NCBI GenBank assembly: GCA_019635775.1
Contig: JAHBYU010000002.1
Span: 1 to 64,000 of the forward strand
Direction of reading: 5' to 3'
Length of the DNA stretch: 64,000 bases
DNA from: Rhizobiaceae bacterium
Lineage (GTDB): Bacteria > Pseudomonadota > Alphaproteobacteria > Rhizobiales > Rhizobiaceae
The number at the start of each line of letters is the position of its first letter. Position 1 is the stretch's first letter. A model generated the notes under the pieces. The model saw nothing but the letters and a program-made list of their open reading frames with translations. It was not told the DNA's origin and ran no database searches. The position numbers were made by a program, and so were the translations under genes. Below are positions 1-64,000 of this stretch, in pieces.

Positions 1-67
1 GCCAATCGCACAGGGAGCGAAGTTCAAACTGGAACCTGTCGCAGATGAGGTATTGAGACAATTGTCA

Positions 68-142
68 TGGCTGGGGCGCCTGGATTCGAACCAGGGAATG
101 GCGGTACCAAAAACCGCTGCCTTACCACTTGGCTACGCCCCA
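68..142 (-). tRNA. tRNA-Gln (anticodon TTG)
   Basis: Read on the minus strand this is a complete 75-nt cloverleaf. The acceptor stem TGGGGCG pairs with CGCCCCA, the CCA end is encoded, the T-arm carries GGTTCGAATCC, and the anticodon loop between GCGGT and ACCGC presents TTG, which reads CAA glutamine codons. A promoter-like TTGTGC/16 nt/TATAAG lies just upstream (see 172-199). Confidence 0.96.
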
Positions 143-171
143 ATCACACAGAAGGCAGGGAAGTGAGCGGC

Positions 172-199
172 CTTATAGCAGCGAAAACGAAAAGCACAA
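172..199 (-). promoter_or_regulatory. Putative sigma-70-type promoter of tRNA-Gln
   Basis: On the minus strand, TTGTGC (194-199) and TATAAG (172-177) are separated by 16 nt, about 30 nt upstream of the mature tRNA 5' end. The assignment rests on the consensus-like -10 box and the position only. Confidence 0.5.
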
Positions 200-237
200 T
201 CGCCGCTTGATTGGCCGCCAGCTTATTCTGGAGCCTC

Positions 238-594
238 TCAGTCGGGAGGTTGATCACTCCAGACAGCCAGTTCGTTGCCGGCAGGGTCGGCGAAATGAAA
301 ACGCCGGCCGCCAGGAAAGGAAAAAATCGGTTTCAATATCGCGCCGCCGGCAGCCTCCACCTCGGCAAGCGTAGCTTCCAGTTGCTCGGAATAGAGAATG
401 GGCAGCGGTTTGTGGGAACCCCCGCTGGCATCAGTATGAAAACCGCCGTCCAGCCCCTGTTCGAAGGCAGAATAGGTTGGGCCAAAATCTGTGAAGGTCC
501 ATCCAAAGGCTGCGCTGTAGAAGGCTTTTACGCTGTCGAGCGTTCCGCTCGTGGCAGGCATTTCGAGATAGTCAAGCTTGCCGCTCTTCCGCAT
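238..594 (-). CDS. VOC-family (glyoxalase/bleomycin-resistance fold) protein
   Basis: This 118-residue protein has the length of a single VOC domain. It opens with an LDYLEMPATS strand, continues with a KAFYSAAFGWTF segment typical of the 'predicted enzyme related to lactoylglutathione lyase' subgroup, and ends with FADPAGNELAVW, the usual last metal-ligand strand containing the Glu. Members bind a divalent metal and act on varied small molecules, so the substrate cannot be told from the sequence. It stands alone between tRNA-Gln and ppdK, on the opposite strand to ppdK. The family call is firm; the function is unknown. Confidence 0.85.
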   Translation of the reverse strand: MRKSGKLDYLEMPATSGTLDSVKAFYSAAFGWTFTDFGPTYSAFEQGLDGGFHTDASGGSHKPLPILYSEQLEATLAEVEAAGGAILKPIFSFPGGRRFHFADPAGNELAVWSDQPPD

Positions 595-805
595 CTCAGT
601 TCCACCTCGTCGATATTATAAGTTCCCTTTTTGTTCTAGTTTGGGGTGTGGAACTTTGCAAGCATTCCGCTTGCCATGATTTTTTCCGCGACGTCCACGA
701 CGTTAATCGATTGTAGGCCCGAGACGCGGTTGCGTTCCGCAGTGCAGCATCCTATCGCTCGCCCGAAGACTGCCGTGGAGGATGGCTGTCCGAAAGGAAA
801 TGAGC

Positions 806-3472
806 ATGACGAAGTGGGTCTATACCTTTGGCGATGGCCAGGCAGAGGGCAGGGCCGATGACAGGAGTCTCCTTGGCGGCAAGGGCGCCAATCTTGCGGA
901 GATGTGCCGGCTTGGCCTTCCTGTGCCACCAGGCTTCACGATCACCACGGACGCATGCAACGCCTTTTACGCCGCCGGGCGCTCATACCCCGAAACATTG
1001 GGAAAACAGGTCGAAGAAGCGCTGAAGCATCTTGAAGGTGTTACCGGACGGCGTTTCGGCGATCCCTCGCGGCTTCTGCTGGTGTCGGTGCGCTCAGGCG
1101 CTCGCGCCTCCATGCCCGGCATGATGGATACTGTTCTCAACCTCGGCCTGAACGACCTGACGGTCGAGGCATTGGCCGCGGATTCGGGAGACGAACGCTT
1201 CGCTTTCGACAGCTACCGCCGCTTTATCCAGATGTACTCCGATGTCGTGCTGGGCGTCGATCACGAGGCTTTCGAGGAGATACTGGAAGACGAGAAGGCA
1301 CAGCGTGGCCTTGAACTGGATACCGAGCTGTCTGCTGAAGACTGGAAAGCGATCATAGCCCTTTACAAGGCAAGGATCGAGGATGAGCTGGGCCAGCCGT
1401 TTCCGCAAGATCCTGAACAGCAGCTCTGGGGTGCCATAGGTGCGGTTTTCTCCAGCTGGATGAATGCGCGCGCGATAACCTATCGCCGCCTGCACGACAT
1501 CCCCGAAAGCTGGGGGACGGCGGTCAATGTCCAGGCGATGGTGTTCGGCAACATGGGCGAAACGTCGGCGACAGGCGTTGCCTTCACGCGCAATCCGTCG
1601 ACTGGCGAAAGGGCGCTCTACGGCGAGTTTCTCGTGAACGCACAGGGCGAGGACGTCGTGGCCGGTATCCGCACGCCGCAGAACATCACGGAGGTTGCGC
1701 GCATCGAGGCAGGGTCCGACCGCCCGTCGCTTGAGAAGATCATGCCGGAGGCCTTCGCGTCCTTCGTTGCGATTTCGGAGAAGCTGGAAAAGCACTACCG
1801 CGATATGCAGGATCTTGAGTTCACGATCGAGCGCGGCAAGCTCTGGATGTTGCAGACGCGGTCCGGCAAGCGCACCGCCAAGGCTGCGCTGAAGATTGCT
1901 GTCGAGATGGCGTCAGAAGGGTTGATCACCCACGAGGAAGCTGTTTCACGCATTGATCCGGCGTCGCTCGACCAGTTGTTGCACCCGACAATCGACCCGA
2001 AGGCCGCGCGCGAGGTTATTGCAGTGGGCCTGCCTGCCTCGCCGGGTGCGGCGACAGGCGAGATCGTGTTTTCTTCCCAGGAGGCAGAAGACATGAAGGC
2101 GATAGGCAAGAAGGTTATCCTGGTCCGAGTCGAAACGAGCCCGGAAGATATCCACGGCATGCATGCTGCCGAGGGTATCCTCACCACGCGTGGGGGAATG
2201 ACCAGCCACGCTGCAGTCGTGGCGCGCGGAATGGGCAAGCCCTGCGTCTCCGGAGCCGGGTCGATGCGCGTCGACTACCGGTCAGGAACACTGATGGTCA
2301 TGGGAGCCACCTTTCACAAGGGGGACGTCATTACGATTGACGGAGGAAGCGGGCAGGTTCTCAAGGGCAAGGTGGCCATGCTGCAGCCTGAACTTTCCGG
2401 TGACTTCGCGGCGGTGATGGAGTGGGCCGACAAGATGCGCCGCATGAAGGTCCGCACCAACGCCGAAACCCCTGCAGACGCGCGGATGGCACGGTCCTTC
2501 GGTGCGGAAGGCATCGGGCTTTGCCGCACGGAGCACATGTTCTTTGAGGGTGAGCGAATCCTTGCCATGCGGGAAATGATTCTGTCGGATGCCGAGGCCG
2601 GTAGGCGAGCGGCGCTCGCGAAACTGTTGCCTATGCAGCGCTCGGACTTCATCGAACTGTTCGAGATCATGGCCGGGCTTCCGGTCACCATCCGCCTGCT
2701 CGATCCGCCATTGCATGAATTCCTGCCAAAATCGGACAAGGAGATCGACGAGGTCGCGGCCGTCATGAATGTTAGCGCCAACGCGCTGCGCCGGAGAACG
2801 GAGACCCTGCACGAGTTCAACCCCATGCTCGGCCATCGGGGCTGTCGTCTGGCAATATCCTATCCGGAAATAGCGGAGATGCAGGCGCGTGCGATCTTCG
2901 AGGCGGCGATCGAAGCCGGTCTCCGCACTGGCCGACCGGTCGTGCCGGAGGTGATGGTGCCACTCGTGGGGCTGAAGAAGGAGCTGGATTTCATCAAGGC
3001 TCGGATCGACGCCGTTGCGACCGAGGTCATGGCCGAAAAGGGCGTGACCATCCAGTACCTCACCGGCACCATGATCGAACTACCGCGAGCGGCGGTCCGG
3101 GCCCATGTCATAGCGGAAACCGCCGAGTTCTTTTCCTTCGGCACGAACGACCTGACACAGACAGCGTTCGGCATTTCGCGCGACGATGCCTCGACCTTTC
3201 TCGAGACCTATAGGCAGAAGGGCATCATCGAACAGGACCCGTTTGTGACGCTCGACCGCGAGGGCGTTGGCGAACTGGTCAAGATGGCTGCCGAAAAGGG
3301 CAGGGCGACTCGGCCGGAGATCAAGCTCGGAATTTGCGGGGAACACGGCGGCGATCCGGCGTCTATTCATTTTTGCCAGGAAGTCGGACTCGACTATGTA
3401 TCCTGCTCGCCTTACCGGGTTCCTATCGCAAGACTTGCCGCCGCCCAGGCCGCAATCGTCGGACGAGGCTGA
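806..3472 (+). CDS. ppdK: Pyruvate, phosphate dikinase
   Basis: This cytoplasmic enzyme interconverts pyruvate + ATP + Pi and phosphoenolpyruvate + AMP + PPi. The 888-residue protein has the full three-part architecture: an N-terminal ATP-grasp domain (GGKGANLAEM near residue 20), a central phosphohistidine domain (GGMTSHAAVVARGMGKP, phospho-His about residue 468) and a C-terminal PEP/pyruvate TIM barrel with the catalytic Cys in LGICGEHGGDP (about residue 844). I chose ATG 806 (MTKWVYTFG) because AGGAAA lies just upstream and this is the usual family N-terminus; in-frame ATGs at 782 and 800 are possible. In rhizobia the enzyme usually supports gluconeogenesis or PEP balance. It is monocistronic here. 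Confidence 0.96.
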   Translation: MTKWVYTFGDGQAEGRADDRSLLGGKGANLAEMCRLGLPVPPGFTITTDACNAFYAAGRSYPETLGKQVEEALKHLEGVTGRRFGDPSRLLLVSVRSGARASMPGMMDTVLNLGLNDLTVEALAADSGDERFAFDSYRRFIQMYSDVVLGVDHEAFEEILEDEKAQRGLELDTELSAEDWKAIIALYKARIEDELGQPFPQDPEQQLWGAIGAVFSSWMNARAITYRRLHDIPESWGTAVNVQAMVFGNMGETSATGVAFTRNPSTGERALYGEFLVNAQGEDVVAGIRTPQNITEVARIEAGSDRPSLEKIMPEAFASFVAISEKLEKHYRDMQDLEFTIERGKLWMLQTRSGKRTAKAALKIAVEMASEGLITHEEAVSRIDPASLDQLLHPTIDPKAAREVIAVGLPASPGAATGEIVFSSQEAEDMKAIGKKVILVRVETSPEDIHGMHAAEGILTTRGGMTSHAAVVARGMGKPCVSGAGSMRVDYRSGTLMVMGATFHKGDVITIDGGSGQVLKGKVAMLQPELSGDFAAVMEWADKMRRMKVRTNAETPADARMARSFGAEGIGLCRTEHMFFEGERILAMREMILSDAEAGRRAALAKLLPMQRSDFIELFEIMAGLPVTIRLLDPPLHEFLPKSDKEIDEVAAVMNVSANALRRRTETLHEFNPMLGHRGCRLAISYPEIAEMQARAIFEAAIEAGLRTGRPVVPEVMVPLVGLKKELDFIKARIDAVATEVMAEKGVTIQYLTGTMIELPRAAVRAHVIAETAEFFSFGTNDLTQTAFGISRDDASTFLETYRQKGIIEQDPFVTLDREGVGELVKMAAEKGRATRPEIKLGICGEHGGDPASIHFCQEVGLDYVSCSPYRVPIARLAAAQAAIVGRG

Positions 3473-3485
3473 GGCGAAATGGCTT

Positions 3486-3505
3486 GCCGCCTGAATTCAG
3501 GCGGC
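3486..3505. terminator. Perfect 20-bp palindrome between convergent genes
   Basis: GCCGCCTGAATTCAGGCGGC is a perfect palindrome lying between the ppdK stop and the stop of the convergent hypothetical gene, whose last codons it overlaps. It could fold as a hairpin in either transcript and act as a shared 3' end. No T-tract follows on either strand, so intrinsic termination would be weak. Confidence 0.45.
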
Positions 3506-3883
3506 CGCCTTCAGGACGTCCATCAATCCCGCATAGGATTCGGCAATACGCGCCAATGGGCTGCCACTGCTTGAGGCGGGTTCCACCTTGAGGGGACCTC
3601 CGCCCGCCGGAGCCGTCAACAGCAGGAATTGCTTGCGGTCTCCCAATCCGAAAGCTGCGGCTGCGGCGTGAACCTCTTCGCCGCCTTCGATCACCTTGAC
3701 CCTGAAGAGAAGCGTTCCTTCGACCGCTTCAAGCGCACCCTCGACCATTTTTTCGAAATCTTCGTTTGAAAGCTGCCCCGCATCAGGCTTCTGGAGCTTT
3801 TCCGACTGGATGGTCTCGCACGTCTCGGCGGCGTTGATGGAAGCATCGTCAATGTCGATGGTGGCGGGGACTTGGGAATGCAT
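3497..3883 (-). CDS. Hypothetical protein, 128 aa
   Basis: I do not recognise a named family. The reading frame starts MHSQVPATIDIDD, with an AGAGG ribosome-binding site about 7 nt upstream of ATG 3883. The N-terminal third is acidic and low-complexity; the rest (EKMVEGALEAVEGTLLFRVK through AGLMDVLKAAA) looks like a small alpha/beta domain. There is no signal peptide or membrane segment. It converges on ppdK. A longer open frame runs upstream to 4918 but opposes the DUF1499 gene, and this internal start has the better ribosome-binding site. Function unknown. Confidence 0.7.
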   Translation of the reverse strand: MHSQVPATIDIDDASINAAETCETIQSEKLQKPDAGQLSNEDFEKMVEGALEAVEGTLLFRVKVIEGGEEVHAAAAAFGLGDRKQFLLLTAPAGGGPLKVEPASSSGSPLARIAESYAGLMDVLKAAA

Positions 3884-4081
3884 TGCTGAACCTCTTGCTG
3901 GCAACCCCTCCGGTGTTGAGACTCCACGGCACGATGGCCGTATTGTGGCGCAAGCCCCGATGCAGCGTGAGGTCTGGAGCGGATGTGCCGATCCCCCGGC
4001 GGGCAGACGGCGAGGGTGCCGGGGCTCTTCTATCCGGCGATGAAAGGCTCTAAGAACACTCCGCGGCGAGGCAACGGGTAC

Positions 4082-4975
4082 ATGGACGAATACCACGAAC
4101 GACGCGTATCGAATGCGGTCATCTGGTCGCGTCGACTCGCCGTTTTCGCGGCGGTGCTTTTCCTGACAGGAGGCATCGCCCACAGAATGGGCTATCTGGC
4201 CTCGGCCGACCTGTTGCCCGTTCTTGGCGTGGTCGCGGCGATCACCCTCCTTTCCCTGCTTGTCGCCGTTAGAGCACTCATGCTCTTTTGGCGTTACGGC
4301 GGGAAAGGTGGAGGAAGCCTTGTATTTGCGGTGTTGCTTGCCCTCTTCGTCGGAGCGCCTTTTGCGGTGACTGCATATCGGGGTGTAACGCTGCCGATGC
4401 TCAGCGATGTGTCTACGGATACCGACGATCCGCCGGAACTGACGCTTGCAGCTGAAAAGCGCACTGTTGACATGAACGAGATCGAGCCGTTTACGCTTGA
4501 GCGCAGGGCCCTCCAGGAAACAGCATACCCGGCCGCTACCGGACGCCGCTACGAAGCGCCGATCGTGCAGGTTCTGGAGGTCGTCGAAGAGCTGATCGAG
4601 CGACGACGGTGGGAGATAGTAGGACCAACCGAGTTTCCACCCGATGCCACCGAGATCACTGTAGAGGCGGAGGCTCGTTCGCCGATCCTCGGCATGCCTG
4701 CCGACATTGCGGTTCGCCTGATTGACGAAGGTACGTCGACCTATGTCGACATGCGATCGAGCACGCGATATTGGGGGCATGACTTCGGCGACAACGCTGC
4801 CCGTATAGAGGCCTTCCTGGCCGAACTCGACGTGGAAGTCGCATATCTGAGCATCGTGACGCCGGTAGAGCCCGCTGAACCGCCACCACCGCCGAAGCCT
4901 CCCGAGCAGCCGGCCCAACCGCCCGCCGAAGAGCCCGCCGAGCCGCTAGACCGGTCTGAAGACCCCCCTGATTGA
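4082..4975 (+). CDS. DUF1499 domain membrane protein with Pro-rich tail
   Basis: The 297-residue protein has three hydrophobic segments in the first ~110 residues (AVFAAVLFLTGGI; LLPVLGVVAAITLLSLLVAV; LVFAVLLALFVGAPFAV). A DUF1499 domain follows (PAATGRRYEAPIVQVLEVV through RSSTRYWGHDFGDNAARIEAFLAEL), then a tail of about 35 residues rich in Pro and Glu. ATG 4082 (MDEYHERR) is preferred; an upstream in-frame ATG at 3983 lacks support. DUF1499 has no established biochemical role. The last 30 nt overlap the 3' end of the convergent MBL hydrolase, so part of the Pro-rich tail is encoded opposite that gene. Confidence 0.85.
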   Translation: MDEYHERRVSNAVIWSRRLAVFAAVLFLTGGIAHRMGYLASADLLPVLGVVAAITLLSLLVAVRALMLFWRYGGKGGGSLVFAVLLALFVGAPFAVTAYRGVTLPMLSDVSTDTDDPPELTLAAEKRTVDMNEIEPFTLERRALQETAYPAATGRRYEAPIVQVLEVVEELIERRRWEIVGPTEFPPDATEITVEAEARSPILGMPADIAVRLIDEGTSTYVDMRSSTRYWGHDFGDNAARIEAFLAELDVEVAYLSIVTPVEPAEPPPPPKPPEQPAQPPAEEPAEPLDRSEDPPD

Positions 4976-5845
4976 GAGCACACCATCGCTCACGACCATT
5001 TTCCGTCCGACAAGGTCTTCGAGGTGGGCGAGGACCGAAAGTGCTGCAGCCGGATACATTTTGGGGTCTGTGTCCCGGTAGATAGTCCTGACAATCTGCT
5101 CGGCTGTCCTGTCTCCTTGTCTCAGTCGTTCGAGAATTGCGGCTTCACGTGCGAGACGGTGTTCCCTCAAGCCCCGCATGTAATTGGCTGGATCGGTGAT
5201 CGGCCCGCCGTGCGCCGGCAGCAGAAGATTGTCTTTTCGCTGAATCAGCTTTTCGAGCGAAGCCATATAGTCGGCCATCGACCCGTCGGGCGGAGCGACA
5301 ATTGTGGTGGACCATCCCATAACGTGATCGGCTGAGAACAGCGTGCCGGTTCCTTCAAGCGCGAAGGCGGCGTGATTTGCGGCGTGACCCGGAGTCAAGA
5401 TTGCGCGCAATTGCCAGTCGTCCCCCTTGATCAACTCGCCGTCGAACAACTGCGCGTCGGGCCGGAATGCCGTGTCCGCTCCGCCATCCAATGGGGTATC
5501 GCCAGCGAACGGCCGGGCCGCACGGTGAGGTCCTTCGGCATAGACCTTTGCGCCGGTGGCCTGGGAAAGGCGAGCAGCGAGAGGCGAATGGTCCAGATGG
5601 GTGTGACTGACGAGGATATGGCTGACAGGGCGCCCCGCTATGGCGTGGAGCAGGGCCTGCAGATGCTCCTCGCTTTCAGGGCCGGGATCAATAACGGCAA
5701 GCGTCCTTGTCCCCACCAGGTAAGTGTTCGTCCCATGAAAGGTGAATGGCCCGGGGTTGGGGGCTGTGACACGCGATACATCGCGCAAAACCTTGATCAT
5801 TTCGCCATATCGTGGGTCGAAATCGCGATTGAAGCTCAAAGCCAT
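4946..5845 (-). CDS. Metallo-beta-lactamase-fold hydrolase (LACTB2/glyoxalase II-like)
   Basis: This is a soluble 299-residue MBL-fold hydrolase. The metal motif HTHLDH sits at residues 81-86, followed downstream by TPGHAANHAAF, SADHVMGW and a late PAHGGPI histidine. A C-terminal winged-helix-like extension (AAILERLRQGDRTAEQIVRTIYRD) is typical of the LACTB2 group. Such enzymes hydrolyse thioesters, phosphodiesters or RNA; the substrate here is not evident. It converges on and overlaps the DUF1499 gene by 30 nt, with bioY starting divergently about 100 nt beyond its start. Confidence 0.88.
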   Translation of the reverse strand: MALSFNRDFDPRYGEMIKVLRDVSRVTAPNPGPFTFHGTNTYLVGTRTLAVIDPGPESEEHLQALLHAIAGRPVSHILVSHTHLDHSPLAARLSQATGAKVYAEGPHRAARPFAGDTPLDGGADTAFRPDAQLFDGELIKGDDWQLRAILTPGHAANHAAFALEGTGTLFSADHVMGWSTTIVAPPDGSMADYMASLEKLIQRKDNLLLPAHGGPITDPANYMRGLREHRLAREAAILERLRQGDRTAEQIVRTIYRDTDPKMYPAAALSVLAHLEDLVGRKMVVSDGVLSIRGVFRPV

Positions 5846-5950
5846 CGGCGCGCCGTGCTCTTTGTTTCATGAAACCGTTGCCGCTTATCACGGAAGGAAA
5901 TATAGGGGAAAGGGAAGGCGTTCGCCGCCGGTCAGAAAACGGGAAGATAC

Positions 5951-6547
5951 ATGTCACTCGCACTTACCTCTCGCCCGCTCGTCGATCTCGCATTGCCCGA
6001 GAAGGGCGTGGCGCGGCTTGCGACACAATTTGTCCTGGTGGTCGCCGGCACCCTGCTCCTGACGCTTTCAGCCAAGACAAAGGTGGTGCTCGGGCCGGTG
6101 GACATGTCCCTGCAGACCCTTGTTGTGCTTCTGATCGCGGCGACATTCGGCCTCCGGCTTGGTGTCGCTACGCTCCTGCTCTATCTGGCGCAGGGTGCGA
6201 TGGGATATCCGGTGTTCCAGAGCACGCCAGAGAAGGGCATTGGCATAGCCTATATGCTTGGAACAACAGGCGGTTATCTGCTGGGCTTCGTTGCCATGGC
6301 TGCAATTGTCGGTTGGGCTGCCGATCGCGGCCTCGGCCGCAATCCGCTGAAGCTGTTCGGGATGATGCTGGTTGCGGATGCAGCCATGCTTGTGATGGGT
6401 TTCGCGTGGCTGGCGGTGTTGATCGGCGCCCAGAGTGCATGGACCTTCGGCGTACTGCCGTTCATCGTGCCTGACCTGATCAAGGTTGCCTTGGCTGCGT
6501 CTCTGGTTCCGGCCGTTTGGGCGCTTTTGCCAAAGCGCGGCAACTGA
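5951..6547 (+). CDS. bioY: Biotin transporter substrate-binding component BioY
   Basis: BioY is the membrane S-component of the ECF-type biotin transporter. The 198-residue protein has about six hydrophobic segments and family features such as KVVLGPVDMSLQTLVVLLIAATFG and LLYLAQGAMGYPVFQ. The start ATG follows GGGAAGATAC. No bioM or bioN (ATPase and T-component) is adjacent, so it either works with shared ECF partners encoded elsewhere or as a solitary BioY, as reported for some bacteria. I see no riboswitch or BioR-type operator that I can defend upstream. Confidence 0.92.
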   Translation: MSLALTSRPLVDLALPEKGVARLATQFVLVVAGTLLLTLSAKTKVVLGPVDMSLQTLVVLLIAATFGLRLGVATLLLYLAQGAMGYPVFQSTPEKGIGIAYMLGTTGGYLLGFVAMAAIVGWAADRGLGRNPLKLFGMMLVADAAMLVMGFAWLAVLIGAQSAWTFGVLPFIVPDLIKVALAASLVPAVWALLPKRGN

Positions 6548-6614
6548 TCCGCTCTGAACGGCGACGCGGGACTTCGCGCCGCCCACGGTCGAGAACGGAG
6601 GATACGGCCGACCG

Positions 6615-7502
6615 ATGAAGGGTATCATACTCGCTGGAGGCAGCGGAACGCGTCTGTATCCGCTAACTCTGGCGGTTTCCAAGCAGATACTGCCGATCTA
6701 TGACAAGCCGATGATCTACTACCCGCTGAGCGTTCTCATGCTCGCGGGAATAAGAGAAATCCTTGTCATTTCGACGCCGCATGACCTCCCCATGTTTCGA
6801 AAGCTTCTCGGGGATGGGTCCGAATTTGGCGTGAGCTTCTCCTATGCCGAACAGGAGCAGCCACGCGGACTTGCCGAGGCATTTATCATAGGCCGGGATT
6901 TCATAGGTGACGGTTCGGTCGCCATGGTGCTGGGAGATAATATCTTCTTCGGCGAAGGCCTATCGCGCATCTGCCAGACGGCGGCTGACAACATACAGGG
7001 TGCGGCGGTTTTCGCTTATCAGGTCGATCACCCTGAACGCTATGGCGTCGTAAGCTTCGACAAGGCTTCCGGGCGCGCGCTGACAATCGAAGAAAAGCCG
7101 ACCGAGCCTAAGTCGAACTGGGCCGTCACCGGCCTTTACCTCTACGACAATGATGTCATCGATATAGCAGTCGCCACCAAGCCTTCGGCACGTGGGGAAC
7201 TCGAGATTACAAGCGTCAACAACGCCTATCTGGAACGTGGGACCCTGCAGGTGCATCGGCTTGGACGAGGGTATGCCTGGCTGGATACCGGCACCCACGA
7301 CAGTCTGCACGAGGCGGCATCCTTTGTGCGCACGATCGAGCACCGGCAGGGCATAAAGATCGCCTGTCCCGAGGAGATCGGGATCGAGATGGGGTGGCTC
7401 GATGTTGAACGGGTGAAAATCCGGGCCGAGCACCTGGGAAACAACGAGTACGCCAGATATCTCAAGCGGCGCATAGCAGAGATGGCCGAGCCCGATGCTT
7501 GA
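6615..7502 (+). CDS. rfbA: Glucose-1-phosphate thymidylyltransferase
   Basis: Catalyses the first step of dTDP-L-rhamnose synthesis: glucose-1-phosphate + dTTP to dTDP-glucose + PPi. The nucleotidyltransferase signature [11 protein letters not shown] is at residues 8-18 followed by [12 protein letters not shown]. Downstream GDNIFF and [17 protein letters not shown] are the usual metal- and sugar-binding segments. At 295 residues it is full length. A GGAGG-like site precedes the start. It heads the rfbA-rfbC-rfbB-rfbD operon, and its stop overlaps the rfbC start by 8 nt, suggesting translational coupling. Confidence 0.97.
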
Positions 7503-8049
7503 AGTAAGGCAACTGGCGCTGGAGGGTGTATACGAGATTACGCCCGACCGTTTTGGCGACCATCGCGGCTTCTTCTCCGAGACTTACAATGCAAGCCGGC
7601 TCGCCGAACATGGGTTGGATTTGACGTTCGTGCAGGACAACCAGTCGCTGTCACGCGCCGCTGGCGTGCTGAGGGGGCTGCATTATCAGTTGCCGCCATT
7701 CGCTCAGGACAAGCTCGTGAGGGTTATCAGGGGGGCGATCCTTGACGTCGCGGTCGACATAAGAAGAAGTTCGCCAACATTCGGGAAATGGCTGGCGCTA
7801 GAAGTGTCTGCCGAAAGGTGGAACCAGATCCTGGTGCCGAAGGGCTATGCCCATGGTTTTGTTACGCTGCTCCCGGACACCGAGGTTGTCTACAAGGTGT
7901 CCGATCGGTACGCGCCGGATCATGAGAGGTCCATCAGGTACGACGATCCCGTGATTGGCATCGACTGGAGGGTCGACACCCAAACCCTGGTGCTGTCGGA
8001 AAAGGACGCAAGGGCGCCGCTTCTCGCAGACGCGGCGGTTTTCGACTAA
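7495..8049 (+). CDS. rfbC: dTDP-4-dehydrorhamnose 3,5-epimerase
   Basis: Epimerises dTDP-4-keto-6-deoxyglucose at C3 and C5. The 184-residue cupin protein contains the family landmarks [18 protein letters not shown] near the N-terminus, the catalytic-His segment [21 protein letters not shown], and [21 protein letters not shown]. The length matches RmlC. ATG 7495 lies inside the rfbA 3' end, so translation is probably coupled. Confidence 0.96.
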
Positions 8050-8084
8050 AGCTTTGCAATGCAACGACCGAGGCGACACGAACG

Positions 8085-9152
8085 ATGAACTTTCTGGTCA
8101 CCGGAGGAGCGGGTTTCATCGGCTCATCTGTCTGCCGTTTGCTCTGCGCGAACCCCGATAACGGGGTGACGAATCTCGACAAGCTCACCTATGCCGGCAA
8201 CCCGGCCTCGCTTCGGCAGATCGAGAACTATCCGAACTACCGCTTCCTGAAAGGCGATATCGGGGACACTGCCCTTGTCTCTGATGCCTTGCGTGCCGGG
8301 CAAATTGACGTGATCATCCATCTTGCGGCTGAAAGTCATGTCGACAGGTCGATCGACGGCCCCGCTGCATTCATGGAAACCAACATCATAGGCACCTTTA
8401 CGCTCCTCTCGGCAGCACTCGACTACTGGCGCGGCCTTACGGGAGAGAAGCGGGACTGCTTTCGGTTCCATCACGTCTCGACAGACGAGGTTTTCGGCGA
8501 CCTGCCCTTCGACAGCGGACTATTTACGGAAGAAACCCCGTACGCGCCTTCATCGCCATATTCGGCATCCAAGGCGGCTTCCGACCACCTCGTCCGCGCA
8601 TGGCATTCGACATACGGGCTTCCTGTTGTGCTTTCAAATTGCTCAAACAACTACGGTCCCTATCAGTTTCCCGAAAAGCTTATTCCGTTGACGATTCTCA
8701 ATGCATTGAGCGGGAGGCAGATTCCCGTTTACGGCGCGGGCGCGAATGTGCGGGACTGGTTGTATGTCGACGATCACGCAAAGGCGCTCGAGCTTGTTGC
8801 GATGAAGGGTGTTCCTGGCGAAAGCTACAATGTCGGGGGAAATTCAGAGCACACCAATCTTCACGTCGTCGAGGTGATCTGTTCCCTGCTTGACAAGGTA
8901 AGGCCAAGGACATCGGGACGTTATGCCGACCTCATAACGTTCGTGGCTGACCGGCCCGGCCACGACCGCCGATATGCAATCGATGCGACGAAGATTCGTA
9001 GTGACCTCGGCTGGCAACCCTCCGAGACGTTTGAGAGCGGCCTTGAGAAAACGATCCGATGGTACCTCGACAACGAGTGGTGGTGGCAGCCCATCCGGGA
9101 AGGTCGATATGCAGGTGAGAGGCTTGGGCTGTCTGCTGCGGCTGAACCATGA
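8085..9152 (+). CDS. rfbB: dTDP-glucose 4,6-dehydratase
   Basis: NAD-dependent SDR enzyme converting dTDP-glucose to dTDP-4-keto-6-deoxyglucose. The 355-residue protein has the Rossmann motif GGAGFIGS (residues 7-14), the TDE triad segment of extended-SDR dehydratases (133-135) and Y159/K163 in [12 protein letters not shown]. It is the third gene of the rhamnose operon and overlaps rfbD by 4 nt (ATGA). Confidence 0.97.
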
Positions 9153-10054
9153 GAATTCTGGTTACGGGTACAGAGGGTCAGGTCTCTCGCAGCATCGCAG
9201 AAAAAGCGTCCGGATCGCCGAGCCTCGAGATCATTCGCGTTGGCCGACCCGATTTAGACCTTTTGAATCCCGATTCCATTATATCTACGGTTCTCGGAGC
9301 GCGACCCGACATCGTGGTCTCCGCCGCAGCATATACCGCCGTAGATCAGGCGGAGGATGAACCGGAACGGGCTTTCGCTGTCAACGCTACGGGGGCAGGG
9401 GTGGTCGCGGAGGCGGCCAGGAGGGTTGGAGCGTCCATCATCCACCTTTCAACCGACTTCGTGTTCTCGGGAAGGGGCGAAGGGGAACACTCGGAAGCGG
9501 ATGTGACGGAACCGCTGAGCGTTTATGGCCGAAGCAAGCTCGAAGGCGAACGACAGGTTGCGCAAGGAAATCCGCGACATGTGATCCTGCGGACCGCGTG
9601 GGTCTATAGTCCTTTCGGCCGCAACTTCATGAAGACCATGCTGAAGCTCGCAAGCGAGAGGGACGTCATCAAGGTCGTTTCGGACCAGAGGGGAAATCCC
9701 ACCGCAGCTGCTGATATAGCAGAAGGGGTGTTGCGCGTCGCGTCCAGGATCAGCGGCAAGGCTGACACACACCCCTATGGGATCTTCCACATGTCAGGCG
9801 AAGGGGACACGAGTTGGGCCGGCTTTGCCAAGCAGATCTTTCTGGAAAGCGAGCGTGTGGGAGGTCCGTCGGCAAATGTGGAGGAAATTTCGTCGGCCGA
9901 ATTCCCGACCAAGGCGGTCAGACCGGCAAATTCCCGTCTGTCGTGCGCCAAACTGCTTGATGCCTATGGCTGGCGTCCGCCCTCGTGGCGGACGTCGACG
10001 GCCGCAGTTGTTGCCAGACTCGTGGCCAGCACGGACGTACCCGCTGCCAGGTAG
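9149..10054 (+). CDS. rfbD: dTDP-4-dehydrorhamnose reductase
   Basis: The last step of dTDP-L-rhamnose synthesis, reducing the 4-keto group with NAD(P)H. The 301-residue SDR protein begins [15 protein letters not shown] and has STDFVFSG and the Y126/K130 pair in [11 protein letters not shown]. It overlaps rfbB by 4 nt at its start. Its last 91 nt lie antisense to the 3' end of the O-antigen ligase-like gene, yet both reading frames look intact and of normal length. dTDP-rhamnose feeds O-antigen or exopolysaccharide synthesis. Confidence 0.96.
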
Positions 10055-11274
10055 CTTCCTACCGCCAGGAATGCCAGCAACATTGCGTCCAGAATGTCAT
10101 GGCCGACGATTATCCCGCTCATGCCTGTTGTCAGGTAGGTCGCTGCCGTGACAACCAGCATGGTCCCTCCCAATCGGGTTTCCACAGCGGTTGCATCACG
10201 CAGAATTCTTACTCCTGTAACGACTGCGATCAAAAAAAGAACGATCAGAGAAAACAGCCCGACAATCCCGGTTTCGACCCAGGCTGTCAGGAAGCCGTTG
10301 TGGAAATGGCTGTATTGAACGTCCAGTCCCTTCAATGCGAAACCGGCGGCTATGACCGGCTTCGTCGATTGCGGGCCGGTCCCGATGAAGGGATTGGCCG
10401 CTATTGACGAAAGAGCAATTTCCCAAAGTGTCAACCTGCGTCCGAGTGAGGAATCATAGTCGTCTTCCAGTTTGATTTGGTGCCAGTCTGTCACCAGTTC
10501 GCCAACTCGGTGTGGAATTGTCTGGGAGGCCACTAGTACGATGGCCGCTATGGCAACGGAAATTCCGATCAAGGTCCGCCTTGACACCCGCCATACCCAA
10601 CGGTCGCGGGAAATCCACAGTATGACCGCGCTCGACAGCAGCAAGGCTATCCAGGTCGCACGTGATCCGGAGTACAGGATGGCAATCGTGCCGGCGCAAT
10701 ATGCACCCAGAAGCGCTATTGCCTGTTCTTTCCGAGCGTAAAACACGCCGGCCAAAACCATGGATGCGGCGAGGCAGATAACTGTCGCAAATACGATGGC
10801 ATTGCCGGCTCCGCCTTCGGCGCGCGTGCCATAGAGATGAAATTGGACTGCGGCGATCACGGCCCCGCCGTAACAGGCCAGCGCGCTCCCCCCAAGGACC
10901 GCCGCGGCGACGGTCGCCTTGTGCGAAATGCACCAGCTTGAATAAAGAAACGGGAACATTAGCAATGGCAGAATCGGAACCAGATTCTTCCACGACGGTT
11001 CAGGATTGAAAGCGAGTGATAGGGTGTAAGCGAACGAATACAGATAAAGTGACGAGGTCAGTAGCAATGCGAGGCGGTCGCGAGTCAGCGGAATGATGCG
11101 CCTGCAGATTTCTATGACACCGCCAACCGCCCCGGCATTCACCGCGACGCTCGCTACCGAACCCGCGACTGGCGCCGCCGCAAAGCAGATGTAGGTGAAT
11201 ATCTCAGTCCGGTGATCATCGTGCCTAAGAAGTCTATCCACCAACGATGTGAGCTTGTGCCAGTATTTCAACAT
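9964..11274 (-). CDS. O-antigen ligase/polymerase-like membrane protein (Wzy_C/WaaL family)
   Basis: A 436-residue polytopic inner-membrane protein with 10-12 hydrophobic segments. The Wzy_C-type core is recognisable as YSGSRATWIALLLSSAV followed by a large periplasmic loop ending in HFHNGFLTAWVETGIVGL, the conserved HN/H segment of O-antigen ligases. It probably ligates or polymerises lipid-linked polysaccharide at the periplasmic face; ligase and polymerase are hard to separate by sequence. It converges on rfbD with a 91-nt overlap, which suits a surface-polysaccharide locus. The start ATG 11274 is assumed. Confidence 0.82.
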   Translation of the reverse strand: MLKYWHKLTSLVDRLLRHDDHRTEIFTYICFAAAPVAGSVASVAVNAGAVGGVIEICRRIIPLTRDRLALLLTSSLYLYSFAYTLSLAFNPEPSWKNLVPILPLLMFPFLYSSWCISHKATVAAAVLGGSALACYGGAVIAAVQFHLYGTRAEGGAGNAIVFATVICLAASMVLAGVFYARKEQAIALLGAYCAGTIAILYSGSRATWIALLLSSAVILWISRDRWVWRVSRRTLIGISVAIAAIVLVASQTIPHRVGELVTDWHQIKLEDDYDSSLGRRLTLWEIALSSIAANPFIGTGPQSTKPVIAAGFALKGLDVQYSHFHNGFLTAWVETGIVGLFSLIVLFLIAVVTGVRILRDATAVETRLGGTMLVVTAATYLTTGMSGIIVGHDILDAMLLAFLAVGSYLAAGTSVLATSLATTAAVDVRHEGGRQP

Positions 11275-11534
11275 TTTGTCTGGGGCTCAGTGGACATAGG
11301 GCACGCTCCGTCTCTCGTTGAGTTGCCAGAAGGAGCGATCATTCTGGAATTGACGGTTGCAAGGCAAGAAGAAACTCGTTCTAGTTTTGTGGAAGGACGT
11401 GAAAATTTCACGTGCCAGGCAGGCAAATCTTTGGGCATACGCCGCTTGAGGTGATCTGCTTTTTTTGGGAGAATTCAGGCAAATATCTTTGCTTGGCCTT
11501 CGCGTCGCCGCACCAAGCGTTTGCAGGAACCCCT

Positions 11535-12440
11535 ATGCTTGCCAGGCTAACACATCTCGATCGGCTTGAGGCCGAGGCAATTCACATTTTTCGTGAAGTT
11601 GCAGCGTCCTTTTCCAGGCCGGTGATGCTGTATTCGGTGGGCAAAGACTCCTCGGTTCTTCTGCATCTTGCGATGAAGGCTTTCTATCCGGCCAAACCCC
11701 CTTTTCCATTTCTTCACGTCGACACGACCTGGAAGTTTCGGGAGATGATCGCTTTTCGTGATGATATGGCCAAGATGCATGGTTTCGATCTCCTTGTTCA
11801 TGTCAATGAGGATGGAGTCCGCGACAACATTAATCCTTTCGATCACGGCTCCAACGTGCATACCCATATTATGAAGACAGTCGCCCTGCGACAGGCTCTC
11901 GACAAATACCGGTTTGATGCAGCGTTTGGCGGCGCGCGGCGCGACGAGGAAAAGTCGAGGGCGAAGGAGCGCGTCTTCTCATTCCGGAACGCACAGCACG
12001 CGTGGGACCCAAAGCATCAGCGGCCGGAGATGTGGAAGATCTATAATACACGGGTTTCCTCAGGAGAATCGATCCGGGTCTTTCCCCTGTCGAACTGGAC
12101 CGAACTCGATATCTGGCAGTACATACTTCAGGAAGGCATTCCCATCGTGCCGCTGTATTTCGCCAAGAAGCGGCCAGTGGTCGAACGCGATGGCATGCTG
12201 GTCATGCGCGACGATGATCGAATGATGCTTCGTCCCGGAGAGGTCATTGAAAACAGGCTGGTGCGATTCCGCACCCTCGGTTGCTACCCGCTCACTGGAG
12301 CGATCGATTCCACTGCGGATAGTCTTGAGGACATCGTTGCCGAAATGCTGACGGCCAAGACGTCCGAACGCCAGGGACGTCTAATCGATCGTGACGAATC
12401 CGGCTCGATGGAAAAAAAGAAGCGCGAAGGGTATTTTTGA
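11535..12440 (+). CDS. cysD: Sulfate adenylyltransferase subunit 2
   Basis: The catalytic subunit of ATP sulfurylase (sulfate + ATP to APS + PPi). The 301-residue protein carries the PP-loop motif [18 protein letters not shown] (about residues 32-49), then [10 protein letters not shown]-like and [16 protein letters not shown] segments typical of CysD/NodP, and a C-terminal KKKREGYF end. ATG 11535 follows GCAGGAACCCCT; the longer frame from 11412 has no good site. About 260 nt separate it from the divergent O-antigen gene. cysNC starts 4 nt after its stop. Confidence 0.95.
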
Positions 12441-12444
12441 ACTC

Positions 12445-14382
12445 ATGCTGCCCTTGAAGGTCGATCTGACGCATGAAGCCGAAAGCGTGCGTGAATATCT
12501 CGAAAGTCAGAAGCAGAAGTCGCTGCTGCGTTTCCTGACCTGCGGATCCGTGGACGACGGCAAGTCCACGCTGATTGGGCGCTTGTTGTCAGATACGAGA
12601 CAAATCTACGAGGATCAGCTTGCCGCACTAGAACACGATTCCAGGAAGCACGGCACGACAGGCGATGATGTCGACTTTGCGTTGCTGGTGGACGGGCTGG
12701 AGGCGGAACGCGAGCAGGGCATCACCATCGACGTCGCCTATCGATTTTTCTCGACGCCAAAGCGAAAGTTCATCGTGGCGGATACGCCCGGTCACGAGCA
12801 ATACACCCGGAACATGGCGACCGGTGCTTCAACCGCTGACCTCGCGATCGTTCTAGTGGATGCCCGTCAGGGTGTCGTGCGACAGACCAGGCGCCATTCA
12901 ATAATTGCTTCGCTTCTCGGCATCCGGCACGTGCTGGTTGCCGTCAACAAGATCGATCTTGTCGGGTTCAATGAGGAGGTCTTCAAGAAGATCGCCGCCG
13001 ACTACGCAGAGTTTGCGAAGGAGCTGAATTTCCGATCAGTCGTGCCCATCCCGATCTCGGCGCGCTTCGGCGACAATGTGACTTCCCTGTCTGGAAGGCT
13101 TGCGTGGTATTCCGGGCCCTCGCTGATCGAGCATCTCGAGACGGTAGCTGTGGATGACGCGGCGAGGGAAGCTCCGTTCCGATTCCCGGTCCAGTATGTC
13201 AACCGGCCGAATCTCGACTTCCGAGGATATGCGGGAACGATTGCGTCGGGTTCGATTGCCAAGGGCGACCAGGTCATCGTCGCAAAGTCGGGAAAAAGCG
13301 CACGCGTGAAGCGGCTGGTTTCATTCGACGGTGATCTGGAGGCGGCGACGAGCGGACAGGCTGTCACCATAGTGCTGGACAGCGAGATTGAGATATCTCG
13401 CGGAAACATGCTGGTATCGGCGGTCGCTCGGCCGCAGGTCGCAGACCAGTTCGCTGCCAAAATCGTCTGGTTCGACGAGAACGCGATGAAGCCGGGCCGA
13501 TCCTACCTGCTCCGTACCGAGACGGATCAGGTGGGTGCGACGATCACCGACCTGAAGTATCGTCTCGACATCAACAGTTTCGCCCAGGAGGCGGCGAAGT
13601 CGCTCGAGATGAATGAGGTTGGGTTCTGCAATGTGTCGACGCAGTCGCCCATCGTTTTTGATTCCTTCGAGGACAACCGCACCACGGGAGCTTTTATCCT
13701 CATCGACCGTTTAACCAACGCAACGGTCGGCGCCGGTATGATCGTCCATGCATTGCGGCGGGCTGACAACATTCATTGGCAGTCCCTCGATGTCGGAAGG
13801 CAGGCTAGGGCACTGGCTAAAAACCAGAGACCGACTGTCTTCTGGTTCACTGGCCTGTCCGGGTCCGGCAAATCGACGATCGCGAATCTGCTGGAGAAAA
13901 AGCTCCATGCTTCCGGTCGGCACACATATATTCTGGATGGCGACAATGTGCGCCACGGATTGAACCGGGATCTGGGCTTTACTGACGCTGACCGGGTCGA
14001 GAACATTCGTCGGGTGGCTGAAGTTGCCAAGCTCATGGCTGATGCCGGCCTGATTGTCATTGTCTCCTTCATCTCCCCTTTCCGGGCGGAGCGCGAGATG
14101 GCGAGAGCCCTGATGGAAACAGTTGAGTTCGTGGAGGTCTTTGTCGATACCCCATTCGAGGAATGCGCAAAGCGGGACACCAAGGGATTGTATGCCCGCG
14201 CCCTGAAAGGCGAACTGAAGAACTTTACAGGTGTGGACTCGCCATACGAGGCTCCGGAAAATCCGGAAATCCACCTGAACACGGTCGGCAATGCCCCTGA
14301 GGAAATGGTAGAGCTGATCGAAACCTGGTTGCGTGAGCGAGAGAGTGCGCAAGAGCAGTATGACGAAGGCGGCGGAATCTGA
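12445..14382 (+). CDS. cysNC: Bifunctional sulfate adenylyltransferase subunit 1/adenylylsulfate kinase
   Basis: The 645-residue fusion has two parts. Residues ~25-450 form a CysN GTPase: P-loop GSVDDGKST at 34-42, DTPGHEQYTRNM and NKIDL. From about 455 to the end is a CysC APS kinase: P-loop GLSGSGKSTIAN near 470, then LDGDNVRHGLNRDLGF and FISPFRAERE. It drives APS formation through GTP hydrolysis and phosphorylates APS to PAPS, the same layout as rhizobial NodQ. ATG 12445 (MLPLKVDLTH) lies 4 nt after cysD; an upstream GTG at 12391 is less likely. It overlaps cysQ. Confidence 0.95.
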   Translation: MLPLKVDLTHEAESVREYLESQKQKSLLRFLTCGSVDDGKSTLIGRLLSDTRQIYEDQLAALEHDSRKHGTTGDDVDFALLVDGLEAEREQGITIDVAYRFFSTPKRKFIVADTPGHEQYTRNMATGASTADLAIVLVDARQGVVRQTRRHSIIASLLGIRHVLVAVNKIDLVGFNEEVFKKIAADYAEFAKELNFRSVVPIPISARFGDNVTSLSGRLAWYSGPSLIEHLETVAVDDAAREAPFRFPVQYVNRPNLDFRGYAGTIASGSIAKGDQVIVAKSGKSARVKRLVSFDGDLEAATSGQAVTIVLDSEIEISRGNMLVSAVARPQVADQFAAKIVWFDENAMKPGRSYLLRTETDQVGATITDLKYRLDINSFAQEAAKSLEMNEVGFCNVSTQSPIVFDSFEDNRTTGAFILIDRLTNATVGAGMIVHALRRADNIHWQSLDVGRQARALAKNQRPTVFWFTGLSGSGKSTIANLLEKKLHASGRHTYILDGDNVRHGLNRDLGFTDADRVENIRRVAEVAKLMADAGLIVIVSFISPFRAEREMARALMETVEFVEVFVDTPFEECAKRDTKGLYARALKGELKNFTGVDSPYEAPENPEIHLNTVGNAPEEMVELIETWLRERESAQEQYDEGGGI

Positions 14383-15169
14383 CGATCTTGCAATCCAGCA
14401 GCTTTTCGAAGGGCTTGCGATCGAGGCGGGCAGGAAGGTCATGGAGGTATTCCGGGCCGGTTGCGCAGTAAAGAAAAAGGCAGACGCATCGCCTGTTACC
14501 GAAGCTGACCAGTCGAGCGAGAAGATAATTCTAAACGGCTTGCGTTCGGCGTTCCCGGACATCCCATGCGTCGCAGAAGAAGAAGCGGCGGAAGGCATCG
14601 TGCCTGACCAGGTGGGTGAGGTTTTCTTTCTCGTCGATCCGCTTGACGGTACCAGAGAATTCGTCAACCGAAGTGGCGATTTCACCGTGAACATCGCTTT
14701 GATCCGGCATGGACGGCCAGACATCGGCGTCGTCTATGCACCATGTAGTGAGCGTTTGTTTTCAGGACGTCCGGGACACGCCGAGGCCATCGATCTGGAC
14801 GGTACGGGTGGAGTGGCCGGTCGACGCAGGATTGCTGTTCGTCGCCAACATAGACCTGTGGTCATAGTCGCTTCGCGCTCCCACCGTACCCCGGCAACCG
14901 ATGATTTCATCCGGCAGTTCGAGGCGGCTGAGATTGTCTCGGTGGGATCGTCTCTCAAGTTCTGTCTGGTCGCCTGTGGCGAGGCTGATCTTTATCCGCG
15001 CCTCGGCAGGACCATGGAGTGGGACACGGCGGCGGGCGACGCAATACTGCGCGCGGCGGGGGGCATGACAGAAACCATGGACGGCACAGCGCTCATCTAC
15101 GGAAAGCGCAACCAGCCCGCTGATGTCGACTTCGCCAACCCGTTCTTCCTTGCGAAGGGCGGGTCATAA
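14360..15169 (+). CDS. cysQ: 3'(2'),5'-bisphosphate nucleotidase
   Basis: Hydrolyses PAP (3'-phosphoadenosine 5'-phosphate), the by-product of PAPS use. The 269-residue inositol-monophosphatase-fold protein has the metal motifs EEEAAEG, DPLDGT (residues 93-98) followed by REFVNRSGDFTVNIALI, and a late EWDTAAGDAILRAAGG. It overlaps cysNC by 23 nt from ATG 14360; an in-frame GTG at 14333 is the alternative start. Its place after cysD-cysNC supports a PAPS-turnover role. Confidence 0.93.
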   Translation: MTKAAESDDLAIQQLFEGLAIEAGRKVMEVFRAGCAVKKKADASPVTEADQSSEKIILNGLRSAFPDIPCVAEEEAAEGIVPDQVGEVFFLVDPLDGTREFVNRSGDFTVNIALIRHGRPDIGVVYAPCSERLFSGRPGHAEAIDLDGTGGVAGRRRIAVRRQHRPVVIVASRSHRTPATDDFIRQFEAAEIVSVGSSLKFCLVACGEADLYPRLGRTMEWDTAAGDAILRAAGGMTETMDGTALIYGKRNQPADVDFANPFFLAKGGS

Positions 15170-15186
15170 GCTGACAGGCGAAGCGC

Positions 15187-16332
15187 CTATTCTGCGGCTG
15201 CAAGATTCGCGGAATTGCCGCCGACGAAATCCCGGATCGTGGAAATGATCAGGTCCTGATCTTCCTTTGTGAGGTAGGGGTGCATGGGCAGGCAAAGAAT
15301 CCGTTCCGGCAAGGTCTCCGAGACCGTCAGCCCACCGGGAGTCCGTGGAAAGTGCTTGTAGGCCACCTGGCTATGCAACGGCTTCACGTAATAGATGACG
15401 GAAGGGATACCGTTCTTTTGAAGGTGAGTTTTCAGGGCATCCCTGTTTGGTGTCTCTATGGCATATTGCGCCCAGGCTGATCGGATCTGAGGCGGGTTGG
15501 ACGCAGCCCGGACAATGTCGCCGAGACCCTCGGCATAGCGTTGCGCAACGGCCTGCCGCGCGTGCATCTCGTCTTCCAGTATGGCGAGCTTCTCAATCAG
15601 GATCGCCGCCTGCAGTGTGTCGAGGCGCGAATTGATACCCACATGGATGTTGTCATATTGCGTCTCGCCTTTGCCGTGGAACGCAAAGGAGCGCAGATTC
15701 TCGGCCAGCGCATCGTCATTGGTAAACATCGCCCCGCCATCGCCATAACAGCCGAGCGGTTTCGCTGGGTAGAAACTGGTCGCCGCGACATGGCCGAACG
15801 CACCGCACTTGATGTCGCCGGCGGTCCCGCCGATCGATTGCGCGGCGTCTTCGATAACGAGAAGGCCTTCCCGCTCTGCAATCCGCATGATTGCATCGTA
15901 GTCTGCGGCAAGTCCAAAGAGGTCGACCGGGATAATCGCCTTGGGTTTCAACCTGCCTTCGGCCTTGATCATCGCAATCGCGGCTTCAAGGCTGGCAATG
16001 TCGATATTGTAAGTGTCCGGTTCGACGTCGACGAAGACTGGCTCCGCCTTGGCCAGCGCGACCACCTCGGCGGTCGCGGCAAAGGTGAAGCTTGGTACGA
16101 AGACAGCATCGCCCGCCCCAATGCCGGATGCGTAGAGAGGCAGGAGCAAGGCGTCGGTACCATTGGCGCAAGCAACACAATGCTTCACGCCGACATAGTC
16201 GGCCAGCTTCTTCTCGAACTCGGCAACCTGCGGGCCAAGGATATAGCGACCGTCCTCGATCACCTTGTCGATTGCAGTCCTCAACTTGTCGCCGATGCGC
16301 TCGCGCTGAGCGCCAAGATCTATGAATTGCAT
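15187..16332 (-). CDS. DegT/DnrJ/EryC1/StrS-family sugar aminotransferase
   Basis: A PLP-dependent aminotransferase of nucleotide-sugar metabolism, 381 residues. The PLP Lys is K191 in ATSFYPAKPLGCYGDGGA, with VIEDAAQSIGGT (residues 159-170) contacting the ring. The N-terminus MQFIDLGAQRERI is typical of the WecE/WbpE-like branch that aminates 3- or 4-keto sugars. It converges on cysQ with 17 nt between stops. Beside rhamnose and O-antigen genes, it probably makes an amino sugar for the cell surface; the exact substrate is not resolvable. Confidence 0.9.
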   Translation of the reverse strand: MQFIDLGAQRERIGDKLRTAIDKVIEDGRYILGPQVAEFEKKLADYVGVKHCVACANGTDALLLPLYASGIGAGDAVFVPSFTFAATAEVVALAKAEPVFVDVEPDTYNIDIASLEAAIAMIKAEGRLKPKAIIPVDLFGLAADYDAIMRIAEREGLLVIEDAAQSIGGTAGDIKCGAFGHVAATSFYPAKPLGCYGDGGAMFTNDDALAENLRSFAFHGKGETQYDNIHVGINSRLDTLQAAILIEKLAILEDEMHARQAVAQRYAEGLGDIVRAASNPPQIRSAWAQYAIETPNRDALKTHLQKNGIPSVIYYVKPLHSQVAYKHFPRTPGGLTVSETLPERILCLPMHPYLTKEDQDLIISTIRDFVGGNSANLAAAE

Positions 16333-16554
16333 GCGGTCAAATCACTTGCGGGAGAGTGTTTCGCCGCTGATAGCAGACAAGATTCCATCGAAAAAGCCGG
16401 AGACGGCGCCGTCTTGGTCAAACCGAGTGTTTCGCGTTACCGGCAAAGAGCGTTCGAAATGCCGGAAGGAGGCCGCTTTTTCCTGACTTCGTGGAGTTTC
16501 AGCGAATCCGCCGAAACATAAAGTGATTGGCTTAGGCCAGCCGCCGGCCCTCGA

Positions 16555-17478
16555 TCAACCGAGTTCGCGTCGCCACGGAGGATTCGCCCCGGCACGCGAG
16601 ACGGTCACTGCCGCAGCCGCGGAGCCAAGGGCAAGCGCAGCTTCGATTTGCTCTTGCGTGAGCCTCGCGATTCGGTCTTTGGCAAGCGCCCCCTGTTCGA
16701 ACAGCGAGGCAAGGAGGCCCGCGTTGAACGTGTCCCCGGCGCCAACGGTATCGACGACGGAGACGAGTTTCGGCATGACTTTAACCTTGTGGTTTTTGGT
16801 GTAGCCAACCGCCGCCTCACTGCCACGGGTGATGACGATAAATTTCGGCCCCAAATCCAGCCAGCCGTGAACAATATCGTCGGACGAACCTGTTTCGCCA
16901 AACCAGGCCAGATCCTCATCTGAAAGCTTGACGATATCGGCAAGGGCAATCATGCGGCGCATTCTCGCGAGGTGGCTTTCCCTGTCGGGTATGAATGCAG
17001 GCCTTATGTTTGGATCAAGCATGGTCACCCGCCTTCCTGCCTCCCGCCGCATCAGGCTTTCATAGGCGTGGCCGCACGGTTCCGGTATGAGGCTGATAGC
17101 GCCGAACAGAAGTGCGTCGACATTTCCTTCAAATACCGGAAGATCGGTGTCCGAAAGCATGCGTCCGGCGGTACCTTCGTCGTAAAAGACATAGCTGGCA
17201 TGGCCGTTGACCAGCTTGACGAAGGCGAGAGTCGTCGGCCGGGTTGAAACATTTGCATACCGCGAGCCGACCCGGCTGGCCGCGAGCGTCTCACGCAACT
17301 GCTCCCCGAACAGGTCGGACGAGAGACCCGAAAAGAATTCAACAGGAACCCCTAGCCGACCGAGAGCGACGGCAGTGTTGAAAACCGCGCCTCCCGAATA
17401 GGGCGAGAATGCAGGTTCATCGAGGGTCGACCTGCGGGGCAGCATGTCGATGAGTGCTTCGCCGCAGCAGATGATCAT
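16555..17478 (-). CDS. PfkB-family sugar kinase (fructokinase-like; frcK candidate)
   Basis: A 307-residue ribokinase-fold kinase. The N-terminal MIICCGEALIDM and GGAVFNTAVALGRLG segments bind sugar, and the C-terminal DTVGAGDTFNAG (residues 243-254) holds the catalytic Asp249. It lies 39 nt downstream of the RbsD-like gene on the same strand, in the unit headed by the ROK regulator and divergent from the fructose ABC transporter. Cytoplasmic phosphorylation of imported fructose is the natural inference; in Sinorhizobium an frcK kinase is associated with frcBCA. A different ketose or pentose substrate is not excluded. Confidence 0.87.
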   Translation of the reverse strand: MIICCGEALIDMLPRRSTLDEPAFSPYSGGAVFNTAVALGRLGVPVEFFSGLSSDLFGEQLRETLAASRVGSRYANVSTRPTTLAFVKLVNGHASYVFYDEGTAGRMLSDTDLPVFEGNVDALLFGAISLIPEPCGHAYESLMRREAGRRVTMLDPNIRPAFIPDRESHLARMRRMIALADIVKLSDEDLAWFGETGSSDDIVHGWLDLGPKFIVITRGSEAAVGYTKNHKVKVMPKLVSVVDTVGAGDTFNAGLLASLFEQGALAKDRIARLTQEQIEAALALGSAAAAVTVSRAGANPPWRRELG

Positions 17479-17517
17479 GGAACCAATCCTCGTAGTGACG
17501 ACTGTGACGTTTTTGCG

Positions 17518-17949
17518 CTAGCGTGGCTTTATCACGCCCTTGCGCACAATGAAGTTGCCATACAGCCGAGGCTCGCTGGTCGCAATGACGGCGTAAGCTG
17601 CCTTGACGCGATCGTAGAAGGCGGGACCGGCAAGTGGCTGAAGCGGCATGTTGGGAACTCTGCGCGCGCATAGCGCGCTCATTTCGTGATGTATCGGATC
17701 GAGCCGCGTCGGATCTCCGCCGACAGATGCGCAGAACAAGGCGTTGGGTACAAAATCGTCAACGGGAAGCACGGTTAGCACCGCGTCGATCACCTCCAGG
17801 ACCCCGTGCCCGTCTGCACGCAGCACGCGTCGCCCATGATCGGCGGCAGGATAATTCCCGTCGACGATGGCCAATTCATCGCCATGTCCCATCGCGCGCA
17901 AAGTGGACAGGAAATCCGGACCCAGAAGGGCAGGGATGCCGATAAGCAT
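17518..17949 (-). CDS. RbsD/FucU-family sugar mutarotase
   Basis: A 143-residue RbsD/FucU-fold protein: MLIGIPALLGPDFLSTLRAMGHGDELAIVDGNYPA at the start (the His in GHGD is in the usual catalytic position) and RLYGNFIVRKGVI near the end, where RbsD/FucU proteins carry their Tyr/Asn active-site residues. Family members speed anomer or ring interconversion of ribose or fucose. Here it probably equilibrates the imported sugar for the downstream kinase. Its ATG overlaps the stop of the ROK regulator as TAATG, so the two are translationally coupled. Confidence 0.88.
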   Translation of the reverse strand: MLIGIPALLGPDFLSTLRAMGHGDELAIVDGNYPAADHGRRVLRADGHGVLEVIDAVLTVLPVDDFVPNALFCASVGGDPTRLDPIHHEMSALCARRVPNMPLQPLAGPAFYDRVKAAYAVIATSEPRLYGNFIVRKGVIKPR

Positions 17950-19178
17950 TACGCGCCTCCCGACGATGCTGTCGCCCCTACGAGGAAACGTTCGGACAGG
18001 GGCAGGCTGGCACCACCCAGCGCACGCGCATGAATGCCGACACTGCCTTCCCGCACTGAAGGGACGCTCAACCCTTCTACGTCGATCGTCAGGATTGCTT
18101 TCTGAACGGCTGCCACGAGCCGTGCCCGTGCGAACTCCGGCATCCATCCGTCGATCAATGCAGCCTCGAAGTCGATGACTGCGGCGGATGCGATGATCGC
18201 ATAGGCAATTGCCGCGCCAGCGGTTTCGAACCACGCATCGACTTCAGGTCCTGCGTATTGCCACTCATCGGGAGAGGTCCATAGGAAATTTGCATCGATC
18301 CCTCTGGCGTTCAGCGCCTTTTCCAGCATTGCCAGAGACGCGACATCGATAAGTTGCGTCGGCCTGCCGTCAGGACCTGGCACTGGCATGGATCCCAGTG
18401 CCCCTGCATTGCCGCTGGTGCCGCTGTAAAGTCGGCCGTTGAGCACAACGCCGCCGCCTGCGAACGCCCCAATGTAGAAATAGACGAAATCGCGTAAATC
18501 GCCTGTCTGACCGAACACGAGTTCAGCCCCGCAAGCCGCGGTCGCATCATTCTGCAGGTAAACCGGACAACGGCATTGCGCCTGAATATCCGCCTTGATG
18601 TCGCGATGTCGCCACTGATCCATGATCTCTCGCGGCGCGCCGGCTGTGTCGGCCCAGTTCCAGAGCTCGAAGGGCATGGCAACGCCGACGCCGGCGATGC
18701 GCCGGTCCTGATCTGCCGTGAGGCCCGCGCGTAGACGGCTGATGCCAGAGCCGACGAAACCTAGGATGTCTGCCGGAGCGGGATAGCGGTACGAGTTCTG
18801 CAACATCCCCCGCAAGTTGCCGAGAAAGTCTATCAGGACGAGCTCCGCGCTTCGTCGCCCGATCTTCAGTCCGATGAAGTAGGCGCCATCCGGATTAAGC
18901 GCCATCGGAATGGATGGCTGGCCTACCCTGCCTCGCTGAGGCGTCTGGCGCAGTAGAAGACCCTCTTCCTCCAATTCGCGCATAATGACCGATACGGTCT
19001 GAACGGATAGCCCCGTCATTCGCGCGATTTCGGATTTGGCGAGGCTGCCATTCTTTCGAACGAGAGACAGCACGAGGCGCTCGTTCTGGTCACGCATGCC
19101 GCTCTGATTGGTGCCGCGATGGTGGACAGGCGCGATGGCCGCCGCAGATAGGCCGCGCGGAGCCCTGGTATCCTCCAC
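17949..19178 (-). CDS. frcR: ROK-family transcriptional regulator of the fructose locus (FrcR-like)
   Basis: A 409-residue protein with an N-terminal winged HTH (about residues 46-75: LAKSEIARMTGLSVQTVSVI) and a C-terminal ROK sugar-kinase-like domain (LQNDATAACGAELVFG, GAFAGGGVVLNGRLYSG). I chose GTG 19178 because GGGAGG sits 5 nt upstream; the open frame extends to 19304 without a ribosome-binding site. The CxCGxxGCxE zinc motif of classical ROK proteins is missing, replaced by a GNAGALGSMPVPGPDG stretch. It is divergent from frcBCA with a palindrome between, so it probably represses the transporter and its own operon. Confidence 0.88.
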   Translation of the reverse strand: MEDTRAPRGLSAAAIAPVHHRGTNQSGMRDQNERLVLSLVRKNGSLAKSEIARMTGLSVQTVSVIMRELEEEGLLLRQTPQRGRVGQPSIPMALNPDGAYFIGLKIGRRSAELVLIDFLGNLRGMLQNSYRYPAPADILGFVGSGISRLRAGLTADQDRRIAGVGVAMPFELWNWADTAGAPREIMDQWRHRDIKADIQAQCRCPVYLQNDATAACGAELVFGQTGDLRDFVYFYIGAFAGGGVVLNGRLYSGTSGNAGALGSMPVPGPDGRPTQLIDVASLAMLEKALNARGIDANFLWTSPDEWQYAGPEVDAWFETAGAAIAYAIIASAAVIDFEAALIDGWMPEFARARLVAAVQKAILTIDVEGLSVPSVREGSVGIHARALGGASLPLSERFLVGATASSGGA

Positions 19179-19238
19179 CTTGTCCTCCCTTTCAGCTTTT
19201 CGTGGATGAACATCCTCCGTGTCGACTAGCCTGTCAAT

Positions 19239-19263
19239 AATAAATAAGAGTGATTTATTTATT
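19239..19263. promoter_or_regulatory. AT-rich inverted repeat, candidate FrcR operator
   Basis: AATAAATAA, 7-nt spacer, TTATTTATT: perfect 9-bp arms in the divergent frcR-frcB intergenic region, about 60 nt upstream of the chosen frcR start and about 120 nt upstream of frcB. ROK regulators such as NagC and XylR bind AT-rich palindromes, so this is a good operator candidate. No binding data are implied. Confidence 0.55.
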
Positions 19264-19384
19264 GACTCGAGGCTTGGGTTGATGTCTTGATGATCGGGAG
19301 ACATCCGTCAGGGAAGGTTGCGGATGTTCCTCCAGGCCGGCGAGGCCAGGCCTGTCGTGATCTTTTTCAATCCGGGAGGATACC

Positions 19385-20419
19385 GTGACCAGGACTGCAC
19401 TTTTGAAATCGACTGTCTTCGGGGCGGCTGCCGTCGCTCTGATGTCATTCTCGTCCGCTGCGTCAGCAGCTGATGTCAGCGCCTGCCTCATCACCAAGAC
19501 CGATACGAACCCGTTCTTCGTCAAGATGAAGGAGGGCGCTACCGCCAAGGCTCAGGAACTAGGCGTTACGCTCAAGGCCTATGCAGGCAAGATCGACGGG
19601 GACAATGAGAGCCAGGTCGCTGCAATCGAATCCTGCATCGCCGACGGCGCCAAGGGCATTCTCCTCGTGCCGTCCGACACCAAGGCGATCGTCGACTCGG
19701 TGAAAAAGGCACGTGATGCCGGCATCCTCGTTATTGCACTGGATACCCCGCTGGAGCCGATTGATGCGGCGGACGCGACCTTCGCAACTGATAACTTCAA
19801 GGCCGGGGAATTGATCGGGTCCTGGGCAAAGGCGACACTTGGCGATGCCGCCAGCAGCGCGAAGATTGCTTACATGGACCTGACGCCATCGCAGCCAACC
19901 GTGGATGTTCTGCGGGATCAGGGCTTCATGACCGGCTTTGGCATCGACACCAAGGACGTCAACAAGATCGGTGACGAGGACGATCCGCGCAACGTCTGCC
20001 ACGATGTCACCAACGGAAACGAGGAAGGTGGCCGCAAGGCCATGGAGAACTGTCTCCAGAAGGACCCCGGCATCAACGTCGTCTACACGATCAACGAGCC
20101 GGCAGCAGCAGGGGCCTACGAGGCGCTGAAGGCAGTCGGGGTGGAGAGCAACGTGCTGATCGTTTCGGTCGATGGCGGTTGCCCGGGCGTCAAGAACGTC
20201 GCCGAAGGCGTTATCGGTGCGACCTCACAGCAATATCCGCTGCTGATGGCCTCACTCGGCATCGAGGCTATCAAGAAATTTGCCGACAGCGGGGAGAAGC
20301 CCGCTCCGACGGAAGGCAAGGAGTTCTTCGACACCGGCGTGACTCTCGTCACCGACAAGCCCGCTGCCGGCGTGGAATCGATCGACACCAAGAAGGGCCT
20401 GGAGCTCTGCTGGGGTTGA
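19385..20419 (+). CDS. frcB: Fructose ABC transporter, periplasmic substrate-binding protein
   Basis: A 344-residue periplasmic-binding protein of the ribose/fructose (PBP1) type. A Sec signal peptide (positive n-region, [17 protein letters not shown], cleavage near residue 28) is followed by [41 protein letters not shown] and [26 protein letters not shown], closely resembling rhizobial FrcB from memory. The start is GTG 19385 with GGGAGGA 4-5 nt upstream. It heads frcBCA. A strong hairpin between frcB and frcC may keep its mRNA abundant relative to the permease and ATPase. Confidence 0.92.
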
Positions 20420-20444
20420 TTTGGGCGCCGACTAGGCGGACTAT

Positions 20445-20488
20445 CCGTTAAGGACGAAGGGCGGCGTCGGCCGCTCTTCGCTAAACGG
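20445..20488 (+). other. Stable intercistronic hairpin between frcB and frcC
   Basis: The core stem CGAAGGGCGGC (20455-20465) pairs with GCCGCTCTTCG (20470-20480) around a GTCG loop, with one G-U pair. The outer arms CCGTT and AACGG can extend it to 20445-20488. No T-tract follows, so it looks like an mRNA-stabilising or attenuating 3' hairpin after the binding-protein gene, as is common in ABC transporter operons. Confidence 0.6.
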
Positions 20489-20517
20489 GGCGCAGATCCC
20501 GAAGGGAGGGAACCAAG

Positions 20518-21600
20518 ATGACCGACGCTTCGGCGGATGCCAGGCGGCCGCAGGAATTCGAGAGGTCTCTCTCGGAAAGCGACGCTAACGTGGCCAGCTT
20601 CGACACCCACAGCCGCACGCCACTGGAGAAGGCGCAGCACTTCCTGCACAAGAACCCGGCTGCGGTGCCGCTGATCGTGCTCGTTCTGTCCATCGCGTTC
20701 TTCGGCGTCATGGTCGGCAGCCGATTCTTCTCTGCCTTCACGCTCACGCTCATCCTTCAACAGGTCGCCATCACCGGCATTATCGGTGCGGCGCAGACGC
20801 TGGTGATCCTGACGGCAGGCATCGACCTCTCGGTGGGCGCCATCATGGTGCTATCGTCGGTCGTGATGGGGCAGTTTACCTTCCGGTACGGGCTGCCCGC
20901 TCCGGTTGCGATTGCCTGCGGGTTCCTCTGCGGTGCATTCTGCGGATGGGTGAACGGTATTCTTGTGGCGCGCATGAAGCTGCCGCCGTTTATCGTCACG
21001 CTGGGTACTTGGCAGATCGTGCTGGCCGCTAACTTCCTCTATTCGGCCAACGAGACGATACGCTCGCAGGACATACAGGCCGAAGCGCCGCTCCTGCAGT
21101 TTTTCGGAGAGAGCATCCGCTTCGGCGGGGCTGTCTTTACCTTCGGCGTCATCGTGATGATCCTCCTGGTTCTGTTCCTCTGGTACGTGCTCAACCACAC
21201 GGCGTGGGGAAGACATGTCTATGCGGTCGGCGACGACCCCGAGGCTGCTGATCTTGCGGGTGTCAACGTCAACCGAATGCTGATTTCCGTGTACACGATC
21301 TCGGGCCTCATCTGTGCGCTTGCAGGCTGGGTCCTGATAGGCCGCCTCGGCTCGGTCTCGCCGACGTCGGGCCAGTTCGCCAACATCGAGTCGATAACGG
21401 CAGTGGTGATCGGCGGCATATCGCTGTTTGGCGGAAGAGGCTCGATCCTCGGAATGCTGTTCGGTGCTCTGATCGTCGGCGTATTCTCGCTCGGGCTGCG
21501 TCTGATAGGCACCGATCCGCAATGGACCTACCTGTTGATCGGCGCATTGATCATCGTGGCGGTGGCTGTTGACCAGTGGATCAGAAAGGTAGCGGGCTGA
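20518..21600 (+). CDS. frcC: Fructose ABC transporter, permease
   Basis: A 360-residue inner-membrane permease of the BPD_transp_2 (RbsC-like) family. A soluble N-terminus of about 55 residues precedes 8-10 hydrophobic segments. Family landmarks include TAGIDLSVGAIMVLSSVV, GWVNGILVARMKLPPFIVTLGT and the EAADLAGVNV cytoplasmic loop that contacts the ATPase. A strong GGGAGG site precedes ATG 20518. The stop overlaps the frcA start as TGATG. Confidence 0.94.
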   Translation: MTDASADARRPQEFERSLSESDANVASFDTHSRTPLEKAQHFLHKNPAAVPLIVLVLSIAFFGVMVGSRFFSAFTLTLILQQVAITGIIGAAQTLVILTAGIDLSVGAIMVLSSVVMGQFTFRYGLPAPVAIACGFLCGAFCGWVNGILVARMKLPPFIVTLGTWQIVLAANFLYSANETIRSQDIQAEAPLLQFFGESIRFGGAVFTFGVIVMILLVLFLWYVLNHTAWGRHVYAVGDDPEAADLAGVNVNRMLISVYTISGLICALAGWVLIGRLGSVSPTSGQFANIESITAVVIGGISLFGGRGSILGMLFGALIVGVFSLGLRLIGTDPQWTYLLIGALIIVAVAVDQWIRKVAG

Positions 21601-22379
21601 TGGCACAGGAACCCATTCTCACCGCACGTGGCCTGGTCAAGCGCTATGGACGTGTGACTGCCCTGAACAACGCGGATTTCGATCTGTATCCTGGCGAAAT
21701 CCTGGCGGTCATCGGCGACAACGGTGCCGGAAAATCTTCGCTCATCAAAGCGATTTCGGGAGCCGTCCTTCCCGACGAGGGTGAAATCCGTCTCGACGGG
21801 CGTCCGGTCAGCTTCAAGTCACCCATCGAGGCACGCAGCGCAGGCATAGAAACCGTCTACCAGAACCTGGCGCTGTCGCCGGCCTTATCGATCGCCGACA
21901 ACATGTTCCTCGGCAGGGAGATACGTAAACCTGGCTTTGCCGGTCAGTGGTTTCGCATGCTTGATCGTCCCGCGATGGAAAGGAGGGCCCGCGAAAAGTT
22001 ATCTGAACTCGGGCTTATGACCATCCAGAACATAGGACAGGCGGTTGAAACGCTTTCAGGTGGACAGCGTCAGGGCGTGGCGGTCGCACGCGCGGCGGCT
22101 TTCGGGTCCAAGGTGGTCATCATGGATGAGCCCACAGCCGCCCTTGGGGTCAAGGAATCGCGGCGTGTACTCGAACTAATCCTCGACGTGAAGCGGCGTG
22201 GCCTGCCGATCGTGCTGATCTCTCATAACATGCCGCATGTGTTCGAGGTCGCGGATCGCATTCATATCCACCGTCTCGGCCGTCGCCTGACCGTCATCAA
22301 TCCGAAAGAATATACGATGTCCGATGCGGTGGCGTTCATGACGGGTGCAAAGGAACCGCCGGAACTGGCCGCAGCCTGA
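21600..22379 (+). CDS. frcA: Fructose ABC transporter, ATP-binding protein
   Basis: A 259-residue single-domain ABC ATPase: Walker A GDNGAGKSS (residues 39-47), signature LSGGQRQGVAVARA, Walker B VVIMDEPTAAL and the switch His in LISHNMPH. Most sugar ATPases of the RbsA type have two fused ABC domains of about 500 residues; FrcA-type proteins are the half-length form, presumably working as a homodimer. It is coupled to frcC by a 1-nt stop/start overlap. Confidence 0.94.
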   Translation: MAQEPILTARGLVKRYGRVTALNNADFDLYPGEILAVIGDNGAGKSSLIKAISGAVLPDEGEIRLDGRPVSFKSPIEARSAGIETVYQNLALSPALSIADNMFLGREIRKPGFAGQWFRMLDRPAMERRAREKLSELGLMTIQNIGQAVETLSGGQRQGVAVARAAAFGSKVVIMDEPTAALGVKESRRVLELILDVKRRGLPIVLISHNMPHVFEVADRIHIHRLGRRLTVINPKEYTMSDAVAFMTGAKEPPELAAA

Positions 22380-22512
22380 TGTTGCGTTGCGGAATAAAAT
22401 TACTCGAAATGATCTGTGCCGATTGAGAAAGTCCGGGAAATCGCTAGCATCCAACCGGGAGGAGCTGGAAACCTGTCGCTTGCGGGAGGCAGCGCAATGT
22501 TTTTGAGGCGAA

Positions 22513-24981
22513 ATGGCTAGCATGATGGCGTCCAAGCTTTCCCGCACAATTCTCGCGACGACCGATCCGGAAACCCTGGCTGCCGAAGTGTTGCGTGCCC
22601 TCAAATACAGGGTGGGCAAGGACACGACTGTTGCAACGCCCTATGACTGGCTGACTGCCTCGATTGTCGTGGTTCGCGACCGGATCATCGACCAGTGGAT
22701 AAGAAGCACCAAGGAAGCCTACGACGAGAAGGAAAAGCGGGTCTATTACCTCTCGCTTGAGTTCCTCATCGGACGACTGATGAGAGACGCGTTCTCGAAC
22801 ATCGGCCTGTGGGACGACATGCGGGTGGCGCTGAAGTCCCTGGGCGTTGAAATCGACATGATTTCAGGTCTTGAGCCGGACGCCGCGCTCGGAAACGGCG
22901 GCCTTGGACGCCTTGCCGCATGCTTCATGGAATCGATGGCCACAGTGGATATACCCGCTCATGGCTATGGCATTCGTTATGCCAACGGCATGTTCAGGCA
23001 GGAAATCTCGGACGGATGGCAGGTCGAGCTTCCCGAAACATGGCTCGACCACGGCAATCCCTGGGAGTTTGAGCGGCGCGAGCGTTCCTTCGAGGTAGGC
23101 TACGGTGGGCACGTCGAGTCGGTGACCTCGAAAGACGGTCGCCTGGAACATCACGTCTGGAAGCCAGTGGAGCGCGTCCTGGCAGTTGCCTACGATACGC
23201 CCGTTGTAGGCTGGCGCGGCAAGCGCGTGAACACACTGCGCCTCTGGTCGTCAATGGCCGTCGATCCGATCCTGCTTGACGCCTTCAACGCGGGCGACCA
23301 CATCGGCGCGCTGCGCGAGAGCAACAAGGCCGAGGCGCTGTCGCGCGTGCTCTATCCAGCCGATTCCACGCCCGCGGGCCAAGAGCTTCGGCTGCGACAG
23401 GAATATTTCTTCTCAACAGCGTCTCTGCAGGACATCGTACAGCGTCATCTCAGCCAGTTCGGCGAGTTGCTGTCGCTTCCCGATCAGGCGGCGATCCATC
23501 TCAACGACACCCATCCGGCTGTCGCAGTTGCCGAACTGATGCGCCTTTTCATGGACGTGCACGGCGTCGACTTCGACAAGGCGTGGGACGCCACGAAACG
23601 CACCTTCGCATATACCAACCACACCTTGCTGCCCGAGGCTTTGGAAAGCTGGCCGGTGGCGCTGTTCGACCGCCTGTTGCCCCGCCACCTGCAGATCATG
23701 TACGCCATTAACGCCCAGGTCCTTCTGGAGGCCCGTTCAAGTGGACACTTCAGCGACGAGCAGATCAGCCGCATTTCGCTCATCCAGGAAGGCAACGAAC
23801 GGCGTGTGAGGATGGGGAACCTCGCGTTCGTGGGCTCGCATTCCGTGAACGGTGTATCGGCGCTGCACACGGAACTGATGAAGGAGACGGTCTTCGCCGA
23901 CCTCCACAAACTCTATCCGGATCGCATCAACAACAAGACCAACGGCATTACTCCGCGCCGCTGGCTTATCCAGAGCAATGCCGGGCTGACGAGTATCGTT
24001 CGTGACGCGATTGGCGACAAGTTTCTCGACGATGTGGAGGAACTGACGGCGCTGGACGCGTTCGCCGAAGATCCTGCGTTCCGTGAGAAGTTCGCTGCGG
24101 TCAAGCGTGGCAACAAGGAGCGGCTCGCCAACTATGTGTCGGCGCGTCTCGGCGTGAAGGTTGATCCTTCCGCGCTTTTCGATATTCAGATCAAGCGTAT
24201 TCACGAATACAAGCGCCAACTTCTGAATATTATCGAGGCCGTAGCGCTCTACGATCGTATACGATCTCACCCCGAGCGCGATTTCATGCCGCGTGTAAAG
24301 TTCTTCGGCGGCAAGGCGGCGCCGAGCTATCACAACGCAAAGCTGATCATCAAGCTCGCCAACGACGTAGCCAAGGTCATCAACCGCGACCCTGCGGTGC
24401 GCGGACTGCTCAAGGTGGTTTTCGTACCCAACTACAATGTCAGCCTTGCCGAGGTGATGATGCCCGCGGCCGATCTTTCCGAGCAGATATCGACGGCGGG
24501 CATGGAAGCCTCTGGCACGGGAAACATGAAGTTTGGACTGAACGGCGCCCTGACGATCGGAACGCTGGATGGCGCCAACGTCGAGATGAAAGAGCATGTG
24601 GGTGAGGAGAACATCTTCATCTTCGGACTGACAGCCGAGCAGGTCGCCGAGCGACGCGGCAACGGGTACAATCCTCGCGCGGTAATCGAGAGTTCGCCCG
24701 AACTGTCACAGGCGCTGTCCATGATTTCCTCCGGCGTCTTCTCTCCTGACGATCCGCAGCGCTACAGCGAGCTGCTTGGCGGTCTCTATGAGCACGACTG
24801 GTTCATGGTTGCGGCTGACTTCGATGCCTATGCTGCCACGCAACGTGAAGTCGACAAGGTGTGGCAGGCCAGCCCCGACTGGTACACACGCGCCATTCGC
24901 AATGTCGCGCGGATGGGATGGTTCTCTTCTGATCGCACGATCCGCCAATACGCACAGGAAATCTGGAACGTAGCCCGATGA
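22513..24981 (+). CDS. glgP: Glycogen phosphorylase
   Basis: Releases glucose-1-phosphate from glycogen ends. The 822-residue GT35 protein has FLIGRLMRDAFSN and GNGGLGRLAACFMESMA in the N-terminal half. The PLP-lysine region EASGTGNMKFGLNGALTIGTLDGANVEM lies near residue 675. ATG 22513 follows TTTGAGGCGAA; two further in-frame ATGs lie within 12 nt. It is the first gene of the glycogen operon, with 55 nt before glgB. Confidence 0.97.
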   Translation: MASMMASKLSRTILATTDPETLAAEVLRALKYRVGKDTTVATPYDWLTASIVVVRDRIIDQWIRSTKEAYDEKEKRVYYLSLEFLIGRLMRDAFSNIGLWDDMRVALKSLGVEIDMISGLEPDAALGNGGLGRLAACFMESMATVDIPAHGYGIRYANGMFRQEISDGWQVELPETWLDHGNPWEFERRERSFEVGYGGHVESVTSKDGRLEHHVWKPVERVLAVAYDTPVVGWRGKRVNTLRLWSSMAVDPILLDAFNAGDHIGALRESNKAEALSRVLYPADSTPAGQELRLRQEYFFSTASLQDIVQRHLSQFGELLSLPDQAAIHLNDTHPAVAVAELMRLFMDVHGVDFDKAWDATKRTFAYTNHTLLPEALESWPVALFDRLLPRHLQIMYAINAQVLLEARSSGHFSDEQISRISLIQEGNERRVRMGNLAFVGSHSVNGVSALHTELMKETVFADLHKLYPDRINNKTNGITPRRWLIQSNAGLTSIVRDAIGDKFLDDVEELTALDAFAEDPAFREKFAAVKRGNKERLANYVSARLGVKVDPSALFDIQIKRIHEYKRQLLNIIEAVALYDRIRSHPERDFMPRVKFFGGKAAPSYHNAKLIIKLANDVAKVINRDPAVRGLLKVVFVPNYNVSLAEVMMPAADLSEQISTAGMEASGTGNMKFGLNGALTIGTLDGANVEMKEHVGEENIFIFGLTAEQVAERRGNGYNPRAVIESSPELSQALSMISSGVFSPDDPQRYSELLGGLYEHDWFMVAADFDAYAATQREVDKVWQASPDWYTRAIRNVARMGWFSSDRTIRQYAQEIWNVAR

Positions 24982-25036
24982 TGTGATTGCATCAGGCAGT
25001 CGAGTTGCAAGAGCGGTCTGGGAGGACCACCGGTAC

Positions 25037-27259
25037 ATGAAGAAGCCGCGCTCCGCCGCGACGAACACCCAATCGGTTGAAGCATCCGATGCGAACGTCG
25101 AGGCTATCGTGGCGGGCGTTCATGGCGATCCGTTTTCGATCCTGGGCGTGCAGCAGATAGGCGATCTTTTCGTTGCACGATGCTTCATGCCGAATGCAGA
25201 AACAGCGTCAGCGCATACGCTAGACGGCAGGCAAGTCGGCGTTCTTGGAATTCGCAACAGCGCAGGTTTTTTCGAGGGGCGTATCGAGATCGCCCAACGC
25301 CAACCGCTGCGCTACCATTTGCATAATTCCGGTGGGGACTGGTGGGTAACCGATCCATATTCATTTGGCCCCGTGCTGGGGCCCATGGATGACTACTACA
25401 TCGCGGAAGGCTCGCACCTCAGACTCTTCGACAAGCTTGGCGCCCATCAGATCGAACACGAAGGCGCGCGAGGATTCAACTTTGCCGTCTGGGCGCCGAA
25501 TGCGAAGCGCGTTTCCGTCGTTGGTGCGTTCAACGACTGGGATGGTCGCCGTCATGCGATGCGGAACCGCAGGGACACCGGCATCTGGGAAATCTTTGTT
25601 CCGGAAATCGAACCCGGCAATGCCTACAAATACGAGATCGTAGGCGCTGACGGCGCGCTGCTTCCACTCAAGGCGGACCCTTATGCGCAGCGTTCTGAAC
25701 TACGCCCGGCAACGGCATCCGTGACCGATGTCCCGTTGGCGCATGCGTGGGGTGACGAGGCCCACCGCGCCTACTGGCGCAAGACCGATCTGCGGCGTGA
25801 GCCGATTTCGATCTACGAGGTCCATGCGGGCTCATGGCAACGTCACGAAGACGGCGGGTTCCTGTCCTGGGACGAACTGGCGGACAGGCTGATCCCCTAT
25901 GTGATCGAAACGGGTTTCACCCACATCGAATTTCTTCCCATTTCCGAGCATCCTTTCGACCCTTCGTGGGGCTATCAGACGACCGGTCTGTTCGCGCCGA
26001 CTGCCCGGTTCGGAGAACCGGAAGGCTTCGCGCGATTCGTCGACGGCGCACACCGTGCAGGCATCGGCGTTATTCTAGACTGGGTGCCTGCACACTTTCC
26101 CGTGGACGCCCACGGGCTCGAGCATTTCGATGGCACTGCGCTTTATGAACATGCAGATCCGCGTCAGGGCTTTCATCCGGATTGGCACACGGCGATCTAC
26201 AATTTCGGAAGGCGCGAGGTGGTGTCCTTCCTCGTCAACAATGCGCTTTACTGGGCCGAGAAGTTCCACATCGACGGGCTGCGTGTCGATGCGGTGGCGT
26301 CCATGCTGTACCTGGACTATTCGCGCAAGCAGGGCGAATGGATACCGAACGAGCGGGGCGGCCGCGAGAACCTCGACGCTGTCAGCTTTTTGCAACGCAT
26401 GAACAAGGAAGTTTACGGGCATCATCCCGGCGTGATGACGATCGCCGAGGAATCCACCTCTTGGCCGAAAGTGTCGCAGCCGGTGCATGAGGGCGGCCTC
26501 GGCTTCGGCTTCAAATGGAACATGGGTTTCATGCACGACACGCTGCAATATCTGGCGCGCGAGCCGGTGCACCGCAAATTTCACCACAACGAGCTGACTT
26601 TCGGACTCCTCTACGCCTTCAGCGAAAACTTTGTCCTACCTTTGTCCCATGACGAGGTTGTGCATGGAAAAGGCACTTTGCTAACGAAGATGGCGGGCGA
26701 CGACTGGCAGAAGTTCGCCAACCTTCGCACCTACTATGCCTTCATGTGGGGGTATCCCGGCAAGAAGCTGTTGTTCATGGGACAGGAGTTTGCGCAGCGC
26801 AACGAATGGAGTGAGGCGCGGGCGCTCGACTGGAACGAGTTGGAGCATGCGCCGCACCGTGGCGTTCGCAAGCTCGTGTCGGATCTCAACTACGTCTATC
26901 GGTCTAGGCCTGCTTTGCATGCACGCGATTGCGAACCGGAAGGCTTCTCATGGCTGCTCGCCGACGAAGCGGAGACATCCGTCTACGCGTGGACACGTAT
27001 GGCGCCTGGAGGCAGTCCGGTTGTGGTCGTCTCGAATTTTACGCCTGTGCCCCGTGAGGATTACCGGCTGCCGCTGCCAGCAGCTGGCAGGTGGCGCGAA
27101 ATCATCAATACCGACGCGAAGGATTATGGTGGCTCGGGCTTGGGCAACGCCGGCTCGGTGGAAGCGAGGCAGGGCGAGGGAGGAGTCATGTTCGCCAACG
27201 TGACCTTGCCGCCGCTGGCTACCATTATGCTTGAACTGACCGTCGAGCAGGGAGGGTAG
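25037..27259 (+). CDS. glgB: 1,4-alpha-glucan branching enzyme
   Basis: Introduces alpha-1,6 branches into glycogen. The 740-residue protein has N-terminal CBM48-type modules ([28 protein letters not shown]) and a GH13 barrel with the nucleophile Asp in [18 protein letters not shown], the acid/base Glu in [10 protein letters not shown] and the third carboxylate in [17 protein letters not shown] 25037 is preceded by GGGAGG with slightly long spacing. One base separates its stop from the glgC start. Confidence 0.97.
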
Positions 27260-27260
27260 G

Positions 27261-28526
27261 ATGGCGGAGTTGAAAAGCACACAGCCATTGGCGCGCGACG
27301 CCATGGCCTATGTTCTTGCCGGCGGGCGCGGCAGCAGGCTCAAGGAACTGACCGACAGGCGCGCCAAGCCTGCGGTCTATTTCGGCGGCAAGACGCGCAT
27401 CATCGATTTCGCTCTTTCCAACGCGTTGAATTCGGGCATTCGTCGCATCGGCGTGGCGACGCAATACAAGGCGCATTCCCTTATTCGTCACCTTCAGCGC
27501 GGGTGGAATTTTCTGCGTCCGGAACGAAACGAAAGCTTCGACATCTTGCCGGCGAGCCAGCGTGTATCGGAAACCCAATGGTATGAAGGCACCGCGGATG
27601 CGGTCTATCAGAACGCCGACATCATCGAGGCCTATGGGCCGGAATTCATGGTGATCCTGGCTGGCGACCACATCTACAAGATGGACTACGAGCAGATGCT
27701 TCGCCAGCACGTCGATCAGGGAGCGGACGTGACGGTGGGTTGCCTTGAGGTGCCGCGCATGGAGGCAACCGGCTTCGGCGTCATGCATGTCGACGGCAAA
27801 GACACGATCATATCATTCATCGAGAAGCCTGCTGATCCGCCCGGGATCCCTGACAATCCAGACTTTGCCCTCGCTTCGATGGGCATCTATGTCTTCAGGA
27901 CGACGTTCCTGATGGACCAATTGCGACGCGACGCGAAGGAACCGGAATCCACCCGCGATTTCGGCAAGGACATCATCCCCCATATAGTCCAGCACGGGAA
28001 GGCAGTAGCCCACCGCTTCACCAAATCCTGCGTTCGTTCAAGCGCCGAGCGCGAAGCGTATTGGCGGGATGTGGGAACGGTGGACGCCTATTGGGAGGCT
28101 AACATCGATCTTACGGACATAGAGCCGGAACTCGACCTCTATGATCGCGACTGGCCGATATGGACCTATGCGGAACTGAAACCGCCGGCGAAGTTCGTTC
28201 ACGATCAGGATGGGCGCCGTGGAATGGCGGTGTCGTCGTTGATCTCGGGTGATTGCATTGTCTCCGGTGCTTCGCTCAAGAGCAGCCTCATCTTCACCGG
28301 GGCGCGCATCAACTCCTACTCCACGCTCGACCAGGTCGTGATGTTGCCCGACTGCCATGTCGGACGGAACGCTCGGTTGAAACGTGTCGTGATCGATCAC
28401 GGCGTACGTATCCCCGAGGGTCTGGTAGTGGGCGAGGATCCCGCGCTGGACGCAAAGCGTTTCCGGGTTTCGGAAAAAGGTATCTGCCTGATCACGCAAG
28501 ACATGATCGACAGGCTTGGAGCGTGA
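27261..28526 (+). CDS. glgC: Glucose-1-phosphate adenylyltransferase
   Basis: Makes ADP-glucose, the committed step of bacterial glycogen synthesis. The 421-residue protein has [25 protein letters not shown] (nucleotide binding) at the N-terminus, GTADAVYQN and [11 protein letters not shown] in the catalytic domain, and a C-terminal left-handed beta-helix region ([20 protein letters not shown]). Length is normal. It sits 1 nt after glgB, with glgA starting 19 nt after its stop. Confidence 0.97.
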
Positions 28527-28545
28527 CGGTGGCAGGTTGGGTTTG

Positions 28546-31620
<3,075 letters not shown>

Positions 31621-31621
<1 letters not shown>

Positions 31622-33621
31622 TGGATAGAAGGTCGGGAGCGGCGACGGAACCGCGCTTCGGCGCACAGGTCACCGATGACGGCGTTCGGTTCGCAGTGTG
31701 GTCGAGCGCAGCCGAGCGCATGTGGGTTTCGCTCTTCAAAACCGCTGGATACGACGAACTAGACCGACTTGAACTAGCGCGTGGCGAAGACGGCTTGTTT
31801 TCGCTCCTTGTTCCTGGCCTCAAGCAAGGTGCTCACTACGGCTTTCGCGCTGACGGGCGATACGCTCCCGAACAGGGGTTCTGGTTCGATCCGGCCAAGC
31901 TCTTGATGGACCCATACGCACTGTCGATAAGCTTGCCCTATCGATACAACGCGCTGATGGCGGCGCAGCGCTGGCAGCAGGTCGATACAGCCCCGATGAT
32001 GCCGAAGGCAATTGTCGTGGCGCCGACTGTTGCCGAGACCAGGCCGCCAGTATTCACCTCCGGCAAACTCATCTACGAGCTCAATGTTCGCGGTTTCTCC
32101 CGTATGCATCCCGATGTGCGGCCCGAGCTGCGCGGGACACTGTCTGCTCTTCGCGAACCTGCAGTCTTGGAACATCTGAAGAGACTTGGGGTAGGTGCCG
32201 TCGAATTGATGCCGATCACGGCGTCCATGAATGAGCGGCACCTGCAGCCGCTCGGGTTGAGAAACGCGTGGGGCTACAATCCGGTGACATTTATGGCGCT
32301 GGATCCCGATATTGCTCCGGGTGGATGGTTGGAATTGCGCCAAACCGTTGCGGCACTCCACGAGGAGGGCATTGGCACCATCCTGGACCTGGTCTTCAAC
32401 CACACGGCCGAGAGTGACGTTGAGGGTCCGACCGTCTCGCTGCGCGGGCTCGACAATCTGGCTTACTACCGTCACGACAACGAAGGCAGGCTTGTGAATG
32501 ATACCGGCACAGGAAACACGGTAGCCTGTGACCATCCCGTTATGCGCGAGATGATCGTCGACAGCCTGCGCGCCTTCGTGAACTATGCCGGCGTCGACGG
32601 TTTCCGTTTCGATCTGGCGACCATCCTCGGGCGGACGACGCACGGTTTCGATGCGCAGGCGCCACTTTTTGAAACGATTGCTGCTGATCCGGTGCTTTCA
32701 GATCGCATCTTGGTGGCAGAACCCTGGGACATAGGTCCAGGCGGTTATCAGTTGGGCAATTTCTCCGAACGGTTTCTCGAATGGAACGACCGCTATCGCG
32801 ATGACGTCAGGCGGTTCTGGCGTGGTGATCGTGACACGATCGGCACGCTGGCAACCCGGCTTGCGGGATCGTCGGATATCTTTGGAAGGCGTCACGAGAC
32901 CCAGATGACGCGCACGGTCAATTTCGTCGCTGCTCATGATGGCATGACCCTGGCCGATGCTTGCGCCTATGAGCGCAAGCACAACGAAGCAAATGGGGAA
33001 GAGAATCGCGACGGCCACAACGAGAATTTTTCTTGGAACAACGGGGTCGAAGGCGAAACGGCCGACGAGGAAATTGTCGCGCGGCGCCGACGCGATATCA
33101 AGGCACTGCTCAGCACCCTGTTCCTTTCGCGTGGAACGATCATGCTGACAGCCGGCGATGAGTTCGGCCGGACGCAAAAAGGAAACAACAACGCGTACGC
33201 GCAGGACAACGAGTTGACATGGCTGGATTGGGAGCGGCGTGACACCGATCTTGAGGCTTTCGCTTTCAGGCTTGGCGAACTGCGCAATACCGCTCCGGGG
33301 CTTACGACCACTGCATTGCTCTCGGGCGCGAAAATCAATGGAGTGGCCGATGTCGAGTGGCTTTCCGAAACGGGAGAGCCGTTGCAGACCGGGCAGTGGG
33401 AGGAACCGGACCGGCGCCGACTTTGCATGCTTCTTGCCGGGGGAACGGAAAGCGGTGGTCGGCTAGCGATCATGATCAATGGTGCTGCGGAAGGGGTTTC
33501 CTTCTGTTTGCCGTTGCGCGATGAATTCGAATGGCGGCTGATCCTGCCTTGCCAGGGAGATCAGCCAGGGATCAGATGGGACGTGACCGGTCGGACGGTC
33601 GCGATAGCGATCGAGCGATAG
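31621..33621 (+). CDS. glgX: Glycogen debranching enzyme
   Basis: Cleaves alpha-1,6 branches of phosphorylase-limited glycogen. The 666-residue GH13_11 protein has an N-terminal CBM48 (GAQVTDDGVRFAVWSSAAERMWVSLF), a barrel with GVDGFRFDLATILGR (nucleophile Asp), ILVAEPWDIGPGGYQ (acid/base Glu) and NFVAAHDGMTLAD (third Asp), and the long NEANGEENRDGHNEN loop typical of GlgX/TreX. Its ATG overlaps the pgm stop by 1 nt. Confidence 0.96.
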
Positions 33622-33644
33622 CGGGTCGCCGAAGAGGTTTGCCG

Positions 33645-35279
33645 ATGGGTGACTCGCAAGGCGATCCGGACTGGTGGCGCGGCTGCGCGATATACCAGGT
33701 CTATCCGCGCTCATTTCAGGATACGACTGGCGACGGCAGCGGAGACCTGAAAGGCGTTACGCAACGCATGGGCCATATCGCTTCGTTGGGCGTGGATGCG
33801 ATCTGGCTGTCCCCCTTCTTCAAGTCACCGATGGCGGACATGGGCTACGACGTCTCCGACTACACGGCGGTCGATCCCATGTTCGGCTCGATGGAAGATT
33901 TTGACGCGCTGGTCGAGGAAGCTCACCGGCGTGGTCTGAAAGTCATCATCGATCAGGTACTCTCCCACACCTCCGACAGGCATGCCTGGTTCGCGGAAAG
34001 CCGAGCAGACCGCATCAATCCAAAGGCCGATTGGTATGTCTGGGCGGATGCGAGGCCCGATGGCGGCGCACCGAACAATTGGCTTTCAGTCTTTGGCGGA
34101 TCGGCCTGGGAATGGGATTCTGTCCGGCGACAATACTACATGCACAATTTCCTGGCCGCACAACCCGATCTCAACTTTCACAATCCGGAGGTTCAGGATG
34201 CTTTGCTGGATGCAGTGCGGTTCTGGCTGGAGCGCGGCGTAGACGGCTTTCGGCTGGATACGGTCAACTACTACTTTCAGGATCGCTGGCTGAGGAGCAA
34301 TCCCCCTGTCGCCGAAGCCGCCGCAGGTACGATCGGCGAAACCAATCCGTACCTTTACCAGCTGCATCTTTTCGACAAGTCGCAGACGGAGAATCTCGAT
34401 TTTCTGAAGCGTTTTCGCTCCCTGCTCGACGAATACGAAGGCCGAGCATCAGTCGGCGAGGTGGGCGATGAGACGCGTTCGTTGCAGACGGTCGCGGAAT
34501 ATACCAGCGGCGGCCAGCGACTGAACATGTGCTACACCTTCGACATGCTGGGGCAGGAGTTTTCCGCTGCCTATGTCCGGGACCGCGTTGAAGCCTACGA
34601 ACGCAAAGTCGCCGATGGGTGGGTTTGCTGGGCTTTCTCCAACCACGACGTTGTTCGCCATGTATCGCGGTGGGTGCGCCTTGGCGAGGATTTCGATGCC
34701 GTCGCAAAATTCGCCATTACTGTGCTCGGCTGCATGCGCGGTTCCATCTGTCTTTACCAGGGCGAGGAATTGGGACTGACCGAAGCCGAGATCGCCTTCG
34801 AGGATTTGCGCGATCCCTATGGAATTCGTTTCTGGCCGGGTTTTAAAGGAAGGGACGGCTGCCGCACGCCGATGGTATGGGAGGTCGAGGCCGACAACGC
34901 CGGCTTTTCGACCGGCAAGCCGTGGCTTCCGATATCGCGTGAGCATCTGGGACGTTCTGCGGACGTCCAAAGTGGAAGCCCCGCCTCGGTTCTTTCGCAT
35001 TACCGGGCGGTACTTGCCTTAAGGAAAAGCCGGCCCGCGCTGGTCAAAGGGTCCATCAAGTTCATTGACGGTGATGACGAGGTGCTTGCGTTCTTCCGCG
35101 AGGCAAAAGCGGAAAAGCTCGTCTGCGTCTTCAATTTCTCCTCGGAGGAGAAGCGCTGGACGTTGCCGGGAGGGACGCTGGTCTTTGAGGAATTCGACCT
35201 TGGCGAGCGACATGCAAGGTTGGAGGGGATGCAGATAACGCTGCCGCCACGCGGTTGCTTCCTGGGCCGCGTTCTCTAG
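33645..35279 (+). CDS. GH13 alpha-glucosidase (oligo-1,6-glucosidase-like)
   Basis: A 544-residue GH13 enzyme of the alpha-glucosidase/oligo-glucosidase group. It starts DWWRGCAIYQVYPRSFQDTTGDGSGDLKGV; catalytic regions are GVDGFRLDTVNYYF (Asp), ASVGEVGD (Glu) and FSNHDVVRH (Asp), and it ends with a small beta domain. There is no signal peptide, so it acts in the cytoplasm, probably on the short oligosaccharides left by GlgX and GlgP or on imported disaccharides. It starts 23 nt after glgX, and ATG 33645 is the natural family start. It is the last gene before the small RNA on the opposite strand. Confidence 0.93.
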   Translation: MGDSQGDPDWWRGCAIYQVYPRSFQDTTGDGSGDLKGVTQRMGHIASLGVDAIWLSPFFKSPMADMGYDVSDYTAVDPMFGSMEDFDALVEEAHRRGLKVIIDQVLSHTSDRHAWFAESRADRINPKADWYVWADARPDGGAPNNWLSVFGGSAWEWDSVRRQYYMHNFLAAQPDLNFHNPEVQDALLDAVRFWLERGVDGFRLDTVNYYFQDRWLRSNPPVAEAAAGTIGETNPYLYQLHLFDKSQTENLDFLKRFRSLLDEYEGRASVGEVGDETRSLQTVAEYTSGGQRLNMCYTFDMLGQEFSAAYVRDRVEAYERKVADGWVCWAFSNHDVVRHVSRWVRLGEDFDAVAKFAITVLGCMRGSICLYQGEELGLTEAEIAFEDLRDPYGIRFWPGFKGRDGCRTPMVWEVEADNAGFSTGKPWLPISREHLGRSADVQSGSPASVLSHYRAVLALRKSRPALVKGSIKFIDGDDEVLAFFREAKAEKLVCVFNFSSEEKRWTLPGGTLVFEEFDLGERHARLEGMQITLPPRGCFLGRVL

Positions 35280-35301
35280 GCAAGCTTTATCGCCAGAAAT
35301 G

Positions 35302-35335
35302 AAAAGGCCCGCCGGGGGAGGAGGTCCGGCAGGCC
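35302..35335 (-). terminator. Rho-independent terminator of the anti-SD small RNA
   Basis: GGCCTGCCGG (35326-35335) pairs with CCGGCGGGCC (35306-35315), with the 10-nt anti-SD motif as loop and a TTTTC tail. Terminator and third target-binding loop are thus the same hairpin. Confidence 0.8.
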
Positions 35336-35410
35336 TGATCTGAAACGCGGCACGGGAGGAGGTGTACCGCATTCGTCACTGACTCTCTGGGAGGAGGTAG
35401 ATCGTCAGTA
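35302..35410 (-). ncRNA. Trans-acting small RNA with three anti-Shine-Dalgarno hairpin loops (alpha-r14/NfeR1-like)
   Basis: On the minus strand the 10-mer ACCTCCTCCC occurs three times (35389-35398, 35354-35363, 35316-35325), each forming the whole loop of a hairpin. Stem 1: 35378-35388 with 35399-35409 (6 bp, 2-nt internal mismatch, 3 bp). Stem 2: 35347-35353 with 35364-35370 (7 bp, one G-U). Stem 3: 35306-35315 with 35326-35335 (10 bp, one G-U), followed by TTTT as an intrinsic terminator. A promoter (TTGCAT/17/ATAGGT) places the 5' end near 35410, about 109 nt in all. The alpha-r14 rhizobial sRNAs are known for such motifs; family membership is inferred from structure. Confidence 0.85.
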
Positions 35411-35416
35411 ACACTG

Positions 35417-35445
35417 ACCTATCCGATTGCTCACGGATGATGCAA
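35417..35445 (-). promoter_or_regulatory. Putative promoter of the small RNA
   Basis: Minus-strand TTGCAT (35440-35445), 17-nt spacer, ATAGGT (35417-35422). The predicted start about 7 nt beyond the -10 box coincides with the base of hairpin 1, which supports the assignment. The -10 box is a weak match. Confidence 0.5.
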
Positions 35446-35549
35446 GCATTATTTCTGCATAGCAGATGTGCATTACCGGCCATGTCACGCGGCTACACCG
35501 TGCTCGACCAGTCGGCGAATGCCAGAAAAGCCCTAAGTCCTTGGAATAC

Positions 35550-35626
35550 TGGTCGGAGTGGCAGGATTTGAACCTGCGACCCCATCGTCCCGAACGATGT
35601 GCGCTACCAGACTGCGCTACACTCCG
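35550..35626 (-). tRNA. tRNA-Pro (anticodon CGG)
   Basis: A complete 77-nt tRNA on the minus strand. The acceptor stem CGGAGTG pairs with CACTCCG, the encoded end is CCA, and the anticodon stem CATCG/CGATG encloses the 7-nt loop TTCGGGA, giving anticodon CGG. The T-arm contains GGTTCAAATCC. Confidence 0.96.
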
Positions 35627-35640
35627 CGACCAGACGCGGG

Positions 35641-35669
35641 CTTATAGCCGCGCGGTTTTCATACTGCAA
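35641..35669 (-). promoter_or_regulatory. Putative promoter of tRNA-Pro
   Basis: Minus-strand TTGCAG (35664-35669), 17-nt spacer and TATAAG (35641-35646), 14 nt upstream of the mature tRNA. Spacing and boxes fit a sigma-70-type promoter well. Confidence 0.6.
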
Positions 35670-35789
35670 GCGCTCGGGAATGCGTTTTTGATCCCGGCTC
35701 CGGGTTCACGGCGCTTTTCGGTTTTAAGTACGGACGACACCCCTTATACGGCATCGACGGTCACCGGATGAACGAAGGACCGCTTATTT

Positions 35790-37331
35790 TTGAGCCAGGA
35801 GCTTGCATCGTTGTCGTTCAACATCGTCGGAGACGCAGTTCCGAACAGCTTTCTTTTTGAGACGAGCGCCTTGATCAAGCCTAGCGGGTTTCGCGAATAT
35901 GATGCGCGCTGGTGGTTTGGCCATCCCGGTTCTGACAGGCCGCCGGAACTCAATCTTGTTGGGGTTCAGGCATTGGGCATGGGGCTGGCGACCCTGATCC
36001 GACGCCGAGGCATCGGTCCCGACATCGTTGTCGGGCATGATTTCCGCAGCTATTCGCTTTCGATCAAGCTTGCTCTGGTGTCCGGACTGATGGCTGCGGG
36101 CGGCCGGGTAATCGACATCGGGCTGGCTCTATCGCCGATGGCGTATTTTGCGCAGTTTGCATTGGATACGCCCTCGGTTGCCATGGTGACCGCCTCGCAC
36201 AACGAAAATGGCTGGACAGGCGTAAAGATGGGAGCCGAACGTCCCCTGACATTTGGACCGGACGAGATGTCGGCCCTCAAGGAAATAGTGCTCGCAGGTG
36301 ATTTCGATCAGGTGAGCGGTGGAGCCTACGAGTTCGTGCAGGATTTCCGCAACGCCTATTTGGGAGACCTGACGAAAGGCAAGAAGATCGCGCGCAAATT
36401 GCGGGTTGTCGCGGCCTGCGGTAACGGTACTGCCGGGGCTTTCGCGCCGGAAGCGCTTGAGCGGATCGGCTGCGAGGTGATCCCCCTGGACACCGAACTC
36501 GATCACACTTTCCCGCACTACAACCCGAATCCCGAGGACATGCAGATGTTGCATGCCATCCGCGACAAGGTGCTTGAAACGGGCGCCGACATCGGTCTGG
36601 GTTTCGATGGCGATGGGGATCGTTGTGGCGTGGTCGACAATCTCGGCAACGAGATATTTGCCGACAAGGTCGGCGTCATGCTGGCGCGCGATATTTCGAC
36701 ACTGCATGCCGGCGCAAGGTTCGTGGTCGATGTGAAATCGACGGGACTTTTCCAGACAGACCCTGTGCTGAAGGAGAATTGCGCAGTTACCGACTACTGG
36801 AAGACTGGTCATTCCTACATCAAAAGGCGGGTGTCGGAGCTTGCCGCCGTCGCGGGTTTCGAGAAGTCGGGCCACTTCTTTTTCAATCCGCCTATAGGTC
36901 GCGGTTATGATGATGGCCTGGTAACCGCAATTGCAATCTGCGAGATGATGGACAGGAACCCGGGCAAGTCGATGGCCGAGCTCTACGCGGCGCTTCCGGT
37001 TACCTATGGGACACCGACGATGTCTCCGCACTGCGACGATGACGTGAAGTACGATGTGGTTGCTCGTGTCACTTCCGATTTTCTCGAAATGAAGGAGCGT
37101 GGAGAACCGTTGGCAAACCAGGCGATCACGGACATCGTGACTGTGAACGGCGTTCGCATCGTCGCCGAAGACGGGACGTGGGGCCTTGTGCGAGCTTCGT
37201 CGAACAAGCCTGAGCTTGTAGTGGTGGTCGAGAGCCCGGTTTCGGCCGAACGGCGTCGTGAGATGTTCGAAAGTGTCGATTCAATTCTGCGGCGCAATCC
37301 CGAGGTCGGCGCCTACAATCAGACTTTTTGA
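35790..37331 (+). CDS. Phosphomannomutase/phosphoglucomutase
   Basis: An alpha-D-phosphohexomutase, up to 513 residues, probably converting mannose-6-phosphate to mannose-1-phosphate. Motifs are the phospho-Ser loop VTASHNENGWTGVKMG, the metal loop GFDGDGDRCGVVDN, the sugar loop EKSGHFFF and the phosphate loop VRASSNKPELVVVVE. The start is uncertain: no ATG is in frame near the N-terminus. TTG 35790 gives the longest form, while TTG 35811 has AGGAG about 9 nt upstream. The conserved part begins at ALIKPSGFREYDARW. It lies 23 nt before the guanylyltransferase fusion, a GDP-mannose pathway pairing. Confidence 0.9.
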   Translation: MSQELASLSFNIVGDAVPNSFLFETSALIKPSGFREYDARWWFGHPGSDRPPELNLVGVQALGMGLATLIRRRGIGPDIVVGHDFRSYSLSIKLALVSGLMAAGGRVIDIGLALSPMAYFAQFALDTPSVAMVTASHNENGWTGVKMGAERPLTFGPDEMSALKEIVLAGDFDQVSGGAYEFVQDFRNAYLGDLTKGKKIARKLRVVAACGNGTAGAFAPEALERIGCEVIPLDTELDHTFPHYNPNPEDMQMLHAIRDKVLETGADIGLGFDGDGDRCGVVDNLGNEIFADKVGVMLARDISTLHAGARFVVDVKSTGLFQTDPVLKENCAVTDYWKTGHSYIKRRVSELAAVAGFEKSGHFFFNPPIGRGYDDGLVTAIAICEMMDRNPGKSMAELYAALPVTYGTPTMSPHCDDDVKYDVVARVTSDFLEMKERGEPLANQAITDIVTVNGVRIVAEDGTWGLVRASSNKPELVVVVESPVSAERRREMFESVDSILRRNPEVGAYNQTF

Positions 37332-37354
37332 GATCGGGGATCAGAGGCTGCAGA

Positions 37355-39592
37355 ATGGCTGAAAAGATCGTCGGCTTTGTAATGAGTGGTGGCGTGGGCT
37401 CGCGGCTGTGGCCTTTGTCGCGTGAAGACAACCCCAAGCAGTTTCACGATTTTGCAGGCGACGGCTCGATGCTTGCGAAAACGCTCAGGCGGCTTGCTGC
37501 CAGAGCGGCAGGGGAGGCCCCTATCTATCTCATTGCGGCCGAGAAGCATGCAGAGCGAGTTCGCGCTGATCTTGCTGGGGTCGACGTCGCAGGTGGAGGT
37601 GCGATCTTCGAACCGATTGGACGCAACACGGCTGCAGCGGTTGCGGTGGCAACCCTGAAAACCCTTGAAGATCATGGCGACGCGGTCATGCTCGTCGTAC
37701 CGTCAGATCACGAAATCTCTACGGACGCGCAGTTCTGGCAGACGATCGAACAAGGTATTCCTGCAGCGCTGGATGGCCGTGTCGTCGTCTTCGGAAAGAA
37801 GCCTACCATTCCCGAGACTGGCTACGGCTACATCGAAGTTCTGAATGGTGACGGCGTATGTGACGTATCGCGTTTCGTGGAAAAACCCGATCTCGCCACT
37901 GCCCAACAATACGTCGCGGCAGGGACTTTCTACTGGAATACGGGCATCTTCCTTTTTCGGGCCGGCACGATGCGCGACGCGTTCAAAAGGTACAGGCCCG
38001 ACATATGGGATGCGGCTGAACGCGCCTTCTCTTCCGCAACACGCGATCTGTCAGGCCTCTATCTGCCGCTCGACCTCTACACGGAGGTTCCATCAACCTC
38101 GATTGACTACGCTGTCATGGAGAAGGCCGAGCGCATCGCGATGGTGCCTGCCGGTTTCCGATGGAACGATCTCGGTTCGTGGCAGTCGCTTCTTGATGTC
38201 GGACCCGCAGACAACGACGGTAACGTGATCGTCGGCGATGTGGTGGCCATCGATTGCGAGAACTCGTATTTCCGCAGCGAGGGCGGACTGGTCTCGGCCA
38301 TGGGCTTGCGCAACATGGCCATCGTGTCGACGCCGGATGCGACGTTCGTAGCGCCGGTGAGCCACAGTCAGAACGTCAAGGCGATTGTCGAACAGCTGGA
38401 AAAAAGCGGCAGGCTCGAAACTCGTTTCACGCCCGCCCCTGACAGGGTTCTTGTCAGCGGAGCGTGGCGTCGGCGGGTACATCACTGGCTGTTCGACGAG
38501 ACGCTGCCGCTTTGGTCTAGCAAGGGCGTGGACGATGTCCATGGTGGTTTTCACGAAGTGCTCGGCTTTGACGGGCTGCCGAAGTCGAGGCCAAAACGGA
38601 TGCGCACCATGGCGCGGCAGGTTTATGCCTTTGCTGTGGCTGGCGCGCGTGGCTGGGATGGCCCATCCGACCGGTTGATCGCGCATGGGCTGGCGTTCAT
38701 GGCGCGTGCCGGCCGCACGGATCGTGGTGGCTGGGTGCGGACATTGAGTGTCGATGGCAGCGTGTTGGATCCTGTCGAAGATGCCTACGACCAGAGTTGC
38801 GTTCTGCTCGCGCTTGCATGGGCGCATCTGTGCGGCAACGAAGATGCGCGCAGGCTTGGCGAAGAAACGTTCGCATTCCTCGATCGGCACCTGGAGGATT
38901 CGACAGCCGGAGGCTATATGGAAACGCCGGCAGGCGATTCAACGCGCAGGTCCAACCCGCATATGCATCTGCTGGAGGCGTTCCTAGCATGGCATACGGT
39001 CACTGGCGATGCGCGCCATCTTGAGCGGGCAGGTCGTGTCATCGAGCTATTCAAGCGACACTTCTTCGACGTGGACAGTTGGACGCTCGGCGAGTTCTTC
39101 GACGGAAACTGGAATCCCGAGGCCGGCGAAGCCGGTATTTGGACCGAACCCGGCCACCACTTCGAATGGGCGTCGCTGCTGGTGGACTACGCTGCGAAAA
39201 GCGGCGACACGCAACTTAATGCCTATGCGCGAAAGCTCTATGCGTCGGCTATTGCAAATGGTTTGAATCGAGCGACAGGTCTCGCCTATGCATCCGTTTC
39301 GCGACAGGGCATTCCGATGGACCGGATTTCCCGCAGTTGGCCGCAGGCGGAGGCGATCAAGGCTGCGCTGGCGCTTGATGGCACAGACGGACCTGACCTG
39401 AAACCGGAAGTTGAGGCACGGGTCGGGCGACTGTTCCGATGGCACATCGATCCGGCGCCGACCGGTCTCTGGATAGATCGCATAGACGAGCGAGGGCGAT
39501 CGCTGGCGACAGAAGTTCCGGCCAGCATTTTCTATCATCTGGTCAGCGCGTTGACGCAATATCTCGATGGCACTGAAGAACGCCCTCAGTAG
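37355..39592 (+). CDS. Mannose-1-phosphate guanylyltransferase fused to AGE-family epimerase/isomerase
   Basis: A 745-residue two-domain protein. Residues 1-~355 are a GDP-mannose pyrophosphorylase: [20 protein letters not shown] at 11-30, then [35 protein letters not shown] and [13 protein letters not shown]. Residues ~365-745 are an (alpha/alpha)6 barrel of the N-acylglucosamine 2-epimerase (AGE) superfamily, with [15 protein letters not shown] and the catalytic-His segment [15 protein letters not shown] near 600. The AGE half probably acts as a mannose-6-phosphate isomerase in place of the usual cupin domain of ManC/AlgA-type fusions. ATG 37355 follows AGAGGCTGCAG. It converges on betB with a 7-nt overlap. 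Confidence 0.9.
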
Positions 39593-41049
39593 GGGCTCGC
39601 CACGTCCCCCGTCTCGACATAGACCGACTTGAGCTGGGAATAATGGTCGAGCGCTGCGAGTGAGTTCTCACGGCCTATGCCCGACTGCTTGTAGCCTCCG
39701 AACGGTATTTCGACAGGCGCGAGATTGTAGTTGTTGATCCAGCAGGAGCCGGCCTGAAGCTCTGCGATGACGCGATGGGCGCGCGGCAGGTCGCGTGTGA
39801 AGACACCAGCGGAAAGGCCATATTCCGTGTCGTTGGCGCGTGTGACCACCTCGTCCTCGCTTGCGAACCTCAGGACGGACATGACCGGGCCGAAGATTTC
39901 TTCCCGCGCGATGCGCATCCCATCGGAGACGTCTGTAAAGATGGTCGGTTCTACGAAGAAGCCTCCCTCGAAGCCCTGAAGCGATGGAACTGCTCCGCCA
40001 TAATGCAGCGTCGCTCCTTCTTCCTTGCCAATGGTGATGTAGGACAGAACCTTCTCGTGCTGGGCCTTGTTGATCAGAGGACCCATCTGTGTGTCCGGAT
40101 CGAGCGGATCACCGATGCGGATTGCTTTTGTGCGCTCTGTCAGGCGGTCGACAAAGCGGTCATGTAGTCCTTCCTGCACGAACACGCGTGTTCCGTTGGA
40201 GCAGACCTGTCCGGTAGAGTAGAAATTGGCCAGCATGGCGCCGCCAACCGCGTTCTCGATGTCGGCGTCATCAAAGATAATGAGGGGAGACTTGCCGCCA
40301 AGTTCCATTGTGGCGTGTTTCATCAATGATCCGGCGAGGCCTAGAACCTTACGGCCTGTCGGTACCGAGCCGGTGAGCGAGACTTTCGCGACGACGGGAT
40401 GGCTGGCAAGCGCGTGGCCGACGTCGCCATATCCTTGCACTACATTGAAAAGACCTGCTGGCAGTCCGGCCTCGGCATAGATTTCGGCAAGTGCGAGCGC
40501 AGAAAGAGGCGTGTTTTCCGACGGCTTGAATACCATCGCGTTGCCCATTGCCAGCGCTGGGGCGGATTTCCAACCCGCGCCTTGTATTGGATAGTTCCAG
40601 GCACCGATACCTACGCAGACGCCGAGCGGCTCGCGACGCGTATAAGCGAAGGATCCGCCAAAATCGACATAATCCCCGTTGAAGCTGGCTACCGCGCCAC
40701 CAAAAAACTCGAGCGCATCGGCGGCGGATGCCGGATCGGCCACGAGCGTTTCCTGTATGGCCTTGCCCGTATCCAGAGTCTCGATCCGCGCCAGTTCATC
40801 GTTCCGTGCGCGCAGGATGTCGGCTGCGCGACGCAGAACGCGTCCACGCTCGACGGGTTTGAGTCTCGCCCATGCTGGCTGCGCTTCGCGAGCGGCCTCA
40901 ACAGCCAGTTCCACGATATTTTCCGTGGCGGAATGAAGCGTTGCGACAATCTCGCCCGTTGCGGGATAGATCACCGGTATCGGTTTGCCACGTTCGTCAT
41001 CGACGAAGCTGCCGTTGATGTAGTGCGATGCCTGGGGCTGGGCCTTCAT
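39586..41049 (-). CDS. betB: Betaine aldehyde dehydrogenase
   Basis: NAD(P)-dependent oxidation of betaine aldehyde to glycine betaine. The 487-residue ALDH has the cofactor segment [10 protein letters not shown], catalytic Glu in [10 protein letters not shown], catalytic Cys in [14 protein letters not shown] and the C-terminal [14 protein letters not shown]. It is the last gene of the bet operon, 45 nt after betA. It is cytoplasmic and serves osmoprotection and choline catabolism. Confidence 0.95.
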
Positions 41050-41094
41050 CCGAAACTCCTTGCCGATAATTGTCAGCTTAGCACGTTTGTCGGG

Positions 41095-42747
41095 TCAGCG
41101 ATCGCTTTCGCGCCAACGGGGATTGATCCACGGCTCCTGATTGGAAGGCGCAAGCGGAGTCTTTCCAAGAATATGGTCGGCCGCCTTCTCGCCAGTCATG
41201 ATCGACGGGCCGTTCAGATTGCCGTTCGTCACGCGCGGGAAGATGGAAGAGTCGGCCACCCGCAATCCTTCGACGCCGATGACGCGGCATTCCGGATCGA
41301 CGACCGCCATCGCGTCATTTGACGCGCCCATCTTGCAGGTGCCGCAGGGATGATAGGCGCTCTCTACATGTTGCCGGATGAATTCGTCCAGTTGCGCGTC
41401 GCTTCTAACGTCGCTGCCGGGCGAAAGCTCGCGGCCGCGGTACGGGTCGAAAGCGGTTTGTCCGAAGATTTCTCGCGTCAGCCGGATGCAGTGACGAAAA
41501 TCACGCCAATCGTCCGGATGCGACATGTAGTTGAAGAGAATCTTCGGTTTGTCCCAGGGGTCGGCCGATCGGAGCGTGACCGACCCACGAGATTTTGAGC
41601 GCATCGGACCGACATGGGCCTGGAAACCGTGGCCTGGGGCTGCCGCCTTCCCGTCGTACCGCACGGCTGCCGGGATGAAATGATACTGGATGTCCGGATA
41701 ATCCACGCCGGCGGCCGAGCGAACGAACGCCGCTGCCTCGAAATGGTTGGTGGCGCCGAGGCCGGTTTTGAACAGAAGCCATTGCGCGCCGATCAGCGCC
41801 TTCGAGAGGGGGTTGAAGACAGAATTCAGTGTGATCGGCCGAAGCGATTCCTGCTGGATGTAAAGCTCCAGATGATCCTGCAGGTTGCGGCCGACTCCCG
41901 GACGATCCGCCACGACCTCGATTCCGTGGCGCTTGAGTTCGTCCGCCGGTCCAATCCCGGAAAGCATGAGAAGCTTGGGCGAATTTATGGACGAGGCGGC
42001 GATGATGACTTCACGCTTTGCCTTAACGACCTGAATCGTTTTGTGAGCTTCGATCTCCACGCCAGTCGCTCGCTGACTCTCCATGATCACGCGACGGGCG
42101 AAGCCACTGACGAGACTCACATTTTTGCGTCTCAGCGCCGGACGCAGGTAGGCGTTTGCAGCCGACCATCTCCGGCCAAGATGGATTGTCTGTTCCATCG
42201 GACCGAAGCCTTCCTGCTTGGATCCGTTGTAGTCTTCGGTGAGTTCGAAGCCAGCCTGGTGTCCGGCTTCGATGAAGGCCTTGTAGAGTGGATTGAGGCG
42301 AGGGCCGCGTTTGACATGAAGCGGCCCTTCATGGCCTCGCCAGCCATCTTCGCCGCCGTGCGAATGTTCCATACGCTTGAAATAGGGAAGCACGTCTGCA
42401 AACGACCAGCCCGTTGCACCTTGCTCGGACCAATGGTCGAAGTCGCGGGCGTGGCCGCGTACGTAGACCATCCCGTTGATGGAGGACGAGCCGCCCAAGA
42501 CCTTGCCGCGTGGTGTAGCCAGGACACGTCCGCCGAGATGCGGTTCGGGCTCGCTCGAAAACCCCCAGTCGTAACGGCTCATGTTGAGCGGGATTGAAAG
42601 CGCGGAGGGCATCTGGATCAGCGGGCCGTAGTCTGTGCCGCCATATTCAATGACAATGACCGAGTGCTTGCCGTCTTCGGACAGCCGGTAGGCCAGCGCC
42701 GAACCCGCCGATCCGGAACCGATGATGACGTAGTCTGCCTCAAGCAT
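41095..42747 (-). CDS. betA: Choline dehydrogenase
   Basis: An FAD-dependent GMC oxidoreductase, 550 residues, oxidising choline to betaine aldehyde. The N-terminal dinucleotide motif is [45 protein letters not shown] is the second GMC signature; the catalytic His lies in [12 protein letters not shown] with an Asn in [10 protein letters not shown] near the end. ATG 42747 is the family start, although the frame is open to 42876. Its first 8 nt overlap the end of the PLP dehydratase gene, indicating coupled translation. Confidence 0.95.
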
Positions 42748-43741
42748 GGCGTACGTGCTCCAGGAAATCGGCAAGTGCAATGTTCCCGCCAGTCGCGACG
42801 ACCAGAACCGTCTTGTTCGAAACATCGACCGAACCGCCGAGCAAAGCTGCAAGTGACGAGGCCGCCGATGGCTCAAGGACCAGTTTCAGGCGCTCGAAGG
42901 CGAGCCGCATCGCTGACCGGACTTCGTCATTGCCGACGGTCACTGCCTGCGCACCGATGCTGCTCATGACGGCAAAGTTGGAGACGCCGGGACGTCGCGC
43001 CATCATACCGTCGCAGATCGAGGGTGGGGCCGTCAGCGGCACAGTCTGTGCTGCTCCGGCTTCAAGCGACGCGCCCATTCCATTGAAGCGCTCCGGTTCG
43101 ACGACGATCATCCGCGTCTGGGGCGAATGATAACTGAAGGCCAGCGATACGCCGCTGACCAGTCCGCCCCCACCGGTCGGCACGAAAACGAGGTCCGGCG
43201 TGACATTGCGCTCGCGCAACTGGTCCAGCGCCTCCAGCCCTACACCTGCCTGCCCGGCAATCACCTCCGGATGGTCGAACGGATGCAGCAGTGTCAGGCC
43301 CTCGTCCCTGGCGATGGCCTGCGCCCGCTCCATTGCCACTTCCTCCCGCGCCCGTTGCCCGTGATCCGTCAGGATAACGCGCGCGCCATAGCCGGCTGTC
43401 GCCTCGCGCTTTGCGAGCGGCGCATCGACGGGCATGACGATGGTCACCGGAATGCCGAGACGCTGGCCGGATGCGGCCAGCCCCTGCGCGAAATTGCCCG
43501 AGGAATAGGCGACCACGCCTTTTGCTGCCTCGGCTGCGCTCAGCGTCTTCAGACGCCAGTAAGCTCCGCGGCTCTTGAAGGAGCCGGTCCACTGAAGAGA
43601 CTCGGGCTTGACGAACACTCGCGCCGCGCCGGCCTGTTTGGCGATGGCTGCGGATTCTAGCAAAGGCGTCACCAGCGTTACCCGCCTTGTTTCCTCGTAG
43701 GCCCGTTGCAGATGCTCGATGCTGGGGATGGAGGCGGTCAA
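42740..43741 (-). CDS. PLP-dependent threonine/serine dehydratase-like protein (EutB-like) in the bet operon
   Basis: A 333-residue fold-type II PLP enzyme. The PLP Lys is in [15 protein letters not shown], the phosphate loop is [10 protein letters not shown], and the end is [14 protein letters not shown]. The length fits a biodegradative threonine dehydratase, or the EutB enzyme of ectoine catabolism, rather than biosynthetic IlvA, since there is no ACT domain. It overlaps betI by 4 nt and betA by 8 nt, so it is firmly inside this operon. Its role in choline/betaine metabolism is not obvious: it may deaminate Ser/Thr arising from betaine breakdown or a hydroxyectoine-related compound. Family firm, substrate unknown. 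Confidence 0.85.
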
Positions 43742-44352
43742 TTCGGCGAACTCCGGTTTGTCCGTGCTGGCGATGCCGCGGTCATCCTGGCTTCGAGATA
43801 GTCTTCGATGATGGAGATCGCGCTCGCGGCGTTCGGGGTGCCATCCTTGAGCGCGCGACGGATGTAGAACCCGTCGATCAGGGCCGCGATGGCTTCGGCC
43901 GATCGCTCCGCTTCAGCCCTTGGCATCAGCGCCGTCAGCCCGCTCATGAGGTTCGAATGAAGACGTCGCGCGTAAACGCGCAGCAATCGCCGCAGAGCTT
44001 CCGATTGCTGCGCCTCCACATAAAAGGCCAGCCAGGCTGCGATCGTCTCCGGCCTGAATTGCTTGTCGGAGAAGTTGACCGCCACCACCGCTGAGATCCG
44101 GGCGCGCGGATCGGGTGCTGAGGACAACGCTTGCCTCGCGTCGGCATAGAGCTCGGCAAGCAGGTGACGCATCGTGGCCTGCAGCAACTCGTCCTTGGCG
44201 CCGAAGTAGTGATGTGCAAGCGCGGAAGAGACGCCGGCACGCCCGGCGATCTCCGACATGGTGACGTCAAGCGAGCCGCGTTCTCCGATCACGGAGAGCG
44301 TGGCATCGATCAACGCCCGACGGCGCAACGGTTGCATTCCGAGCTTCGGCAT
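43738..44352 (-). CDS. betI: Transcriptional repressor BetI
   Basis: A TetR-family repressor of 204 residues that senses choline. The start [26 protein letters not shown] matches BetI, the HTH is [28 protein letters not shown], and the C-terminal [22 protein letters not shown] segment is also BetI-like. It is the first gene of the bet operon, overlapping the next gene as ATGA. A palindrome just upstream (44383-44396) is its likely operator. Confidence 0.95.
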
Positions 44353-44382
44353 ATGGCCTCCTTGGGGGTGACCGTATTTTTT

Positions 44383-44396
44383 ATTGACTGGTCAAT
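44383..44396. promoter_or_regulatory. Candidate BetI operator
   Basis: ATTGAC-TG-GTCAAT: 6-bp inverted arms with a 2-nt centre, 31 nt upstream of the betI start and between betI and the divergent thiolase gene. TetR-type repressors bind such short palindromes, and autoregulation of bet operons by BetI is established. The site itself is inferred. Confidence 0.6.
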
Positions 44397-44507
44397 CAAC
44401 AAAAAACCCGGCAGCCGATAGCTGCTTTGCGCCATTGCTTTCGCTTTACCTTGGGCGTTGGCGCGCCCATCTTCAGGGTTCTGGAGTCTGGGATAGCTGG
44501 AGGCAGC

Positions 44508-45674
44508 ATGTCGGCGGTCATCATCGGTTGGGCCCATTCGCGGTTCGGAAAGCTGGAAGGCGAAACACTGGAGAGCCTGATCGGCGGTGTCGCCGTCGAA
44601 GCGCTCGGCCATGCCGGGATCGGGCCCGAAGATGTGGACGAGATCATGCTTGGCCATTTCAACGCCGGTTTCTCGCCTCAGGATTTCACAGCGAGCCTTG
44701 TCCTGCAGACGGATGACAGGTTGCGCTTCAAGCCGGCGACCCGCGTCGAAAACGCCTGCGCCACCGGATCGGCGGCCGTAAGGCAGGGCATCCGTGCGAT
44801 CGATGCGGGTGCAGCGCGTATCGTTCTGGTCGTCGGTGCCGAACAGATGACCACGACACCCGCCCCGGAGATCGGAAAGAACCTGTTGAAGGCTTCCTAC
44901 CTTCCCGAGGATGGCGATACGCCTGCGGGTTTCGCCGGCGTCTTCGGAAAGATCGCCCAGGCCTACTTCCAGCGTTACGGCGACCAGTCGGACGCGCTGG
45001 CACGCATTGCCGCAAAAAACCACAGCAACGGGGTTGGCAACCCCTACGCGCAACTTCGAAAGGACCTGGGTTTCGATTTCTGTCGGCGGGAGAGCGATAA
45101 GAACCCATTCGTGGCCGGTCCGCTCAAGAGGACCGACTGTTCACCGGTATCGGACGGCGCTGCTGCTCTCGTTCTGATGGAAAGTGAAGCTGCCGCAACC
45201 GCGCCACGGACCATCGGTTTTCGCGCCAACGAGCATGTGCAGGACTTCCTGCCCATCTCCAAACGCGACATCCTCCTGTTCGAAGGCTGCTCTCAGGCCT
45301 GGAAGCGGGCGCTGGACGCGGCAGGCGTGACGCTTGACGAACTTTCCTTCGTGGAGACCCATGACTGCTTCACCATAGCGGAACTGATCGAGTACGAGGC
45401 GATGGGACTGGCAGGACGCGGCGAGGGAGGCCGGATCGCCTTGGACGGTCAGACGGAGAGGGGCGGCCGGCTCCCTGTCAATCCCTCGGGCGGGTTGAAG
45501 TCCAAGGGTCATCCGATCGGCGCGACCGGGGTTTCCATGCATGTGCTGACTGCGATGCAATTGACAGGTGAGGCCGAAGGCATACAGGTGCCGGGGGCAA
45601 CGCTAGGCGGCATCTTCAATATGGGTGGCGCTGCCGTCGCGAACTATGTCTCCATCCTCGAGAGGATCAGATGA
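44508..45674 (+). CDS. Thiolase-family protein (acetyl-CoA acetyltransferase/SCP-x type)
   Basis: A 388-residue thiolase. The nucleophile Cys84 is in VENACATGSAAVRQG, FVETHDCFTIAELIEYEAMGL is the SCP2/SCPx-type segment with the catalytic His nearby, and the C-terminal GLKSKGHPIGATGVSMHVL holds another active-site His. It could condense or cleave acyl-CoAs; chain length is unknown. ATG 44508 follows GGAGGCAGC. It diverges from betI, sharing the operator region, and its end overlaps the start of the next gene by 4 nt (ATGA). Confidence 0.88.
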   Translation: MSAVIIGWAHSRFGKLEGETLESLIGGVAVEALGHAGIGPEDVDEIMLGHFNAGFSPQDFTASLVLQTDDRLRFKPATRVENACATGSAAVRQGIRAIDAGAARIVLVVGAEQMTTTPAPEIGKNLLKASYLPEDGDTPAGFAGVFGKIAQAYFQRYGDQSDALARIAAKNHSNGVGNPYAQLRKDLGFDFCRRESDKNPFVAGPLKRTDCSPVSDGAAALVLMESEAAATAPRTIGFRANEHVQDFLPISKRDILLFEGCSQAWKRALDAAGVTLDELSFVETHDCFTIAELIEYEAMGLAGRGEGGRIALDGQTERGGRLPVNPSGGLKSKGHPIGATGVSMHVLTAMQLTGEAEGIQVPGATLGGIFNMGGAAVANYVSILERIR

Positions 45675-46162
45675 AGCTTGCCCTCATAGGATCGTTGTTT
45701 GTCGTTGTGCTCTGGGCCGGGAATTCATTTGCTGGCGCAGATGCCGGCACGCTGGGCGAGGCCTTCTGCAAAGCGCGCATCGCCAACGACGAAGAGGCAA
45801 CGCGCGCTCTGCTGACCCCGTCTCTTGTAAAGGTAATCGAAGAGGCCGAAGCGCGCAGTGACCTTGTTGCCAAGTCTGTTCCCGACGAGAAGCCGCCTCT
45901 CGGTGACGGTATTCCGTATCAGGCGTTTCCCGATGTTCCAGCCGGTTGCGACGTTGGCGCGGTTATCGACAAAGCCGGATATGTCGAGGTCACGGTCACC
46001 TATCGCTTCCCTGACACTCCCAATGCCGACTGGAGCGACAGGCTGAAGGTTGTGAGCGATGATGGCAAGGCGATGGTCGATGACGTGATCTACGCGAACG
46101 TCGCGAATGGTGAGCCCGACCTTAGCTTGCGACAGATACTGATGGACACATTCGATCAGTAA
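45671..46162 (+). CDS. Small exported hypothetical protein, 163 aa
   Basis: I do not recognise the family. A signal peptide is clear (MKLALIGSLFVVVLWAGNSFAGA, cleavage near residue 22). The mature part has GEAFCKARIANDEEATRALLTPSL and a beta-rich second half (GYVEVTVTYRFPDTPNADWSDRLKVV), with two Cys that could form a disulfide in the periplasm. It overlaps the thiolase stop by 4 nt, so it is cotranslated with it, and meets the DUF3750 gene end to end with a 7-nt overlap. A lumazine/NTF2-like or DUF3828-like fold is possible but unproved. Confidence 0.78.
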   Translation: MKLALIGSLFVVVLWAGNSFAGADAGTLGEAFCKARIANDEEATRALLTPSLVKVIEEAEARSDLVAKSVPDEKPPLGDGIPYQAFPDVPAGCDVGAVIDKAGYVEVTVTYRFPDTPNADWSDRLKVVSDDGKAMVDDVIYANVANGEPDLSLRQILMDTFDQ

Positions 46163-46905
46163 GGCCCGAATATGGGAACCCGGCCATATGCAGGAATCTT
46201 GATGGCGGGCTTGGCAAGGTCGAGTCCTGCGACCAGCCCCCCAAAGTGGACTTCGATGCCGCTGCGGACCCCGAGTGCAAAGCCTGCCAGTCCGCCGAGG
46301 GTGACGTGCAGATCGCGCCAGTCTGGCGCTATCTCGAAGCCCAACAGCCCAGGTGCGTAATCGCGCCCGGTTGCATTGGATGGTACGGTCATCCCGAGTT
46401 CCGGCACGCTGCGCAGGACGTTTGCTATGAAACTGTTTGAGTTGGGACCGGGCCAGAGTCGGTAGTCGCCGACTTTCGAATAGCGATAGTCGGCGATTGC
46501 TCTCTCCAGGACAGGTATGAGCCGTTCGGCCTGCGCGCCCACGACAGAATCCACGATTTCGGGGGTGTTGGAATACCACCGGCCGTCGGCTGCATAAGCG
46601 TTGTGCCGTATCGGTGAGCCCCAACCAACCTTGTCGTATCGATCGTAGCCGTCGAAGCCTGGCTTCTTTATCACCAACCAGCTGTGGAGCGAAAACGCGC
46701 CTTTCATGCCGCCGGTCCTGGCTGCCATGAGATAGACAGCGGCTTGATCCCGGCTTGGCGCGGATGGCAGGATTTGCGCTGACGACCAGTCCGCGTTGCG
46801 CCACGAGTTCGGCCGCTGCTGCAGGCTCCACCAGCCTGCCGTAGCGAGAGCCGGCGCGACAAACACCAGCAGGACTGCGAGAATGACGTTTCTTATAAGG
46901 CGCAT
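46156..46905 (-). CDS. DUF3750-family protein
   Basis: A 249-residue protein with an N-terminal hydrophobic signal or anchor (MRLIRNVILAVLLVFVAPALATAGWW). A conserved body follows with AAVYLMAARTGGMKGAFSLHSWLVIK, DRYDKVGWGSPIRHNAYAADGRWYSN, GDYRLWPGPNSNSFIANVLR and a terminal segment HFGGLVAGLDLAKPAIKIPAYGR, all of which I recognise as DUF3750. The conserved HSW, Asn and Ser residues suggest a papain/NlpC-like or lipid-acting enzyme, but function is not established. It is exported or membrane-anchored and sits alone on the minus strand. Confidence 0.85.
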   Translation of the reverse strand: MRLIRNVILAVLLVFVAPALATAGWWSLQQRPNSWRNADWSSAQILPSAPSRDQAAVYLMAARTGGMKGAFSLHSWLVIKKPGFDGYDRYDKVGWGSPIRHNAYAADGRWYSNTPEIVDSVVGAQAERLIPVLERAIADYRYSKVGDYRLWPGPNSNSFIANVLRSVPELGMTVPSNATGRDYAPGLLGFEIAPDWRDLHVTLGGLAGFALGVRSGIEVHFGGLVAGLDLAKPAIKIPAYGRVPIFGPY

Positions 46906-46977
46906 AGGCGGCGAAAGTCTTGGCTCGAGGAGACGTTGAGTTTAATTCGGAAGCGATCCGTTATTTCGGGTGTAATT

Positions 46978-48006
46978 ATGTCTGATCCTGTTTTGGTCGA
47001 GATAATGCGCGGCGACCGCGTCGAAAGCGCACACCGTGGCGCCTTCGTGGTTTGCGATGCCCATGGCGCAATCGTGGAGCAAGGCGGCGACCCGGATCAA
47101 CTGGTCTTTCCAAGGTCGGCGGTAAAGGCGATTCAGGCGCTGCCTCTTGTGGAGACTGGAGCGGCTGAGGCATTCGGGTACGGCGAGAAGGAACTCGCTC
47201 TGGCCTGCGCTTCGCATCGCGGAGAAGAGGAGCATGTTCAACTGGCTTCGTCGATGCTCAAGCGCATCGGGCTCGACGAAACCGCACTCGAATGCGGCTC
47301 GCACTGGCCGTTCAATCATGATGCCACGATCGCGCTTGCACAGCGGGGAGGGGAGCCGTCCAACCTGCATAACAATTGCTCGGGGAAGCATTCCGGATTT
47401 CTGTGTACCTGCAGGCATTTGAAGCTGAATCATCGCGGTTATGTGGACTTCGACCATCAGTCGCAGGAAATGGTTCGGGAGGCGATGCAGAACGTAACCG
47501 CCGCCATTCATTCTCGTGAAAATAGCGCGATCGATGGTTGCTCTATACCGACCTACGCCATTCCGCTTCGCAGCCTTGCTTTCGGTTTTGCACGCATGGC
47601 GACCGGACAGGGTCTTGCTCCGCAGCGCGCAAGCGCGGCCGCGCGCCTGCTCAGGGCCTGTATGGCGGAACCCTTCTTCGTTTCGGGGTCGGATGTACCC
47701 GATCTATCGCTCATGCGGGTCGCACCCGGCCGCATTTTCGTCAAAAGCGGCGCGGAAGGAATGTTCTGTGCTGCATTGCCGGAGCTGGGGTTGGGCGTTG
47801 CGCTTAAATGTGACGATGGGGCGGGGCGCGCGGGCGAGACGATGATTGCCGCGCTCCTGGCAAGGCTACTCGAAAAAGACGAAGACGTTTCCGGGAAACT
47901 GGGAGAGTTGGCACGGCCTGTCGTCACCAGCCGCCGCGGAGTGGCCGTTGGCAGGATAAGGCCCGTCGGAGCCCTTGCGCTTGGCGTAGAGGGGCCTGGG
48001 CCTTGA
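46978..48006 (+). CDS. L-asparaginase II family protein (rhizobial type)
   Basis: A 342-residue protein of the rhizobial-type asparaginase family (distinct from E. coli AnsA/AnsB). It has VEIMRGDRVESAHRGAFVVCDAHGAIVEQGGDP at the start, SAVKAIQALPLVETGAAEAFG, LALACASHRGEEEHV, NNCSGKHSGFLCTC with its conserved Cys/Lys/Ser, and KCDDGAGRAGE near the end. It hydrolyses asparagine to aspartate and ammonia in the cytoplasm. ATG 46978 (MSDPVLVEIMRG) fits the family; the ribosome-binding site is weak. Confidence 0.9.
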   Translation: MSDPVLVEIMRGDRVESAHRGAFVVCDAHGAIVEQGGDPDQLVFPRSAVKAIQALPLVETGAAEAFGYGEKELALACASHRGEEEHVQLASSMLKRIGLDETALECGSHWPFNHDATIALAQRGGEPSNLHNNCSGKHSGFLCTCRHLKLNHRGYVDFDHQSQEMVREAMQNVTAAIHSRENSAIDGCSIPTYAIPLRSLAFGFARMATGQGLAPQRASAAARLLRACMAEPFFVSGSDVPDLSLMRVAPGRIFVKSGAEGMFCAALPELGLGVALKCDDGAGRAGETMIAALLARLLEKDEDVSGKLGELARPVVTSRRGVAVGRIRPVGALALGVEGPGP

Positions 48007-48037
48007 ATTTGCCTGTTGCGCCGGTCAAACTCTTCCG

Positions 48038-48511
48038 ATGAGCAGAGCTTTCACGCGCGAGGATGATAACGATAACGCCTTCGCCGATCTCGGCGAGCGT
48101 CCGTTAAGCCAACATCGCAATCTTGTAACTAGGCACGGTCTCTTCCTGATCGAGGATGCGATCAGATCCCTGCGTGAGGGCCTGGCTAAGGCCGAGAAGG
48201 CGTCCGACCGAGAACGCATCGCCAAGTTGTCCCGCGATTTGCGTTATTGGGTCGCGCGTCGCGAAAACGCTGAAATTTCCGAGCCGGAACCCGACAGCCG
48301 AGTTGCCCGGTTTGGCATGACGGTCACGATTGAAGGCGAAGACGGCAAGAGCAGAAACTGGAAGATTGTCGGCGAAGACGAGGCTGACGCCGCTCAAGGC
48401 ACCATTTCTCACATATCGCCGATGGCGCAGGCCTTGTTTGGCAAGGGAGTAGGCGATGCTGTCGTCGTCAGCGGCAAGGAATGGGAGATTACCCACCTCG
48501 CCGCAGACTGA
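48038..48511 (+). CDS. GreA/GreB-family transcription factor
   Basis: A 157-residue protein with a helical N-terminal region (LIEDAIRSLREGLAKAEKASDRERIAKLSRDLRYWVARR) and a C-terminal GreA/GreB FKBP-like domain (VTIEGEDGKSRNWKIVGEDEADAAQGTISHISPMAQALFGKGVGDAVVV). It is likely to bind RNA polymerase through the secondary channel, as GreA/Rnk-type proteins do. The coiled coil is shorter than in true GreA, so cleavage stimulation is uncertain. It lies 31 nt after the asparaginase gene, possibly cotranscribed. Confidence 0.88.
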   Translation: MSRAFTREDDNDNAFADLGERPLSQHRNLVTRHGLFLIEDAIRSLREGLAKAEKASDRERIAKLSRDLRYWVARRENAEISEPEPDSRVARFGMTVTIEGEDGKSRNWKIVGEDEADAAQGTISHISPMAQALFGKGVGDAVVVSGKEWEITHLAAD

Positions 48512-48541
48512 CCTTTGCCGTCATCGGCAACTGCCGAGGGT

Positions 48542-50683
48542 CTATGCAGACGATTTCTGGGCAGACCGTAGCAGACTATCGATCAACCTGTCGGCTGCTT
48601 CGGGGATCACGGTCCCCGGCGGAAAGATTTCCGAAGCGCCCGCGTTGAGCACGGCCTGATAGTCCTGGGGCGGGATTACACCTCCGGCCACGATCACGAT
48701 CCCTCGGCCGCCCAACCTCTCCAATTCCTCACGCAACTCCGGAATCAGGGTCAGGTGGCCGGCCGCGAGTGAAGACGCGCCAACGACGTGAACGTTGCGC
48801 TCGACGGCCAGTTTGGCGATCTCCGTCGGCGTCTGGAACATCGCCCCCACGATCACTTCGAAGCCGAGATCGGCAAAAGCCGTGGCGATGACTTTCTGGC
48901 CACGGTCGTGGCCGTCCTGCCCCATCTTGGCGACGAGAACCCTGGGCTTGGCACCGGTTATCCTCTCGAACTCCTCGACTTTGGCTGCCACGCGGTCCGC
49001 AAGTGGATTGTCTCCAAGCTCCTTGCGATAAACGCCCGAGATGGTTTGCACGGAAGCAACGTGTCGCCCGAAGACCTTTTCCAACGCCAGTGATATCTCG
49101 CCGACCGTGGCGTTGGCACGGGCTGCGCGGATGGCGAACTCCAGAAGATTGCCGTTTCCTCGGGCCGCTTGCGTCAACGCATCCAGCGCGGTCTCGACAG
49201 CAGCGGTGTCGCGTGTGCCCTTCAGCATCTGAAGCTTGGAAAGCTGGCGCGCGCGAACCTCGGCGTTGTCCACCTTGAGGACGTCGACTTCGATGTCCTT
49301 TTCGGGTCGCCATGCGTTCACGCCTACAAGGGTTTGCTCGCCGGAATCGATCCGGGCCTGTGTCCGCGCCGACGCCTCTTCGATGCGGGCTTTCGGGATG
49401 CCCTTTTCAATCGCTGCGGCCATGCCGCCGAGCGTCTCGACTTCTTCGATATGCACCATCGCTCGCGCGGCGAGGTCATGCGTCAGACGCTCGACATAGG
49501 CCGAGCCACCCCACGGGTCGATGATGCGTGTAGTACCGGATTCTTTTTGGAGGATAAGCTGTGTGTTGCGGGCGATGCGCGCCGAATGGTCGCTCGGCAA
49601 CGCAAGTGCCTCGTCGAATGCGTTTGTATGGAGCGATTGGGTATGCCCTTGCGTGGCGGCCATGGCCTCGATCATGGTGCGGACGATGTTGTTGTAAGGA
49701 TCTTGTGCGGTCAGCGACCAGCCGGATGTCTGGCAATGCGTACGCAATGACAGTGATCGCGGGTCCTTTGGCGCAAAGTTCTTTTGCATCAGGCTCGCCC
49801 ATAGCAGGCGGGCTGCGCGCAGCTTCGCGATCTCCATGAAGAAGTTCATGCCGATCGCGAAGAAGAAGGACAGGCGGGGCGCGAACTTGTCTATCTCCAG
49901 ACCGGCTGCAAGGCCGGCCCGCACATATTCGATACCGTCGGCGATTGTGTAGGCAAGTTCGAGGTCTGCGCTCGCCCCCGCCTCCTGCATGTGGTAGCCG
50001 GAAATCGAGATCGAGTTGAATTTCGGCATATTCCGCGAGGTGTAGGCGAAGATGTCCGAAACGATCCGCATCGAGGGTTTCGGCGGATAGATATAAGTGT
50101 TGCGGACCATGAACTCCTTCAGGATGTCGTTCTGGATGGTCCCCGAAAGATCCTTCTGCGCGACGCCCTGTTCCTCGGCAACGACGACGTAAAGAGCGAG
50201 GATCGGCAGTACCCCCCCATTCATCGTCATCGAGACGGTCATTTCACCGAGTGGTATCTCGTTGAACAGTTGGCGCATGTCGAGGATTGAATCGATCGCG
50301 ACGCCTGCCATTCCAACGTCGCCGGCAACGCGGGGATGATCGCTGTCATATCCTCGGTGGGTCGCCAGGTCGAATGCAACAGAGAGGCCTTTCTGCCCGG
50401 CGGCGACGTTGCGTCGATAGAATGCATTGGACTCCTCGGCGGTCGAGAAGCCCGCGTATTGGCGTATTGTCCACGGTTGCTGGACATACATTGTCGGATA
50501 CGGTCCCCGAACAAAGGGGGCGATCCCTGGCCATGTGTCGAGTAATGGCAGTCCCTTAAGGTCGTTTTCCCCGTAGGAGCGCCGGATCGGAATGCCTTCC
50601 GGCGTCCGCCAGGCATCGCCTTCGATACTCTGGAAAGCCTTCGCCGGTTCCCTCCATGCGATGGTGCTGAAATCGGGGATCAT
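48542..50683 (-). CDS. scpA: Methylmalonyl-CoA mutase, large (B12-binding) subunit
   Basis: Interconverts methylmalonyl-CoA and succinyl-CoA with adenosylcobalamin. The 713-residue protein has the substrate-binding TIM barrel ([30 protein letters not shown] near the N-terminus) and a C-terminal B12 domain with the cobalt-ligand motif GQDGHDRG, His about residue 592. ATG 50683 has a GGAG site and overlaps the stop of the small-subunit gene (ATGA), so the two are cotranslated. Gene naming (scpA, mutB, bhbA, mcmA) varies. Confidence 0.95.
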
Positions 50684-52122
50684 TTCCGTTCTCCGAGCCA
50701 CTCGTCGATACGAGAGCTTTCCAGCTTCGTGCAAAAGACAGCGCCATCCTTGGGCGGCGTTCGCGTTCCGGCAGCCAGTGTTTCGACAGATCGTTCTTCG
50801 CCGAGTCGATAAACGGTTGTGCCGACGATTTGGCGTTGGCCATCCCTGAATTGTACAGAGCGTTGTGCTTGCGCAGCTACAATGCGCTGTTGCAGTGCAC
50901 CCGCCGCAAGGCTTCGAAGGATGCCGCCCTCGCGTTCGATTGCACGGAATTCATTCCAGGCCCTCTCGCAGAGCGCGCGAGTCAAGGCCTCCATGGAGCC
51001 CGAGCCTGATGCAGGATCGGCGACGATAGCGAGATGGCTTTCGGCTGCAATCAGAAGCTGGGTATTGCGCGCAATGCGCCGCGCAAAGCCTCCGGGAAGG
51101 CCGTGGGAAATAGTATGCGGCAGGACGCTGATGGAATCAGCACCGCCGACTGCTGCCGAGAGACAGGCGATTGTTGATCGAAGGATATTTGTTTCCGGAT
51201 CGGCAGCGGTCAGCATACGCCATGACGTTTCAGCGTGGATTGCTACCGGTGAAAATGGAATCGAGCTCACCTCGAGCATCCTGGACCAGAGCATGCGCAG
51301 GGCCCGGATCTTGGCGATCGAGAGAAACTGGTCCTGATCGACGCTCACCGCAAAGCCTATGTGAGGTGCTGCGTAAACCAGCGCCTGCCTGGCATCCTCA
51401 AACAGTCGGAGATGGGCAGCTGCCGAAGCAAGCATTGCGCCGAGCTCCTGTGCTTCGGTCGCCCCAGCATTGTGGTAGACGCGACCATCGGCTTCCAGAA
51501 GGACCCCTGGAACGCCAATTGCGAAGAAATGTGCGAGCGACTGCGGCATCGACGCCTGAAGCGCCTCGATGGACATGGAGAGACGTCCCGTGCCCGCGAA
51601 AACGGCCGCTGGATCGATGCCGAAGGAAAGGCTGAGCTTTGAAGGGTCCACGCTGCGCTTCGCGAGATAGGCAACAAACCAGTCCGCCATTGCCCTGCTC
51701 AAAGGATGGGCGTCGATCCTGAGATGTGTCCTGTTGATCGGCACATCTGCGAGGACGGCATCCAGCGCTTCTGGCGTCGATGGCAGGCCGTGGCCGAATG
51801 CGTTGGGAGCGCCCTCGAACACAAGGGACAGGCCGGTTGCTCCCTGATCGATGTCTTCAAGTGCTTGTCGGTTCGCCCGGACGGGATCAGTGTCGTCCAA
51901 GCGCTGAACAAAGTGCCAGGGCATGTTGGGCTTCTGCCGCGGCAGCAGAGAGGGAGCGTTCGATCGGCCGAGAACCGGATCGACGCCAATTCCGTCCTCT
52001 GTCTTTGAGATCAGGGCATCTTCGAAGCTGGGACCGGATACCGCCTTTTCGGCGAGGGAGTGCCACAGGTCATAGTTCGCGCTTGGAAATTCGATTCCGC
52101 CGAGCAGTTTAGCCAGGTTCAT
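50680..52122 (-). CDS. Methylmalonyl-CoA mutase, small subunit (lacks B12 domain)
   Basis: A 480-residue homologue of the mutase barrel domain ([68 protein letters not shown]). It ends shortly after the barrel and has no DxHxxG cobalamin motif. In two-subunit mutases the small chain is non-catalytic and structural; classical MutA keeps a degenerate C-terminal domain (about 620 residues), so this chain is short. GAGGA precedes ATG 52122. It is first in the mutase operon. Confidence 0.9.
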
Positions 52123-52292
52123 CGTATCCTCGTATGCACCTTCGCACCGCCATCAAAGCGGCAAGACCCCCACGGCTTGTGGCGCGTTGCGCTGGATGGG
52201 TCAAGCTTTGCCATTGTAGCCACAGGGCGTCGCAACTATACGTTTTTCAACACAAGCGGCGTATTCAAGGACAGCAGGGCGGAGAGTAAGGC

Positions 52293-53852
52293 ATGGCGGA
52301 CGACAGCATTTTCCTTGGAGCGAGCCGCAAGCCGGACGATACCTATCAGAAGCCGGAAGAGCTGCTCCTCAAGTATGGAAACAGGCACGGCCTCGTGACC
52401 GGCGCGACAGGCACTGGAAAGACGGTGACATTGCAGGTTCTGGCGGAAGGGTTCTCCAATGCAGGAGTTCCCGTGTTTTGCGCGGATATCAAGGGAGACC
52501 TCTCCGGCATCGCCATGATGGGTGAGGCCAAGGATTTTCTTTTGAAGCGTGCCGAGCAGGTGAAGCTGGATCCCTACGAATTCCAAGAGTTTCCGGTGAT
52601 CTTCTGGGATCTTTTCGGCCAGCAGGGCCATCCTGTGCGCTCGACGATATCCGAGATGGGGCCATTGCTGCTCTCGCGGCTCATGAACCTGACGGATGCG
52701 CAGGAAGGCATCATGAACATCGCCTTCAAGATTGCCGACGAGGAAGGGTTGCTGCTGCTGGACATGAAGGATCTGCAAGCTCTGTTAGCCAACATCGCGA
52801 GCCGGGCGGACGAGATCAGTGGTCGTTATGGCAACGTCACTAAACCCTCCGTCGGCGCGATCCAGCGCAGCCTACTTGTTCTAGAACAACAGGGCGGAGT
52901 CAATTTCTTCGGCGAACCGGCGTTGCGGATACCAGATATTATGCGGACCACGCGCGATGGTAGAGGCGCGATCAATGTGCTCGCCGCCGACAAGCTGATG
53001 CAGAATCCGCGGCTGTACGCGACGTTTCTACTCTGGCTGTTGTCTGAGCTGTTCGAGGAGCTTCCCGAGGTCGGCGATCCGGATCGACCAAGGCTGGTGT
53101 TCTTCTTTGACGAAGCCCATCTTCTGTTCGACGAAGCTCCGCGTGCTCTGGTGGATCGGGTAGAGCAAGTCGTGCGGTTGATCCGTTCCAAAGGCGTCGG
53201 CGTCTACTTCATCACGCAGAATCCACTCGATGTCCCGGAAACAGTCCTCGCGCAGCTTGGCAACCGCGTCCAGCATGCATTGCGCGCGTACACGCCACGT
53301 GAGCAAAAGGCTGTGAAGACGGCGGCGGATACGTTCCGACCAAATCCCGACTTTAGCTGCGCGACGGCTATCACGCAGCTTGGAACTGGCGAGGCCCTTG
53401 TTTCGACGCTCGAGGCCAAGGGCATACCCTCTATGGTCCAGCGTACCCTGATCCGCCCGCCTGCATCCCGGATCGGGCCCATCACGTCGGAGGAAAGGGC
53501 AAGGCTCATGGCCGAAAGCCCGGTCGCAGGCCAATACGATGTAACCATCGATCGTGAATCGGCATTCGAAAAATTGCAAAAGAGGGCCGAGGCCAAACAG
53601 CCCGAGCAGGCAACAGCACAGGAATCGAAGGGTGGCTCACGCTGGACGCTGCCCGACTTCGACGATACAGGCGCAGGCCGGGCTCCTCAAAACGAGCGTT
53701 CATCCGGGGAGCCTACTTCCAGACAGCGTGCTCCGCGCCCTTCCAACCGTCAGACGGTCGCCGAAGCTGCGATAAAATCGGTTGTCAGGTCGGTCGGCAG
53801 TTCGCTCGGCCGCGCGATTGTCCGGGGCATACTCGGGAGCCTCAAGCGCTAG
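52293..53852 (+). CDS. HerA-like ATPase (DUF853, YjgR family)
   Basis: A 519-residue P-loop ATPase: Walker A GATGTGKT at residues 37-44, Walker B LVFFFDEAHLLFDE and a sensor segment YFITQNPLDVPETVLAQLGNRVQHALRAYTPREQKAVKTAA. This is the helicase HerA-like C-terminal/DUF853 family, cytoplasmic proteins of unknown role related to HerA/FtsK translocases. The last ~90 residues are low-complexity and basic (RSVGSSLGRAIVRGILGSLKR at the end), possibly a nucleic-acid or membrane contact. ATG 52293 follows GGAGAGTAAGGC. It is divergent from the mutase operon. Confidence 0.9.
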   Translation: MADDSIFLGASRKPDDTYQKPEELLLKYGNRHGLVTGATGTGKTVTLQVLAEGFSNAGVPVFCADIKGDLSGIAMMGEAKDFLLKRAEQVKLDPYEFQEFPVIFWDLFGQQGHPVRSTISEMGPLLLSRLMNLTDAQEGIMNIAFKIADEEGLLLLDMKDLQALLANIASRADEISGRYGNVTKPSVGAIQRSLLVLEQQGGVNFFGEPALRIPDIMRTTRDGRGAINVLAADKLMQNPRLYATFLLWLLSELFEELPEVGDPDRPRLVFFFDEAHLLFDEAPRALVDRVEQVVRLIRSKGVGVYFITQNPLDVPETVLAQLGNRVQHALRAYTPREQKAVKTAADTFRPNPDFSCATAITQLGTGEALVSTLEAKGIPSMVQRTLIRPPASRIGPITSEERARLMAESPVAGQYDVTIDRESAFEKLQKRAEAKQPEQATAQESKGGSRWTLPDFDDTGAGRAPQNERSSGEPTSRQRAPRPSNRQTVAEAAIKSVVRSVGSSLGRAIVRGILGSLKR

Positions 53853-53870
53853 CCGGACGGTTGCCCTTTA

Positions 53871-54599
53871 TCAGGCGAAACCAAGCCCGCTTGTAACAAG
53901 GATGGGGGCTTTGCCAGGGACTCGATCGTAAAGGTCGATGATGTCCTGATTCATGAGCCTAACGCAGCCTGACGATACCGACTTCCCGATTGAGTTCCAC
54001 TCGGGGGATCCGTGCAGCCGGTAAAGCGTATCCTGACCGTCTTGGAAGATATAAAGTGCACGTGCACCCAGGGGATTGTCGAGCCCAGGAGGCATTCCGC
54101 CATTTTCCGCGCTGTATTTTTCAAGCTCCGGCTGGCGAGCGATCATCTCGGCAGGCGGTGTCCATTTCGGCCATTTCTGCTTCCACTGGACATTGGCGCG
54201 CCCTGCCCATTCGAAACCGGCTCGGCCCAAGCCGACGCCGTAGCGCATAGCCTGACCGTTCCCGAGTACCAGATAGAGAAAGTGTTGCGAGGTATCGACT
54301 ACGATGGTTCCAGCGCGCTCGCCAGTAGGATCATCGACCACCTGCCTCAGGAAGCGCGCGTTCATGCGCTCGATCGGAACCGCGGGGACCTCGTAGCCTT
54401 CATCGTAGACGGGCCCATACATCAAGGCATAGCTACCGAAACGGGAGCCTACATCCTCAGGCGGCGCCTGCTCGCCATAGCCGGGACCGGCCGGAACCGT
54501 GGCGCATGCCGAAAGGCCTATGCCGGCAACAGTCACGGCCGCCAGCCCCAAAAAACGGCGACGCGAAAGGGAGCTGTCGTCCAAATGTGATGCGGGCAT
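53871..54599 (-). CDS. L,D-transpeptidase, Tat-type lipoprotein (ErfK/YbiS family)
   Basis: A 242-residue cell-wall enzyme forming 3-3 peptidoglycan cross-links or anchoring proteins to peptidoglycan. The N-terminus is a twin-arginine signal (SRRRFLGLAAVTVAGI) ending in a lipobox GLSAC (Cys32), so it is probably a Tat-exported lipoprotein. The YkuD domain has HGSPEWNSIGKSVSSGCVRLMNQD with the catalytic Cys212 and preceding His. ATG 54599 (MPASHLDDSS) is chosen because the Tat motif then falls at the N-terminus; the frame stays open to 54755. Confidence 0.9.
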   Translation of the reverse strand: MPASHLDDSSLSRRRFLGLAAVTVAGIGLSACATVPAGPGYGEQAPPEDVGSRFGSYALMYGPVYDEGYEVPAVPIERMNARFLRQVVDDPTGERAGTIVVDTSQHFLYLVLGNGQAMRYGVGLGRAGFEWAGRANVQWKQKWPKWTPPAEMIARQPELEKYSAENGGMPPGLDNPLGARALYIFQDGQDTLYRLHGSPEWNSIGKSVSSGCVRLMNQDIIDLYDRVPGKAPILVTSGLGFA

Positions 54600-54857
54600 G
54601 TGGTCATTACTCTTCTTCAGGTCGGGATGGTTCTGGTCTTTAATTGCTGAACTGACATAAGGGTTCCAAATCTGGCCCGGGATTGAGCAAAGCAAGGCGA
54701 AGATGTGGCAAGGCCCGGCTGTTGCCTCGAAGACACGCGCCTGGCAACTGCGCAACAGATGATCGTGATGCTTCTGGCATCACGATTTCACAGGAACGTG
54801 GTTGACGCGGCGTGATGAAATAATGTCATTACGGCGACGGCAACGGACAAGCACACC

Positions 54858-55736
54858 ATGACACTGGCAAGCACCGCGCAGACCGAGACATGGACCTATG
54901 TGGACGGTGACTGGTATGAGGGAAACGTCCCGCTGATCGGACCCCGTAGCCACGCAATGTGGCTCTCTTCATCGGTTTTCGATGGAGCCCGGTGGTTCGA
55001 AAACGTTGCTCCTGACCTTGATCTGCATGCGCATCGAGTCAACGCATCGGCGATTGCGCTTGGCCTTGCGCCAACGATGACCCCTGATGAAATCGTCGGC
55101 TTGACGTGGGATGGTCTCAAGAAGTTCGACGGTGAGACTGCCGTCTATATCCGGCCGATGTATTGGGCGGAACATGGCGGCTACATGGGAGTGCCTGCTG
55201 ATCCATCTTCAACACGGTTCTGCCTTTGCCTCTACGAAGCGCCGATGATCCCGCCGTCGGGCTTTTCGATCACCGTCTCACCTTTCCGCCGCCCCACGCT
55301 TGAGACAATGCCCACCAACGCCAAGGCTGGATGTCTCTACCCGAACAACGGGCGTGCCATTCTGGAAGCCAAGATGCGGGGCTTTGACAATGCGCTGGTT
55401 CTGGACATGCTGGGAAACGTCGCGGAGACCGGATCGTCGAATATCTTCCTGGTCAAGAACGGCGAGGTGATGACGCCGATGCCGAACGGGACTTTTCTTT
55501 CCGGTATCACGCGATCGCGTACCATCGCCTTGCTGGAATCAGAAGGCTACAAGACGCGAGAGAGAACGCTCAGCGTCAGGGATTTCCTGGAAGCGGACGA
55601 GATATTCTCGACAGGAAACCATTCAAAGGTCGTTCCCGTCACCCGCATCGAAGACAGGAATCTTCAGCCCGGCCCGATCGCCAAGAAGGCGCGCGAGCTT
55701 TATTGGGAATGGGCGCATTCGACGTCTGCGACCTGA
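54858..55736 (+). CDS. ilvE: Branched-chain amino acid aminotransferase (class IV)
   Basis: A 292-residue fold-type IV PLP enzyme. It has GPRSHAMWLSSSVFDGARWFENVAPDLDLHAHR at the N-terminus, the PLP Lys in PTNAKAGCLYPNNGRAILEAK, and GNVAETGSSNIFLVKNGEVMTP with the conserved Glu. The sequence fits the rhizobial branched-chain aminotransferase group, but class IV enzymes also include D-amino acid and aminodeoxychorismate enzymes, so substrate range is tentative. Monocistronic, with sodB about 95 nt downstream. Confidence 0.86.
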   Translation: MTLASTAQTETWTYVDGDWYEGNVPLIGPRSHAMWLSSSVFDGARWFENVAPDLDLHAHRVNASAIALGLAPTMTPDEIVGLTWDGLKKFDGETAVYIRPMYWAEHGGYMGVPADPSSTRFCLCLYEAPMIPPSGFSITVSPFRRPTLETMPTNAKAGCLYPNNGRAILEAKMRGFDNALVLDMLGNVAETGSSNIFLVKNGEVMTPMPNGTFLSGITRSRTIALLESEGYKTRERTLSVRDFLEADEIFSTGNHSKVVPVTRIEDRNLQPGPIAKKARELYWEWAHSTSAT

Positions 55737-55829
55737 TGCACTAGATAGATGTCAGCCATTGCACGGCTTGAGTTTTTTATGAGGTGCCCGGCCGAAGTTG
55801 CCGGGCTACGATCCAAGAGGAGTACAACC

Positions 55830-56432
55830 ATGGCTTTCGAACTGCCCCCATTGCCCTATGACTACGAGGCCCTTCAGCCTTTCATGTCGAAGGAGACGCT
55901 CGAGTATCACCATGACAAGCACCACAAGGCCTATGTCGACAACGGCAACAAGCTGGCAGCGGAAGCCGGGATGGAGGGCAAGACGGTCGAGGAAGTGGTG
56001 GTTGCATCCTTCGGCAAGAACGCAGGTCTCTTCAACAACGCTGCCCAGCACTACAACCACATCCATTTCTGGAAGTGGATGAAGAAGGGCGGGGGCGGCA
56101 AAAACCTCCCCGGCGCCCTTCAGAAAGCAATCGACAGCGATCTGGGCGGCTATGACAAGTTTCGTGCGGATTTCATCAATGCCGGAACGACGCAGTTCGG
56201 GTCCGGTTGGGCATGGGTTTCCGTGAAGGACGGCAAACTGGAAATCTCCAAGACGCCAAACGGAGAAAACCCGCTGGTGCACGGCGCCAGCCCGATCCTG
56301 GGCGTCGATGTCTGGGAGCATTCCTACTACATCGACTATCGCAACGCGCGTCCGAAGTATCTGGAAGCATTTGTCGATAGCCTCATCAACTGGGATCACG
56401 TGCTGGAAATGTATGAAGCAGCCAAGAGCTGA
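55830..56432 (+). CDS. sodB: Superoxide dismutase (Fe/Mn family)
   Basis: Converts superoxide to H2O2 and O2. The 200-residue protein has LPYDYEALQPFMSKETLEYHHDKHHKAYV (first metal His), HIHFWKWMKKGG, GSGWAWVSV and the late DVWEHSYYIDYRNARPKYLEAF with Asp and His ligands. ATG 55830 has an AAGAGGAG site. No signal peptide, so it is cytoplasmic. Whether Fe or Mn is used cannot be read safely. A strong terminator follows the stop. Confidence 0.95.
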   Translation: MAFELPPLPYDYEALQPFMSKETLEYHHDKHHKAYVDNGNKLAAEAGMEGKTVEEVVVASFGKNAGLFNNAAQHYNHIHFWKWMKKGGGGKNLPGALQKAIDSDLGGYDKFRADFINAGTTQFGSGWAWVSVKDGKLEISKTPNGENPLVHGASPILGVDVWEHSYYIDYRNARPKYLEAFVDSLINWDHVLEMYEAAKS

Positions 56433-56437
56433 ACAGA

Positions 56438-56466
56438 AAGCCCCGGTTCGCCGGGGCTTTTTTATT
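56438..56466 (+). terminator. Rho-independent terminator of sodB
   Basis: AAGCCCCGG, TTCG loop, CCGGGGCTT, then a run of T residues: a textbook GC-rich tetraloop hairpin with T-tract directly after the sodB stop. Confidence 0.92.
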
Positions 56467-56567
56467 AGCCGCATTGATCACGAAACAGTGAAAGAGTGGG
56501 CGAGCACGGTTACGCGATTATTCGCTACCTTGGGTTATCGCGCAGTTTAAATTTCCTGGAGAGAACT

Positions 56568-57005
56568 ATGAGAAAGCTTGTACTCGCCATCTCAGCTCTG
56601 GCCTTCGGCTCGTCCATAGCCATGGCAGATCCGATCGAAGAACGCGAAGCTCTTATGAAGGCGAACGGCGCGGCAATGGGGGGGCTCAGCGCATTTGTGA
56701 AAGGCGAGAAGTCGTACGACGCTGCCGAAGTTCTGGCCCTGCTCACTAAGTTGAATGAGGATGCCGTCAAGCTTTCTTCGCCCGAGTTGTGGCCCGCCGG
56801 CAGCAACACGGGCGACTCCGAAGCGTCACCAAAAATCTGGGAAGATCCCGCTGGCTTTCAGGCCGCTCTGGAAAAGTTCAAGTTGGATACGGCCGCCGCC
56901 GTGGGGGCCGCGCCTGATGATGTGGATTCCCTCAAGGCGCAAGTCGGAGTCATAGGCCAGAATTGCGCCTCCTGCCATCAGGCGTTCCGCGTCAAGAAGG
57001 GCTGA
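56568..57005 (+). CDS. Cytochrome c' (class II c-type cytochrome)
   Basis: A 145-residue periplasmic haem protein. The signal peptide MRKLVLAISALAFGSSIAMA is followed by a four-helix-bundle sequence (IEEREALMKANGAAMGGLSAFVKGEKSYDAAEVLALLTKLN) and a single C-terminal haem site NCASCH (Cys133-His137), diagnostic of the cytochrome c' fold. Such proteins bind NO or act in electron transfer. ATG 56568 follows CTGGAGAGAACT. It is immediately followed by a diheme cytochrome c gene. Confidence 0.93.
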   Translation: MRKLVLAISALAFGSSIAMADPIEEREALMKANGAAMGGLSAFVKGEKSYDAAEVLALLTKLNEDAVKLSSPELWPAGSNTGDSEASPKIWEDPAGFQAALEKFKLDTAAAVGAAPDDVDSLKAQVGVIGQNCASCHQAFRVKKG

Positions 57006-57038
57006 AAACTGAGCGGGCGTCGGAAGCTTGCGGGTGCT

Positions 57039-57962
57039 GTGCTTGCAGCAGGCGCGATCGGAGCGGTAGCTTTCTGGGCGCTGTCCGCGCCGAGATTGCT
57101 GGACGAAGAGATCATAGCTTCCCTCGGTGAGGGAAGCGCCGACGATGGGGAGCGCATTTTCTGGGCCGGCGGCTGCGCTTCCTGTCACGCGCGTCCTGGC
57201 GCGGAGGGCGCGGCGAGACTTGAACTTGCCGGGGGGCTGGAGCTGGTGACGTCTTTCGGGACGTTCACGGCACCCAATATTTCTCAGGACGCGCGGGACG
57301 GGATAGGAAGCTGGTCAGCGGCGGATTTCGCCAACGCCATGATGCGCGGTGTCGCCCCCGATGGGAGCCATCTTTATCCATCATTTCCCTACACGTCCTA
57401 CGCCCGGATGCGGCCCGCCGATATTGGCGATCTGTATGCATTCCTGAAAACACTGCCGGCGGTTTCGGGCGAAGCGCAAGAACACGATCTGGCTTTCCCT
57501 TTCAATATCAGGCGTGGGCTCGGCCTGTGGAAGCAGCTGTATCTCAGCGATCAGCCTGTGATAGCGTTGCCTCCGGATGCGCCGGACGACGTCGTTCTTG
57601 GGCGTCACCTTGTGGAAGGTCCCGGCCATTGCGGCGAATGCCATACGCCCCGCGGCTTCATCGGTGGTCCTGAAAACGACCGATGGCTATCGGGGGCGGT
57701 AGCGGCGGAAAAAGGCGAGGGGGTTGTGCCCAACATAACTCCGGGCGGTCGCGTCGTAGGCACATGGTCGGAGGCAGACATAGCCAACTATCTAGAAACG
57801 GGCTTTACGCCGGAATTCGACTCTGTTGGCGGCTCGATGGTGGATGTCCAGCAAAACATGGCACGCCTGCGACCCGAAGATCGCCAGGCGATTGCCGCCT
57901 ATTTGAAGACCATTTCCCCCCACGCAGATGGATTTGCGGGAACGCCATCTTCGCAGGAATAG
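57039..57962 (+). CDS. Diheme cytochrome c (membrane-anchored or exported)
   Basis: A 307-residue protein with two class I haem motifs, CASCHARPG near the N-terminus and CGECHTPRG near the middle, each followed by a typical Met-containing region (FPYTSYARMRPADIGDLYAFLKTL; VDVQQNMARLRPEDRQAIAAYLKTI). It resembles the diheme subunits of periplasmic alcohol/aldehyde dehydrogenases. The start is unsettled: GTG 57039 lacks a strong site, while CTG 57009 gives MSGRRKLAGAVLAAG, a better signal n-region, with AAGAAGGG upstream. It is cotranscribed with cytochrome c'. The electron-transfer partner is unknown. Confidence 0.88.
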   Translation: MLAAGAIGAVAFWALSAPRLLDEEIIASLGEGSADDGERIFWAGGCASCHARPGAEGAARLELAGGLELVTSFGTFTAPNISQDARDGIGSWSAADFANAMMRGVAPDGSHLYPSFPYTSYARMRPADIGDLYAFLKTLPAVSGEAQEHDLAFPFNIRRGLGLWKQLYLSDQPVIALPPDAPDDVVLGRHLVEGPGHCGECHTPRGFIGGPENDRWLSGAVAAEKGEGVVPNITPGGRVVGTWSEADIANYLETGFTPEFDSVGGSMVDVQQNMARLRPEDRQAIAAYLKTISPHADGFAGTPSSQE

Positions 57963-57978
57963 ACTTTCCTTTTGCCAG

Positions 57979-60093
57979 CTAGACGACGTTTCCGTCCGCC
58001 TTCCCAACTGCCTTGAGCGCAAACGCGTAGACATATGCGATTTCCTCAAGCCGGGAAAACCGGCCGGATGCCCCCCCATGCCCAGAATCCATATGGATCT
58101 TGAAAAGCGCCGGATTCCCACTCGTGCTTCGCGTTCTTATCCGCGTCACCCACTTCGCGGGTTCCCAATAGGTGACTCTTGGATCAGTCAGCCCGGCTAC
58201 CGCCAGGATCGGCGGATAGTCGAGGGCCGCCACATTGTCATATGGCGAATAGGCTGCGATCGTGCGGTAGTCTTTTTCCGACACTATTGGGTTTCCCCAC
58301 TCAGGCCATTCCGGAGGTGTCAGGGGCAATGTGTCGTCCAGCATCGTCGTCAGCACGTCGACGAAGGGCACTTCCGCTATGATGCCTCCGAATGCCTCCG
58401 GGGCCATGTTCGCAATAGCGCCCATGAGCATGCCGCCTGCCGATCCGCCCTGCGCGACGATGAGATGGTGCGACGTGTAGCCGATCGAGACTAGATGCGA
58501 GGCCACGGCAATAAAGTCGTGAAACGTGTTTGTCTTCTTTTCCCGTTTGCCGTCCTCATACCAGGAGTAACCCTTGTCCTTGCCGCCGCGAACATGTGCG
58601 ATGGCATAGACAAAGCCGCGGTCGACCAGCGACAAGATATTGGTGTTGAACGACGCAGGTATTGTCGTTCCGTAGGATCCGTAGCCATAAAGCAGCAGAG
58701 GAGAGGTGCCGTCGAGCGGTGCATCGCGCAGGTGTATAAGGGAGACCGGCACGTGTTCGCCGTCGTGCGAGGTCGCCATCAACCTTCGCGTTACATAGCG
58801 GTCGGGGTCGTGTCCGGACGGTACCTCCTGAGTCTTCAAGAGCGTCCGTTCCCTTGTGCGCATATTGTAGTCGAAAACTTCAGCCGGCGTGGTCATGGAC
58901 GAGTATGAAAACCGCATCATTTCGGTGTCATATTCGTAGGAGCCCAGCAAGCCGAGTGAATAGGCCTCTTCATCAAAGGCGATGGAATGCTCCTCCCCGC
59001 TGTCACGGTCGCGGATCACGATAAGAGGCAATCCGTCCTTGCGTTCCAGGCGTACAAGAAATTCCTTGAAGGACAAAATCGCCAGTATGAGTCTGCCGGG
59101 TTCGTGCGGCACCAGTTCCTGCCAATTCACACGCGCAGGATCGGAGACCGGTGCGGTCATTATCTTGAAATCCTTGGCACCGTCGGCGTTTGTCAGGATG
59201 AAGAAAACATCGCCGCCTTCTTCCAGATCGTATTGCAGCCCGGCTTCGCGCGCTGCTACCAGCTTTGGCGTCGCCGTAGGATCGTCTGTCCGGAGCAATC
59301 TGAACTCCGAAGTCTCGTGATCGCTGATCGAGATTAGAATCCATTCGTTGCTGCGCGTACCCTCGACTCCCATGAAAAAGCCCGGGTCGTCTTCCTGATA
59401 GACCAGGACATCGTCTCCTGCATCGGTGCCGATGCTGTGAAACAGCAGCTTGGAGGGGCGGTGGTTCTCATCGACGCGCGCATACAGGAATCCGTCATGC
59501 CCAGCGCTCCATACCCCGCCGCCACTGCTGTCCGGCACCCGGTCTGGAAGGTCTTTCCCTTCTTCTATGTCGCGCACAAGTAGGGTGAAGAACTCGGAAC
59601 CAGTGTCATCGTAGGACCACAGGACCCTTCGATGGTCGCTGGAATGATCGACGCCTCCTATGCGGAAGTATGCCTTGCCCTCCGCCTCCAGATCACCGTC
59701 TAGAATTATCTGTTGTGTGCCGCCGTCCCTAGGGTTCCGAAAGAACAGAGGTTGCTGCCCCCCGGTCCGGAACGATGAACCATATGCATATGGCCCGTCC
59801 TTCATGGGAACTGTTGAATCGTCTTCCTTGATGCGGCCCTTCATCTCCTCAAAGAGGCTTTTGCGAAGCGGGGCGAGATCAGCCAGGACCTGCTGCTGAT
59901 AGTCATTCTCAGAGTCGAGATGCGACCTGATCGCAGGGTCCAGCGCGGCGGGATCCTTGAAGACATCCTGCCAATTGTCGGCACGAAGCCAAGCGAATTC
60001 ATCGATACGTTCGATACCGTGTCGTGTATCTTTCAAGGGGTGCTGTTCGGTCTCGGGAGCCTTGATGTTGGGGAATCGGGACTTATCGGTCAT
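57979..60093 (-). CDS. ptrB: Oligopeptidase B (S9 family prolyl-oligopeptidase-type peptidase)
   Basis: A cytoplasmic serine peptidase cleaving short peptides after basic residues. The 704-residue protein has an N-terminal seven-bladed beta-propeller (residues ~80-420) and a C-terminal alpha/beta hydrolase domain with the nucleophile in QGGSAGGMLMGAIANM (Ser about 550), Asp in GLTDPRVTYWEPAKW and His in MDSGHGGASGRF. Length and the YGSYG/RGG segments fit oligopeptidase B. It converges on the diheme cytochrome gene with 16 nt between stops. Confidence 0.93.
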   Translation of the reverse strand: MTDKSRFPNIKAPETEQHPLKDTRHGIERIDEFAWLRADNWQDVFKDPAALDPAIRSHLDSENDYQQQVLADLAPLRKSLFEEMKGRIKEDDSTVPMKDGPYAYGSSFRTGGQQPLFFRNPRDGGTQQIILDGDLEAEGKAYFRIGGVDHSSDHRRVLWSYDDTGSEFFTLLVRDIEEGKDLPDRVPDSSGGGVWSAGHDGFLYARVDENHRPSKLLFHSIGTDAGDDVLVYQEDDPGFFMGVEGTRSNEWILISISDHETSEFRLLRTDDPTATPKLVAAREAGLQYDLEEGGDVFFILTNADGAKDFKIMTAPVSDPARVNWQELVPHEPGRLILAILSFKEFLVRLERKDGLPLIVIRDRDSGEEHSIAFDEEAYSLGLLGSYEYDTEMMRFSYSSMTTPAEVFDYNMRTRERTLLKTQEVPSGHDPDRYVTRRLMATSHDGEHVPVSLIHLRDAPLDGTSPLLLYGYGSYGTTIPASFNTNILSLVDRGFVYAIAHVRGGKDKGYSWYEDGKREKKTNTFHDFIAVASHLVSIGYTSHHLIVAQGGSAGGMLMGAIANMAPEAFGGIIAEVPFVDVLTTMLDDTLPLTPPEWPEWGNPIVSEKDYRTIAAYSPYDNVAALDYPPILAVAGLTDPRVTYWEPAKWVTRIRTRSTSGNPALFKIHMDSGHGGASGRFSRLEEIAYVYAFALKAVGKADGNVV

Positions 60094-60201
60094 TGCGCCT
60101 CACGCTGGACGATTCTTGAATGATGAATGAATACCTCGTCCAGAGTGGGTTCAAGGGTCGAGGGATACGTTCAGCTAATATCCGAATTGGGGAGAAAGAC
60201 G

Positions 60202-60564
60202 ATGTCCCGGATCATGAAAACGACAATCCTGCTCGCTCTTTTGAGCTGTGTTGCTGCCCTCCAGGCTAAAGCGAATACATTTGTTGCCTGGCAGGTAAGC
60301 GACGTCCCGTTTGGCGATACGCTGAACGTACGCAAATATCCATCCAGCAGTTCCCAGAAACAGTCGGGCTATCCAAACGGTACGGTCTTGCAAATGACGG
60401 GAAAGTGCACGGGAGGCGTGGACCTATTCGAAATTTCCGGACAATCTGAAGCGAAACAGCGGCAGGCCGTACGTTATCGATGGTGCCAGATATGGCATGA
60501 TCCAGCCAAGGATGGCGACTTTGTTACCGGTTGGGTCTACGGGAAATATATAGCCCCGTACTGA
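60202..60564 (+). CDS. Small exported SH3-like protein, 120 aa
   Basis: The signal peptide (MSRIMKTTILLALLSCVAALQAKA) precedes a region with the bacterial SH3 layout: DTLNVRKYPSSSSQKQSGYPNGTVLQM, then WCQIWHDPAKDGDFVTGWVYGKYIAP. Two Cys in the mature part could form a disulfide. Bacterial SH3 domains usually bind cell wall or other periplasmic ligands; the role here is unknown. ATG 60202 has GGGGAGAAAGACG immediately upstream. It stands alone between oligopeptidase B and the mucR region. Confidence 0.82.
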   Translation: MSRIMKTTILLALLSCVAALQAKANTFVAWQVSDVPFGDTLNVRKYPSSSSQKQSGYPNGTVLQMTGKCTGGVDLFEISGQSEAKQRQAVRYRWCQIWHDPAKDGDFVTGWVYGKYIAPY

Positions 60565-60919
60565 TATGTGGTGCCAGGGTTGGGAGCATATCTGACTATC
60601 GATCAAAAATTTTTCCGGCTTGGGAACAAAAATGCGAGAAGCCAGTTTTCGATCGGTTACAGAAATAGGCTTGCATAGATTCCACGTGTTAAGTGGCTCT
60701 TTTAAAGAAACCGCCCCTCAACATCAGTAAGGAATGGCTTCCTATGTAGAAAATTCCAATTCAAGTGCAATATTGTGCAGCTTCAATTGACGCCAAATTC
60801 CGTCCGTTTCATAAGAAAGTAACGCGAATCATAACGCGGGTTCAGAACAAAACACGTGTGACGCTCCAGCATGAATCCGGAGCGCGCTGAAAAAGTAGAT
60901 AACGTTGGGGGTCTTAGAA
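60565..60919. other. 355-nt gene-free region upstream of mucR
   Basis: No supported gene. The stretch is more AT-rich than its surroundings (for example a run of A and T around 60600-60620 and 60660-60760) and contains short inverted repeats such as GCTCC/GGAGC near 60864-60883. MucR proteins bind AT-rich DNA and often autoregulate, so this is probably the mucR promoter-operator region; no exact site can be assigned. Confidence 0.4.
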
Positions 60920-61348
60920 ATGAATGTCGTAGCCGCCGATCAGCCCGAAAACGCGGGTGAGACGCTGATTGAGCTAACTGCGGACGTGGTTGCTGCATAT
61001 GTCAGCAACAATCCGGTGCCAGCCGGAGAACTGCCGAATTTGATCTCGGAGGTGCATGCGGCGCTGGGGAGAGTTGGTGGAGCGAAATCGTCCGTCATTG
61101 CCGAAAAGCAGAAGCCAGCTGTGAACCCGAAGCGATCAGTGCACGACGATTACATAATCTGCCTTGAGGATGGAAAGAAGTTCAAGTCGCTGAAACGGCA
61201 TCTGATGACTCACTATGAGCTTACTCCCGACGCGTATCGGGAAAAGTGGGGGTTGGACCCAAGCTATCCGATGGTAGCCCCGAACTACGCCGCTGCCAGG
61301 TCTGAACTCGCAAGGAAGATGGGACTCGGACGAAAGCGGAAAAGATAA
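60920..61348 (+). CDS. mucR: MucR/Ros-family zinc-finger transcriptional regulator
   Basis: A 142-residue Ros/MucR regulator. The N-terminal oligomerisation region ([34 protein letters not shown]) precedes the C2H2-like finger [18 protein letters not shown] (Cys81, His94, His98) and the tail [30 protein letters not shown]. The second Cys of the canonical CxxC is Asp84, a variant known among MucR homologues. In rhizobia and brucellae these proteins are global repressors of polysaccharide, motility and cell-cycle genes. A 9-bp-stem hairpin follows the gene. Confidence 0.95.
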
Positions 61349-61373
61349 GAAGTCATGCTTTCGGTGGTCCAAG

Positions 61374-61396
61374 GAGAGCAGTGATGGACTGCTCTC
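61374..61396 (+). terminator. Hairpin downstream of mucR
   Basis: GAGAGCAGT, 5-nt loop GATGG, ACTGCTCTC: a perfect 9-bp stem 25 nt after the mucR stop, followed by TTGTTGG. It is a plausible but weak intrinsic terminator because the T-tract is interrupted. Confidence 0.6.
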
Positions 61397-61411
61397 TTGT
61401 TGGTCGAAATC

Positions 61412-61702
61412 TTATTTTCGCCATTCCCGAATAAGCCTCAGTCGGTTGAGCGCTTGTTTCAAAGCAATGTGCCGATTGAGGTCATAGCTCCAGTGCCGGC
61501 TGCTACCTCTTAGGCGCTCACGCTCAATCATTCTTTCTAGGCGAAGCTCGTAACGTGACCGCGTAATGGCATCGGCGCTCATCGCCTCTGACAAATCGAA
61601 ACCACAGAGAATCTGAACCGCCGCCGTCTGACGCGCGTCGAAGTTTCTGGCTTGCCTGACTGAAAGGAACTGAAGGACTTCCTGATGAAGTTCATTCTGC
61701 AT
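61412..61702 (-). CDS. Small hypothetical protein, 96 aa
   Basis: A mostly helical, charged 96-residue protein (FLSVRQARNFDARQTAAVQILCGFDLSEAM, then SRYELRLERMIERERLRGSSRHWSYDLNRHIALKQALNRLRLI). I cannot name the family, though it has the look of a conserved rhizobial cytoplasmic protein. No signal peptide. A GAGAG-containing leader precedes ATG 61702. It lies between mucR and the IS element; its start is 58 nt from the IS end. Confidence 0.62.
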   Translation of the reverse strand: MQNELHQEVLQFLSVRQARNFDARQTAAVQILCGFDLSEAMSADAITRSRYELRLERMIERERLRGSSRHWSYDLNRHIALKQALNRLRLIREWRK

Positions 61703-61788
61703 GGGAGCACGCTCTCATTTGTCGTTGGTTGACTATGCGTGGAGCGCGGCAGGCTGGCCTGACCCCATAGGGTGGTCCGGTTTCAATC

Positions 61789-62682
61789 TTAGTGCATGAT
61801 GGGCATCTGGGCCATCGCCTGGGCAGATGAGGGTGCCGATCCGGGTGATTGTCCGGGCCAGACGATTGCCTCCGGTGCCGGCGGCTTGTAGCCGAGCGAT
61901 GAGTGCGGCCGCTCGGTATTGTAGTAGCGTCGCCATGCCTCGATGATGACCTTTGCCTCGGCGAGGCTATAGAAGATCTCCCCGTTGAGCAGTTCATCGC
62001 GCAGCTTGGAGTTGAAGCTCTCGCAATAGCCGTTCTCCCATGGGCTGCCCGGCTCGATGAACGCGGTCTTTGCCCCTACTGCGGCGATCCACTCCCGTAC
62101 GGCCTTGGCGATGAACTCCGGACCGTTGTCGGAACGAACATGGCCGGGCACACCGCGCAGGATAAACAGGTCCGACAGGGCGTCGATGACATCAGTCGAG
62201 TTGAGCTTGCGATCGATGCGGATCGCCAGGCACTCCCGGGTGAACTCGTCGATGATGTTGAGCATGCGGAACTTCCTGCCATTATGGGTCCGGCCTTCGA
62301 CAAAGTCATAGGACCAGACATGGTTGGGATGCTCCGGCCGAAGCCGGATGCACGATCCGTCCTTCAGCCAGAGCCGTCCTCTCTTCGGTTGCTTCTGGGG
62401 AACCTTCAGCCCCTCCCGCCGCCAGATGCGCTCGACGCGTTTGGCGTTCACCGTCCAGCCCTCGGACCGCAGCATCGCTGTGATCCGGCGGTAGCCATAG
62501 CGCCCGTAGCGTGATGCAAGCCGAATGATATCGGCGGTCAACGCATCCTCATCTGCTCGGCAGTGCGGCTTCTTTCGCTGGGTCGAACGATGCTGGCCGA
62601 GGACCTTGCAGGCAAACCGCTCCGAGACGGAGAACTTCGCCACGACATGGTCGACGCAGCGACGGCGACGGGCGGGGCTCAA
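61789..62682 (-). CDS. IS3-family transposase OrfB (DDE integrase domain)
   Basis: A 297-residue rve-type transposase. An HTH_21-like N-terminal part (YGYRRITAMLRSEGW, RIWRREGLKVPQKQPKRGR) is followed by the DDE core: first Asp in HVWSYDFVEGRTHNG, second in HVRSDNGPEFIAKAV, and the Glu in SPWENGYCESFNSKLRDELLNGE. The end YNTERPHSSLGYKPPAPEA is typical. As written it opens with TTG at 62682 overlapping the orfA stop; normal expression is probably as an OrfAB fusion by -1 frameshifting. The frame is intact, so the element may be active. Confidence 0.93.
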   Translation of the reverse strand: MSPARRRRCVDHVVAKFSVSERFACKVLGQHRSTQRKKPHCRADEDALTADIIRLASRYGRYGYRRITAMLRSEGWTVNAKRVERIWRREGLKVPQKQPKRGRLWLKDGSCIRLRPEHPNHVWSYDFVEGRTHNGRKFRMLNIIDEFTRECLAIRIDRKLNSTDVIDALSDLFILRGVPGHVRSDNGPEFIAKAVREWIAAVGAKTAFIEPGSPWENGYCESFNSKLRDELLNGEIFYSLAEAKVIIEAWRRYYNTERPHSSLGYKPPAPEAIVWPGQSPGSAPSSAQAMAQMPIMH

Positions 62683-62957
62683 TAGTTTCCCGAGGCAGCC
62701 TCTTTCAGGATCAGCTTCTCGAGCGTGAGGTCCGACACAGCCTTGCGCAGCCGGTCATTCTCTTTCTCGAGTTCTTTCAGCCGCTTCACCTGATCGCCCT
62801 TCAGGCCGCCGAACTCCTTGCGCCAGCGATAATACGTGAACTGCGTCACGCCGATCGTGCGAACCGCCTCGCCAACCGATCTTCCTTGCGACAGCAGAAC
62901 ATCGACCTGGCGCAGCTTCGCGACGATCTCTTCGGGCTTATGCTTCTTCTGGGGCAT
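62679..62957 (-). CDS. IS3-family transposase OrfA (HTH_Tnp_1)
   Basis: A 92-residue DNA-binding protein: MPQKKHKPEEIVAKLRQVDVLLSQGRSVGEAVRTIGVTQFTYYRWRKEFGG is the helix-turn-helix, followed by a leucine-zipper-like coiled coil (KRLKELEKENDRLRKAVSDLTLEKLILKEAA). It recognises the IS ends and dimerises. It overlaps orfB by 4 nt in another frame, the usual IS3 arrangement. Confidence 0.93.
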   Translation of the reverse strand: MPQKKHKPEEIVAKLRQVDVLLSQGRSVGEAVRTIGVTQFTYYRWRKEFGGLKGDQVKRLKELEKENDRLRKAVSDLTLEKLILKEAASGNY

Positions 62958-63019
62958 TCCAACGTCCTCTCCAATGGCTCAATAGCCTACTTCAGGGAGG
63001 ACCACTTTTCAGGGGGCAG

Positions 63020-63130
63020 ACCACATGCCACTTGGTTGAGGATTTGCGCGACGATGAGGATTTCGATCGCATCATCATCATGACAGAGCGTGTTGCCGCT
63101 GCAGCATTCAACAACCGGATCAATCTCTAA
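63020..63130 (+). pseudogene. 3' remnant of a DnaA-like helix-turn-helix gene truncated at the IS
   Basis: Directly after the IS right end an open frame reads TTCHLVEDLRDDEDFDRII, then IMTERVAAAAFNNRINL and a TAA stop at 63128. The start of this stretch resembles the helix after the TTVxHAC signature of the DnaA C-terminal domain, as found in short DnaA-like HTH proteins of rhizobia that often precede DUF6456 genes. No start or 5' part is present, and the sequence left of the IS does not contain the missing half, so the rest was deleted or moved. Family assignment from this short tail is tentative. Confidence 0.6.
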
Positions 63131-63131
63131 A

Positions 63132-63884
63132 ATGATCGAGCGGCAGAAGCGCAAGCTGCGCGTCGTGCGTTTTCTTTCTCATGCGCCGGCCCAACCAGTC
63201 AGGGCGGCGGCAAAGGACAAAGTCATACTGGATGCAGGAGACGGTGGCGCAATCTCGGTCGACAGTGCGTTGTTGAGCGAGATGATTCAGGACGGGCTGG
63301 TGAAAGTTGAACGACGCAATGTCTTGACGGCTTCGACATCTGGGGAGAGCCAGATTGTAGATGTGGCAATCGTTGAGGTCGACGAGAGAAAAGTGTCGGT
63401 TGCAGTCAACCTGGCGGAGTCGCCGCTTGCTCTGTTGATGCGGCGCAAGGGCAAGAGCGGGCAAGCGTTTTTGAGTGAAGCTGAGTTTCAGGCTGGCGAG
63501 AGATTGCGGGCAGATTACACGCAAGCGCAGATCATGCCGAGATTGGGTGCAAACTGGGAAGCAAGCGTGTCGTCAAGAAGGCGCGGCGGGGGTATTGCGG
63601 ACCTGACCGACGCTGCCCTGGGGGCACGCATGCGTGTCGAACGAGCATGCCAGGCCGTCGGACCGGAACTCTCAGGCTTGCTGATCGACGTCTGCTGTTT
63701 TCTTAAGGGCATGGAGGCGGTGGAAATGGAGCGCCAGTGGCCCGCGCGGTCGGCAAAGGTCTTGCTCAAGACTGCGCTTGGCATACTGAGCCGACACTAT
63801 GCGCCGGGCCAATCACCCAGCCAACGGAAAGTGGTCCATTGGGGGGCGACGGATTACCGACCGTCGATAGCGGAACAGGCGTAG
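63132..63884 (+). CDS. DUF6456-family protein
   Basis: A 250-residue protein. The N-terminal 110 residues (SHAPAQPVRAAAKDKVILDAGDGGAISVDSALLSEMIQDGLVKVE) look like a small wHTH-like region. The C-terminal half has NLAESPLALLMRRKGKSGQAFLSEAEFQAGERLRADYTQAQIMPRLGANWE and GPELSGLLIDVCCFLKGMEAVEMERQWPARSAKVLLKTALGIL, which I associate with DUF6456, a replication/regulation-type domain of unknown function in rhizobia. ATG 63132 (MIERQKRKLRVV) starts 1 nt after the remnant stop. Having lost its upstream partner, it may now depend on a promoter within or near the IS. Confidence 0.8.
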   Translation: MIERQKRKLRVVRFLSHAPAQPVRAAAKDKVILDAGDGGAISVDSALLSEMIQDGLVKVERRNVLTASTSGESQIVDVAIVEVDERKVSVAVNLAESPLALLMRRKGKSGQAFLSEAEFQAGERLRADYTQAQIMPRLGANWEASVSSRRRGGGIADLTDAALGARMRVERACQAVGPELSGLLIDVCCFLKGMEAVEMERQWPARSAKVLLKTALGILSRHYAPGQSPSQRKVVHWGATDYRPSIAEQA

Positions 63885-63890
63885 CGGGCC

Positions 63891-64000
63891 TCAGGCTGTC
63901 TGCTTGAGCGCCAACTCGGCATCGCGCTTGATTCGTTTGACCATCGACCGCAATCCGTTGGCTCGTTGCGGAGAGAGATGTTCGTCCAGACCAAGTTCCT
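63891..64000 (-). CDS. sufE: SufE-family protein, C-terminal part (cut by window end)
   Basis: Only the last 36 codons are present: ELGLDEHLSPQRANGLRSMV followed by KRIKRDAELALKQTA and TGA. The LGLxxHLSPQRxNGLxxMV segment is the characteristic end of SufE, the sulfur acceptor that stimulates SufS in Fe-S cluster assembly. The gene continues beyond 64000. It converges on the DUF6456 gene with 6 nt between stops. Confidence 0.85.
   Translation of the reverse strand, partial: ELGLDEHLSPQRANGLRSMVKRIKRDAELALKQTA

Follow-up and report, generated by a model that had tools for sequence, protein, structure and literature searches.

The locus lies on the minus strand of the stretch of DNA analysed here (64 kb, hereafter the window), between the last gene of a glg cluster and a tRNA-Pro(CGG) gene (Table 1). 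It has no overlap with the glg-cluster gene, which ends at 35279, and it is not directly downstream of a DUF1127 gene; its upstream neighbours are the tRNA-Pro gene and a PGM/PMM gene. The 10-mer ACCTCCTCCC occurs exactly three times in the window, each time on the minus strand and all within a span of 83 bases, compared with a mean of 0.13 occurrences in shuffled windows, of which none of 100 reached three. Folding of the minus strand of 35295-35410 gave three hairpins, the 10-nt loop of each being exactly ACCTCCTCCC. The fold has an energy of -50.9 kcal/mol (z -6.15), and equal stability was reached in 0 of 200 shuffles. The initial annotation had described three identical loops in consecutive minus-strand hairpins between 35302 and 35410; the description was borne out by three perfect ACCUCCUCCC loops, and the coordinates proved good to a few bases, the Rfam match (35300-35416) being slightly wider.

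Table 1. Features at the sRNA locus and in its upstream region, in order of position.
Feature	Position	Strand	Remarks
GH13 alpha-amylase-family gene	33531-35279	plus	end of the glg cluster; converges on the sRNA
Hairpin 3	35299-35336	minus	loop ACCUCCUCCC at 35316-35325, then short U tract CCUUUUC
ar14 (RF02344) sRNA	35300-35416	minus	Rfam match, fold and covariation; probable transcript from ~35410 to ~35300
Hairpin 2	35343-35374	minus	loop ACCUCCUCCC at 35354-35363; both orthologue differences in its stem preserve pairing
Hairpin 1	35377-35410	minus	loop ACCUCCUCCC at 35389-35398
Putative weak -10 GGATAG	35419-35424	minus	spacer of 16 nt; several homologues have CTATAT-like elements here
Second TGC-N11-GCA site	35428-35444	minus	at -28, across the core promoter; tentative NtrC site
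Putative -35 CTTGCA	35441-35446	minus	proposed from its sequence and the layout of CTTGAC-N17-CTATAT
TGCA-N9-TGCA TGCACATCTGCTATGCA	35456-35472	minus	core formed by the box at 35459-35471; also fits the NtrC pattern TGC-N11-GCA
LsrB/VtlR-type box GCACATCTGCTAT	35459-35471	minus	6 of 7 specified bases of GCAT-N3-TG-N3-T
tRNA-Pro(CGG)	35550-35626	minus	lies upstream, same strand; diverged spacer between it and the sRNA

Hairpin 3 together with the CCUUUUC tract forms a probable intrinsic terminator. A simple scan reported no terminator at the locus, probably because it permits loops of 3-8 nt only. An open reading frame of 117 aa on the minus strand (35019-35372) runs through part of the RNA and was attributed to chance in view of the covariation of the hairpin pairs.

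The window was compared with 4227 Rfam families, and the matches above threshold were two tRNAs and the ar14 RNA (RF02344), the latter with a score of 80.5 bits against a gathering score of 58.8. Under relaxed limits, the same stretch also gave matches below cut-off to CcsR1 (RF02791; 39.8 bits, cut-off 65.3), sX13 (RF02232; 19.9 bits, cut-off 50) and CC3664 (18.3 bits, cut-off 60), and the window copy had no match to ar15 (RF02345) at E values up to 1. ar14 is the family of Sinorhizobium meliloti NfeR1, and its hallmark, as described in PMC10746234 and PMC3927594, is a set of three hairpins that share the loop CCUCCUCCC and vary in their stems. At the locus, three hairpins are present, CCUCCUCCC is unpaired in each loop, and the stems are variable yet paired. 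The covariance-model score, the three-hairpin structure and the covariation reported below thus uphold the assignment to alpha-r14 (NfeR1) made in the initial annotation, and there is good support for the locus being a new member of a family known before from root-nodule bacteria and variously called ar14, NfeR1 or "cuckoo RNA".

When 394 genomes from the family of the window were searched at the DNA level, 190 gave matches, many in the third hairpin only, and 30 loci, the window included, were aligned as the homologue set. When the window structure was counted on these 30 sequences, 90.8% of the cells could pair, compared with 35-48% when the structure was slid, a control that is biased in favour of the structure because the structure was taken from one of the 30 sequences. 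Changes on both sides were found in 25 of the 34 pairs, while shuffles averaged 15.3 and reached 25 in 0 of 500 cases. The hairpin stems are under selection, and in homologous loci they are conserved by pairing. Within the genus, four genomes including the window's own were compared, and an orthologue was found in G001 only and not in G002 or G003. The G001 orthologue shows eight differences over the 116 folded positions, two of which fall in stems and keep a standard pair and six of which are at unpaired positions. A fold that starts from 35416 adds two outer pairs to hairpin 1, both of which are broken in G001; among the 29 sequences with letters there, they are broken in 18 and 20, respectively. 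The two outer pairs are not conserved, which speaks against them and would agree with an RNA that starts near 35410.

The initial annotation had further suggested that the position of the sRNA beside the glg genes and tRNA-Pro may be a new genomic setting. Neighbours were surveyed in the best 80 of 276 named loci having a relative of the adjacent GH13 gene. The result showed that three motifs lie beside the GH13 relative in one of these 80 loci (L035, a Mesorhizobium MAG, which also has tRNA-Pro) and not in 78; in L109, also among the 80, the sequence stops 2 bases past the gene. Rarity beside the GH13 gene therefore stands, but the wider setting recurs: in two genomes of another genus (G122 and G193), the sRNA, tRNA-Pro(CGG), ManC/GlcNAc-2-epimerase, betaine-aldehyde dehydrogenase and further neighbours follow the order of the window. 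Because of this shared gene order, the setting is likely to be older than the window genome.

Four ar14 matches above the cut-off and one weak match below it were found in the genome that contains the window. Among the four above-cut-off copies of the genome, the window copy alone lacks a protein gene directly upstream, and it alone gave a recognisable promoter box in a scan. Two tandem copies (G000:C1:777490-777773; L189, L243) lie behind a 46-aa DUF1127 gene, and ar14-type copies behind a DUF1127 gene represent the arrangement called CIN1 in PMC10253847. Another copy (G000:C7:94793-94905; L190, L244) lies directly behind a phasin gene (PF09361) and upstream of tRNA-His, and this order of phasin, ar14 and tRNA-His is also seen in other genera. 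In a survey of 41 genomes, including the window's own, ar14 was matched in 32 and exceeded the cut-off in 25. The locus L234 (G023:C23:266663-267184) contains a DUF1127-like gene followed by a tandem array of four ar14 copies, of which one scores slightly below the cut-off. Nine of the 30 homologues, the window and G001 included, have the copy behind a tRNA gene of the same strand; the preceding tRNA is Leu(CAA) in L293, L297, L298 and L289, Ala(GGC) in L287 and Pro(CGG) in L300 and L303.

The loop motif had been proposed to act on strong GGGAGG ribosome-binding sites in the window. Such sites do precede the genes named frcB (19385, plus strand) and frcC (20518, plus strand) in the initial annotation, but the one reported before frcR requires a start at 19178 on the minus strand, the longest open reading frame of that gene starting at 19304. 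Pfam identifies the product of frcB as a sugar-binding-type protein, that of frcC as a permease and that of frcR as a ROK protein, and the NCBIfam matches of all three are below cut-off. These domains are consistent with a sugar ABC transporter and a ROK regulator, the frc names themselves being those of the initial annotation. When the longest starts were used, loop pairing of -12 kcal/mol or better was found at 5 of 53 window ORFs (9%), with glgC (27261), frcB and frcC ranking first, second and third. The rate of 9% has to be set against the 3.9% of 1060 stretches inside genes that reach the same value. When starts were partly chosen by ribosome-site strength, 11 of 53 ORFs reached -12 kcal/mol or better, a count inflated by that choice, and frcR ranks first only if it starts at 19178. 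Pairing between the loops and ribosome sites is to some extent expected of any anti-Shine-Dalgarno sequence. NfeR1 of S. meliloti has been shown to repress through GGGAGG sites (PMC10746234), and by analogy it is plausible that the window sRNA represses mRNAs through such sites. With longest starts, the glgC start is the best loop-pairing ribosome site of the window (-15.0 kcal/mol), and the glgC cluster adjoins the sRNA.

Among the targets of NfeR1, ntrB is the best studied, and pairing of an NfeR1 loop with the ntrB start region has been shown for S. meliloti. The same pairing was expected in the window genome and was not supported: at the ntrB start (L242, G000:C11; start assigned in this analysis), loop pairing reached -5.9 kcal/mol, a value matched by 55% of 1414 background stretches. 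The ntrB start region contains no GGGAGG-type site, implying that this genome may lack the feedback between NfeR1 and ntrB described for S. meliloti, and suggesting that the loop need not be general.

Comparison with the G001 orthologue showed 97.4% identity in tRNA-Pro, 49.4% in the spacer, 82.5% in the 57 bases before the RNA and 94.9% in the RNA. Because the 57-base upstream block and the RNA are far better kept than the spacer to tRNA-Pro, the sRNA is probably transcribed from a promoter of its own. A promoter scan of the E. coli type gave no hit at the locus. The layout CTTGAC-N17-CTATAT, used for placing the putative -35 element in Table 1, is given in PMC8844928; the CTTG of this element is not kept in the orthologue. 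PMC8844928 also places the S. meliloti LsrB consensus, GCAT-N3-TG-N3-T, at -61 to -49 of PabcR1. The distance of the box GCACATCTGCTAT equals this published distance if the RNA starts at 35410, the 5′ end proposed in the initial annotation.

To what extent this box is shared was assessed on 80 ar14 copies, comprising 79 of the 80 same-family matches of the 41-genome survey and one from the window genome, leaving out one weak match of the same family and 12 from other families. The results showed that at least 6 of the 7 specified bases of the LsrB consensus are present at -62 to -49 in 12 of 29 copies that do not lie behind a DUF1127 gene, a phasin gene or another copy, compared with 1 of 36 copies that do; this comparison covers the 65 of 80 copies having at least two loop motifs, which were sorted into upstream classes by motif and not by gene annotation. 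The background in the window is 0.00143 per position, or about 2% per copy. Among the DNA-level homologues, 17 of 30 match at least 6 of 7 bases and 13 have no match that good; G122 and G193, which share the setting of the window, reach only 5 of 7, as do other homologues with a similar RNA. The longer pattern TGCA-N9-[TG]GC[AG] was found in 9 of 80 ar14 upstream regions, compared with 0.31 in shuffles, and this count is post hoc because the pattern was picked after the window copy had been seen, whereas the LsrB test uses a published consensus.

The AbcR (ar15) copy of the same genome lies directly 3′ of a LysR gene and carries TGCATGGGAGGTGTGCG, an instance of TGCA-N9-[TG]GC[AG], at -62. The pattern is present at -75 to -45 in 12 of the 27 ar15 upstream regions tested, which represent 27 of 35 matches. 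The ORF preceding the LysR gene looks like a thioredoxin reductase gene, and from this gene neighbourhood we infer that the LysR protein next to AbcR is LsrB; the NCBIfam matches listed for it stay below cut-off, and LsrB is not among their names. One LysR protein may drive both AbcR and an NfeR1-type RNA, in which case the silencing of nutrient uptake would have two layers in the same genome.

The reading that we consider most probable (about 0.75) is that the locus encodes a self-standing, trans-acting ar14 sRNA that has its own promoter, is activated by LsrB/VtlR and silences mRNAs with GGGAGG sites through its loops. A sigma70-type promoter belonging to the sRNA itself would start transcription near 35410, and the transcript would end at the third hairpin. 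The LysR-type protein LsrB/VtlR, a known regulator in stress and symbiosis, would most likely activate this transcription via the predicted box. The three identical, unpaired CCUCCUCCC loops would pair redundantly with GGGAGG(A)-type ribosome sites, and this pairing would block the translation of mRNAs such as that of the frc-type sugar ABC operon. Family membership, the selected structure, the conserved upstream block, the match to the LsrB consensus and the complementarity to ribosome sites are established here; transcription, LsrB binding and the silencing of particular targets are inferred, and the three-loop antisense blocking of ribosome sites is a mechanism borrowed from NfeR1.

The assignment of the regulator is tentative, because the same site fits both the LsrB and the NtrC patterns. 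The box at -56 might be an NtrC site instead of, or besides, an LsrB site, through which NtrC would repress the window copy in the way it represses nfeR1 in S. meliloti (PMC10746234). Both the window copy and the orthologue have TGC-N11-GCA at -56 and a second time at -28, where it overlaps the core promoter; among the 30 homologues it occurs at -55 to -57 in 18 and at about -28 in 6, the window copy and the orthologue being among the latter. Furthermore, G248, G341, G122 and G193 have TGC-N11-GCA and lack a good LsrB match. However, both the published LsrB consensus and the distance given for it suit the -56 site, the AbcR promoters of the same genomes share the pattern, and the NtrC site of S. 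meliloti lies further upstream, at -101 to -116 (PMC10746234), so that we regard control by NtrC as rather unlikely.

That the locus is a silent, decaying paralogue is improbable, given that none of the three loops is damaged, that the two differences in the core stems preserve pairing, that the upstream block has diverged less than the spacer, and that the window copy alone among the four above-cut-off copies of the genome has a recognisable promoter box. The observations in favour of decay are that the genome has three further above-cut-off copies, that the -10 element is weak, that G002 and G003 of the same genus have neither the orthologue nor a tRNA behind the GH13 gene in the stretches examined, and that in S. 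meliloti one of six copies only was detectable by Northern blotting (PMC7143759). Similarly improbable is processing of the sRNA as a trailer from the tRNA-Pro primary transcript without a promoter of its own: the same-strand tRNA-Pro(CGG) gene does end 133 nt before the RNA, and of the 30 homologues 4 are preceded by tRNA-Pro, 4 by tRNA-Leu(CAA) and 1 by tRNA-Ala, but the spacer is much less similar to that of the orthologue than the 57 bases before the RNA (49.4% vs 82.5%), and a box at the same distance is also found in copies without a tRNA in the stretch examined.

The self-standing sRNA with a predicted LsrB-type box proposed here resembles NfeR1 (Smr14C2), which is described as an RNA of 115-123 nt with three hairpins and CCUCCUCCC in each loop, its own promoter with an LsrB-type box, and many predicted ABC-transporter targets (PMC10746234, PMC7143759, PMC8844928). 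Independence from Hfq and induction under stress and in symbiosis are further traits of the NfeR1 transcript. It differs from NfeR1 in that the core promoter CTTAGAC-N17-CTATAT, which describes the S. meliloti nfeR1 gene and not the ar14 family, has no match within 200 nt upstream of the window copy, in that the LsrB motif of nfeR1 itself, TGCA-N6-GCAT, is absent upstream of it, and in that complementarity to ntrB is not above background. The DUF1127-linked cuckoo RNAs (CcsR1-4 with CcaF1 in Rhodobacter, and CIN1) have the same loop motif and hairpin design; according to PMC10253847 they are cut from a DUF1127 transcript, whereas the window copy stands alone. In addition, the Rfam model of CcsR1 has two hairpins, and the window copy has three. 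AbcR1/2 (ar15, RF02345) likewise have an LsrB-type box before the gene, anti-Shine-Dalgarno motifs and ABC-transporter targets (PMC8844928), but they form a separate RNA family. The model consensus of sX13 (RF02232) from Xanthomonadaceae shares C-rich loops with the window copy, but the score is far below the cut-off (19.9 vs 50 bits). This comparison separates the self-standing members of the cuckoo RNAs from those that lie behind protein genes, and turns a loop pattern into a testable regulator.

Viral contigs were scanned for three spaced CCTCCTCCC motifs, which gave 63 stretches, part of them coding repeats as judged by eye. Ten viral stretches were checked against Rfam, and ar14 was above the cut-off in nine. 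About 40 ar14-type copies were found among the IMG/VR loci L115-L177 (for instance, L149 4477-4596 and L163 5255-5377), and the distance between the RNA and a relative of the L149 helicase is 118-267 bases in 40 copies. The best match of the L149 helicase is to a Rhizobium phage (71% identity). In L149 and L163, the RNA is located between a replication helicase and a phage exonuclease, and it is therefore inside the phage replication region and not in a host flank. The LsrB consensus was present, with at least 6 of 7 bases, in 41 of the 47 phage upstream regions tested, mostly at -54; this count leaves out 17 of the 63 loci that were judged by eye to be coding repeats, and the phage copies are interrelated and thus represent few independent events. 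For six cultured phages related to the sRNA carriers, stretches of ~7.7 kb around the helicase were compared with Rfam and gave no match, and the sRNA of two phage loci had no match in 50,697 phage records. No report of a phage-borne ar14 sRNA appeared among the literature matches listed.

We give roughly even odds to the view that ar14 contains a distinct, self-standing, LsrB-controlled branch that includes the window copy but not the copies behind DUF1127 and phasin genes, and that a phage lineage related to rhizobial phages captured a member of it, together with its LsrB box, and keeps it beside the replication helicase gene. If this is true, LsrB of the host would switch on a phage-borne blocker of ribosome sites, and the phage copies, if expressed, would represent the use of a host-type anti-Shine-Dalgarno RNA by a phage. 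One of 20 helicase loci from bacterial genomes, the prophage-like L325 (G381:C28), also has three CCTCCTCCC motifs between relatives of the helicase and the exonuclease.
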